Shown here: in pieces, positions 1 to 42,095 of the stretch | How the letters are laid out: every line of letters starts with the position of its first letter | Position numbering within the stretch: the first letter of the stretch is position 1 | Made by a program: the position numbers and the translations under genes | Assembly (NCBI RefSeq): GCF_003885105.1 | Contig: NZ_QWZQ01000027.1 | Location: forward strand, 1-42,095 | Length of the DNA: 42,095 nucleotides | From: Lactiplantibacillus garii | GTDB taxonomy: Bacteria > Bacillota > Bacilli > Lactobacillales > Lactobacillaceae | Reading direction: 5' to 3' | The notes under the pieces: model-generated | Databases searched by the model: none | Told to the model about the DNA's origin: nothing | The model's input: the letters and a program-made list of their open reading frames with translations, nothing else

Positions 1-2
1 AT

Positions 3-458
3 TTTGTACGTAATACGTTAAGTGTAATTTTTATGGTGGATATGTGTAGAAAGATGACAAGTCAGCAAAGAAAGAAAACCGTTTTCGCTTTCACGGATAA
101 TGGATGTGAGAACAGGAATGGTCAAAATATGTTATTAAAGTATATAAAGGACAACCAAGCACATGCTAAAGTTATTCATCTTGACTGTATAGCTGATCTC
201 TCATCACCCGTGATATATGCGAACTCAAAGATAATAAAAAAGCTTGAGGGTCAGGATCAAGAATTAATTTTAAAGAGTATTGACGAACTAGATTATGCAC
301 ATATTGGAAAAAAGGATATTGTTATTACTAATGGAACTGTTAAACAAAATAGTATTGAGATTGCCTCTGAAAAATTAATGGAAAAGAATTTTGACTTAGA
401 TATGATGGAAAAAAACTTTAACTCTGTACAAAAAAGTATCATTAATTTTGCTTCGTAG
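3..458 (+). CDS. Unrecognised protein, N-terminus cut by window edge
   Basis: The reading frame is open back to the first base, and the first internal ATG (position 33) has no convincing ribosome site, so this is probably the C-terminal part of a longer gene. About 140 residues are visible; they are rich in Lys, Ile and Asn, with no signal peptide or membrane segment. I see a mixed alpha/beta pattern (a hydrophobic strand KVIHLD near the start and DIVITNG later) but no diagnostic motif, so I assign no function. It ends 14 bases before the start of the histidine phosphatase, suggesting co-transcription. Base composition is more AT-rich than the sugar genes that follow. Confidence 0.55.
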   Translation, partial: FVRNTLSVIFMVDMCRKMTSQQRKKTVFAFTDNGCENRNGQNMLLKYIKDNQAHAKVIHLDCIADLSSPVIYANSKIIKKLEGQDQELILKSIDELDYAHIGKKDIVITNGTVKQNSIEIASEKLMEKNFDLDMMEKNFNSVQKSIINFAS

Positions 459-472
459 GAGGAGAAAGTCTA

Positions 473-1153
473 GTGCGAATTTATTTAGTACGTCACGGGG
501 TCACGGAGTTTAATTCGAGTCACCGGTTTCAAGGTGGTCAAGTAAACTCTCCGCTATTAACTGAGGGTGTAGAAAGGGCAAAGCAATTGGGCAAATACCT
601 TGCTGATCAGCAATTTACTAGTGTTTTTTCAAGTCCCCAAGGGAGAGCATTAGATACCGCAAAGTTGATTTTAAATGAACGTGTAACTTCGCCAGAAATC
701 ACCATTGTACCCGATTTACGAGAATTTGAATTTGGTATTTGGGATGGGAAACCAGAACAACTGGTTATGGATAATCCGCAATATGATTATCTAATTCGAG
801 AACCTGATAAATATAATCCTAAGTTAGCAGGTGGCGGTGAAACTTATGATAATTTTTTGTCGCGCACAACAAAAGTTATAAAAGCCATCGTACAAAACGA
901 AGGTCCCAACAATTCAAACTCAGTATTAGTGGTATCACATGGAAATGTTATTTCTATGACGGTAAAATATTTATTGGGTGTACCATTTGCTAATCTACGC
1001 CAGGATATTTGTCACAGTGATTCTGGTGATACATTAAAAACAGCGGGTCACGGAATTGTTGATAATGATAGCTTAACGGTTATTGAAACGATTGATAACG
1101 AGACATTTAAGCTAAAAGTTTGGAATAAAGTGATACCTCTTAATAGTAAATAG
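473..1153 (+). CDS. Histidine phosphatase family protein (phosphoglycerate mutase-like)
   Basis: A 226-residue cytosolic protein of the branch-1 histidine phosphatase superfamily. The N-terminus carries the LVRHGVTEFN signature with the phospho-accepting His at residue 8; SSPQGRALDTA follows near residue 54, and the second catalytic His lies in VVSHGNVISM near residue 159. Together these give the RHG...E...H catalytic set of small-molecule phosphatases and cofactor-dependent mutases. Length is typical for phosphatase members (200-230 aa). The start is GTG at 473, preceded by GGAGGAG about 9 bases upstream. It follows the truncated gene closely and ends before a clear terminator. The substrate cannot be read from sequence; a metabolite phosphatase is more likely than a glycolytic mutase. 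Confidence 0.85.
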   Translation: MRIYLVRHGVTEFNSSHRFQGGQVNSPLLTEGVERAKQLGKYLADQQFTSVFSSPQGRALDTAKLILNERVTSPEITIVPDLREFEFGIWDGKPEQLVMDNPQYDYLIREPDKYNPKLAGGGETYDNFLSRTTKVIKAIVQNEGPNNSNSVLVVSHGNVISMTVKYLLGVPFANLRQDICHSDSGDTLKTAGHGIVDNDSLTVIETIDNETFKLKVWNKVIPLNSK

Positions 1154-1205
1154 CGCCTGCAAGATGTAAGTATTGTTACTGACATTTGGCAACAGATGAC
1201 TATTA

Positions 1206-1239
1206 GAACTCAATTTGTTTTTGAATTGAGTTCTTTTTC
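1206..1239 (+). terminator. Rho-independent terminator after the histidine phosphatase
   Basis: Perfect 10-bp inverted repeat GAACTCAATT / AATTGAGTTC with an 8-base loop, followed by five T residues. It separates the left-edge genes from the beta-glucoside module. Confidence 0.85.
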
Positions 1240-1302
1240 ACCTTTATTGGTCATAGATTTAGTTTTGACTATGTTGAATGGAATAGTATCTAAAATTAAT
1301 TG

Positions 1303-1331
1303 TTGACACCGCTTACAGTTGTTGCTATTAT
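1303..1331 (+). promoter_or_regulatory. Promoter of the beta-glucoside operon
   Basis: TTGACA (1303-1308) and TATTAT (1326-1331) with a 17-bp spacer form a near-consensus sigma-A promoter. It lies directly upstream of the first RAT/terminator leader and overlaps a cre box. Confidence 0.8.
1304..1317 (+). promoter_or_regulatory. cre box (CcpA site) over the -35 region
   Basis: TGACACCGCTTACA matches the degenerate cre consensus TGWNANCGNTNWCA at every fixed position. It begins one base inside the -35 hexamer, so CcpA binding would block RNA polymerase: catabolite repression of the beta-glucoside genes. Confidence 0.75.
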
Positions 1332-1348
1332 AAACCACATAAACGAGA

Positions 1349-1378
1349 GCGTGTTACTGATTCGATCAGGCATAAACC
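1349..1378 (+). promoter_or_regulatory. Ribonucleic antiterminator (RAT) 1, upstream of the antiterminator gene
   Basis: The leader holds GTGTTACTG, a 6-base loop, then CAGGCATAAACC, matching the core of LicT/BglG-type RATs (GTTACTG...CAGGCA.AACC). Its 3' side overlaps the 5' arm of the following terminator, so protein-bound RAT and terminator are mutually exclusive. This places the antiterminator gene under its own control. Confidence 0.85.
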
Positions 1379-1440
1379 TACTTTATAAACGTACGAGCAG
1401 TCCCTGTTGTGGGATGCGATACTGTTGGAGTAGGTTTTTT
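1374..1440 (+). terminator. RAT-controlled terminator 1
   Basis: Arms AAACCTAC (1374-1381) and GTAGGTTT (1430-1437) are complementary and are followed by a T run. The 5' arm shares bases with RAT 1, the classic BglG/LicT switch. The central part can form an additional internal stem (CCCTGTTGTGGG). Confidence 0.8.
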
Positions 1441-1468
1441 GTTTGGTCACGCTTGGAGGCTGGTCATA

Positions 1469-2317
1469 GTGAAGTTCCTAAAGAATTTTAATAATAACGC
1501 CGCTTTAGTCGTTGATGATCAGGCTGTTGAATGGATCGTCGTTGGTAATGGCGTTGGGTTTGGCAAACATAAAGGCGATTTAATCGATGAAAATAAGGTT
1601 CAACGTCGGTTTGTCGCGACGTTAAAACAAAATGTCGATATTGATAGCTTTCAGGATCTGAAGCCGCAATCGTTTACCATCACGACCAAGGTGGTGCATT
1701 TAGTTGAACCATTGCTAAAAATTAGTTTTAGTGACTATCAGTATTTTGTTTTAGCTGACCACATTGATTTCGCCTTAAAGCGCGCAAACGACGGAATCGA
1801 TGTGGACAACGGGACCGTTCGGTGGGAAGTGAAAAAACTTTTTAATAAGGAATATCAAGCGGCGAATCAAGCCGTTGCCTTAATTAATCAGTTGGCAAAC
1901 GTAACGCTACCTAAAAGTGAAGTTGTTTTTATGACGTATCACTTCGTCAATGCCGCGTCGGACGGATCTAAATTACAAGAAACGATAAAAATTACTAAAC
2001 TAATTAGTGGCATCATTGATATCGTGCAATATCAGTTCCACATGACATTGGATACCGAATCATTTAATTATAGTCGTTTTATTGCCCATTTGCGGGCGCT
2101 ATTAGTTCAACGGGCGTGTCAGGTGACGGTGACGAATGGTGAGTTGGATGCGTCATTACTACAATTAATGATGACAAAATATCCACGTGCGTACGAAACC
2201 GTTGAACGTATTGATACGTTTTTACAGAGTCAAGCAGGTTGGCAGTTGCAACCAGATGATAAGGTCTATTTAACCTTACATATTTGGCGAGTGACGCACC
2301 GTCAGAAAAGTGAATAA
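1469..2317 (+). CDS. BglG/LicT-family PRD-containing transcription antiterminator
   Basis: A 282-residue RNA-binding antiterminator. Residues 1-55 are the CAT domain (FLKNFNNNAALVVDD, then IVVGNGVGFGKHKGD), which binds RAT hairpins; two PTS regulation domains follow (about 65-165 and 170-280) with conserved His in LADHIDFAL, MTYHFVNA and LTLHIWR-like contexts. In this family PRD phosphorylation by the cognate EII inactivates, and by HPr activates, the protein. I chose GTG 1469 because TTGGAGG lies about 9 bases upstream and it gives the canonical N-terminus; the frame is open further upstream but there it is the terminator leader. RATs occur before this gene and before the PTS gene, so it should switch on both when beta-glucosides are present. 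Confidence 0.9.
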   Translation: MKFLKNFNNNAALVVDDQAVEWIVVGNGVGFGKHKGDLIDENKVQRRFVATLKQNVDIDSFQDLKPQSFTITTKVVHLVEPLLKISFSDYQYFVLADHIDFALKRANDGIDVDNGTVRWEVKKLFNKEYQAANQAVALINQLANVTLPKSEVVFMTYHFVNAASDGSKLQETIKITKLISGIIDIVQYQFHMTLDTESFNYSRFIAHLRALLVQRACQVTVTNGELDASLLQLMMTKYPRAYETVERIDTFLQSQAGWQLQPDDKVYLTLHIWRVTHRQKSE

Positions 2318-2331
2318 TTAAAGATAAATCA

Positions 2332-2362
2332 GGTGTGTTACTGAGTAATCAGGCATTAACCC
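2332..2362 (+). promoter_or_regulatory. Ribonucleic antiterminator (RAT) 2, upstream of the PTS gene
   Basis: GGTGTGTTACTG, a 6-base loop and CAGGCATTAACCC repeat the RAT 1 pattern with small changes. Its 3' end overlaps the 5' arm of the next terminator. Confidence 0.85.
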
Positions 2363-2440
2363 AAATATCTTTTCTTGAGATTAGCCGTGGCTAGGGCCCT
2401 AGTCGCGTAGTTTGAAGAAAGGACGTTTGGGTTTTTGTTT
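2358..2440 (+). terminator. RAT-controlled terminator 2
   Basis: Arms AACCCAAA (2358-2365) and TTTGGGTT (2426-2433) pair and are followed by TTTTGTTTT. The enclosed segment can also fold on itself (GGCTAGGGCCCTAGTC). It separates the antiterminator gene from the PTS gene and should be read through only when RAT 2 is bound. Confidence 0.8.
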
Positions 2441-2461
2441 TACTTAAAATTAACGTTTTAG

Positions 2462-5939
<3,478 letters not shown>

Positions 5940-5973
5940 GTTGTCAATGCCAGCTAATTAAAAATATCAGTAG

Positions 5974-6010
5974 TAAAGCCCATACCATTCAAAACTTGGT
6001 ACGGGCTTTA
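5974..6010 (+). terminator. Likely terminator after the first GH1 gene
   Basis: TAAAGCCCATACCA and TGGTACGGGCTTTA pair with a single mismatch around a 9-base loop. There is no long T run after the stem, so it may act as a weak terminator or an RNA stabiliser. Confidence 0.5.
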
Positions 6011-6044
6011 CCACGTTAATGGTGGTGAATCGTCTATAATCCAT

Positions 6045-6073
6045 TAATTTGTACTATGTACTATTACAAATTA
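6045..6073. repeat. Nested palindrome, candidate operator
   Basis: Perfect 9-bp arms TAATTTGTA (6045-6053) and TACAAATTA (6065-6073) enclose a centre that itself contains a second palindrome (GTACTATGTAC, 6051-6061). It lies about 130 bases before the second GH1 gene and just upstream of its candidate promoter. The binding protein is unknown. Confidence 0.45.
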
Positions 6074-6117
6074 TACGCTTATATAAAGGGTTTCTATGAA
6101 TTTACGATAAAATCGAT

Positions 6118-6147
6118 TTGATATTGATAGGTCAAATTGATTATACT
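6118..6147 (+). promoter_or_regulatory. Candidate promoter of the second GH1 gene
   Basis: TTGATA (6118-6123) and TATACT (6142-6147) with an 18-bp spacer, about 55 bases upstream of the coding start. No RAT or clear cre is visible here, so this gene is probably controlled differently from the first copy. Confidence 0.45.
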
Positions 6148-6201
6148 GGAATGTAAGGGCTATCATTTTTATAATGGTAAGCCAGAAAGGGTGTTGATTA
6201 G

Positions 6202-7692
<1,491 letters not shown>

Positions 7693-7696
7693 GCTA

Positions 7697-7730
7697 AAAG
7701 GCCACCCGCGACGTACGGGGGGCCTTTTTA
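7697..7730 (+). terminator. Terminator after the second GH1 gene
   Basis: AAAAGGCCACCC and GGGGGGCCTTTTT form a GC-rich stem with one offset base, a short loop and a T run. Confidence 0.85.
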
Positions 7731-7820
7731 ACTGAAAACGGGTAGCGTTGTTTTCAATCAAAATTTATAGCTTAAAACGCCTTTTTAAATTGGTATAGGC
7801 TAATTATTTTAATAAAAACA

Positions 7821-7848
7821 TTGATTTTAGCGCTCTAAGTGTTATAGA
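7821..7848 (+). promoter_or_regulatory. Candidate upstream promoter of the MurNAc operon
   Basis: TTGATT (7821-7826) and TATAGA (7843-7848), 16-bp spacer. A second possible -10, TATAAT (7918-7923), overlaps the left arm of the palindrome but lacks a good -35. Which one is used cannot be decided from sequence. The rest of the 312-bp gap is AT-rich without other features I can name. Confidence 0.35.
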
Positions 7849-7920
7849 ATTAAAATTGGTATTGGTAATAAGACGATTGAAATAAAATGTATAAGAAATA
7901 TAATTTCATTTAAAGATTAT

Positions 7921-7963
7921 AATATACCACCGTATTGTAATTTTGTTACAACGGTGGTATATT
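7921..7963. promoter_or_regulatory. Long palindrome, candidate operator or hairpin of the MurNAc operon
   Basis: AATATACCACCGT (7921-7933) and ACGGTGGTATATT (7951-7963) are perfect 13-bp inverted repeats; inside them TTGTAA and TTACAA add a further 6-bp stem around a 5-base loop. It overlaps a TATAAT and lies 42 bases before the first gene. The operon encodes an RpiR/MurR-type regulator, the natural candidate binder. If transcribed, it would be a very stable hairpin. Confidence 0.6.
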
Positions 7964-7974
7964 TATTTTGAAGA

Positions 7975-7988
7975 TGAAAGCGATAACA
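7975..7988 (+). promoter_or_regulatory. cre box upstream of the MurNAc operon
   Basis: TGAAAGCGATAACA matches TGWNANCGNTNWCA at all fixed positions. It lies only a few bases before the GGAGG ribosome site, i.e. downstream of any likely promoter, so CcpA could act as a roadblock to elongation. Confidence 0.75.
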
Positions 7989-8004
7989 ATTGGAGGGTGA
8001 AATA

Positions 8005-9060
8005 ATGCTGGGTTTTTCGGTGTATTTGAACCAACCGTTAGATGCAACGCGGCTTGAACAGATGCGAATGATGGCTGACGCCGGCTTTACCGGGGTCTTT
8101 ACGTCGATGCACATTCCGGAGGACGACCCGCATCAATACCTAACGCGAGTCCGAAAACTGGGACAAGTTTGTCGGGAACTAAATTTACAGTTGACCGCGG
8201 ACGTTTCGGCGGCCGGAATGCAACGGATGGGTGTCGATATCAAGGATGCCGCAGCGCTGGCGGAGTTGGGGTTAACGGCGTTACGAATTGATGACGGGGT
8301 GCCAATGACCACCATCGCCGCGTTATCCCACTTGATGCCGATTGCCCTGAATGCCAGTACCATCAGTCCGGCCGACGTTCAGGCATTAACGGTAGCCGGG
8401 GCTAATTTTGAACACTTGGAAGCGTGGCATAACTATTATCCCCGGCCAGAAACCGGGTTGGACGCTGACTGGGTCCTGGCAAAGAATCAGTGGCTAAAGG
8501 CGCAGGGATTTACAACGATGGCGTTTGTGATGGGCGATACCGATTTGCGCGGACCGCTGCACGTCGGGTTACCGACGCTCGAGGCTGACCGTGGCGCCCA
8601 GCCACTGGCGGCTACTTTGAACCTCCAGCGTCGTTTGTTAGTTGATAAGGTTTACGTTGGTGACTCAGTGTTGAGTTCGGCGCGGTGTGAACAATTCAAA
8701 CATTTTTTTAAGGACCACACTTTGCAATTATCCGTTCACACGACGACGGCGCAACTACTGGCAACCACTTGGCATAACCGCCCCGACGTTGCGCGGGACG
8801 TGGTGCGGTTAGTTGAAGGGCGTCAAAAGATTCACCAACTGGCACCGGCCAATACGGTGGCGCGGCCGCTAGGGGCCGTAACGATTGACAATGACCGCTA
8901 TGGCCGTTACGTGGGTGAGCTGCAAATTATGAAGACGGCTTTACCCGCGAATGAACGGGTCAACGTGGTGGGACAAGTTGCCGCGGGTGACTTGGCCTTA
9001 TTACCATGGATCGACAGTAACCAAGCGGTTCAGTTTATAAAGGAGGATGATGGCAATTGA
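8005..9060 (+). CDS. mupG: MupG-type 6-phospho-N-acetylmuramidase (DUF871 family TIM barrel)
   Basis: A 351-residue cytosolic protein recognised as DUF871/MupG by its N-terminus ([19 protein letters not shown]) and the following [20 protein letters not shown]. In Staphylococcus aureus MupG hydrolyses MurNAc-6-phosphate-GlcNAc, the phosphorylated peptidoglycan disaccharide. An N-terminal TIM-barrel region (about 1-230) is followed by a smaller beta-rich C-terminal domain (about 240-350, [21 protein letters not shown]). ATG 8005 is chosen because GGAGG lies 8 bases upstream. The stop codon overlaps the start of murQ, and the order mupG-murQ-murP-regulator mirrors the S. aureus operon, which supports the call. 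The active-site acids are not assigned here. Confidence 0.88.
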
Positions 9061-9947
9061 ACTTAGGAAATTTAACCACGGAAACGCGGAATCAAAAAAC
9101 GATGGCGTTGGATACGTTATCAGTCAAAGAGGTTTTAACCCTCATGAATCAGGAGGATCAGAAGGTTCCGGCGGCGATTCAAAAAGTGCTTCCTCAAATT
9201 GAAAGCGCTGTAAAAACGATTGTTGACCATTTACAAGCCGGCGGTCGCTTAATTTACATGGGGTCTGGAACTAGTGGCCGGCTAGGCGTACTGGACGCCG
9301 CTGAATGTGTCCCGACGTTTGGAACCGCTCCGACGTTGGTCCAAGGTTTGATTGCGGGGGGCATGTCCGCCATGACGGTGGCCGTAGAAGGGGCCGAAGA
9401 TTCCGTTGAACTGGGTCGGCAGGACTTAGTTGATCTAAAACTAACGGCCCACGACACCGTAGTTGGGATCGCGGCGAGTGGTCGGACCCCGTACGTGGTA
9501 GGCGGCTTAGACTATGCTAAGAGCGTTGGTGCCGCAACGATTAGCCTGGCCTGTAACGCGCACGCGGTAATCAGTGACCACGCCGCGATTGCCATTGAAG
9601 TTGAGGTCGGTCCGGAAGTCTTGACGGGTTCGACCCGGCTTAAATCGGGGACGGCGCAAAAATTAGTTTTAAACATGTTATCAACGGTTTCAATGATTGG
9701 AATCGGTAAAGTTTATAAGAATTTAATGGTCGACGTTAAACCAACTAACGAAAAATTGGTCGAACGGGCAAAACGGATCATTGTCCAGGCAACGGACTGT
9801 TCCGCCACAACGGCCGCCAAGGCGTTTGAGGATGCGGATCAAGACGTTAAGCTGGCCATCGTGATGGTTTTAACGGATATGAGTAAGGACGAAGCAGCAC
9901 AACGCCTGCAGCGGGCAAAGGGATTTGTTCGTCAGGCAGTTAATTAG
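9057..9947 (+). CDS. murQ: N-acetylmuramic acid 6-phosphate etherase MurQ
   Basis: A 296-residue SIS-domain lyase that removes D-lactate from MurNAc-6-phosphate to give GlcNAc-6-phosphate. Family signatures are complete: NLTTETRN at the N-terminus, [18 protein letters not shown] with catalytic Glu83, and [11 protein letters not shown] near residue 138, followed by the C-terminal helical part ([20 protein letters not shown]). Length is normal. It starts at TTG 9057 with AAGGAGG about 10 bases upstream; the two nearby ATGs are out of frame. Four bases overlap mupG, indicating translational coupling. It processes the product of MupG and of the PTS encoded next. Confidence 0.95.
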
Positions 9948-9959
9948 GAGGGATTTATT

Positions 9960-11465
9960 ATGGCTGAAGATAAGTACGTTCGGATCGCCCACGCGATTTA
10001 TGACCACGTTGGCGGACCGCAAAACATAGCAAAGTTGATCCACTGCATGACCCGGGTACGGATGACGATTCGGGACGACTCCTTAGTGGACATGGACGGT
10101 TTAAAGGCCATTGACGGCGTCATGGGCGTTGTTCAAGAAGACACGTTGCAAGTCATCGTGGGCCCCGGCACCGTGGACAAAGTGGCCGAAGAAATGGTCA
10201 AAGAAGTGGGGGTTGGCTTAGGCGAACCGTTCCCCGATCCAAGTACTTTTACGACTAAGAATGATTCGACGACCAAGTCGGAACACCAACGTGACAAGGA
10301 AATGGTGGAGGCCAAGGCCAAGAAAGTTCACGCCGCCCAAAAAGCTAAAATTAAACAAACCCCAATGCGCAAAATTTTAAGTGCAATTTCTAGTATTTTT
10401 ATTCCATTAATTCCAGTGTTCGTTGGGGCTGGTTTAATTTCCGGGATCGCTGCAATCCTATCTAATATGATGGTCGCCGGCGATATTGGCAAGAACTGGA
10501 CCGACTTCATTAACGTTTTGAAGGTCATTAACGGTGGCCTGTTCTCGTACTTAGTGATCTACGTTGGGATCAACAGTGCGACCGTCTTTGGTGCAACCGC
10601 CGGCTTAGGTGGGGTCATTGGGGCCGTGACGCTGTTAACGGGGGTCACCCCACAAGCACCGATCCACAACATTTTTAACGGCCAAGCGCTATCCGCGGGT
10701 CAAGGTGGGATCATCGGGGTTATTTTTGCCGTTTGGGTCCTTTCACTCGTTGAAAAATGGTTACACAAAGTTGTTCCGGATTCAATTGACATTATCGTGA
10801 CACCGACGATCGCACTCCTGGTGATTGGGATCTTCACCATCTTTATCGTCATGCCGATTGCCGGGGTTATTTCGACCGGCTTAGTTGGCGGGATCGAATG
10901 GGTCTTAAACGTTGGTGGGGCCTTCTCCGGGTTTGTCCTGGGACTGTTCTTCCTGCCAATGGTCATGTTTGGGTTACACCAAATCTTGACACCAATTCAC
11001 ATTGAAATGATTAACAAGTTAGGCATGACGCCACTATTACCAATTTTGGCTATGGCCGGTGCTGGTCAAGTCGGGGCTGCGATTGCACTGTGGCTGCGTT
11101 GCCGGAATAACCGTCAATTAACGAACATGATCAAGGGGGCCCTGCCCGTTGGGATTTTAGGTATTGGCGAACCGTTAATTTACGGGGTCACGTTACCGTT
11201 GGGCCGGCCGTTTATTACCGCATGTATCGGCGGTGGTATCGGTGGTGCCGTGATTGGTGGTTTAGGTAACATCGGGGCCATCGCAATCGGGCCTTCCGGG
11301 GTCGCACTGATTCCGTTGATCAACAACGGGCACTGGATGGGCTATGTTTTAGGCCTACTAGCGGCGTACGCCGGTGGCTTTGTCGCAACGTACTTCTTCG
11401 GCGTTCCTGCTAGTGCTAAAATAGCTAAAGATAAAGAGGGCCACGAAATCGCAACGGCGGCCTAA
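9960..11465 (+). CDS. murP: MurP-like PTS N-acetylmuramic acid transporter subunit EIIBC
   Basis: A 501-residue EIIBC protein. EIIB (about 1-90) has phospho-Cys29 in [10 protein letters not shown]; a charged linker (about 95-128) precedes EIIC (about 130-490), with around ten membrane segments and the [18 protein letters not shown] signature. There is no EIIA domain, as in known MurP proteins, which borrow a glucose-type EIIA; here a separate EIIA gene sits at the operon end. AGGAGG lies 8 bases before ATG 9960, and the gap from murQ is 12 bases. Imported substrate is probably MurNAc and/or MurNAc-GlcNAc, given mupG. Sucrose- or trehalose-type EIIBC share this fold, but the neighbours argue against them. 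Confidence 0.9.
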
Positions 11466-11495
11466 ATACCATTAGTTAAACGTAGGAGGTTACCC

Positions 11496-12344
11496 ATGAC
11501 TAGTATCTTATTTACCATTCACAACAAGCTAGCCAACTTTTCAAACGCTGAGCAAAAAATTGGCCGCTACATCTTAGAACACACCCACGAGGTGATTCAG
11601 ATGAGTACTGCCGAGCTGGCCGCGGCGGCGGACGTTAGTACCGCGACGGTCGCCCGCTTTGGGCAAGCGCTGATTCCGGACGGTGGGTACCCCGCGTTAA
11701 AATTACGACTGTCGGCAGAAAGCAGTGTTGATCAAAGTTTATACGATGAAATTAACCCCCAGGATGACCTGGCGGCGGTTAAGTCCAAATTAGCGCTACG
11801 GATTAGCCATACGATTGAGGAAACTAACGCCGGCCTAGATGATCAGGCGTTAACGGCGGCGAGCCAACTAATCGCTGGCAAGGCTAACGTGTACGTCTAC
11901 GGACTGGGCGCTTCTAACGTGGCGGCTACCGACTTTGAACAAAAGTTTATTCGGGTCGGTAAGGCCATTATTCACTCGCAGGACACGCACCTGCTAGCCG
12001 TGGGAATTACGACGCAACGCGCCACGGCCGCCGTATTCTTGATTTCCAATTCGGGTGAAAAGGCGGAAAGCATCCAGTTGGCGAACCTGGCCCGCTCAAT
12101 CAACGTACCGGTCATTGTGTTGACGCGCAACCCAAAGAGCACGCTGGGGAAGCTAGCGGACTTTGTGTTGCGCAACGATGACAGTGAAGAAAACCAGACG
12201 GCCCGCACCGCGGCAACCACGTCGTTAATGGCGCAACTGTACGTCATTGATTTGCTGTATTACACCTTTGTCACGCATGATTACGCGCACCACATTAAGC
12301 AACTCGTGGCGACCCGGGACACGATTCGGAAACATTTTAATTAG
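11496..12344 (+). CDS. RpiR-family transcriptional regulator (MurR-like)
   Basis: A 282-residue regulator. Residues 1-77 form the HTH_6 domain (FSNAEQKIGRYILEHTHEVIQM, then DVSTATVARFGQAL); a SIS domain (about 125-255) that binds phosphosugars follows (VYGLGASNVAATDFEQKFIRVGK, then LISNSGEKAES). It lies between the MurNAc permease and its EIIA gene, so it most likely senses MurNAc-6-phosphate and controls this operon, as MurR does in S. aureus and E. coli. The palindrome at 7921-7963 is the best operator candidate. GTAGGAGG is 7 bases before ATG 11496. MurR would be the obvious symbol, but ligand and operator are untested. Confidence 0.88.
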   Translation: MTSILFTIHNKLANFSNAEQKIGRYILEHTHEVIQMSTAELAAAADVSTATVARFGQALIPDGGYPALKLRLSAESSVDQSLYDEINPQDDLAAVKSKLALRISHTIEETNAGLDDQALTAASQLIAGKANVYVYGLGASNVAATDFEQKFIRVGKAIIHSQDTHLLAVGITTQRATAAVFLISNSGEKAESIQLANLARSINVPVIVLTRNPKSTLGKLADFVLRNDDSEENQTARTAATTSLMAQLYVIDLLYYTFVTHDYAHHIKQLVATRDTIRKHFN

Positions 12345-12354
12345 GGGTGGTAAT

Positions 12355-12840
12355 GTGTTCGGTTTTAAGAAAAAGCAAACGGCGGTGGCCTTAAAGGCCA
12401 TTGCTAACGGTCAGCTGATGCCCATTACGGCGGTCGCTGACGAAGTCTTTTCACAGAAAATGATGGGGGACGGCTTTGCCATTGAACCCACCACTGGGAC
12501 GATTACGGCACCCGCGGACGGTGAAATTAAGACTATCGCCGACACGAAGCACGCCGTGATGTTGACGACGCCAGACGGTTTGGAGCTGATGCTGCATCTC
12601 GGCTTGGACACGGTTGAGTTAAAGGGCGCGCCCTTTGACGTTAAAGTTCAAGTTGGTGAACGGGTTACGGCGGGCCAACCACTCGTTCAAATGGACCTTG
12701 CGGCCGTGAAAGCGGCTGGTAAACAGACAACGGTGATCATGGTGATTACGAACATGGATCACGTTGACCAACTAACGGTGACGGCCCCCACGACCGTCAC
12801 GCCGGCGGACGACGCGGCCACGGTGACCGTTAAAGCATAA
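12355..12840 (+). CDS. PTS glucose-type EIIA protein
   Basis: A 161-residue free-standing EIIA of the Glc family. Conserved elements are ITAVADEVFSQKMMGDGFAIEP (24-45), His66 (DTKHAVML) and phospho-His81 (LELMLHLGLDTVEL). It should pass phosphate from HPr to the EIIB of the neighbouring MurP, which lacks this domain. I chose GTG 12355, with AGGGGTGG just upstream, because it begins the normal short N-terminal tail (FGFKKKQ); the longer open frame would run backwards into the regulator gene. An ATG two bases earlier is out of frame. The 10-base gap from the regulator and the terminator after it mark the operon end. It may also serve other EIIA-less permeases of the cell. Confidence 0.9.
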   Translation: MFGFKKKQTAVALKAIANGQLMPITAVADEVFSQKMMGDGFAIEPTTGTITAPADGEIKTIADTKHAVMLTTPDGLELMLHLGLDTVELKGAPFDVKVQVGERVTAGQPLVQMDLAAVKAAGKQTTVIMVITNMDHVDQLTVTAPTTVTPADDAATVTVKA

Positions 12841-12858
12841 TTAATTAGTTCGCGTATC

Positions 12859-12892
12859 AAAGGACACCTCAGCACGTTTGGGGGTGTCCTTT
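12859..12892 (+). terminator. Terminator of the MurNAc operon
   Basis: AAAGGACACC (12859-12868) and GGTGTCCTTT (12883-12892) form a perfect 10-bp stem with a 14-base loop; the T run is short. Confidence 0.8.
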
Positions 12893-12926
12893 CGTATGGG
12901 GTAAAACAATTCAGGCGGCTCACCCC

Positions 12927-12955
12927 TTGACAAATGGAACCGTTTACTCTTAAAT
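12927..12955 (+). promoter_or_regulatory. Candidate promoter and cre-like site before the first MFS gene
   Basis: TTGACA (12927-12932) and TTAAAT (12950-12955), 17-bp spacer. Within the spacer TGGAACCGTTTACT resembles cre with two mismatches. Confidence 0.45.
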
Positions 12956-12982
12956 GGTTGTTAATACATGAGCAAAAAGTGT

Positions 12983-12998
12983 TTTGTTACTCAATTCA
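12983..12998 (+). promoter_or_regulatory. Shared 16-bp element, candidate LysR binding site (copy 1)
   Basis: TTTGTTACTCAATTCA lies 27 bases before the first MFS start. Its exact reverse complement occurs at 15323-15338 in front of the shikimate dehydrogenase operon, beside the LysR gene. Confidence 0.65.
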
Positions 12999-13025
12999 AA
13001 TTAAAGCAAGGCACGGGTGACTCAT

Positions 13026-14237
13026 ATGACTTCGACAGAACGAATTAAAACGACAATTTGTTTATACCTGAACTACCTCGTTCACGGCATGGCCATCGTG
13101 ATTCTAGCGCAGAACATGACGGTGCTGGGACGACAATGGCACGTTAACGACGCCGGCGTTTCACTGGTCATTTCATCGTTGGGCATTGGGCGCTTGCTAG
13201 TTCTCTACCTCGCCGGCACTTTTTCCGACCGCTGGGGCCGCAAACTATTTGTCCAACTGGGTATTTTGACGTACACGTTGTTCTTCGTGGGAATCGTCAT
13301 TTCGCCCAATATTTACACGGCGTACTTTTTTGGAATTTTGGCCGGCATGGCCAACTCGTTTTTAGATTCAGGGACGTATCCGGCCCTGATGGAGCTATAT
13401 CCCAAGCGCCAGGCTACGGCCAACATTATGATCAAGGCGTTCGCCTCAATTGGGGAACTACTCCTGCCGATTTTAGTGGCGGGATTGGACCACTTTAATT
13501 GGTGGTACGGCTGGTCCTTCCTACTGTGCGTTATTTTGATGGCGGTTAACTTGGTCTTTCTACGCCGGCGGACTTTTCCGCAACTCTCTACGCACCCGGC
13601 TGAAAAAGCGGTTACCGATGCGACCATCAAGACGGCTTGGACCCCCAAAAAGGTTATTTTGGGCGTCGTTCTGACCATCTTCGGTTACGTTTCGATGGCG
13701 ACCTTTTACCTCGTTAGTCAGTGGCTGACTAAGTACGGCAGCGATGTCATTCAGCTAAACTTAGTTCACGCGCGGATGCTGGTCAGCGTTTATAGTATCG
13801 GGTCGATTCTCGGCGTGATCGTGACCGCGGTCCTCGTTGAACGGGTCATTAAACCCGTTTGGTTCATGTTAATGGATACCTGCGTTTCGTTAGCCGCGCT
13901 GTTAGCCTTAACGCTGGTACCCGAGTGGGGCGTGGCCCTAGTGAGTTCCTTTGTTATTGGCTGCTCGGCGGCCGGTGGCGTTATGCAATTAGGGTTAACC
14001 ATTATGAGTGACACCTTCCCGCGGGCGAAGGGCCGGATTACCGGGATCTACTACACGGCCAGCGGGTTAGCGTCCTTCACGATCCCGGTGGTTACCGCCT
14101 GGATCTCGCAGACGGGTATTCAAGATATTATGTGGTTTGACGTGGCCATCGCGGTCGTCGGGGTACTGTGCAGCCTGGTCGTCTTAAGCCTGGTGCACGG
14201 TCGGCAGCCGGTTGAACGGTTTGAAAAAGCAGCCTAA
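13026..14237 (+). CDS. MFS transporter, paralogue of the shikimate-operon carrier
   Basis: About 403 residues with 12 predicted membrane segments and the MFS loop 2-3 motif (AGTFSDRWGRKLF near residue 65). It strongly resembles the carrier at 16275: both have LYLNY..HGM..ILAQNM, VISSLGIGRL, GILAG.ANSFLDSGTYPALME and WYGWSF.LC. It is therefore a plasma-membrane symporter for a related acid such as quinate or shikimate; the substrate is inferred from context. ATG 13026 is preferred, with GGGTG about 7 bases upstream; an in-frame GTG three codons earlier is possible. It is a single-gene unit, linked to the dehydrogenase operon by the shared 16-bp element. Confidence 0.85.
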   Translation: MTSTERIKTTICLYLNYLVHGMAIVILAQNMTVLGRQWHVNDAGVSLVISSLGIGRLLVLYLAGTFSDRWGRKLFVQLGILTYTLFFVGIVISPNIYTAYFFGILAGMANSFLDSGTYPALMELYPKRQATANIMIKAFASIGELLLPILVAGLDHFNWWYGWSFLLCVILMAVNLVFLRRRTFPQLSTHPAEKAVTDATIKTAWTPKKVILGVVLTIFGYVSMATFYLVSQWLTKYGSDVIQLNLVHARMLVSVYSIGSILGVIVTAVLVERVIKPVWFMLMDTCVSLAALLALTLVPEWGVALVSSFVIGCSAAGGVMQLGLTIMSDTFPRAKGRITGIYYTASGLASFTIPVVTAWISQTGIQDIMWFDVAIAVVGVLCSLVVLSLVHGRQPVERFEKAA

Positions 14238-14242
14238 AAATT

Positions 14243-14293
14243 AAAAAGAGTGTCCTCAAAGTTGTTCACGTTGACTTTGAGGGCACTCTTTTT
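14243..14293. terminator. Bidirectional terminator between the MFS and LysR genes
   Basis: AAAAAGAGTG and CCTCAAAGT pair with ACTTTGAGG and CACTCTTTTT (one internal mismatch). A-rich on the left and T-rich on the right, it can stop both converging transcripts. Confidence 0.85.
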
Positions 14294-14299
14294 ATGGCG

Positions 14300-15229
14300 T
14301 TATAACAGCCGGTTTTGGTTGGTGTAGTGTTGCCAGCAGTAACTGCGGCTGAATTCTTGAAAACGGTGAACCGACGGCGTTAAGAAGTGGTTGCGTTTAA
14401 CGATTAAATAAATTTGGTGCTGCAGGGGTTGGTCGGCTAATGGTTTTAACACCACGCTGCTTTGGTCTAGCAGGGGCAGATCCGGCATGATCGCCACGCC
14501 TAAGCCGAAGCGCACGAACCCCGCCATGGTGTGGTCCTCTTCGACTTCGTAAGCAACCTTGGGTTTGACGTGGGCGCTGGCCAGAATTTGGTCGATCAAC
14601 GGCCGCAACCCGCTGTTTTTGGAGAACAGGATCATCGGGTAGGGTGCCAGTTCCTTGACTTGTACGGCTTCTTTTTGGGCCAGCGGGTGCCCGGTCGGTA
14701 ACGCGGCCACGATGGCTTGCTGGACGAGCGGGATAAAGTCGAATAAGTTGGCGGTGGGCTGCTCACCAAGTTTATCGACATTGGAAGCAAGGACCAGGTC
14801 GTACTTTTCGTCGGCCAGGTCCTCTAGCAGTTCGCCGGAGTTGCCCTGGCCGAGTTCAAACGTGACCGCCTGATTTTGCGGGTCCAGTTGAAACTCGGTA
14901 ATGAGTTCGGGAACGAGTTGTTGGCCCATGGTGTACGTGAAGCCCAGGTTAATGTGCCCGGTATCGGGATTCATCAACTGCTGCACGAGTTCGTTGCCTT
15001 GTGATAAATCGTTTAAACTGGCCGTAATATACTTCAAATAAACCGATCCAATCGGGGTTAATTTGATGTTGCGCCCGTCTGGCTCAAATAAAGGGACGCC
15101 AACTTCTTTTTCAAGCTTTTTAATGGCGTAGCTCAAAGAAGGCTGGGAAATGCCGAGGTTCTCGGCAGCCTTAGCCATGTGCTGCGTCCGGGCTAATTCT
15201 TTAAAAAATTCCAAATGCCTAAGATTCAA
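14300..15229 (-). CDS. LysR-family regulator of the shikimate module
   Basis: A 309-residue LysR-type regulator. Its N-terminal winged HTH (1-60) reads NLRHLEFFKELARTQHMAKAAENLGISQPSLSYAIKKLEKEVGVPLF; the remainder (about 90-300) is the periplasmic-binding-protein-like ligand domain. I chose TTG 15229 because GAAAGGGG is about 10 bases upstream and it gives the family's usual N-terminus; upstream in-frame ATGs exist but would add 8-36 atypical residues. It is divergent from the shikimate dehydrogenase operon and convergent with the first MFS gene, and the same 16-bp element occurs before both. The likely co-inducer is shikimate, quinate or a dehydro-intermediate (inference). Its own -35 region overlaps a palindrome, suggesting autoregulation. 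Confidence 0.88.
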   Translation of the reverse strand: MNLRHLEFFKELARTQHMAKAAENLGISQPSLSYAIKKLEKEVGVPLFEPDGRNIKLTPIGSVYLKYITASLNDLSQGNELVQQLMNPDTGHINLGFTYTMGQQLVPELITEFQLDPQNQAVTFELGQGNSGELLEDLADEKYDLVLASNVDKLGEQPTANLFDFIPLVQQAIVAALPTGHPLAQKEAVQVKELAPYPMILFSKNSGLRPLIDQILASAHVKPKVAYEVEEDHTMAGFVRFGLGVAIMPDLPLLDQSSVVLKPLADQPLQHQIYLIVKRNHFLTPSVHRFQEFSRSYCWQHYTNQNRLL

Positions 15230-15290
15230 ACTAATGATACCCCTTTCATTCATAAACAAATTCGATTGATTAAGCAACGTATTCATATTT

Positions 15291-15321
15291 ATTATATTAA
15301 AGCATTTTGTTACGATAACAA
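15291..15321 (-). promoter_or_regulatory. Candidate promoter of the LysR gene
   Basis: On the minus strand TATAAT occupies 15296-15291, with TTGTTA at 15321-15316 (19-bp spacer) or TTATCG at 15318-15313 (16-bp spacer). The -35 region lies in the palindrome at 15307-15321. Confidence 0.45.
15307..15321. promoter_or_regulatory. Palindrome TTGTTA-CGA-TAACAA, candidate LysR operator
   Basis: Perfect 6-bp arms around CGA in the divergent LysR/shikimate dehydrogenase region. The TAACAA half-site recurs as part of the neighbouring 16-bp element at 15323-15338, so two adjacent sites would let the regulator span both promoters. Confidence 0.65.
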
Positions 15322-15322
15322 G

Positions 15323-15338
15323 TGAATTGAGTAACAAA
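15323..15338 (-). promoter_or_regulatory. Shared 16-bp element, candidate LysR binding site (copy 2)
   Basis: TGAATTGAGTAACAAA is the exact reverse complement of 12983-12998. It overlaps a possible -35 (TTGAGT, 15327-15332) for the shikimate dehydrogenase operon; no good -10 is visible (TTTAAA at 15350), consistent with an activator-dependent promoter. Confidence 0.65.
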
Positions 15339-15377
15339 TCAACAAAAAATTTAAAAATATTTTAGGAGTGGATTAAC

Positions 15378-16262
15378 ATGACAGAACGTATTGATGGACA
15401 CACTTTATTAATTGGCTTAATGGCATACCCGATTCGGCACTCGATGTCACCAACCATGCACAACAACGCTTTTGCAAAATTAGGGTTAAATTACGCTTAC
15501 CTGGCTTTTGAAGTGGGCAACGACCAGTTACCTTCTGCCATTGAATCGATTCGGACTCTAGATATGCGTGGGTCGAACATCTCCATGCCCAACAAGCAAA
15601 AGGTGATCCCGTTGCTTGATAAGTTGGACCCGGCCGCTGAAATGGTCGGCGCGGTCAACACGATCGTTAACGATGACGGGGTTTTGACCGGTTACACGAC
15701 CGACGGGATCGGCTTTATGAAGTCCTTAGACGACGAAGGCATTGACATTCGCGGTCACAAGATGACCTTAGCGGGTGCCGGTGGTGCCGGAACGGCGATT
15801 GCGGTTCAAGCTGCCTTAGACGGCGTGAAGGAAATGTCGATCTTTAACCAACACGACGCGGAATGGGAAAACGCTAAGCGCAACGTCGCTTTGATCAACG
15901 AAAAAACCGATTGCCACGCAACCTTACACGAATTAGAAGACCGTGACGATTTTAAGAAAGAAATTCAAAGTTCATTTATCTACACCGATTCAACCGGCGT
16001 TGGGATGAAGCCGTTGGAAGACAAGACCTTGGTTGACGACCCAACCTGGTTTAACAACCCCGATTTAGTGGTCTTTGACACGGTTTACGCACCCCGTGAA
16101 ACTAAGTTAATGCGGGTCGCAAAACAAGCCGGTGTTAAGCACGTCTTTAACGGCTTAGGCATGATGCTGGAACAGGGTGCCGCCGCCTTCAAACTTTGGA
16201 CGGGCGAAGACATGCCAGTTGACTACATCCGTCACATTTTATTCGATGACGATCAAAAATAA
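15378..16262 (+). CDS. Shikimate/quinate dehydrogenase (AroE/YdiB family)
   Basis: A 294-residue NAD(P)-dependent dehydrogenase interconverting shikimate and 3-dehydroshikimate, and possibly quinate and 3-dehydroquinate. The substrate domain has PIRHSMSPTMHNNAF (19-32), catalytic Lys73 in SMPNKQKV, GAVNTIV (91-97) and Asp109 in TTDGIGF. The Rossmann domain begins with LAGAGGAGTA (131-140). It fits the slightly longer YdiB-like branch (about 285-295 aa) better than biosynthetic AroE (about 270). AGGAG lies 9 bases before ATG 15378. It heads an operon with a carrier, a dehydroquinase and flavin-reductase genes but no other aromatic biosynthesis gene, so a catabolic or respiratory role is likely. 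Cofactor preference is not assigned. Confidence 0.9.
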   Translation: MTERIDGHTLLIGLMAYPIRHSMSPTMHNNAFAKLGLNYAYLAFEVGNDQLPSAIESIRTLDMRGSNISMPNKQKVIPLLDKLDPAAEMVGAVNTIVNDDGVLTGYTTDGIGFMKSLDDEGIDIRGHKMTLAGAGGAGTAIAVQAALDGVKEMSIFNQHDAEWENAKRNVALINEKTDCHATLHELEDRDDFKKEIQSSFIYTDSTGVGMKPLEDKTLVDDPTWFNNPDLVVFDTVYAPRETKLMRVAKQAGVKHVFNGLGMMLEQGAAAFKLWTGEDMPVDYIRHILFDDDQK

Positions 16263-16274
16263 TGAGGTTCTAAT

Positions 16275-17507
16275 ATGAAAAATAAGTATATGCCGACTGC
16301 CATCAGCCTGTATTTGAACTATTTCATTCACGGGATGGGCGTCATTATCTTGGCACAAAATATGGAGGCCCTCGCTAAGCACTGGAATACCACTACCGGG
16401 GGCGTGGCCGTAGTCATTTCTTCCTTGGGAATTGGGCGGCTGATCGTATTGCTGGTTTCCGGCTGGTTATCCGATAAGTTCGGTCGTAAGCCGTTCGTTA
16501 TTTTAGGGGTGATCACCTACCTGCTGTTCTTCGGCGGAATCTTAATGAGTACGTCGATTGCGGTAGCCTACGTCTTTGGGATCTTGGCCGGGATTGCCAA
16601 CTCCTTCTTAGACTCCGGGACGTACCCCGCTTTAATGGAAATGTTCCCCGAATCCAAGGGGACGGCTAACGTTATTATCAAAGCTTTCATCTCCGTTGGT
16701 CAGTTTGGGCTACCCCTGTTAGTCAGCTTCTTAGTAGCTGGCAATTACTGGTACGGCTGGTCCTTTATTCTATGTATTGTCGTTTTGTTAGCCAACCTGA
16801 TCTTCATGGCCGCTGCCGGCAAGTTCCCGGTTGCTAACCAGGATGCTAAGGTTGAAGAAAAGGCTGCCGCAGCCGATGATCAACCCGTTTCTAAGGGTAA
16901 CTTATGGTTTGACGGAACGCTGTTCATCCTTTATGGTTACGTTTCACAAGCAACCTTCTACCTCGTTAGTCAGTGGCTCAGTCAGTACGGCGCCAAGGTT
17001 GCCGGAATGGGCGATGCCAGTTCTCGGGCTTTGATCAGTTACTACAGTGTCGGTTCGATCGTCTGTGTACTGGTCACCGCCGCGTTAGCTAAGCGCGCCG
17101 TTAAGGAAATTCAATTTTTAGGGGTTTACACCTTAATTTCGTTCGTTTCATTGCTATTGATGTACTTGTTCCCAACGGCCATCATGTGTTCCATCATGTC
17201 ATTTGTCGTGGGGTTCTCCGCCGCTGGTGGGGTCATGCAACTTGGCTTGACGGTCATGTCGACCTTCTTCCCATCCGGCAAAGGAACGATTACCGGGGCG
17301 TTTTACACGGCCGGATCGATTGCTTCCTTCACGATTCCGCTGGTTACCGGGATGATGTCAACCAACCTGGCCAACATCTTCTTATTCGACGTCATCATCG
17401 CGTTAGTTGGGTTCGTCCTAGCCGTCTTGATTACGGTACGTTACTACCACTTATTTGGTAAAACTAATCAAAAGGGGGTTGCCACTAATGGAGCAACCAG
17501 TCGTTAA
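16275..17507 (+). CDS. MFS transporter in the shikimate operon
   Basis: A 410-residue, 12-segment MFS carrier with the loop 2-3 motif SGWLSDKFGRKPF near residue 70 and a charged central loop (about 190-205, KVEEKAAAADD). It is a close paralogue of the carrier at 13026. It starts 12 bases after the dehydrogenase stop, and its 3' end overlaps the dehydroquinase start by 20 bases, so it is firmly in this operon. Uptake of shikimate, quinate or a related alicyclic acid is the natural inference; product/substrate exchange is an alternative. ATG 16275 has TGAGG 8-9 bases upstream. Confidence 0.88.
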   Translation: MKNKYMPTAISLYLNYFIHGMGVIILAQNMEALAKHWNTTTGGVAVVISSLGIGRLIVLLVSGWLSDKFGRKPFVILGVITYLLFFGGILMSTSIAVAYVFGILAGIANSFLDSGTYPALMEMFPESKGTANVIIKAFISVGQFGLPLLVSFLVAGNYWYGWSFILCIVVLLANLIFMAAAGKFPVANQDAKVEEKAAAADDQPVSKGNLWFDGTLFILYGYVSQATFYLVSQWLSQYGAKVAGMGDASSRALISYYSVGSIVCVLVTAALAKRAVKEIQFLGVYTLISFVSLLLMYLFPTAIMCSIMSFVVGFSAAGGVMQLGLTVMSTFFPSGKGTITGAFYTAGSIASFTIPLVTGMMSTNLANIFLFDVIIALVGFVLAVLITVRYYHLFGKTNQKGVATNGATSR

Positions 17508-18249
17508 ATTACGTAACTTAAGTTTGGGGACCGGTCGTCCCAAGTTGGCCGTCCCGATTACGGGGAAAACGACCGCCGACATTTTAGCCGCGGTCGACCC
17601 CATTAAAGCCGCCGACCCGGACGTGGTCGAATGGCGGATCGATTTCTTTGAAGGCGTGACCGACGTTAAGCAACTTCAACAAACTGGTCAGTGGTTACGC
17701 AGCGCGCTTGGTTCAATTGCGCTGCTGACTACCTTCCGGACTAAGGGTGAGGGTGGCGAACTCGAGCTGAGTGACGCCGATTACTTCACCGTTTGTGAGA
17801 ACGTCTTAGCCGGTAATTTCACCGACGCGTTGGACGTTGAACGGTACCACGACGAAGCCGCCGTTAAGGGCTTGGTTGCCAAGGCCCACGCGAACCACGT
17901 CGTCGTGATCATGAGTAACCACGATTTTGACAAAACGCCGAATAAGAAGGACCTGGTTGGTCGGTTGACCAGCATGGTGGCTTTCGGGGCCGACGTCGCT
18001 AAAATGGCGGTCATGCCGAAATCGGCCGACGACGTGTTAACGCTGTTAGCCGCCACCAACGAAGCCCACAAAACGTTGTCACAACCCGTGATTACGATGT
18101 CCATGGGTGATCTGGGAAAGGTTTCCCGGCTTTCCGGTGAAGTCTTCGGTTCCTGTTTATCCTTCGCGACGGTCGGTGCGGCTTCCGCTCCCGGTCAAAT
18201 TGCGTTGGACCACCTCAGGCCCGAATTAGAAGACTTAAAACTTAGTTAA
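17488..18249 (+). CDS. aroD: Type I 3-dehydroquinate dehydratase
   Basis: A 253-residue class I (Schiff-base) dehydroquinase that interconverts 3-dehydroquinate and 3-dehydroshikimate. Diagnostic residues are VEWRIDFFEG (48-56), the FRTKGEGGE stretch (83-91), catalytic His145 in SNHDFDKTP and Schiff-base Lys172 in VAKMAVMP. The length is that of bacterial AroD. ATG 17488 is chosen because AAAGGGGG lies about 10 bases upstream; it lies within the end of the carrier gene, indicating translational coupling. With the dehydrogenase it links the quinate and shikimate branches, so quinate could be carried to shikimate in three steps using only this operon. Confidence 0.94.
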   Translation: MEQPVVKLRNLSLGTGRPKLAVPITGKTTADILAAVDPIKAADPDVVEWRIDFFEGVTDVKQLQQTGQWLRSALGSIALLTTFRTKGEGGELELSDADYFTVCENVLAGNFTDALDVERYHDEAAVKGLVAKAHANHVVVIMSNHDFDKTPNKKDLVGRLTSMVAFGADVAKMAVMPKSADDVLTLLAATNEAHKTLSQPVITMSMGDLGKVSRLSGEVFGSCLSFATVGAASAPGQIALDHLRPELEDLKLS

Positions 18250-18269
18250 TTAAAAAGGGGGTTACGTGG

Positions 18270-19226
18270 ATGACCGTTGCACAGAAAAAGTACGTTTCGC
18301 AATTTACCATGATGGGTACCGTCATCTCACTGACCCTGTTTGAACCACGACAGACGGTGGTTGAAGCCGTCTACGACTACTTAGCACAAATGGACCGGGT
18401 CTTTTCGGTGAACCGGTCCGATTCTGAATTAAGTGCTGTGAATCAGGACGCGGGGCAGCATGCCGTTACGGTCAGCCCCGGCTGTTTTGACCTGATTCGC
18501 GACGCCGTTGACTATTCCCGGCAACACGCGGACAGCTTTAACGTGTTGATTGGCCCGCTGGTAAAACTATGGAGAATTGGTTTTGGTGGTCAGCAAGTTC
18601 CGGACCAATCCGCGATTGAACAACGCTTACAACTGATGACTCTCGATCAGGTGGAATTAAACGCTACACGCCGTAGCGTTTTCTTGAAACGGGCGGGAAT
18701 GCAGCTCGACCTTGGTGCCATTGCCAAGGGTTACTTTGCCGACCAAATTGTGGCGCAGTTAGCCGGTGTTGGGATCAAGAGCGCCATCGTTAATCTAGGT
18801 GGCAACGTGAAGTTACTGGGTTCCAATCCGTTAAGTCCGGATGGTCAGTGGCAGGTCGGCGTCCAGGCCCCGGCCGCGCCACGGGGTTACCCGGTTTTAC
18901 AGGTGCAAATGTCCGCTAAAACGGTGGTTACTTCCGGGATCTTTGAACGTTACTTCGAAGTTAACGGTCACCGTTATCACCACATTCTGGATCCTCAGAC
19001 CGGTTATCCGGTTGAAAATCAGTTAGACCAAGTGACCGTGATCACTGACCAGTCCGAACTGGCCGAAGTGTTATCAACGGTGACCTACTTTAAAGGACCA
19101 CGAGCCGGGGCAGCTTTGATTGAAAAGCTGCCCGGTACCGAAGCTATTTTTATTGATCGTCAGCAGCAAGTAACGGTTACAAGTGGCTTGCAACCGCGAC
19201 GCAAAGGAGTGTTTTATATTGAGTAA
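18270..19226 (+). CDS. ApbE-family FAD:protein FMN transferase, cytoplasmic form
   Basis: A 318-residue flavin transferase that attaches FMN through a phosphoester bond to a Thr in DxxSGAT-type motifs. Family blocks present are FTMMGTVISLTL (11-22), LDLGAIAKGYFAD (near 149), NLGGNVKLLG (near 173) and TSGIFERYF...HHILDPQTGYPV (near 220-250). There is no signal peptide or lipobox, unlike exported ApbE of respiratory systems, so it acts in the cytosol. AAAAAGGGGG precedes ATG 18270. The next gene, whose start overlaps its stop, encodes an FMN_bind domain with exactly such a motif, so it is the evident target. Confidence 0.92.
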   Translation: MTVAQKKYVSQFTMMGTVISLTLFEPRQTVVEAVYDYLAQMDRVFSVNRSDSELSAVNQDAGQHAVTVSPGCFDLIRDAVDYSRQHADSFNVLIGPLVKLWRIGFGGQQVPDQSAIEQRLQLMTLDQVELNATRRSVFLKRAGMQLDLGAIAKGYFADQIVAQLAGVGIKSAIVNLGGNVKLLGSNPLSPDGQWQVGVQAPAAPRGYPVLQVQMSAKTVVTSGIFERYFEVNGHRYHHILDPQTGYPVENQLDQVTVITDQSELAEVLSTVTYFKGPRAGAALIEKLPGTEAIFIDRQQQVTVTSGLQPRRKGVFYIE

Positions 19227-21516
19227 TGAACAAGTAAAGGGCCAAGCGATGGGCCACAACGGGATCATCAATTACGAAGTTGACCTACAGGATAATAAAA
19301 TTGAGGATTTAAAGATTTTAAAGCATTCCGAAACGTCCGGGATCTTTAACCAAGTCATTGATAAGCTGAAACATAACATTATTACCGAACAGTCGTTTGA
19401 CGTGGATACGATTAGCGGGGCGACCGTCATGACGCAGGCCCTCCTAAGTTCGGCTGACAAGGCGGTGGAAGCCGCGGGAATCAACGTTAAACCGACGCCA
19501 AAAGCTAAAGCAACGGACACCACGAAGCGTTATAAAACCGACGTTTTGATCATTGGTGGCGGTGAAGCTGGTTTAGTTGCCGGTTGCCGCGCTTTAGCCC
19601 TGGGCCAAAAGGTTATCTTGGTCGAAAAGAACGGCTACATGGGTGGCGCAACCATCCTGAATGGTTCCAACGTGGTTGGGACTGGATCGAACGTGGCCGC
19701 TCAGATTTTTGATAATAACCACGATACGCCGGAAATGCTGGCCCAAGACGTTAGTCGCGAAAGCTTGGAAACCAACTACCCCGCTTTGACCGACTTAATG
19801 GTTCATAACATTGGTTCTGCCATTGATTTCGTCAGCGAGTTTGCCGACCTGCACTACCAAAAAGCGCAGACCCAAACACCAGAACACTCAATTAACCGGC
19901 AGATTGAATTACCAAGTGCCAGCAGCTTTGAATTTATTCAAAAAGTGTCCAAAGCCTTTACCGCGGCGGGCGGTCAAATTCTGTTGGACACCCGGGTTGA
20001 AGAGTTGACCTTTAACCGTAACCACGATTTAAACGGGGTCGTGGCTAAGCAACACGACCTGACCGTTAAGATCAAGGCTAAGTCCGTTGTCTTAGCTACT
20101 GGTGGGCACGGTGCCAACCAAAAGATGCGCGGGGACGAAAGCAAAGGGATCGACTACTACGGTCCAATGACGTCGACCGGTGACGCCTACCAGTTTAACG
20201 ACGTTCTTGATTTACAGACCCACGACTTGGGTTGGTACAAGATTTACCCACACGGGGTGGAAGTTGAACCCGGCGTGGCCAAACTGACCACCTACGCTTC
20301 TAAGGAAGCTACCGATATGGGCGCGATCTACGTTAACAGTAAGGGTGAACGGATCGTCAACGAATCCAACGTTTACACCGCCTTCCGTAACGCCATTCTC
20401 AAGCAGGATGACAAGGTTGCCTACTTAGTGATGGACGAACGGACATGGAAGAAAGTTTACGATTTACTAGTCTTGCACGACTTTACACCGCAAGAAATCA
20501 AACAATTCTTCGCCGACCCAACGAAGCGCCCGGTTTTTGTTAAGGGTGACTTACAGACGGTCGCTAAGGAAGCGGGGATTGACGGGACGGCTTTAGCCGC
20601 GACCGTGCAGCGGTACCAGGACTTCGTGAAGAATGGTCACGACCAGGAATTCGGCCGGGACCCACAGTTCTTACACCAGTTTGAAGGCCAAACTTTCTAC
20701 GTGATTGAACAACGCGACCGCTTTGCGACGACGTTAGGTGGTTACAGCGTTAACGCTGACAATCTCCAGTTGCTAACAACGAAAAACGCGCCGGTCGCGA
20801 ACTACTTCGGTGCCGGTGAGGTTATCGGCGGCGCCAACGGGCACGATTCAATGCCAAGCATGATGAATACTTGGGGCATTTCGTCCGGTTACGTAGCCGG
20901 CGCGGCGGCGAGTGCAAACGCTAAGCGTCAAACTGCCGCTGGCGATGACGAAGCCAACATCGTGGCCATCGTGGGCACTAACGCCTCCAAGTCGTATAAC
21001 CGCAAGTTGCTGTTTGCGATGAAGGACTTGTTCGAAACCGAAGTTAACTTTGAAATTTGTGAAATCAAGGACCTGCCACTCTTTAACGAGGACGACCTCG
21101 ATCAAGAACCAGCGAGCGTTAAAGCTTTAGCCGCTAAGGTTGAAGCCGCGGACGGCGTTGTGATCGGGGTGCCCGAATACGACCACTCCGTACCAGCCGC
21201 TTTAAAGAGTGCTTTGGAATGGTTGTCCAGCGCGGAACACCCGTTTAAGGACAAGCCGGTTATGATTGTCGGGACCTCCTTAGGAATTCAAGGAACGGTT
21301 CGGGCCCAAATGAACCTGCGCCAAATTCTGGATTCACCGGGGATGGACGCGAAGGTCATGCCGGGGAACGAATTTATGTTGCCACAGGCTGGTACCAAGT
21401 TTGACGAACACGACCACTTAAACGATGACGGCAGTGAACACTTCTTAAAACAGTGCTTTAGCCACTTCTTAGACTATTTACCTGCTGATACTAAAACGGC
21501 TGTTACTAGCCATTAA
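19219..21516 (+). CDS. Three-domain flavoprotein reductase: FMN_bind + FAD_binding_2 + NADPH-dependent FMN reductase
   Basis: A 765-residue soluble protein without signal peptide. Domain 1 (about 10-88) is FMN_bind with the flavinylation motif DTISGAT, Thr69 being the likely acceptor. Domain 2 (about 107-568) is a fumarate-reductase/flavocytochrome-c-like FAD_binding_2 domain (DVLIIGGGEAGLVAG 108-122, LATGGHGAN 292-300, GAGEVIGGANGHD 531-543). Domain 3 (about 580-755) is a flavodoxin-fold NAD(P)H:FMN reductase (AIVGTNASKSYNRKLL, then GVPEYDHSVPAALKSALEW). Electrons could pass NAD(P)H to FMN, covalent FMN, FAD, then an alkene. The usual fumarate-reductase carboxylate-binding NRLGG motif after GEV.GG is replaced by HDSMPSMMNTW, so fumarate is unlikely. 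TTG 19219 is chosen, with AAAGGAG about 10 bases upstream. I propose shikimate or dehydroshikimate as acceptor; cinnamate-type acceptors are alternatives. Confidence 0.88.
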   Translation: MSNEQVKGQAMGHNGIINYEVDLQDNKIEDLKILKHSETSGIFNQVIDKLKHNIITEQSFDVDTISGATVMTQALLSSADKAVEAAGINVKPTPKAKATDTTKRYKTDVLIIGGGEAGLVAGCRALALGQKVILVEKNGYMGGATILNGSNVVGTGSNVAAQIFDNNHDTPEMLAQDVSRESLETNYPALTDLMVHNIGSAIDFVSEFADLHYQKAQTQTPEHSINRQIELPSASSFEFIQKVSKAFTAAGGQILLDTRVEELTFNRNHDLNGVVAKQHDLTVKIKAKSVVLATGGHGANQKMRGDESKGIDYYGPMTSTGDAYQFNDVLDLQTHDLGWYKIYPHGVEVEPGVAKLTTYASKEATDMGAIYVNSKGERIVNESNVYTAFRNAILKQDDKVAYLVMDERTWKKVYDLLVLHDFTPQEIKQFFADPTKRPVFVKGDLQTVAKEAGIDGTALAATVQRYQDFVKNGHDQEFGRDPQFLHQFEGQTFYVIEQRDRFATTLGGYSVNADNLQLLTTKNAPVANYFGAGEVIGGANGHDSMPSMMNTWGISSGYVAGAAASANAKRQTAAGDDEANIVAIVGTNASKSYNRKLLFAMKDLFETEVNFEICEIKDLPLFNEDDLDQEPASVKALAAKVEAADGVVIGVPEYDHSVPAALKSALEWLSSAEHPFKDKPVMIVGTSLGIQGTVRAQMNLRQILDSPGMDAKVMPGNEFMLPQAGTKFDEHDHLNDDGSEHFLKQCFSHFLDYLPADTKTAVTSH

Positions 21517-21523
21517 CGGCTCA

Positions 21524-21567
21524 AAAAAGGCCTTGCCACCGACTATACGCGGGGGCAAGGCCTTTTT
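21524..21567 (+). terminator. Terminator of the shikimate operon
   Basis: AAAAAGGCCTTGCC and GGCAAGGCCTTTTT are perfect 14-bp arms around a 16-base loop. The symmetry lets it also serve the convergent small gene on the minus strand. Confidence 0.9.
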
Positions 21568-21573
21568 GACTGG

Positions 21574-21942
21574 CTAGATTTTTTGTTCGATGTCATTAAC
21601 GGTCACGACCAAAACGGCGCGAATCCAGTCAAATTCAGCTTTCATTTCGTTAAAGTAGGCGCCGGCGGTTTGGAACTCGCCGGTACCGTGGACGTGGAAC
21701 CCACAACCAGTGCCGGTCGTGCCGGGAACTTGGTAACTCCCAACCGCAATGGTCAGGTGGTTGTCGGTTGGAAAATCATTTTCAATGGAGTGCATTCCGG
21801 CAGACGGGATTAGCAAAGTGTGGTCGTCGACAACGTGGATGTAGTGACTCCAAGTGTTAACGACGTGGGCCGGGTGGGCATTTACTGTGACGATGGTGGC
21901 TGGGGTGGTTGCTTTGATAACTTTTAAAAATTTAGGATCCAT
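21574..21942 (-). CDS. Pyridoxamine 5'-phosphate oxidase-like FMN-binding split-barrel protein
   Basis: A 122-residue cytosolic protein with the short split-barrel fold pattern: FLKVIKATTPATIVTVNAHPAHVVNTW, then LLIPSAGMHSIENDFPTDNHLTIAVGS and GTGCGFHVHGTGEFQTAG. Such proteins bind FMN (sometimes heme or F420); those of this length are usually of unknown function. AAAGGAAG lies 8 bases before its ATG on the minus strand. It is convergent with the flavoprotein reductase across a shared terminator and has its own upstream region. A flavin-linked job beside a flavin-rich operon is suggestive, but nothing shows they cooperate. Confidence 0.75.
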   Translation of the reverse strand: MDPKFLKVIKATTPATIVTVNAHPAHVVNTWSHYIHVVDDHTLLIPSAGMHSIENDFPTDNHLTIAVGSYQVPGTTGTGCGFHVHGTGEFQTAGAYFNEMKAEFDWIRAVLVVTVNDIEQKI

Positions 21943-22032
21943 GGGGAACGCTTCCTTTACACTAATTCTAATAATATATCAATTTCAATACATTATAATA
22001 ATTTTAGGACCGCTTTTCAAACGATTGGCTTA

Positions 22033-22086
22033 CAAAAAAAGCCCGACCAATTTACGGATCTAGGGTTCCGCAAACTTGGTTGGGCT
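22033..22086 (-). terminator. Terminator of the ABC ATPase gene
   Basis: Read on the minus strand, AAGCCCAACCAA and TTGGTCGGGCTT pair with one mismatch and end in seven T. The intervening 30 bases can form a second small stem. Confidence 0.85.
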
Positions 22087-22100
22087 TGGATTATGAATGT

Positions 22101-23234
22101 TTATTCAGTTACCGTTTCGGCAACCATGTTGTCAATTGAAAGTTCTGATTTGGCATCGAAGAAGTGGGCCTTATTCAGGTCAAAGCCCATATCCATCTTA
22201 GTGCCGGGTTGTTCAAAGTCCCGGGCGTTGACTTTAGAAACAAATTCGGTTTGGCCGACCTTGCTGTAAAGTTGTGATTCGGCACCTAATAATTCGGAAA
22301 CGACGATTTCGGCGTGAATGGTATTTTCAGGGAAAGTTTCCAAAAAGGCGTTTTCAGTGTGAATATCTTCTGGCCGAATACCGAGGATGAAGGACTTGCC
22401 ATCGTAACCGGCGGCCTTTAAAGCCTTTAAGCGGCCTTCGGGAACCTTTAACGTAAAGCCGTCTTTATCATCGGTGATCTTACCGTTGTTTAGGGAAACG
22501 TTAAAGAAGTTCATGGCCGGCGCACCGATGAAGCCCCCAACGAAAACGTTGGCAGGTTTATCGTAAACTTCGGACGGGGTTCCGACCTGTTGAATCTTCC
22601 CGTCACGCATGACGACGATCCGGTCAGCCATGGTCATGGCTTCGGTTTGGTCGTGGGTAACGTAAATGGTGGTGGTGTTTAAATCTTGGTGCAACTTGGC
22701 AATGGAAGCCCGCATGGAGACCCGTAACTTGGCATCCAAGTTAGAGAGGGGTTCGTCCATTAGGAAGATCGGGGCGTCACGCACGATGGCCCGGCCTAAG
22801 GCAACCCGTTGCCGTTGACCACCTGAAAGGGCGGCTGGTTTACGTTGTAAGTATTCCGTTAAGCCTAAGATTTCCGCGGCGTGCTTGACCCGCTTATCGA
22901 TCTCGGCCTTATCCTTCTTTTGAATCTTTAACCCGAAGGCCATGTTGCCGTAAACGGTCATGTGAGGGTACAGCGCGTAGTTTTGGAAAACCATCGCAAT
23001 TTGACGTTCTTTTGGTGGCAACTTGTTACTCTTTTTACCATTGATAATCAAATCACCCTTGGAAATGTCCTCCAAACCGGCGATCATTCGTAACGTCGTG
23101 GACTTCCCACAACCAGAGGGGCCGACGAATACAATGAATTCTTTGTCCTTAACGTCCAGGTTAAAATCGGTGACGGAGTAGTCGTCCGCGCCGTCGTACT
23201 TTTTATAAATGTGTTTTAAATTTACTTCAGCCAT
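22101..23234 (-). CDS. Multi-sugar ABC transporter ATP-binding protein (MsmK/UgpC/MalK family)
   Basis: A 377-residue energising ATPase of CUT1-type sugar importers. Walker A is GPSGCGKST (38-46), the signature [14 protein letters not shown] is near residue 136, and Walker B is [14 protein letters not shown], followed by the H-loop [17 protein letters not shown]. The C-terminal third (about 240-360) is the OB-like regulatory domain of MalK/MsmK. It is divergent from the PucR-like regulator and lies near the binding protein and two permeases, which have no ATPase of their own, so it should power that importer and perhaps others. A TATAAT (23279-23274 on the minus strand) and a near-cre box lie upstream. 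Confidence 0.92.
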
Positions 23235-23282
23235 TTTAGGTCACGTCCTCGTTCGTTTTAAATTTCATAATTGATTATAGTT

Positions 23283-23296
23283 TGAAAGCGCATACA
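23283..23296. promoter_or_regulatory. Near-consensus cre box upstream of the ABC ATPase gene
   Basis: TGAAAGCGCATACA differs from TGWNANCGNTNWCA at one fixed position. It lies just upstream of the minus-strand -10 (TATAAT at 23279-23274), so it would repress the ATPase gene. Confidence 0.55.
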
Positions 23297-23327
23297 AAGA
23301 TATGCTAATCTTGAACAAAAGAAGTAA

Positions 23328-23357
23328 AATAGTTTTGGCAGTTTGCACAAAACTATT
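23328..23357. promoter_or_regulatory. Inverted repeat in the divergent ATPase/PucR-like control region
   Basis: Perfect 10-bp arms AATAGTTTTG (23328-23337) and CAAAACTATT (23348-23357). It is flanked by AAGTAAAA (23322-23329) and TTTTACTT (23366-23373), a motif that recurs at 24273-24280 after the regulator gene. Candidate operator for the adjacent regulator. Confidence 0.5.
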
Positions 23358-23390
23358 ACTAAAAGTTTTACTTGTTAGGAGCGGAATGTG

Positions 23391-24266
23391 ATGGAGATTA
23401 ATCAAGTAAAAACGATTTTTCCGCAGGCGGTACTACGTGCGGACCCGGTGGAAAATGACCAATACTTAAACTTTCCGGTGGGAAACGAATGGCTGATCCT
23501 CCCCGCAAACGGGGTGAGTGGGCGCGAAATTGCCCTGTTAAAACTACTACTTAATGATCAGAGTACGTCCCAGACACTGTTAGCTAACGGGCACCGCTGG
23601 TTTCGCCGACTATTCTTAGGTGAAAAGGGACCGGCGACGTCGCAACAAATGGTCCGTGTGATCCAGATTCAAATTATTAATCAGGACCCAGCAATTACCC
23701 CGACTAAGTGGTTGACCGCGTTCCAGTCAATGTTTGAGCACCCCTTATTAGATGCGTTTTTAATTAGTACGGACACGGCCATCGCGGTGGAAAAACTGAA
23801 CGGGAAAGTGTTTGCTAGTGACGACTTTTTGGGCATTAGTCAAACGTTAGACGACGACTTTTACTGCACGTCGAAACTGTATGTCGGACAGTATTGGCCG
23901 GCCGATAATAATCTTGGAGCGGTGTTTGCCCGTGAACGGGAACTGTTCCAGTTCCAAGTGCAACAAAACACGAGTCGGCGCGTGTTTACCATTGCTAACA
24001 GCATTTTGAAGTACTGTTTTGAAAAGCAGCTCAGTCAAAACGAATTAATCGTCCGCAGCAAGCACGAACTCCTGTCGTTACCGGACGCCCGTGAGACGAT
24101 TACGAGTCTATACCAAAATGGTGGTAACGTCAGCAACACCGCGAAACAACTGTATGTTCACCGTAATACCTTACAATACCGCATTCGGAAATTTCAGCAG
24201 GCGACTGGTTTTGATTTGAAAGATATGAACGATTTGTTGTTCTGTTATTTGCTGACATTTGAATAA
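23391..24266 (+). CDS. PucR/CdaR-type transcriptional regulator
   Basis: A 291-residue protein ending in a PucR C-terminal HTH (HTH_30): NVSNTAKQLYVHRNTLQYRIRKFQQATGF followed by DLKDMNDLLFCYLLTFE (about 244-291). The first 200 residues show no motif I recognise and presumably sense a ligand; the protein is shorter than typical CdaR (about 370 aa). ATG 23391 is preferred, AGGAG being 9 bases upstream; the GTG codon just before it is possible. It lies between the divergent ABC ATPase and the ABC importer operon, whose transcription it most likely controls. Repeated AAGTAAAA motifs on both sides of the gene support this. Confidence 0.85.
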   Translation: MEINQVKTIFPQAVLRADPVENDQYLNFPVGNEWLILPANGVSGREIALLKLLLNDQSTSQTLLANGHRWFRRLFLGEKGPATSQQMVRVIQIQIINQDPAITPTKWLTAFQSMFEHPLLDAFLISTDTAIAVEKLNGKVFASDDFLGISQTLDDDFYCTSKLYVGQYWPADNNLGAVFARERELFQFQVQQNTSRRVFTIANSILKYCFEKQLSQNELIVRSKHELLSLPDARETITSLYQNGGNVSNTAKQLYVHRNTLQYRIRKFQQATGFDLKDMNDLLFCYLLTFE

Positions 24267-24271
24267 AAAAG

Positions 24272-24289
24272 CAAGTAAAACAGGTAAAA
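24272..24289 (+). promoter_or_regulatory. Repeated AAGTAAAA / AGGTAAAA motif after the regulator gene
   Basis: CAAGTAAAAC and AGGTAAAA lie in tandem about 50 bases before the -35 of the ABC operon. The first matches, in inverse orientation, TTTTACTTG at 23366-23374. This is a typical position for an activator site. Confidence 0.45.
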
Positions 24290-24335
24290 ACCGAGAAACG
24301 TTATATTTTTACTAAATTTCGTGATAAAAATCCGG

Positions 24336-24364
24336 TTGACGTTAACTGAAAACGGTTACATAAT
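24336..24364 (+). promoter_or_regulatory. Promoter of the ABC importer operon
   Basis: TTGACG (24336-24341) and CATAAT (24359-24364), 17-bp spacer, 43 bases before the coding start. Confidence 0.7.
24347..24360 (+). promoter_or_regulatory. cre box inside the ABC operon promoter
   Basis: TGAAAACGGTTACA matches the cre consensus fully and fills the -35/-10 spacer, so CcpA would exclude RNA polymerase. Confidence 0.75.
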
Positions 24365-24406
24365 AAGGACTGTTAAAACATACAGGTTGTAAAAAAGGAG
24401 GAAACA

Positions 24407-25720
24407 ATGATGAAAAAGTTTACTAAAGCCCTATTAGGAGTAGGGGTAGTATTGGCAAGTACCACGTTATTAACAGCATGTGGTAACTCGTCGAGCTCTT
24501 CATCAAAATCAGGAACCACCACCGTAACAATTTGGGCGGATGATCCTAATTTCACGGTACCAAATATGAAAACTGCGGTTAAGATGTATAACGCAGAACA
24601 CAAGAATTCAGGGGTTAAGTTTAAGGTTCAGACCCAGGGTGATTACGTTACTAAGTTGCAAACCGTTTTATCAGCTGGTAAGCAAAGTAGTTTTCCTAAC
24701 ATTGTAACGATTGAAGATTATAACGCACAAAAGATGCTATCTTCATATACTAAGTATTTCAATACTAACAGTGATATTAATTTAAATAATTTCTCAGGTT
24801 ATAAGAAGAATATCGTTACTTATCAAGGTAAAACTTACGGGGTACCATTTGATTCAGGTGTTTCAGCTTTATACTACCGGAAAGATATTTTTGCTAAATA
24901 CGGTGTAAAGGCTAAGGATTTAAACAACATTACTTGGGACCAATTCATCAAACTTGCTGAAAAGGTTAAAAAAGGCAGTGGTAAGGAAATCTTAGGTACT
25001 GGTACTTTGTTAGGTCAAGATCCAGATATGATTCGTCAAATCCTACAATCAACTGGTAACTGGTACTTCACTAAGTCAGGTAAGTTGAACGTTAACTCAA
25101 CGGCCTTCAAAGAAACCATTAAGACAATTAAGAAATTAAACGATGCTGGTGTTATTAAAGGTTACAGTGACTTTAATAGTCGGAACAAGGCCGTATTTAA
25201 TGGTAATGACCTAGCCATTGTTGAAGGTGCTTGGTACTTACCAACTATCAAGTCTGATAAAAACATGAAAGGCAAATGGGGCGTTGCTACGGTACCACGT
25301 GTCGCTGGTGTCAAAGGTGCTGTAAACTCCACTAACGAAGGTGGTTCTAGCCTTTACGCATTAAATACTGGTAACGCTAAGGCCGATAAAGCTGCTAAAG
25401 AGTTCTTGAAGACGATGTACGATGGTAATTCTAAGTTTTATGCCAAAGTCTTGAAGGATCAAGCCGCGATTACGACTTACAAGCCTGCTAAGAAGAACAA
25501 GGAATGGAAGCAAACTGATCCGTTCGTTGGTCAAAAAGTTAACCAATACTTTGCTACTAACATGAATAAGATTCCAGCCGTTTCATATGGGATTCACTCC
25601 GTTGAATTGGAAACTGTTTTCCAAAGCAATTTGGGTAACTATTACTCAGGTAAGACGAGCTTGAACAGCACAATCAATAAGATTCAAAGTGCATACAAGA
25701 CGCAGGTTAACAGCAACTAG
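24407..25720 (+). CDS. Sugar ABC transporter substrate-binding lipoprotein
   Basis: A 437-residue family-1 extracellular solute-binding protein (MalE/UgpB-like) that would capture an oligosaccharide outside the membrane. A lipoprotein signal peptide (KKFTKALLGVGVVLASTTLLTAC) has its lipobox at LTAC with Cys25 as lipidation site, followed by a Ser-rich linker. The mature domain begins TVTIWADDPNFTVPNMKTAVKMYN and contains GVPFDSGVSALYYRKDIFAKYG near residue 146, typical for CUT1 binding proteins. ATG 24407 is given; an ATG immediately after it has better spacing (8 bases) from AAGGAGG. The gene is visibly richer in A and T at third positions than the shikimate and MurNAc genes. The sugar cannot be read from the sequence. 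Confidence 0.92.
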   Translation: MMKKFTKALLGVGVVLASTTLLTACGNSSSSSSKSGTTTVTIWADDPNFTVPNMKTAVKMYNAEHKNSGVKFKVQTQGDYVTKLQTVLSAGKQSSFPNIVTIEDYNAQKMLSSYTKYFNTNSDINLNNFSGYKKNIVTYQGKTYGVPFDSGVSALYYRKDIFAKYGVKAKDLNNITWDQFIKLAEKVKKGSGKEILGTGTLLGQDPDMIRQILQSTGNWYFTKSGKLNVNSTAFKETIKTIKKLNDAGVIKGYSDFNSRNKAVFNGNDLAIVEGAWYLPTIKSDKNMKGKWGVATVPRVAGVKGAVNSTNEGGSSLYALNTGNAKADKAAKEFLKTMYDGNSKFYAKVLKDQAAITTYKPAKKNKEWKQTDPFVGQKVNQYFATNMNKIPAVSYGIHSVELETVFQSNLGNYYSGKTSLNSTINKIQSAYKTQVNSN

Positions 25721-25763
25721 TACTCACTATAGTTGATATTTGTAGTTTGGGAGGGTATCAAAC

Positions 25764-26642
25764 ATGAACGGTGTAAATGAGAGAACGAATCGGATTGGTT
25801 GGTGGTTCATCGGCCTATCAATTATCGGTTTTGTAGTCTTCATGCTCTATCCAATTTTAAATTCTGTTAAATTGGTGTTTTCATCAATTTCCGGGGATAG
25901 TAGTACGTTTGTGGGCTTTGGTAACTTTGTCCGGTTATTTCATGACAATGTTTTCTGGAGTTCACTTGGGAATTCATTCCTTTTCTTAATCGTAGAAGTT
26001 CCAATTATGCTGATTTTTGCGATTGTGTTAGCGGTTGTATTGAATTCCAAGAAACTAAAACTTAGAGGCTTTTGGCGGTTATTAATTTTCTTACCATGTG
26101 TCACGTCATTAGTTTCTTACTCAGTTTTATTCAAAATGTTATTTTCAAGTGATGGCTTAATTAATACGTTCCTGATGAATACGTTACACGTCATCTCAGC
26201 ACCAATTCCGTGGTTAACGGATCCTGTAATGGCTAAGGTTGTTATTATTTTAGCTTTACTATGGCGGTGGACCGGTTATAACATGATTTTCTTCTTAGCC
26301 GGACTACAAAACGTATCTGAGGAAATTTACGAAGCTGCAGAAATCGATGGGGCATCCAAAGTCCAACAATTTTTACACATCACTTTACCAGCATTACGGC
26401 CAATCATTTTATTTACAGCTGTGCAATCAACAATCAGTACGTTGCAATTATTTGATGAACCAATGAATATTACTGCCGGTGGACCAAACAACTCATCGAT
26501 GACGATTGCGATGTATATTTACAACGTTTCCTTCAAGTTCGTGCCAAACTTTGGCTACGCGGCTTCATTGTCCTACGTTGTGATGTTTATCATCTTAATT
26601 CTCTCATTAATACAGATGAAGGTGGCGAAGAACGATGACTAG
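25764..26642 (+). CDS. Sugar ABC transporter permease (MalF/UgpA type)
   Basis: A 292-residue inner permease subunit with six membrane segments. The ATPase-coupling EAA loop reads EEIYEAAEIDGASKVQQFLHITLPALRP (near 190-215), with the conserved EAA...G.........LP pattern. GGAGGG lies about 9 bases before ATG 25764. The gap of 43 bases from the binding protein holds no terminator; its 3' end overlaps the next permease by 8 bases. It lacks an ATPase partner in the operon, which the divergent MsmK-like gene can supply. Confidence 0.92.
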   Translation: MNGVNERTNRIGWWFIGLSIIGFVVFMLYPILNSVKLVFSSISGDSSTFVGFGNFVRLFHDNVFWSSLGNSFLFLIVEVPIMLIFAIVLAVVLNSKKLKLRGFWRLLIFLPCVTSLVSYSVLFKMLFSSDGLINTFLMNTLHVISAPIPWLTDPVMAKVVIILALLWRWTGYNMIFFLAGLQNVSEEIYEAAEIDGASKVQQFLHITLPALRPIILFTAVQSTISTLQLFDEPMNITAGGPNNSSMTIAMYIYNVSFKFVPNFGYAASLSYVVMFIILILSLIQMKVAKNDD

Positions 26643-27453
26643 TAAAGTAAGTTCATTTTTTAAATATCTATTTATTATCATCTGCTCTTTCATTAGTGTG
26701 TTCCCGTTCATTTGGATGATTATCGGATCTACTAACTCTTCAAGTCAAATTATTGCCGGAAAAATGTCGTTTGGTGATCAATTCATGAATAATTGGCACC
26801 ATACGTTTGCCCAAACGGCGGTGGTCCAAGATTTTTGGAATAGTTTAAAAATTGCGGTTTTAGTTACGGTACTGTCAATCATTGTTTCAGCTTTGGCTGC
26901 TTATGGTTTCCAAATCTACCGTTCACGTGGTAAGAATTGGATTTATTCCATCTTTATCGCATCAATGATGATTCCATTTTCAGTGTTAATGATTCCACTG
27001 TACCGAATGATGACTAACTTTGGCTTAGTTAACAATGCGTGGGCGGTTGTTTTACCATCCATTCTCTCTGTTTTCTTGATTTTCTTCTTCCACCAAAGTT
27101 TGGAAACTTTCCCGATTGATACCATTGAGTCTGCCCGAATTGATGGTGCTAACGAGCTTAAGATTTTCTGGAGCGTTGTATTACCACAATTACGGTCTAC
27201 GTTTGCCGCTGCGGCTATTTACTCCTTCATGGGTGCCTGGAACAATTATATGTGGCCATTAATCGTCTTGCAGAGTGATGACCAAAAGACGTTACCACTG
27301 TTAATTTCAGGATTATCTGCAACAACGAACTTCTCAATTGATTACGGGATTATCATGGTTTTGATTATCATTTCAACCATTCCAATTTTCGTTATCTTCC
27401 TCTTCCTGCAGAAGTACTTCGTTCAAGGTATGACGGGTGCTAATAAAGGATAG
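26635..27453 (+). CDS. Sugar ABC transporter permease (MalG/UgpE type)
   Basis: A 272-residue second permease with six membrane segments and the EAA-type loop DTIESARIDGANELKIFWSVVLPQLRS (near 162-188). It overlaps the preceding permease gene by 8 bases, giving translational coupling. N-terminal FKYLFIIICSFISVFPFIWMI is the first membrane segment. The two permeases plus the lipoprotein form a complete CUT1 importer apart from the ATPase. Confidence 0.92.
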   Translation: MTSKVSSFFKYLFIIICSFISVFPFIWMIIGSTNSSSQIIAGKMSFGDQFMNNWHHTFAQTAVVQDFWNSLKIAVLVTVLSIIVSALAAYGFQIYRSRGKNWIYSIFIASMMIPFSVLMIPLYRMMTNFGLVNNAWAVVLPSILSVFLIFFFHQSLETFPIDTIESARIDGANELKIFWSVVLPQLRSTFAAAAIYSFMGAWNNYMWPLIVLQSDDQKTLPLLISGLSATTNFSIDYGIIMVLIIISTIPIFVIFLFLQKYFVQGMTGANKG

Positions 27454-27590
27454 GCTTTAGAAAATGGTTGTTATCAATGACTAGTTGGTTTTAGTTATTA
27501 CCCCCAACCTTTCCGCTAGTTAGTAGCTTGTGTCGATTATGAAGATTATTAGGCCCACTCCTATTGGTATCATAATTGAGTAAACTAATA

Positions 27591-27619
27591 TTGAAACAAC
27601 GTATTTGTAAAGTTATGAA
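27591..27619 (+). promoter_or_regulatory. Candidate promoter before the SGNH esterase gene
   Basis: TTGAAA (27591-27596) and TATGAA (27614-27619) with a 17-bp spacer. The start point would fall within the hairpin at 27617-27652, so the hairpin could be either the ABC operon terminator or part of a new leader. TGAAAGCGGTATTT at 27616-27629 resembles cre with two mismatches at its end. Confidence 0.35.
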
Positions 27620-27652
27620 AGCGGTATTTCGTTGATCGAAATGCCGCTTTTT
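27617..27652 (+). terminator. Terminator between the ABC operon and the SGNH esterase gene
   Basis: AAAGCGG-ATTTCG pairs with CGAAAT-CCGCTTT (one mismatch), 5-base loop, then five T. Partial read-through would link the esterase to the importer. The rest of the gap from 27454 holds nothing else I can name. Confidence 0.75.
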
Positions 27653-27681
27653 ATTAATTTAGTGATATAGGAGATTAAATT

Positions 27682-28689
27682 ATGCTTGGTGAACATGCTT
27701 TTAATAATTTTAATTGTGCAAATAGACTTAGCTTTAAACCGGCAAATGCAAACTTTAAATCCGTCCCTAGCGCTTATTTTCAAGGCCGGTGGTTTGAACA
27801 AAGTACGGGCAAAGAGACCGTAGTAAGCACGATTACGGAAGGATCGTCCCTGTTTTTTCAATTTGAAGGAACGCATTTGGAAATTGATTTTAAAGTTCTA
27901 CAAACGATGTGTATTGTTGCGGTGTCAATTGACCATCAAGTTTACCGTAAAATGCCCGCAACGGAACGATGCATTGTATCAAAGTGTTTGAATCCAGGGA
28001 AGCATGAAGTCAGGGTAGTTGTTGATGCTATCAAAGAGACGGATGACCTTTGGTATGGTGGAAAGGGTTTGGCAGTGCGGTCAATTGTGGCGGAAAAGGT
28101 ACGGCCAATCAAACCGACTAATAAAGTTGCTTGGTTTCTAGGAGATTCGATTACGGCGGGGATTCATGTAAATGGTGATCCCGAACCGGAAACAAATAGT
28201 TACATTCAGTCTTATGGCAACATTGCTTCTGAAAATCTAAAGTTAACGAATATTCCAATGGCGTTTGGAGCAACCGGAGTAACCACGGGGGGCTCCGGGG
28301 ATGTCCCCAAAGCGATTGAGTACTTAGACTTTGCAATGAATGGTGTTCAAGTAGATTGTGACCAGCCAGATATTTGTATTGTTAATTATGGGACTAACGA
28401 TCGAACTAACCGTAACTTATTTCCAGCTGAATTTAAAACGTTTATGATGGCACTAAGCCAAAAGGTTCCAGGTGTGCCGATTGTGGTTTTACGGCCGTTC
28501 GTAGGAGACTTTGCGGCGGAAATTCAGGCGGCTATAGCAGGTGTACCAAATACTATCTATGTTGATACTCAAAATTGGCAGTTTGAACGTACGGATGGGT
28601 TACATCCAAACGCCGTGGGTTCTAAAAAACTAGGGCTATACCTAGCGGAAAAGTTAAGAAGCCGGTTTGAAAATGACTTTTTTGAATAG
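27682..28689 (+). CDS. SGNH/GDSL hydrolase, CE2-like carbohydrate esterase
   Basis: A 335-residue esterase. The first 140 residues look like the beta-sandwich of CE2-type acetyl esterases (YFQGRWFEQ...FFQFEGTHLEIDF...VSIDHQ). The SGNH part follows: block I FLGDSITAG with nucleophile Ser156, block III Gly/Asn in YGTNDR, and block V DGLHPN with Asp305 and His308. No signal peptide, so it acts in the cytosol on imported material, probably removing O-acetyl groups from oligosaccharides. ATAGGAG lies 9 bases before ATG 27682. It follows the ABC importer in the same direction, suggesting that importer brings in acetylated oligosaccharides. Substrate is inferred. Confidence 0.85.
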   Translation: MLGEHAFNNFNCANRLSFKPANANFKSVPSAYFQGRWFEQSTGKETVVSTITEGSSLFFQFEGTHLEIDFKVLQTMCIVAVSIDHQVYRKMPATERCIVSKCLNPGKHEVRVVVDAIKETDDLWYGGKGLAVRSIVAEKVRPIKPTNKVAWFLGDSITAGIHVNGDPEPETNSYIQSYGNIASENLKLTNIPMAFGATGVTTGGSGDVPKAIEYLDFAMNGVQVDCDQPDICIVNYGTNDRTNRNLFPAEFKTFMMALSQKVPGVPIVVLRPFVGDFAAEIQAAIAGVPNTIYVDTQNWQFERTDGLHPNAVGSKKLGLYLAEKLRSRFENDFFE

Positions 28690-28698
28690 TTGAATTAA

Positions 28699-28746
28699 AT
28701 AACGCCCGGATAAAGTTAATTAAACTAACTTTATCCGGGCGTTATT
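28699..28746. terminator. Bidirectional terminator between the esterase and AraC genes
   Basis: Perfect inverted repeat of about 20 bp: AATAACGCCCGG plus ATAAAGTTA, a short loop, then the exact complement. It is A-rich on the left and T-rich on the right and serves both convergent genes. Confidence 0.9.
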
Positions 28747-29553
28747 TTAGAAGTAAAAGTGCCGGAACTTTCCGGGTGTAATGTGCTCAAAGCGCTTAAA
28801 GACGGAAATGAAGTGGCTGTTGGTGTTGAAGCCGACCATCTTGCCGACTTGTTCGACGGAGTACTTGGAATTATTAAGCAGCAGTTCCTTGGCCTTTTGA
28901 ATGCGGTACTGTAGTAAGTACTGGTGCGGTGAAGTCCCCGCAAACTTACGGAAAACTTCCAAAATGTACTGTTCACTGTAATTGGAAAACTCAGCAAAAT
29001 CGTTGTTTTCTAAGTCTTCGCTGTAGCGGTCGTGGATTAACTGGATAATTGGTTCGATCACGTTTTGATAAATCGGCTGGTTGCGCGGATTGGTGATCAT
29101 GTGGCGTTTTAATAATAGTAGGAAACTGTAAACTAGTTCAGACGACTGATAAATTTTTAACGGGTCCGGATCCTCGATGGCTAAGTGGTGGTCCTTAATG
29201 AAATCGAAAACCTGGTCGTCTTGTTCCTTGATCAGTAGGTAATCGTGAAAGCCGAGCATGGCCGTTGCTTCCGCGATTAAAGCACCCCCAAAAGTGAAAA
29301 ATTCGGTCTGCCAGTCGCCGCCAGTGGAATGGTAAGCGTGCGGGATGCCCTGATTGATCAGCAGTCCCTGCCCCGCTCCGAGTAAAAAGGTGTGGTCACC
29401 CACGGTTACTTCACCGGTGCCGGATAAGCCTTGCAGCCAATGCACGTACGGGTAACCGTGGGGCCGGTTGATATCTTCTTGGTGCCAGTCGTAACCAATA
29501 CTGTCCACGAAAAACGGTAACGACCGGTCGGTAACACGAAAACTGTAACGCAT
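28747..29553 (-). CDS. AraC-family transcriptional regulator
   Basis: A 268-residue regulator. The N-terminal half (about 10-120) is a cupin-type sugar-sensing domain (HGYPYVHWLQGLSGTGEVTVGDHTFLLGAGQGLLI, then PHAYHSTGG). The C-terminal double HTH (about 165-268) ends with KAKELLLNNSKYSVEQVGKMVGFNTNSHFISVFKRFEHITPGKFR, the AraC signature. Its ATG follows a GGGGG ribosome site by about 11 bases. It lies downstream of, and in the same direction as, the ROK/esterase/EIIC genes, from which a 92-bp gap separates it; it is the likely regulator of that cluster or of the nearby ABC importer. Confidence 0.88.
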   Translation of the reverse strand: MRYSFRVTDRSLPFFVDSIGYDWHQEDINRPHGYPYVHWLQGLSGTGEVTVGDHTFLLGAGQGLLINQGIPHAYHSTGGDWQTEFFTFGGALIAEATAMLGFHDYLLIKEQDDQVFDFIKDHHLAIEDPDPLKIYQSSELVYSFLLLLKRHMITNPRNQPIYQNVIEPIIQLIHDRYSEDLENNDFAEFSNYSEQYILEVFRKFAGTSPHQYLLQYRIQKAKELLLNNSKYSVEQVGKMVGFNTNSHFISVFKRFEHITPGKFRHFYF

Positions 29554-29645
29554 GGTAAAATGGCCCCCAAACTTAATCTAACTAATTTTATAATAGCACG
29601 CGTCACTCAATGATGCGGGTGGCACGTGCTGTAGAATTGCAAACC

Positions 29646-30530
29646 TTAATTTTCTGGATAAGTCGTCATAAAGTCCACCGCCGCGCCGCGCAGGTTGGCG
29701 CCGTCGGTGAAGGCACACGGCACCACAACCGGATCAAACGGGGCGATTTTTACGATGGCCCGAATCTTTTTAATTTCTGCGAGTACCCCGGGGATCAATT
29801 CGGGGTTGTTCGATACCGCGCCCCCGAGGACGATTTTTTCGGGATCAAAACTATACTGTAGGTTATAAATGGCCTTAGCAAGGGCGGCGTACATCGTGTG
29901 AACTTCGGCTTGTGCGGCGGCGTTGCCCTGGTCGGCCAGGGTGAAGACGTCCTTACCGGTGTAAGTTTGGCCGTCGTTGACCCGTTGTGTGTAACGGTTG
30001 CCCACTTGTACGGGTGAGCCTAGTTCACTCAACGTGTGCTGATCATCAACTAACGTGTAGCCTAGTTCACCACCAAAGAGGTGGGCACCGTGTTGAACTT
30101 GCTTATGTTCAATAATGGCACCACCGATCCCGGTACCAATGATCATGAAAATGAGGTTATCCACGTCCTTACCGGCCCCCGCGGCCACTTCGGCTAACGC
30201 GGCGCAGTTGGCGTCGTTTTCAATGGTCACCGGTAGACCGAACTTTTCGACTAACGCCGAATGGATGTCAAAGTGGTGGATGTACGGAATGGCGCTGGCG
30301 CCTTCAATTTGCCCACTTTGTTTGTTAACGGCTCCCGGAGAACTGATACCGACTCCGGTGATGGCGTAGTCTTGCTTCATCCGTTCAACCGCACTGGTCA
30401 GTACGGTATAAAATTCAGCTAACGTTGTGGGTGTTGGGATGGCGGGGTAGTTGTGGACCTGATTGTCCGCCCATGCTCCGAGTTTGATGCTGGTCCCACC
30501 AACGTCAATTAAGCCAATTGTTTGTGTCAT
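29646..30530 (-). CDS. ROK-family sugar kinase without zinc motif
   Basis: A 294-residue ROK kinase. The phosphate loop is LIDVGGTSIKLG (7-18), followed by GVGISSPGAVN, the catalytic ENDANCAALAE (about 106-116) and IGTGIGGAIIEH. The expected Cys-rich zinc site after GGELGY is absent (VDDQHTLSELGS instead), as in beta-glucoside kinase-type ROK proteins. There is no HTH, so it is an enzyme rather than a repressor. Its start overlaps the esterase stop by one base, showing an operon with the esterase and the orphan EIIC. It may phosphorylate a free sugar, disaccharide or amino sugar inside the cell. Confidence 0.87.
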   Translation of the reverse strand: MTQTIGLIDVGGTSIKLGAWADNQVHNYPAIPTPTTLAEFYTVLTSAVERMKQDYAITGVGISSPGAVNKQSGQIEGASAIPYIHHFDIHSALVEKFGLPVTIENDANCAALAEVAAGAGKDVDNLIFMIIGTGIGGAIIEHKQVQHGAHLFGGELGYTLVDDQHTLSELGSPVQVGNRYTQRVNDGQTYTGKDVFTLADQGNAAAQAEVHTMYAALAKAIYNLQYSFDPEKIVLGGAVSNNPELIPGVLAEIKKIRAIVKIAPFDPVVVPCAFTDGANLRGAAVDFMTTYPEN

Positions 30531-31318
30531 TATTTAGTACCTTCCTTATTTAGTAAAATTGTTTTAAACCAGTCCATGATCGTGGGGAGCTGGTGATCCC
30601 AGAACTTGAAATCGTGGTTACCGGGTCCTTCGAGGTAAGTATAGCGCTCCTTAAAGGCCGTCGCTAAGACGGGACGGATTGCCTGGTTCATTTGGTACAG
30701 AAAGTCTTCGGTGCCCACCGTTTGCAAGACGTGGAGTTGGTTTTGCGGTAGGTGGGTGGCTAAGTAGTTAATATCGGCCGGAGTCTCATGCAGGTCAGTT
30801 TGGCTAAAAATCAACGACCAGTCGGGAACTAAGTTGGGATTATCCTGACCAAACTGGGTCACATCCATGACACCGGACAAAGCGGCAACCGCCGCAAACC
30901 GGTCGGGATGGGTAAACGCCCACTTATACGCACCGTAACCGCCCATGGACGCTCCGGCCACGAAGTTTTTGTGGGGATCGAGTGAGAGCGGGTAAAAGAA
31001 GCGCATCCGCTGGGGCAGTTCTTCGGTAATAAAGTGCCAGTAACGGCCTCCCGCGGCCATATCCGTGTAAAAGCTGCGTTCAGCTCGCGGCATCACAACT
31101 GCAAAGCCCGTATCGCTTGCGTAGCGTTCAATCGATGTGTAGCGTAAGAACATTGATTCATCATCAAACAGGCCGTGAAGTAACCAGACGACCGGCAGAC
31201 GGTGGTCAACGGCTTGGAGCGGCACGTCGTTGCCAACTTTGGATTCCGGCAAAATGACGACGGCGGTCGTATTCATTTGTAATTCATTTGAATAAAACGT
31301 GGTTTGATGTAAAGACAT
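30530..31318 (-). CDS. Alpha/beta-hydrolase esterase (EstA/XynC, CE1-like)
   Basis: A 262-residue serine esterase. The oxyanion region is WLLHGLFDDESMFLRYTSIERYA; the nucleophile elbow is AGASMGGYGA with Ser124; the catalytic Asp is probably in VGTEDFLYQ and the His in GPGNHDFKFWD. It resembles the tributyrin esterase/XynC group found in lactic acid bacteria, acting on short acyl esters such as acetylated sugars; no signal peptide. It lies between the orphan EIIC and the ROK kinase, implying de-esterification of an imported glycoside before phosphorylation. This is the second esterase within 4 kb of the window, with the SGNH enzyme at 27682. Confidence 0.88.
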   Translation of the reverse strand: MSLHQTTFYSNELQMNTTAVVILPESKVGNDVPLQAVDHRLPVVWLLHGLFDDESMFLRYTSIERYASDTGFAVVMPRAERSFYTDMAAGGRYWHFITEELPQRMRFFYPLSLDPHKNFVAGASMGGYGAYKWAFTHPDRFAAVAALSGVMDVTQFGQDNPNLVPDWSLIFSQTDLHETPADINYLATHLPQNQLHVLQTVGTEDFLYQMNQAIRPVLATAFKERYTYLEGPGNHDFKFWDHQLPTIMDWFKTILLNKEGTK

Positions 31319-31336
31319 CGTAAAAAACCTCCTAAA

Positions 31337-32584
31337 TCAATTCAGTGATGCGGATGCTGACCGTTCGCGCTGCCAAGTCTGACGGTCATAGGCGTGGAAG
31401 AACGGCCAATAAAGGCCAACGGCAATGATTAATTCAACGAGTTGCCAGACCGCCGCCCGCCAGTCACCCCCGGTAATTAAGAACCCGTTTAAAATCGTTG
31501 GGGTGGTCCACGGGACTTGGGCCACAACCATCCCAATGAGGTGGGCGCGCATTAAGCCGTACGTTAAGCCCTGTAAAATAATGGGAATTCCGATAAACGG
31601 AATCACTAAGGTGGGGTTCATGACGACCGGCAGTCCAAAAACGACCGATTCGCTAATGCCGAAAGTGGATGGCAATAAGCCCATTTTACCGAGCTCCTTA
31701 AAGCGCTTACTTTTAGCGGTGAACGTACACAGGGTCAACGCTAAAATGGCACCAGTTCCACCAATATTCATGCCAAAATTTAAAAAACCATCCGCGGTGA
31801 TACGGGTAACGGCGTGGCCGTTTACGGCGTTTAAGCCGTTAGTAATTAGGGATTGTAAGAAAAACGGACTTAAAATGGCACCAATCACATTATTACCATG
31901 AATTCCCAGGACCCACAAGAGTAAGGTGCAAAATAGAACGATCAGAATGCCCGCTAAACTGTTGAACAAGGCAATTAATGGGGCAAAGATTAGTTGAATC
32001 ACCGTGTTGATGGGGAGTGGGCACCACCATTGTAGTAAGCCCAGCACGAGTAACACCACGAGTGCGGGCAGAACGCTTAGAAATGATGCGGGAACTGCTG
32101 GTGGTAAGTTACCGGTGTGCTGAAGTTTGACATTGTGGTTAGTCAACCACTGTAGGCTCTCAATGGCGAGTATTGGAATAATAATGGCAGTGAAGAAGCT
32201 TTGGGGGCCAAACGCCGCGACGAATAAGTGGCCGGTCGGGGTTAAATTAACCATTAAATAGGCAATAATTCCGATGCTAGTTCCCGTTTGGGGGCTTAGC
32301 TGATTCAACTTAGTGGCTGCAAAACTCATGTTAACGGCCAATAGTAATGAAAAGTAGTTGAAAATTAAGTTGATTGGAATTTTTAATTGCGGCAGAACTG
32401 GTTGAATCAAACGTTGCCACCCGCCAACCGGAAGCTGCGTCACGATAATGAACAGACTACCAATTAAGACTAGTGGACCGATGAACCCGAGTCCCATGTT
32501 TAAAATTAAGAGCGCTTTCAAATTGCTGAATTTAGTTAGGACCGGGTCGAGCGCTAATTGCATTTTTTCCATTAACTTTGCCAT
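31337..32584 (-). CDS. PTS EIIC permease, lactose/cellobiose type, without linked EIIA/EIIB
   Basis: About 415 residues with roughly ten hydrophobic segments and the CelB-type features LWVLGIHGNNVIGA (near 225), NIGGTGAILAL (near 270) and the FGISESVVFGLPVVMNP motif (near 305) of the Lac family. No EIIA or EIIB gene of this family is present in the window. Start is uncertain: ATG 32584 gives the family-like N-terminus AKLMEKMQLALDPVL but a weak ribosome site; GTG 32599, with AGGGG 4 bases upstream, would add five residues. It heads the minus-strand operon with esterase and ROK kinase. It might use an EIIAB from elsewhere or move its substrate without phosphorylation. Confidence 0.85.
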   Translation of the reverse strand: MAKLMEKMQLALDPVLTKFSNLKALLILNMGLGFIGPLVLIGSLFIIVTQLPVGGWQRLIQPVLPQLKIPINLIFNYFSLLLAVNMSFAATKLNQLSPQTGTSIGIIAYLMVNLTPTGHLFVAAFGPQSFFTAIIIPILAIESLQWLTNHNVKLQHTGNLPPAVPASFLSVLPALVVLLVLGLLQWWCPLPINTVIQLIFAPLIALFNSLAGILIVLFCTLLLWVLGIHGNNVIGAILSPFFLQSLITNGLNAVNGHAVTRITADGFLNFGMNIGGTGAILALTLCTFTAKSKRFKELGKMGLLPSTFGISESVVFGLPVVMNPTLVIPFIGIPIILQGLTYGLMRAHLIGMVVAQVPWTTPTILNGFLITGGDWRAAVWQLVELIIAVGLYWPFFHAYDRQTWQRERSASASLN

Positions 32585-32771
32585 GCGTGGATGCCTCACT
32601 TTGCCCCTACCTTAGCATGCCAAACCAGTCTTGTAATTAAGCAAAAGTAGTAAAAAATACCTGATATTGAAACTGAAATATAGTGTATTTAGCTTGCTTT
32701 AACAATAATAAGATAAAATAATGCCAAAATACTTAACTTTAAAGTTTATGACATTTTTTTATAAAAAGGGT

Positions 32772-32801
32772 TTGAATTATGCTAGGAGTTGAGTGTACAA
32801 T
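32772..32801 (+). promoter_or_regulatory. Promoter of xylQ
   Basis: TTGAAT (32772-32777) and TACAAT (32796-32801), 18-bp spacer, in the 354-bp divergent region between EIIC and xylQ. The part of this region near EIIC (32600-32770) is AT-rich, and I find no clear minus-strand promoter in it. Confidence 0.6.
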
Positions 32802-32814
32802 GTAAGCGTTAACT
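32801..32814 (+). promoter_or_regulatory. cre box at the xylQ promoter
   Basis: TGTAAGCGTTAACT matches WTGNAANCGNWNNCW fully (with the preceding A) and overlaps the end of the -10, i.e. the transcription start. Confidence 0.75.
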
Positions 32815-32817
32815 TGA

Positions 32818-32844
32818 TTTAGTTGAATAAAACAACCAACTTAC
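32818..32844 (-). promoter_or_regulatory. XylR operator (xylO) upstream of xylQ
   Basis: AACAACCAACTTAC (32831-32844) is the exact reverse complement of GTAAGTTGGTTGTT at 36674-36687 before xylA. The other arm, TTTAGTTGAAT (32818-32828), completes an imperfect dyad resembling Bacillus/Lactobacillus xylO. It lies just downstream of the promoter, as expected for a repressor site. Confidence 0.75.
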
Positions 32845-32938
32845 CTACTAATCATAGTTAGCGGAACGCGGAAATGCAATCATTTTTGCAACGGATAAAT
32901 AATAATATTGATGAAAACTGTTAAAGAAGGTGCGATTA

Positions 32939-35227
32939 GTGAAATTTACAAATGGTTATTGGATGAATCGGGAAGAATACGACGTTGAATCACCGATGGA
33001 AACGTACGATGCGCAACGGGAAGGCAAAACCTTAAAAACCTTTGCACCGTTTAAGCGGGTCTTGACGCGTGGCGACCAGTTGAATTTAGGGGCCACGACA
33101 ATGACGTTTACTTCGCCAGTCGAGAACGTGATCGGGGTCAAATTGGAACATTTTGATAGCGCGGATCACGGTCCAAAGTTTAAGATCAACGACTTAGACC
33201 CGGACGTGGACATTCACATTGACGATCAAACGGCTTCCTTGACTAGTGGCCAACTTAAGGTTTCCCTACCGTTGAAAACGGATTTTGATTTAAAGTTTAC
33301 GGCCAACGGCAACTTAATTACGGAATCCGCACAAAAGGCGCAGGGGGTCATTTTTAACCACGATACCAAAGTCAACTACATGCGTGAACAGCTTTCAATG
33401 GACATTGATGAAAAAATCTACGGCTTAGGTGAACGCTTTGGGAACTTCGTTAAAAATGGTCAATCCGTCGATACTTGGAACCAGGACTGCGGGACCGGGA
33501 GTGAACAGGCCTACAAGAACGTGCCGTTTTACATTAGCAGCCGTGGTTACGGTGTCTTCGTTGACGAACCCCAACGGGTCTCCTTTGAAGTGGGCTCTGA
33601 AAACGTGGACCGGGTCCAATTTAGTACGGAAGGGCAATCCCTACAGTATTACGTGATTTACGGTCCAACACCGAAGGAAGTGTTACACCGGTATACCCAA
33701 TTAACCGGGGGCATCAACTTACCACCGGCATGGTCGTTTGGCTTGTGGCTCAGTACGTCGTTTACGACCGACTACAGTGAAGCTACCGTGTTGAAGTTTA
33801 TTGATGGGATGAAGGAACACCACATTCCACTCGACGTCTTCCACTTTGACTGTTTCTGGCAAAAAGGTTTTGAATGGTGCACGTTGGCTTGGGATAAAGA
33901 AATGTTCCCGGATCCCGCGGGCTTACTGAAGAAAATTCACGACCGGGGCATCAAGGTCTGCGTCTGGTTAAATCCGTACATTGCCCAAAAATCGCCGCTA
34001 TTTAAGGAAGCCCGGGACAAGGGTTACCTGTTGAAGCGTCAAAACGGTGACGTTTGGCAATGGGACCTTTGGCAAGCTGGAAACGGCTTCGTTGATTTTA
34101 CGAATCCGGATGCGACTAAGTGGTATCAGAGCAAGTTAAAGGAACTCCTGAACATGGGAGTCGACTGTTTCAAGACCGACTTTGGTGAACGGATCCCAGT
34201 TGACGACGTGCAGTTCTTTGACGGCTCTGATCCGCAACAAGAGCATAACTACTACACGCTGCAGTATAACCAGGCCGTATACGATGCGATTGCCGAAGTT
34301 AAGGGCCAAGAAGAGGCGGTCGTCTTTGCCCGTTCCGCGACGGTGGGGTCACAATCATACCCCGTTCACTGGGGCGGTGACTGCCTATCCAACTACAACT
34401 CCATGCGGGACACGTTACGCGGCGGGTTATCATTCCTCCTTTCCGGCTTCGGTTTTTGGAGTCACGATATCGGGGGCTTTGAAGACGGCGCCGACCGACC
34501 AACGCCGGACCTTTACAAGCGCTGGACCCAGTTTGGACTGTTGTCTTCGCACAGCCGCTACCACGGCAGTAACGTTTACCGGGTTCCGTGGAACTTTGAT
34601 GATGAAGCGGTCGCCAACACGAAGCGTTTCGTTGATTTGAAGCTTTCCTTAATGCCGTACCTCTACACGCAGGCGGCACACGGTGCCCATTATGGTAACC
34701 CGTTAATGCGGCCAATGTTCTTGGAATTCGGGGAAGATCCTAACGTTTACGACAACGGGACCCAGTACATGTTTGGTTCCCAGCTGTTAGTCGCGCCAAT
34801 CTTTAACGATCGCGGCCAGGCTCATTTCTACCTGCCGGGTGGCAAGTGGACTAGTATCTTAGACGGTAAGGTTTACGACGCGCCGGCAACTGGGCAGTGG
34901 CTCAACGAACACTTTGATGAGTTGAGTTTACCGGTACTGGTCCGTGAAAATTCCATTTTAGTTCGGAATGAAAAAGCGGTTCACGCGGCTTACGACTACA
35001 CGAAAGACGTGGCGATTCACCTGTATCAATTAAAAGACGGTGAAGTTTCCACGGCAATCGTTGATGGTCACGGAAACGACGTTGCGACCGTTACGGCCCA
35101 CCGCAACGGCCCCCAAGTTACGGTAACAACTAAGGGTGTTAGTGGTGACGTTACGGTTTACGTTCATGAAAATGACGGAACGGCGTCGACGAAGTTAATT
35201 AACGGGCAAGCAGCAATTACCTTGTAA
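32939..35227 (+). CDS. xylQ: Alpha-xylosidase, GH31 (XylQ/YicI type)
   Basis: A 762-residue cytosolic GH31 enzyme that removes alpha-1,6-xylose, e.g. from isoprimeverose of xyloglucan. The nucleophile is Asp414 in KTDFGERI, with acid/base Asp481 in GGDCLSNYNSMRDTLRGG, positions almost identical to E. coli YicI (Asp416/Asp482). WQKGFEWCTLAWDKEMFPDP and SGFGFWSHDIGGFED are further GH31 blocks. I chose GTG 32939 because AAGAAGG ends 8 bases upstream and the N-terminus KFTNGYWMNREEYDVE aligns with family starts; an in-frame GTG three codons earlier lies inside that site. In L. pentosus, as I recall it, a transporter gene xylP precedes xylQ; here it is absent. Confidence 0.93.
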   Translation: MKFTNGYWMNREEYDVESPMETYDAQREGKTLKTFAPFKRVLTRGDQLNLGATTMTFTSPVENVIGVKLEHFDSADHGPKFKINDLDPDVDIHIDDQTASLTSGQLKVSLPLKTDFDLKFTANGNLITESAQKAQGVIFNHDTKVNYMREQLSMDIDEKIYGLGERFGNFVKNGQSVDTWNQDCGTGSEQAYKNVPFYISSRGYGVFVDEPQRVSFEVGSENVDRVQFSTEGQSLQYYVIYGPTPKEVLHRYTQLTGGINLPPAWSFGLWLSTSFTTDYSEATVLKFIDGMKEHHIPLDVFHFDCFWQKGFEWCTLAWDKEMFPDPAGLLKKIHDRGIKVCVWLNPYIAQKSPLFKEARDKGYLLKRQNGDVWQWDLWQAGNGFVDFTNPDATKWYQSKLKELLNMGVDCFKTDFGERIPVDDVQFFDGSDPQQEHNYYTLQYNQAVYDAIAEVKGQEEAVVFARSATVGSQSYPVHWGGDCLSNYNSMRDTLRGGLSFLLSGFGFWSHDIGGFEDGADRPTPDLYKRWTQFGLLSSHSRYHGSNVYRVPWNFDDEAVANTKRFVDLKLSLMPYLYTQAAHGAHYGNPLMRPMFLEFGEDPNVYDNGTQYMFGSQLLVAPIFNDRGQAHFYLPGGKWTSILDGKVYDAPATGQWLNEHFDELSLPVLVRENSILVRNEKAVHAAYDYTKDVAIHLYQLKDGEVSTAIVDGHGNDVATVTAHRNGPQVTVTTKGVSGDVTVYVHENDGTASTKLINGQAAITL

Positions 35228-35240
35228 ATAAGCAGTTTTC

Positions 35241-35279
35241 AGACGACTTGTTGACAAAAAATGTGGACAAGCCGTCTTT
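35241..35279 (+). terminator. Weak terminator or attenuator between xylQ and xylR
   Basis: AGACG-CTTGT (35241-35251) and ACAAG-CGTCT (35267-35277) pair with one mismatch; only three T follow. A TTGACA at 35251-35256 lies in its loop, but no properly spaced -10 is visible, so xylR may be transcribed partly by read-through. Confidence 0.5.
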
Positions 35280-35318
35280 GTATACATATGATGTTTGTAG
35301 AAGATAAAAGGTGAGGTC

Positions 35319-36488
35319 ATGGGTATGGAACAGCGTAGTCTGAATCGGGATCAACTCCACGATTTAAATTTAAAATTAGTTTTACAACAAATTATTAACC
35401 ATCCGGCAACGTCGCGGATCGAGATCTCGCACGAACTTGCGTTGCATAAATCCACCATTTCGGCGCTTTACAACACGCTGATGGACCAGCACCTGTTGAC
35501 GGAAATTGGTCAGGGGGCGGCGTCGAACGTTGGTGGCCGGAAACCCACCATGGTGACCCTTAACCAGAATTACGGCTACACGGTCACGTTTGATCTCGGG
35601 TACCGCCATTTGCACGCGACCGCCAACTATGCTGATACGACGGTGATCGAGTATCAGCGGATCGACATCGTTAACCAGCCAATCACGGTGATGGTGACCA
35701 AGTGTCAGGCCTTTCTTGCCAAAATTGCTTCCGAAGTCCGGACCGTTAACGGCCTACTCGGCATCTGTTTTTCGATTCACGGGACGATTAAGGATAACCA
35801 AGTGATTGCTTCCCCGTGGCTCGACATGCAGGACGTTAACTTAGTCAAAGTTTTTGGGGACCAGTACCAGGTACCGGTCCTTTTGGAAAACGAAGCCAAT
35901 TTATCCGCCATCTATGCTCGGGATTTTAGTACGGATCAACCGTACCGCAGCTTCGTGACGTTTAGCATTCACCGGGGGATCGGTGCCGGGATCATCTTGA
36001 ACCAGCAACTCTCACGGGGTGAAAATGGGCGTGGCGGTGAAATCGGGAAGTCCTTAACGCTACTCGGTCCCAACACGGCGGGCCAGTCCGTTGAGTCACT
36101 GTGTTCCGAAGACGCCCTGATTACGCGGATTGAGAATGCTAAACAGGTGGATAATTTAGACCGGGAAGCCATTAGTCGGCTATTTAGGGACGGCGACCGC
36201 GACACTGAGCGCATTTTACGCCAGGCTTGCAGCGTCGTTGCCGGCTTGATTTTCAACGTGGTGACCATGTTGGATCCTCAGGCCGTATTTATTAATTCAC
36301 CCTTGATTGCCGGCTTGCCCGAATTAATGGACGAAATTAAGGGCGATTATCAAGACATTGCACAAACGGAGTTCCCAATCAACTTGATTTCTCGAACCCG
36401 GTACGCCACGTTATTGGGCGGGTGTTCACTAATTACCCACCACGTTTTGGCGTTGGACGGTTACGAATTACGGTTTCAACAGGATTAA
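35319..36488 (+). CDS. xylR: Xylose repressor XylR (ROK family with HTH)
   Basis: A 389-residue ROK-type repressor. The winged HTH is at 20-65 (INHPATSRIEISHELALHKSTISALYNTLMDQHLL), followed by NVGGRKPTMVTLN, the typical XylR/NagC junction. The ROK domain (about 85-380) contains VLLENEANLSAIYARDF and IHRGIGAGIILNQQLSRG. It lies between alpha-xylosidase and xylose isomerase and has the expected operators before both units, so D-xylose is its likely inducer. ATG 35319 is given with AAGG about 7 bases upstream; ATG 35325, with GAGG 8 bases upstream, is equally possible. The terminator at 36551-36588 ends the message. Confidence 0.93.
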   Translation: MGMEQRSLNRDQLHDLNLKLVLQQIINHPATSRIEISHELALHKSTISALYNTLMDQHLLTEIGQGAASNVGGRKPTMVTLNQNYGYTVTFDLGYRHLHATANYADTTVIEYQRIDIVNQPITVMVTKCQAFLAKIASEVRTVNGLLGICFSIHGTIKDNQVIASPWLDMQDVNLVKVFGDQYQVPVLLENEANLSAIYARDFSTDQPYRSFVTFSIHRGIGAGIILNQQLSRGENGRGGEIGKSLTLLGPNTAGQSVESLCSEDALITRIENAKQVDNLDREAISRLFRDGDRDTERILRQACSVVAGLIFNVVTMLDPQAVFINSPLIAGLPELMDEIKGDYQDIAQTEFPINLISRTRYATLLGGCSLITHHVLALDGYELRFQQD

Positions 36489-36550
36489 TTTTACGGACGA
36501 GCCGCGTTAGTGAACCCGGGATAACTAATTAAATAAGTGAATAACGAACG

Positions 36551-36588
36551 GCTGAATGACTTAGATTATCACGTCATTTGGCTTTTTT
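36551..36588 (+). terminator. Terminator after xylR
   Basis: GC-GAATGAC and GTCATTTGGC form an imperfect 9-10-bp stem with a 12-base loop and six T. Confidence 0.75.
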
Positions 36589-36629
36589 GTGGTGATTTTT
36601 CGCTGGAAAAAGAAAATCAAAATAATTTT

Positions 36630-36643
36630 AGAAAGCGCTTGCA
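36630..36643 (+). promoter_or_regulatory. cre box upstream of xylA
   Basis: AGAAAGCGCTTGCA has the central AAAGCGCTT of strong cre sites, with mismatches to the stricter consensus only at the first and twelfth bases. It overlaps the -35 of the xylA promoter, giving glucose repression of xylAB. Confidence 0.7.
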
Positions 36644-36666
36644 TTTAAGTCGCTAAGTTTTATAAT
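36639..36666 (+). promoter_or_regulatory. xylA promoter
   Basis: TTGCAT (36639-36644) and consensus TATAAT (36661-36666), 16-bp spacer. Confidence 0.75.
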
Positions 36667-36677
36667 GATATTTGTAA

Positions 36678-36700
36678 GTTGGTTGTTGGAACAAACTAAC
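36678..36700 (+). promoter_or_regulatory. XylR operator (xylO) upstream of xylA
   Basis: GTTGGTTGTT-GGA-ACAAACTAAC is an imperfect dyad close to the classical xylO (GTTTGTTN4-5CAAAC type). It covers the early transcribed region just after the -10. Its left arm with flanking bases (36674-36687) recurs inverted before xylQ. Confidence 0.8.
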
Positions 36701-36716
36701 GTGGAGGGATATTAAA

Positions 36717-38072
36717 ATGCAAACAAAAACGAGTTATTGGAAAGGCGTCGACAAGATTCAATACGTCGGCCATCAAGATAAAAAATCTGGTTTAGGCTTT
36801 CAATATTACAATCCTGATGAAGTAATCGGCGGGAAAAAGATGCGGGACTGGCTCCGCTTTGCGGTGGCTTACTGGCACACGTTTGATCAACGCTTGGTTG
36901 ACCCATTTGGTGACGGAACCGCGCAACGTCCGTACGATCACATTACCGATCCAATGGACTTAGCCTTAGCGAAAGTTGACGCCGCCTTTGAATTTTACGA
37001 TAAATTAGGTGTTGATTACCTTTGCTTCCACGACCGCGACCTCGCTCCGGAAGGTGACACGTTACGTGAAACCAATAAAAACTTGGACAAGGTCGTTGAC
37101 CGAATCGTTGAATACCAAAAAACGACCGGGATGAAGGTACTTTGGAACACGTCAAACATGTTCACTAACCCTCGCTTTGTAGAAGGGGCCGCAACTTCAC
37201 CATCTGCGGATATCTTTGCTTACGCCGCCGCTCAATTAAAGCACAGTTTGGAAATTGGGAAGCGCGTGGGTGCTGAAAATTACGTTTTCTGGGGTGGTCG
37301 TGAAGGTTACGAATCACTTTGGAACACTAACATGCAGGAAGAACAGGAACACGCTGCTAAGTTCTTCCACATGGCTAAGGATTACGCAAACGAAATTGGT
37401 TTTGACGCTCAAATGTTACTCGAACCAAAACCTAAGGAACCGTCAACTCACCAATACGACTTTGACGCTGCCACGACGATTGCCTTCATGAAGACTTACG
37501 GTCTGGATAAAGACTTCAAGTTAAACTTGGAAGGCAACCACGCAAACTTAGCTGGGCACACTTACCAACACGAAATTCGGGTAGCCCGCGAAGCCGGCAT
37601 GCTCGGTTCGTTGGATGCCAACCAGGGTGATAAGTTGATTGGCTGGGACATTGATGAATATCCTTCTAACTTGTACGAAACGACCGCTGCGATGTACGAA
37701 GTCGTTGAAAACGGTGGAATCGGCCCTCGCGGTGGGTTGAACTTTGACGCAAAGCCACGGCGGACGTCCTTTGAACCAAACGACTTATTCTACGGCCACA
37801 TCGTTGGGATGGACAGCTTTGCTGCCGGCCTACGGGTTGCTATGAAGATGAAGGAAGACGGCTTCTTACAAGATATTCTGGACGAACGCTACGCTTCTTA
37901 CAAGAGCGGGGTTGGTGCCGATATCGAAAGTGGCAAGGCTGACTTCAAGTCGCTTGAAAAGTACGCGATCGACAAGCCGCAATCCGAATTATTAGCCGCA
38001 ACTAGTTCTGATCACCTTGAAGAAATCAAGGATACGATCAACCACTACATTATTGATACGTTAAGCAAATAA
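36717..38072 (+). CDS. xylA: Xylose isomerase
   Basis: A 451-residue class II xylose isomerase converting D-xylose to D-xylulose in the cytosol. Characteristic blocks: [14 protein letters not shown] (catalytic His-Asp near 101), [15 protein letters not shown] (near 187), [16 protein letters not shown] (metal ligands, near 231), [17 protein letters not shown] (near 268), GSLDANQGD (near 300) and [11 protein letters not shown] (near 338). Length and N-terminus ([27 protein letters not shown]) are as in other lactobacilli. GGAGGG precedes ATG 36717. It is preceded by promoter, cre and xylO and followed by xylB. Confidence 0.97.
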
Positions 38073-38115
38073 TTAGTTTTAAAAATATTGATGACAATTT
38101 GAGAGTGAGAGTAGT

Positions 38116-38147
38116 AGGGCCTGAGACGCTTGTCCCGGGTCCTTTTT
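38116..38147 (+). terminator. Attenuator-like hairpin between xylA and xylB
   Basis: AGGGCCTGAGAC (38116-38127) pairs with GTCCCGGGTCCT (38132-38143) with two G-U pairs and one mismatch, 4-base loop, then a T run. It should reduce but not abolish xylB transcription, as there is no promoter visible between the genes. Confidence 0.7.
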
Positions 38148-38169
38148 AAAAAGAAAAGTGGGTGGAAAT

Positions 38170-39675
38170 ATGAGTGCAGTAGTATTAGGGGTCGACCTGG
38201 GAACCAGTGCCGTTAAGGTGTTAGCCGTGGACCAGTCCGGTACCGTAGTTGCGGAACAAAGTGTTGGTTACGACCTACAACAACCCCAACCGGGTTACAG
38301 TGAACAGCGGCCCGAAGACTGGGTTACCGGAGTCACCCAGGCCATTCAGCAGTTGATCAGCAATGACCACTTGAATCCCGATGACGTTCAGGGTATCAGC
38401 TATTCCGGGCAAATGCACGGGTTAGTTCTACTGGACGCCGCCGGCCAAGTGTTACGACCCGCTATCCTGTGGAACGATACCCGGACCACGCCGCAGTGCC
38501 ACGAAATTGAACGGGTCCTAGGCGATAAATTTATTGAAATTACGGGTAACCGTCCGCTGGAAGGCTTTACGCTGCCCAAACTGTTATGGGTAAAAGAAAA
38601 TGAACCTGAAATTTGGGCGAAGGCCGCGTGCTTCGTTTTACCGAAAGACTACGTCCGTTACCGGATGACCGGTCAGTTGGCCATGGACTATTCCGACGCG
38701 ACCGGGACGGTCTTACTCGACGTTAAAACTGGTCAGTGGAGCCAAACCATTTGTGAGCAACTCGGCATTCCCCAACGGCTTTGCCCGCCATTGATGAAGT
38801 CGGTCGATTTTGCGGGGAACTTAACGCCGAAGTATGCGCGGGCGGCCGGGTTAAGTCTGACGACTAAGGTCTATGGTGGTGCCGCGGATAACGCGGCCGG
38901 CGCGGTCGGTGCCGGGATTCTGTCTGAAGATAAGGTGATGGCCAGTATCGGCACGTCCGGGGTGGTTTTAAAGTACGAGGATAACCCGAATACGAATTAT
39001 CACGGGGTGTTACAGTTTGAGGACCACGCCTTTCCGGATAAGTATTATTCAATGGGCGTGACCCTGGCGGCCGGCTACTCATTGAGTTGGTTTAAAAAGA
39101 CCTTTGCGCCGGACGTTGATTTTAAAACGATGGTGGAAAGTGCCGGACAATCGACGGTTGGTGCGAACGGGCTGATTTTCACACCGTACATCGTGGGTGA
39201 ACGGGCCCCGTACGCCGACGCCGACATCCGCGGAAGTTTTATTGGAATTGACGGGACGCACCAGCGTTACGATTTTGTCCGAGCCGTTTTGGAAGGCATT
39301 ATCTTTTCATTTAAGGACCTTATGCAGATCTACGAGCAACACGGCAGTCAGTTCAAGACGGTCGTTGCGATTGGGGGCGGAGCTAAGAGCCCCCTGTGGC
39401 TTCAAATTCAGGCGGACATTTTTAACCACCCAGTTGTGAGCCTAGAAAATGAGCAGGGCCCCGGAATGGGTGCGGCAATGATTGCAGCTACCGGCCTGGG
39501 TTGGTTTGACTCAATGGAAGCCTGTGCGCAAACCTTTGTCCACTACGGTAAGGTCTACGAACCAATCGCGGCCCACGTCGCCGCGTACCAGCAAGTTGAT
39601 CAAGTTTACCGCCAAGTTTATCCCCAAACCAAGGGGATGTCAGCGGCATTGATGGCTTATCGACGCGCTGATTAA
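38170..39675 (+). CDS. xylB: Xylulokinase
   Basis: A 501-residue FGGY-family kinase phosphorylating D-xylulose for the phosphoketolase or pentose phosphate route. The N-terminal phosphate motif is [31 protein letters not shown] and [10 protein letters not shown] (near 77-105) are xylulokinase-typical; catalytic Asp is in [14 protein letters not shown] (near 240); the C-terminal FGGY block includes [26 protein letters not shown] 38170 is chosen because GGGTGGA lies about 6 bases upstream; the in-frame GTG four codons earlier is inside that site. It is co-transcribed with xylA through the hairpin at 38116. Confidence 0.96.
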
Positions 39676-39677
39676 AT

Positions 39678-39737
39678 AAACTGAAACTAAAATAAGGGAC
39701 CCGGATTTTTCCGGGTCCCTTATTTTAGTTTCAGTTT
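39678..39737. terminator. Very long bidirectional terminator between xylB and the GH42 gene
   Basis: A perfect stem of about 27 bp: arms start AAACTGAAACTAAAATAAGG and continue GACCCGG, with a 6-base loop and the exact complement. It ends both convergent transcripts and overlaps the GH42 stop codon. Confidence 0.9.
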
Positions 39738-41773
39738 TATAAGTTGGATTGAATGATCAATGCGGCGTACGGTTTCAGTGTTAACAAGCCGCTGTTAACG
39801 GCTTTGCCGGTTAGCAGGTCCTTTGCGTACGGCTGTGCTTCGTAATGGTAAGTCCGGGTATCAGCCGTGGTGTTGATTAAAAAGTCGTAGCGGTTACTTG
39901 CAGACTGGCGGGTGGTCAGTTCAATGCCCTGACTGTCGGCTGTAGGTTGGTAAGTCGTTTCAAGGCCAATCAGGTCAACGAGTCGGTCACCTAATAATTG
40001 CATGCCCGTTTGATCCAAGTAAGTGCCGACGAAGAAGCCGTGGCCCTTACCGTACGTATTTTGCGTAATGGCCGGCGTCGCGTCGTAGAACTTATCAGTC
40101 TCGTAGCTGGCCAGGGGTTGGGCACTCCCAAGGTGGACTAGGCTGCAGACGGTGTTGGCCTTAGCCGTTGACTGGTCGTTAAACTCAACTTGGCAGGTGC
40201 TGACGGGTGGCAAAACGTCCCATTCTTCAGACCATAACCCGAGGGTGGGTTCGATTTGTTTGAAGTAGCCCCCCTGATACACGTTGTCGTGTTCGTCAAC
40301 GGTCGTACTCATGGCGTTAGTGATGAAGTTACCGCCCGCGTGAACGTAAGCGTTGACCTTGTCAGCTAGACCGTGTTTGAACATGAAGAGGACCGGGGCG
40401 ATCACCGCTTGGTAGTTGTTAAAATCATCGTCGACCGAGATCATATCGACGGCAACGTTGTGGTCGTAGAAGTATTGGTAATAAGCGTGGACCTGCTCAA
40501 CGTACTGCAAGCGAACGTTGGGACCGAGTGCGAAGTCGAGTGCCCAAAAACTGTTCCAGTCAAAGATGATTGCGACTTGGGCGTGTTTTTGACTGGCCAG
40601 CAAGTCGGCGGGAAGCTTTTGTAGGTCGGCGCCAATTTGGCCGGCTTCTTTAAAGACGCGGGTTTCCGTGGAATCTGCGTGCGAGATAATCGCACCGTGC
40701 AGGGATTCGCAACCGTTACGGGCTTGGCGCAACTGAAAGACTTGGACGGTATCGGCGCCATGTGCCATGGCCTGAAAACTGAGCATCCGGAATTCGCCGG
40801 GGTCCTTTAAGGCGTTATACGGCTGCCAGTTTTGTTGGCTAGGAGTCTGTTCCATCAGCATGAACGGTGCGTGCTTAAGTCCGTACATCAAATCGTGACT
40901 CATCGCAGTAAAGGAAGCCGGGGTATCGAAACTCGGGTAGTTGTCCCAAGAAACGACGTCCATTTCCTTAGCCCACTTGAAGTAGTCAAGGTCTTTTTGG
41001 GTTCCCATGAAGTTGGTAGTGATTGGCGTGGTTGCGTCGGCCGCCCGAATAAGGTCCTTTTCCATCTTGAAATTGGCCAGTAAGCTGTCCGATTGGAAAC
41101 GACGGTAGTCTAAGGAAGCTCCGCCCAAAGTTGCACCGCCGTTTTCAAATTCGTCGGTGTGCTGATCCGGGGGAACAATCTCGTCCCAATCGTTGAAAGT
41201 GTGGCTCCACATGTTGGCGTCCCAGGCGTCGTTTAATTCGGCTAACGAGGTGTAGCGTTTCTTAAGCCATTCCCGGAAAGCCCGTGCGCAGTTGTCACAG
41301 TAACACTGACCGCCGTACTCGTTAGAAATGTGCCAACAAACGATATTAGGGTTGCCAGCGTAGCGTTTGACGAGCTGCTCAACCAAGCCCCTGGCTAACC
41401 GTTGAAAGTTGGGGCTGTTAGGGCAAGCGTTATGCCGTTTCCCAAAGCCCTGACGAATGCCGTGAGTGTCGACTCGGTTAACGTCCGGGTATTTTTTAGC
41501 CATCCACGCGGGCAGCGCGGCGGTCGACGTTGCCATGACGATTTTAAAATGATGCTGATTCAACAGGTTAACGATCTTATCCAGCATGCTGAAATCGTAC
41601 GTCCCTTCCTTAGGCTCCAAGAGGGCCCACGAAAAAACGTTGATGGTTGCTGAATTAACGTTAGCTCGTTCCAGCATGGTTAGGTCCCGTTCCCAAGAAT
41701 CTTCGGGCCACTGTTCCGGGTTATAGTCCCCACCAAATAAGATGGGATATTCTTTCCAAAGTTTTTGATCCAT
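39737..41773 (-). CDS. GH42 beta-galactosidase
   Basis: A 678-residue family 42 beta-galactosidase (or galacto-oligosaccharide hydrolase), cytosolic without signal peptide. Acid/base Glu152 is in WHISNEYGG and nucleophile Glu308 in LMEQTPSQQNW. Cys residues at 117 and in QCYCDNCA (157, 159, 162) form the zinc cluster of many GH42 enzymes. N-terminal LFGGDYNPEQWPEDSWERD is typical; a trimerisation domain (about 395-600) and a small C-terminal beta domain follow. GGAGG lies about 8 bases before the ATG on the minus strand. It stands alone, with no linked transporter or regulator; plant galactans or transgalactosylation products are possible substrates. Confidence 0.94.
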   Translation of the reverse strand: MDQKLWKEYPILFGGDYNPEQWPEDSWERDLTMLERANVNSATINVFSWALLEPKEGTYDFSMLDKIVNLLNQHHFKIVMATSTAALPAWMAKKYPDVNRVDTHGIRQGFGKRHNACPNSPNFQRLARGLVEQLVKRYAGNPNIVCWHISNEYGGQCYCDNCARAFREWLKKRYTSLAELNDAWDANMWSHTFNDWDEIVPPDQHTDEFENGGATLGGASLDYRRFQSDSLLANFKMEKDLIRAADATTPITTNFMGTQKDLDYFKWAKEMDVVSWDNYPSFDTPASFTAMSHDLMYGLKHAPFMLMEQTPSQQNWQPYNALKDPGEFRMLSFQAMAHGADTVQVFQLRQARNGCESLHGAIISHADSTETRVFKEAGQIGADLQKLPADLLASQKHAQVAIIFDWNSFWALDFALGPNVRLQYVEQVHAYYQYFYDHNVAVDMISVDDDFNNYQAVIAPVLFMFKHGLADKVNAYVHAGGNFITNAMSTTVDEHDNVYQGGYFKQIEPTLGLWSEEWDVLPPVSTCQVEFNDQSTAKANTVCSLVHLGSAQPLASYETDKFYDATPAITQNTYGKGHGFFVGTYLDQTGMQLLGDRLVDLIGLETTYQPTADSQGIELTTRQSASNRYDFLINTTADTRTYHYEAQPYAKDLLTGKAVNSGLLTLKPYAALIIQSNL

Positions 41774-42095
41774 GATTGTGCCTCCGTCCGATAATTAAGT
41801 AATCGTTTATATTATTTAAATTAGCACAGATAATGGGAGTTGTAACTCAACATAATAACTGAAAAATATCATTTTACGAAACTAGATAATATCTTAATAA
41901 TATTGTCTTATTGGAGAACTGAAAAATAAATCACTAATAATGAATGCAACTGTTAAAAATAAAAAGATGATTACTAAAATAGTTGCATGCCTTGTTAAAA
42001 TCGGAAATGGGTGGGCTACATGGACCATAATAGGGAAGTAATAGCGTATACTAATATTTAATAAAGACTAATCAGTGTACATGTAACTTTGAAAC
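41774..42095. other. AT-rich gene-free right edge
   Basis: No gene is supported in these 322 bases. They must contain the GH42 promoter on the minus strand, but I cannot place it with confidence. Visible structure: a 12-bp direct repeat AACTGAAAAATA at 41857-41868 and 41917-41928, and 8-bp inverted arms ATGCAACT (41944-41951) and AGTTGCAT (41981-41988). Confidence 0.4.

Follow-up and report, generated by a model that had tools for sequence, protein, structure and literature searches.

Aerobic qui/qsu operons for quinate and shikimate encode a quinate/shikimate dehydrogenase, a dehydroquinase, an MFS importer and a regulator. Cider and vegetable lactobacilli have been known for decades to use the two acids as hydrogen acceptors, and in older cider work lactobacilli reportedly reduced quinate to dihydroshikimate. 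No gene for this use was found in the open-licence literature, among the matches listed. In 3-ketosteroid dehydrogenases (KSTD), the catalytic tyrosine of the NExxPY motif, which we take to be Tyr318 of R. erythropolis KSTD1, is accompanied by a second Tyr/Gly pair that binds the keto oxygen. According to the available part of one report, Arg411, His520 and Arg560 of the urocanate reductase UrdA are essential residues that the Frd family conserves, and UrdA is also flavinylated by ApbE (PMC7921117). The flavinylation motif is described in the accessible text of PMC8238504. The reductase HcrB is LysR-regulated and requires NADH and FMN, as far as the excerpt of PMC10295242 describes it.

The window analysed here is the whole 42,095-nucleotide stretch of Lactiplantibacillus garii DNA. 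Its flavoprotein locus comprises two MFS carriers, a LysR regulator, AroE, AroD, ApbE and a soluble three-domain flavoprotein, FLAV. MFS carrier 1 (13026–14237, plus strand; PF07690) is a probable importer of hydroaromatic acids and has its own operator copy. In the interval between carrier 1 and lysR, a terminator hairpin (14242–14294; −32.1 and −25.2 kcal/mol) is T-rich on both strands and could act in both directions. The LysR-type regulator (14300–15229, minus strand; HTH_1 and LysR_substrate) is divergent from aroE. Its start is probably a TTG codon, and the longest frame extends to 15337. Among the 25 NCBIfam matches listed for it, every relative stays below its cut-off. The shikimate/quinate dehydrogenase AroE (15378–16262, plus strand) reaches 525 bits with the shikimate dehydrogenase model NF001313 (cut-off 431), and 325 bits with the quinate/shikimate dehydrogenase model PRK12749, under the cut-off of 349. 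MFS carrier 2 (16275–17507, plus strand; PF07690) is 49% identical to carrier 1 across 392 aa. The type I 3-dehydroquinate dehydratase AroD (17488–18249, plus strand; TIGR01093, 224 bits, cut-off 139) retains the catalytic His (MSNHDF) and Lys (DVAKMA), as do 49 of the 50 aligned AroDs including this one. ApbE, an FAD:protein FMN transferase (18270–19226, plus strand; PF02424, 271 bits), precedes FLAV (19219–21516, plus strand; 765 aa), a flavinylatable three-domain protein and the predicted 3-dehydroshikimate reductase. From aroE to FLAV, the five genes are spaced by a 12-base gap, a 20-base overlap, a 20-base gap and an 8-base overlap, and an intrinsic terminator hairpin closes the operon (21524–21567, plus strand; −31.6 kcal/mol, z −6.05 against 200 shuffles). 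The co-directional five-gene block with a single terminator, as the earlier note had described it, stands, whereas MFS carrier 1 lies apart as a unit that has a strong hairpin of its own.

FLAV probably starts at a TTG codon, with AAAGGAG located 9 bases before it. All three of its domains score above the Pfam cut-offs. The FMN_bind domain (19252–19467, plus strand; PF04205, 47 bits) carries the SGAT flavinylation motif with the acceptor Thr at 19423–19425. The FAD_binding_2 catalytic domain (19540–20850, plus strand) contains the Tyr codon 20374–20376 and the Ser codon 20848–20850 discussed below. The FMN_red domain (20956–21390, plus strand; PF03358, 129 bits) corresponds to an NAD(P)H-dependent FMN reductase. 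No signal peptide was seen by eye in ApbE or FLAV. With an FMN_bind domain, an [S/T]GA[S/T] motif and an adjoining ApbE, FLAV has the features of an ApbE-flavinylated protein, and its flavinylation is predicted. The SGA[T/S] motif is present in 51 of 52 FLAV rows, and one row has AGA.

An operator-like 15-mer, TTGTTACTCAATTCA, is located upstream of MFS carrier 1 (12984–12998, plus strand), and its exact reverse complement lies between lysR and aroE (15323–15337, minus strand); the 15-mer is conserved in related loci. When up to one mismatch is allowed, these two sites are the only ones in the genome. The putative operator was found in seven genera, before the operon and before the first carrier. 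It ties MFS carrier 1 to the five-gene operon. The repeat is absent from the earlier note.

Apart from the window, 61 deduplicated FLAV loci were analysed for conservation, with neighbours counted within 12 kb (AroE at ≥60% identity, AroD at ≥42%). AroE is near FLAV in 53 loci, AroD in 54 and both in 53, while ApbE is nearby in 30 of the 61 only. FLAV with nearby AroE and AroD recurs in ten named genera, so the arrangement is not due to chance, and the gene order is variable. A FLAV frame longer than 500 aa is present in 51 loci. In 26 of these, the next gene in the same direction is AroD, either directly or with ApbE alone intervening; one further locus has AroD fused to FLAV, and 12 have AroE as the next co-directional neighbour. 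The fusion is found in Ligilactobacillus pobuzihii as a single 825-aa ORF (FMN_bind 10–81, FAD_binding_2 105–543, DHquinase_I 590–815), in which the catalytic His and Lys of AroD are retained. In the L. salivarius UCC118 megaplasmid pMP118, two MFS genes, LysR, a TIM-barrel protein, an SDR, FLAV, shikimate dehydrogenase and aroD are consecutive, without ApbE. FLAV occurs on 28 plasmid records, all from Ligilactobacillus, of which 10 are typed as mobilizable; gene content was examined in the first record. The pair of AroE and AroD is missing nearby in 8 of the 61 loci. Among these, FLAV is partial in L064, L079 and L081, and L078 and L098 lie near contig ends; in L060 (Tetragenococcus muriaticus), FLAV is intact with neither enzyme nearby. 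Within the genus, operons consistently devoid of the flavoprotein were not found; one AroE-AroD pair without FLAV, in genome G009, shows no LysR and no operator site in the surrounding stretch examined. The view of the earlier note, a module with a dedicated reductase, is supported by the co-localization, the natural fusion, the shared operator and the independence from aromatic biosynthesis described below.

FLAV forms one clade of 51 rows with 100/100 support. The FMN_red domain is found in a 26-row clade, and many orthologues are without it, so that these must receive electrons from a donor in trans. The FLAV model (pLDDT 81.6) was compared with known structures by Foldseek. UrdA and Fcc3 come first (best match 6t85, E 1.5e-32, with Fcc3 entries next), and the FAD and clamp domains of the Frd fold are present. 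KSTD and cyclohexanone dehydrogenase follow at target TM 0.60–0.72 and 17–20% identity, scoring below the Frd-type structures. An alignment in which all six UrdA residues used share one numbering offset was applied to the active site. The position of UrdA Arg411 (Arg402 of Fcc3) is Tyr in 52 of 52 rows, that of His520 is Ala, Cys or Ser in 52 of 52 (Ala in the window), and that of Arg560 is Ser in 50 of 52, the window included. The last two presumably correspond to Fcc3 His504 and Arg544. Thus, the carboxylate-binding residues Arg402/411, His504/520 and Arg544/560 of fumarate/urocanate reductases were not found in FLAV, which also gave 187.9 bits with the flavocytochrome c model TIGR01813, below its cut-off of 285.45. 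The NExxPY signature of the catalytic KSTD tyrosine is present in FLAV. Its NESxPYxxF motif is aligned ungapped to NESLPYDQF of KSTD 4c3x, a match of weak score (E 0.17) that rests on motif position. No cut-off of the KSTD NCBIfam models was reached, the best among the matches listed being 107.7 of 789 bits. In the PDB, the fragment 2lfc of the L. plantarum orthologue is labelled as fumarate reductase.

Could FLAV reduce shikimate itself, an alpha,beta-unsaturated acid, in the style of fumarate or urocanate reductases, with AroD and AroE merely supplying it? Shikimate is the AroE product, with a carboxylate to activate it, AroE is present at most FLAV loci, and the top fold matches are structures of the Frd superfamily to which FLAV belongs. 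However, FLAV has other residues at the three carboxylate contacts, the enzyme naturally fused to it is AroD and not AroE, and 27 of the 51 loci have AroD as immediate neighbour or as fusion, against 12 for AroE. This reaction is unlikely. Both the fusion to AroD and the tyrosine of KSTD type favour 3-dehydroshikimate and make shikimate the less probable substrate. The same tyrosine and fold matches would also suit a dehydrogenase like KSTD or cyclohexanone dehydrogenase, which would oxidize a hydroaromatic ketone towards an aromatic acid and pass the electrons to oxygen or free flavin, and in the gut quinate is known to be converted to hippurate. The FMN_red domain of the 26-row clade suggests NAD(P)H as a donor, however, and fermentative hosts would gain little from extra reducing equivalents; we consider oxidation by FLAV highly improbable.

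The cassette might instead salvage quinate and shikimate toward chorismate after loss of AroB, with FLAV unrelated or accessory. The L. garii genome has chorismate synthase and no AroB, and its single AroE, also the sole Shikimate_dh_N match, is the one in the cluster. It has one intact dehydroquinase; another AroD-like protein lacks the catalytic His and Lys, and no type II dehydroquinase was found. The FLAV-less AroE-AroD pair of G009 also occurs with AroC and without AroB. Yet three relatives (G011, G018, G020) have neither AroB nor chorismate synthase (AroC) and retain FLAV with AroE and AroD; therefore, biosynthesis is not the purpose of the cassette. FLAV is also kept in G010, G015 and G016 despite AroB and extra AroE copies, and salvage would not account for the FLAV-AroD fusion. 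Salvage as the main role is thus quite unlikely, and it may be a second use. With an AroE-type dehydrogenase, a dehydroquinase, an importer and a regulator independent of biosynthesis, the locus has the composition of a quinate/shikimate catabolic module, and this proposal of the earlier note is strengthened by the 53 of 61 loci with both enzymes and by the shared operator. Like the hydroxycinnamate reductases HcrB and Par1, FLAV might instead act on a different plant alkene that is freed along with quinate, for example caffeate or intact chlorogenate. Chlorogenic acid is a quinate ester. The flavin and NAD(P)H domains of HcrB are similar by their description in the available part of PMC10295242, and Par2 of F. 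milii, as far as the excerpts of PMC10216370 and PMC12248444 go, could in principle be FLAV. A link to AroD would not be expected, however, and the Par1 homologues of L. plantarum are given as lp_0952 and lp_0055 in the accessible text of PMC10295242. Two FMN_bind proteins are present in F. rossiae. The non-FLAV one (645-aa frame) matches two proteins in G015, at 50–51%, and one in G016, whereas FLAV has a single orthologue (67–68%) in each. According to these homologue counts, with lp_0952 and lp_0055, Par1 is most likely distinct from FLAV as judged by sequence comparison, and a hydroxycinnamate substrate is very doubtful.

The gene content, co-inheritance, AroD fusion, shared operator and loss of the Frd residues were computed directly. 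We infer from them the substrate, direction, product, NAD(P)H cofactor and electron-sink physiology. FLAV is fairly probably an NAD(P)H-dependent reductase of 3-dehydroshikimate, a cyclic enone, acting as an electron sink in a LysR-controlled quinate/shikimate reduction cassette. Either MFS carrier would import quinate or shikimate. AroE would oxidize quinate to 3-dehydroquinate, or shikimate to 3-dehydroshikimate, and AroD would dehydrate 3-dehydroquinate to 3-dehydroshikimate. ApbE would attach FMN to the FMN_bind domain in the cytoplasm. NAD(P)H would deliver electrons to the FMN_red domain, from which they would reach FAD by way of the bound FMN. The FAD would reduce C1=C2 of the enone, with hydride transfer from N5 to the beta carbon and the invariant tyrosine as the proton donor. 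The ring ketone would then be reduced by AroE, a putative step on the saturated ketone, or by a short-chain dehydrogenase where present, and dihydroshikimate would be excreted. In total, one NAD(P)H would be reoxidized per acid anaerobically. The reductive direction is proposed because FLAV has an FMN_red domain and its hosts are fermentative; the nearest Tyr-type relatives of known function are named dehydrogenases.

More tentatively, FLAV would be the missing 3-dehydroshikimate (hydroaromatic enone) reductase of lactic acid bacteria, a Frd-fold enzyme with a KSTD-type Tyr for Arg, and the TIM-barrel/SDR content of the cassette would set the end product. Where the cassette has no QuiC-like TIM-barrel protein, for example in the window and at the S. 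paracollinoides locus L048 (the species was formerly L. pastorianus), the pathway would stop at dihydroshikimate. Where it has both this protein and the SDR, for example in L. plantarum (L036, whose additional TIM barrel has weak similarity to QuiC), a hydroxyl would be lost to give 3,4-dihydroxycyclohexanecarboxylate. This difference would account for the two products reportedly obtained from L. pastorianus and L. plantarum in the older literature.

FLAV is thus a candidate gene for the reduction of quinate to dihydroshikimate in cider lactobacilli. In plant-associated lactic acid bacteria, the cassette probably imports quinate or shikimate, reduces 3-dehydroshikimate and disposes of fermentation electrons. 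If so, genes would be assigned to the old activity of cider and vegetable lactobacilli, and food and gut bacteria, among them those with L. salivarius megaplasmids, would have an abundant plant acid as electron acceptor. The fumarate reductase label in the PDB would be corrected, and a substrate change within the Frd fold would be explained by Tyr replacing the catalytic Arg.

The cassette has the same four component types as the qui/qsu operons, whereas its product would be reduced and not only aromatized to protocatechuate. FLAV shares the FAD_binding_2 fold with Fcc3 and UrdA; it differs in having Tyr for the catalytic Arg, in the replaced substrate-binding His and Arg, in having no signal peptide by eye, and in the fused NAD(P)H domain. 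HcrB and Par1 are likewise soluble flavoprotein reductases with an external alkene as electron acceptor, according to the excerpt of PMC10295242. The FLAV clade, however, is apart from the NTQGG-type paralogues, taken as Par1-like (HcrB, which is marked by its own sequence clade and an hcrA/hcrR/hcrC neighbourhood, being compared by description only), and FLAV is linked to AroE and AroD. With KSTD and cyclohexanone dehydrogenase, FLAV shares the fold and would share the cyclic ketone/enone chemistry, and with KSTD also the NESxPY tyrosine motif, whereas identity is low and the known members are named for oxidation.

The gene set, order and spacing reported in the earlier note are all present as stated. 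The cassette (about 12927-21567) lies in the window, contig C78 of a 2.97-Mb genome, and comprises a first MFS carrier, a LysR regulator, the shikimate/quinate dehydrogenase AroE, a second MFS carrier, the type I dehydroquinase AroD, ApbE and a flavinylatable soluble flavoprotein of three domains (FMN_bind, FAD_binding_2 and FMN_red; 19219-21516, plus strand), called FLAV here. The most likely start of FLAV is TTG 19219, with AAAGGAG located 9 bases before it, resulting in a protein of 765 aa and an 8-base overlap with apbE. AroD starts at ATG 17488, 20 bases within the second MFS gene. As for the single terminator described previously, one strong terminator indeed ends the operon (21524-21567), but a separate one, common to the convergent lysR, follows the first MFS gene (14242-14294). 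Directly 3' of the operon terminator, a small PNPOx-like protein is encoded on the minus strand (21574-21942; PF01243 below its cut-off), and this gene also comes after FLAV in three other loci (L033, L039 and L055). Just upstream of the cassette, an apparent N-acetylmuramic acid 6-phosphate block is located at 7990-12840 (MupG-like, MurQ, PTS, RpiR regulator and EIIA, all names except PTS_EIIA_1 being assigned by eye); its MurQ and EIIA are found again in L034.

The proposed module is real and conserved, and it is also plasmid-borne. Among 61 deduplicated FLAV loci besides the window, AroE (at least 60% identical) is present within 12 kb in 53, AroD (at least 42% identical) in 54, and both in 53. 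ApbE is found in 30 of these loci, a short-chain dehydrogenase (SDR) in 17, and an AP_endonuc_2 TIM-barrel protein in 12. Eight loci are without the AroE and AroD pair. The FLAV copies of L064, L079 and L081 are partial, L078 and L098 finish close to contig ends, L073 has AroD only, and L055 has AroE paralogues; L060 is the true exception. As a control, neither AroE nor AroD was observed in any of 11 contexts of paralogous flavoproteins (L102, L103, L106, L107 and L114-L120, of which L106 and L107 are short, 7.7 and 4.1 kb; L121 was dropped, the same genome's cluster being about 10 kb off). Frd-like FMN_bind paralogues located upstream of the FLAV cluster in one genus (L070, L074, L076 and L078) were left out of this control. 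In Ligilactobacillus pobuzihii (L061, 10010-12484), FLAV and the type I dehydroquinase AroD form one protein of 825 residues, and the dehydroquinase His and Lys are retained. On the L. salivarius megaplasmid pMP118, the genes for MFS, MFS, LysR, TIM barrel, SDR, FLAV, shikimate dehydrogenase and aroD are consecutive; this set has no ApbE, and IS3 transposase genes are present upstream. The SDR is ruled out as an obligate part of the cassette, as it is present in 10 of the 21 genus genomes and absent from the own genome. In L096, FLAV adjoins genes for ApbE (36%) and for RibF-like, glycerol-3-phosphate oxidase-like and old-yellow-enzyme-like proteins (the last three by eye). The AroE frame of L054 (12675-14447) is 591 aa long, and the N-terminal Shikimate_dh domain is the sole domain recognised in it, pointing to a fusion or a frameshift.

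The closest named relatives of FLAV are those of L. xiangfangensis (91%) and L. plajomi (87-88%), on which basis we assign the genome to Lactiplantibacillus, and orthologues are present in 35 named loci. Both genome sets searched are samples and not a census. In the family sample, 57 of 397 genomes have a FLAV match at E 1e-40; the sole match of one of these (G228) is a distant paralogue (29%), and three other listed matches are paralogues (27-28%) alongside a true FLAV. In the phylum sample at E 1e-60, the own genome is the only match among 398.

According to the fold comparison of the modelled FAD domain, urocanate and fumarate reductases come first, and 3-ketosteroid and cyclohexanone dehydrogenases come next. 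An L. plantarum clamp-domain fragment (PDB 2lfc), 77% identical to the FLAV model, is labelled fumarate reductase. UrdA binds the carboxylate of its substrate through R411, H520 and R560, and these contacts are described as essential and conserved through the fumarate reductase family in the accessible part of PMC7921117. In the HMMER alignment, all six UrdA residues fit one numbering offset, and the positions of R411, H520 and R560 are occupied by Tyr, Ala and Ser in FLAV. Among 52 rows of the FLAV clade, the first position is Tyr in all 52, the second is Ala in 42, Cys in 9 and Ser in 1, and the third is Ser in 50. Among 16 paralogue rows (two of which repeat genes already represented), the first position is Arg in 8 and Tyr in none. 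This active-site mapping rules out FLAV as a plain fumarate reductase. The FLAV tyrosine is located within NESxxYxxxR, which is aligned without gaps, at a weak score, to NESLPYDQF of the 3-ketosteroid dehydrogenase (KSTD) 4c3x. The aligned Tyr is residue 338 of the 4c3x chain, which we take to be the catalytic Tyr318 with a 20-residue tag in front. KSTD and cyclohexanone dehydrogenase use cyclic ketones as substrates and act next to the carbonyl group, and 3-dehydroshikimate, the product of AroD, is a cyclic enone. Because of the KSTD-type Tyr alignment, the enone product of AroD and the fusion with AroD, we strongly infer from sequence that FLAV is an NAD(P)H-dependent 3-dehydroshikimate reductase. 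The FLAV rows form one well-supported clade. Fusion with the FMN_red domain appears to have occurred once, in a branch of 26 FLAV rows, followed by one loss (L055), with the two-domain and three-domain labels being valid only within the FLAV clade, as most paralogue loci are cut.

No DHQ synthase and no type II dehydroquinase were found in the own genome, and its single Shikimate_dh_N gene is the cassette AroE. Since DHQ synthase is not found there, the cassette substrates of this species must come from outside, which fits the two carriers. The reading of the cassette as a biosynthetic aro operon is ruled out by the AroB and AroC counts. The own genome retains chorismate synthase; thus, formation of chorismate from imported shikimate is possible as a second use. 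In three compared genomes (G011, G018 and G020), FLAV is kept with AroE and AroD, yet DHQ synthase and chorismate synthase are absent. A second AroD-like protein of the own genome (L100, contig C112, 252-aa frame) was considered as a rival dehydroquinase and rejected, the catalytic His and Lys being absent in an alignment of 27% identity. A second, diverged DHquinase_I match is present in 21 of 21 genus genomes. One genome (G009) has AroE and AroD and no FLAV; neither LysR nor the operator-like 15-mer is present in the stretch examined (L104, G009:C1:125600-145400), and the sole genomic 15-mer sits within an ABC transporter gene. There the AroE-AroD pair adjoins a PTS gene and glycosidase genes that look GH1-like by eye, and a similar glycosidase-AroE-AroD run lies next to the cassette in G001 (L105). 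Another genome (G002) is without FLAV and AroE altogether.

An exact copy of the 15-mer TTGTTACTCAATTCA is located upstream of the first MFS gene (12984-12998, plus strand), and an inverted exact copy lies between lysR and aroE (15323-15337, minus strand). No other site in the own genome matches the 15-mer with one mismatch or none. We chose 21 loci covering seven named genera, and in all of them the 15-mer (at most two mismatches) lies in the interval from lysR to the first gene of the operon, or within the lengthened 5' frames of these two genes. In L033-L067, 49 sites were detected at this threshold against 2 for the reversed pattern. In 28 further loci, LysR is at least 54% identical in 11, and 9 of these have the 15-mer (at most two mismatches) beside lysR; L057 and L066 have such a LysR but no 15-mer there at that threshold. 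The 15-mer is mostly absent from those of the 28 with another LysR. We infer that LysR binds the 15-mer. As the 15-mer recurs upstream of the first MFS gene (15 of the 21 chosen loci), the first carrier is probably a member of the regulon.

In the proposed pathway, conversion of quinate to 3-dehydroquinate would gain one NAD(P)H, and reduction of the enone and of the ketone would spend two, so that one NAD(P)H would be reoxidised per quinate. In L. plantarum (L036), a second block adjoins the cassette, composed of LysR, a TIM barrel with weak similarity to the 3-dehydroshikimate dehydratase QuiC, SDR, two more AroE paralogues and an MFS carrier. In Secundilactobacillus L046, L048 and L050, the SDR is present and no TIM barrel is found in the stretches examined. 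DAHP and DHQ synthase genes are also present in L048, L050 and L091 of this genus, and possibly feed sugar-derived dehydroquinate into the electron sink. Two copies of these genes flank the cassette in L048 and L091 (L091, 11506-13672). L. pastorianus was reported to form dihydroshikimate, and L. plantarum to form 3,4-dihydroxycyclohexanecarboxylate. The current name of L. pastorianus is S. paracollinoides, and this species has the cassette (L048), with several genes split into short frames. Whiting and Coggins (1971) appears in the reference list of PMC8149962.

Among the matches listed from the open-licence literature, no lactobacillus gene was found named for the reduction of quinate, shikimate or dehydroshikimate. 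HcrB and Par1 are described as lactobacillus hydroxycinnamate reductases in the accessible text of PMC10295242, and another route, via FarAB, is described for Weissella in that of PMC13101492. The NTQGG-type paralogues were dropped as HcrB candidates, homologue comparison suggesting that they are Par1-like. FLAV is unlikely to be Par1; judging from sequence comparison, Par1 most likely corresponds to the FMN_bind protein that F. rossiae has besides FLAV.
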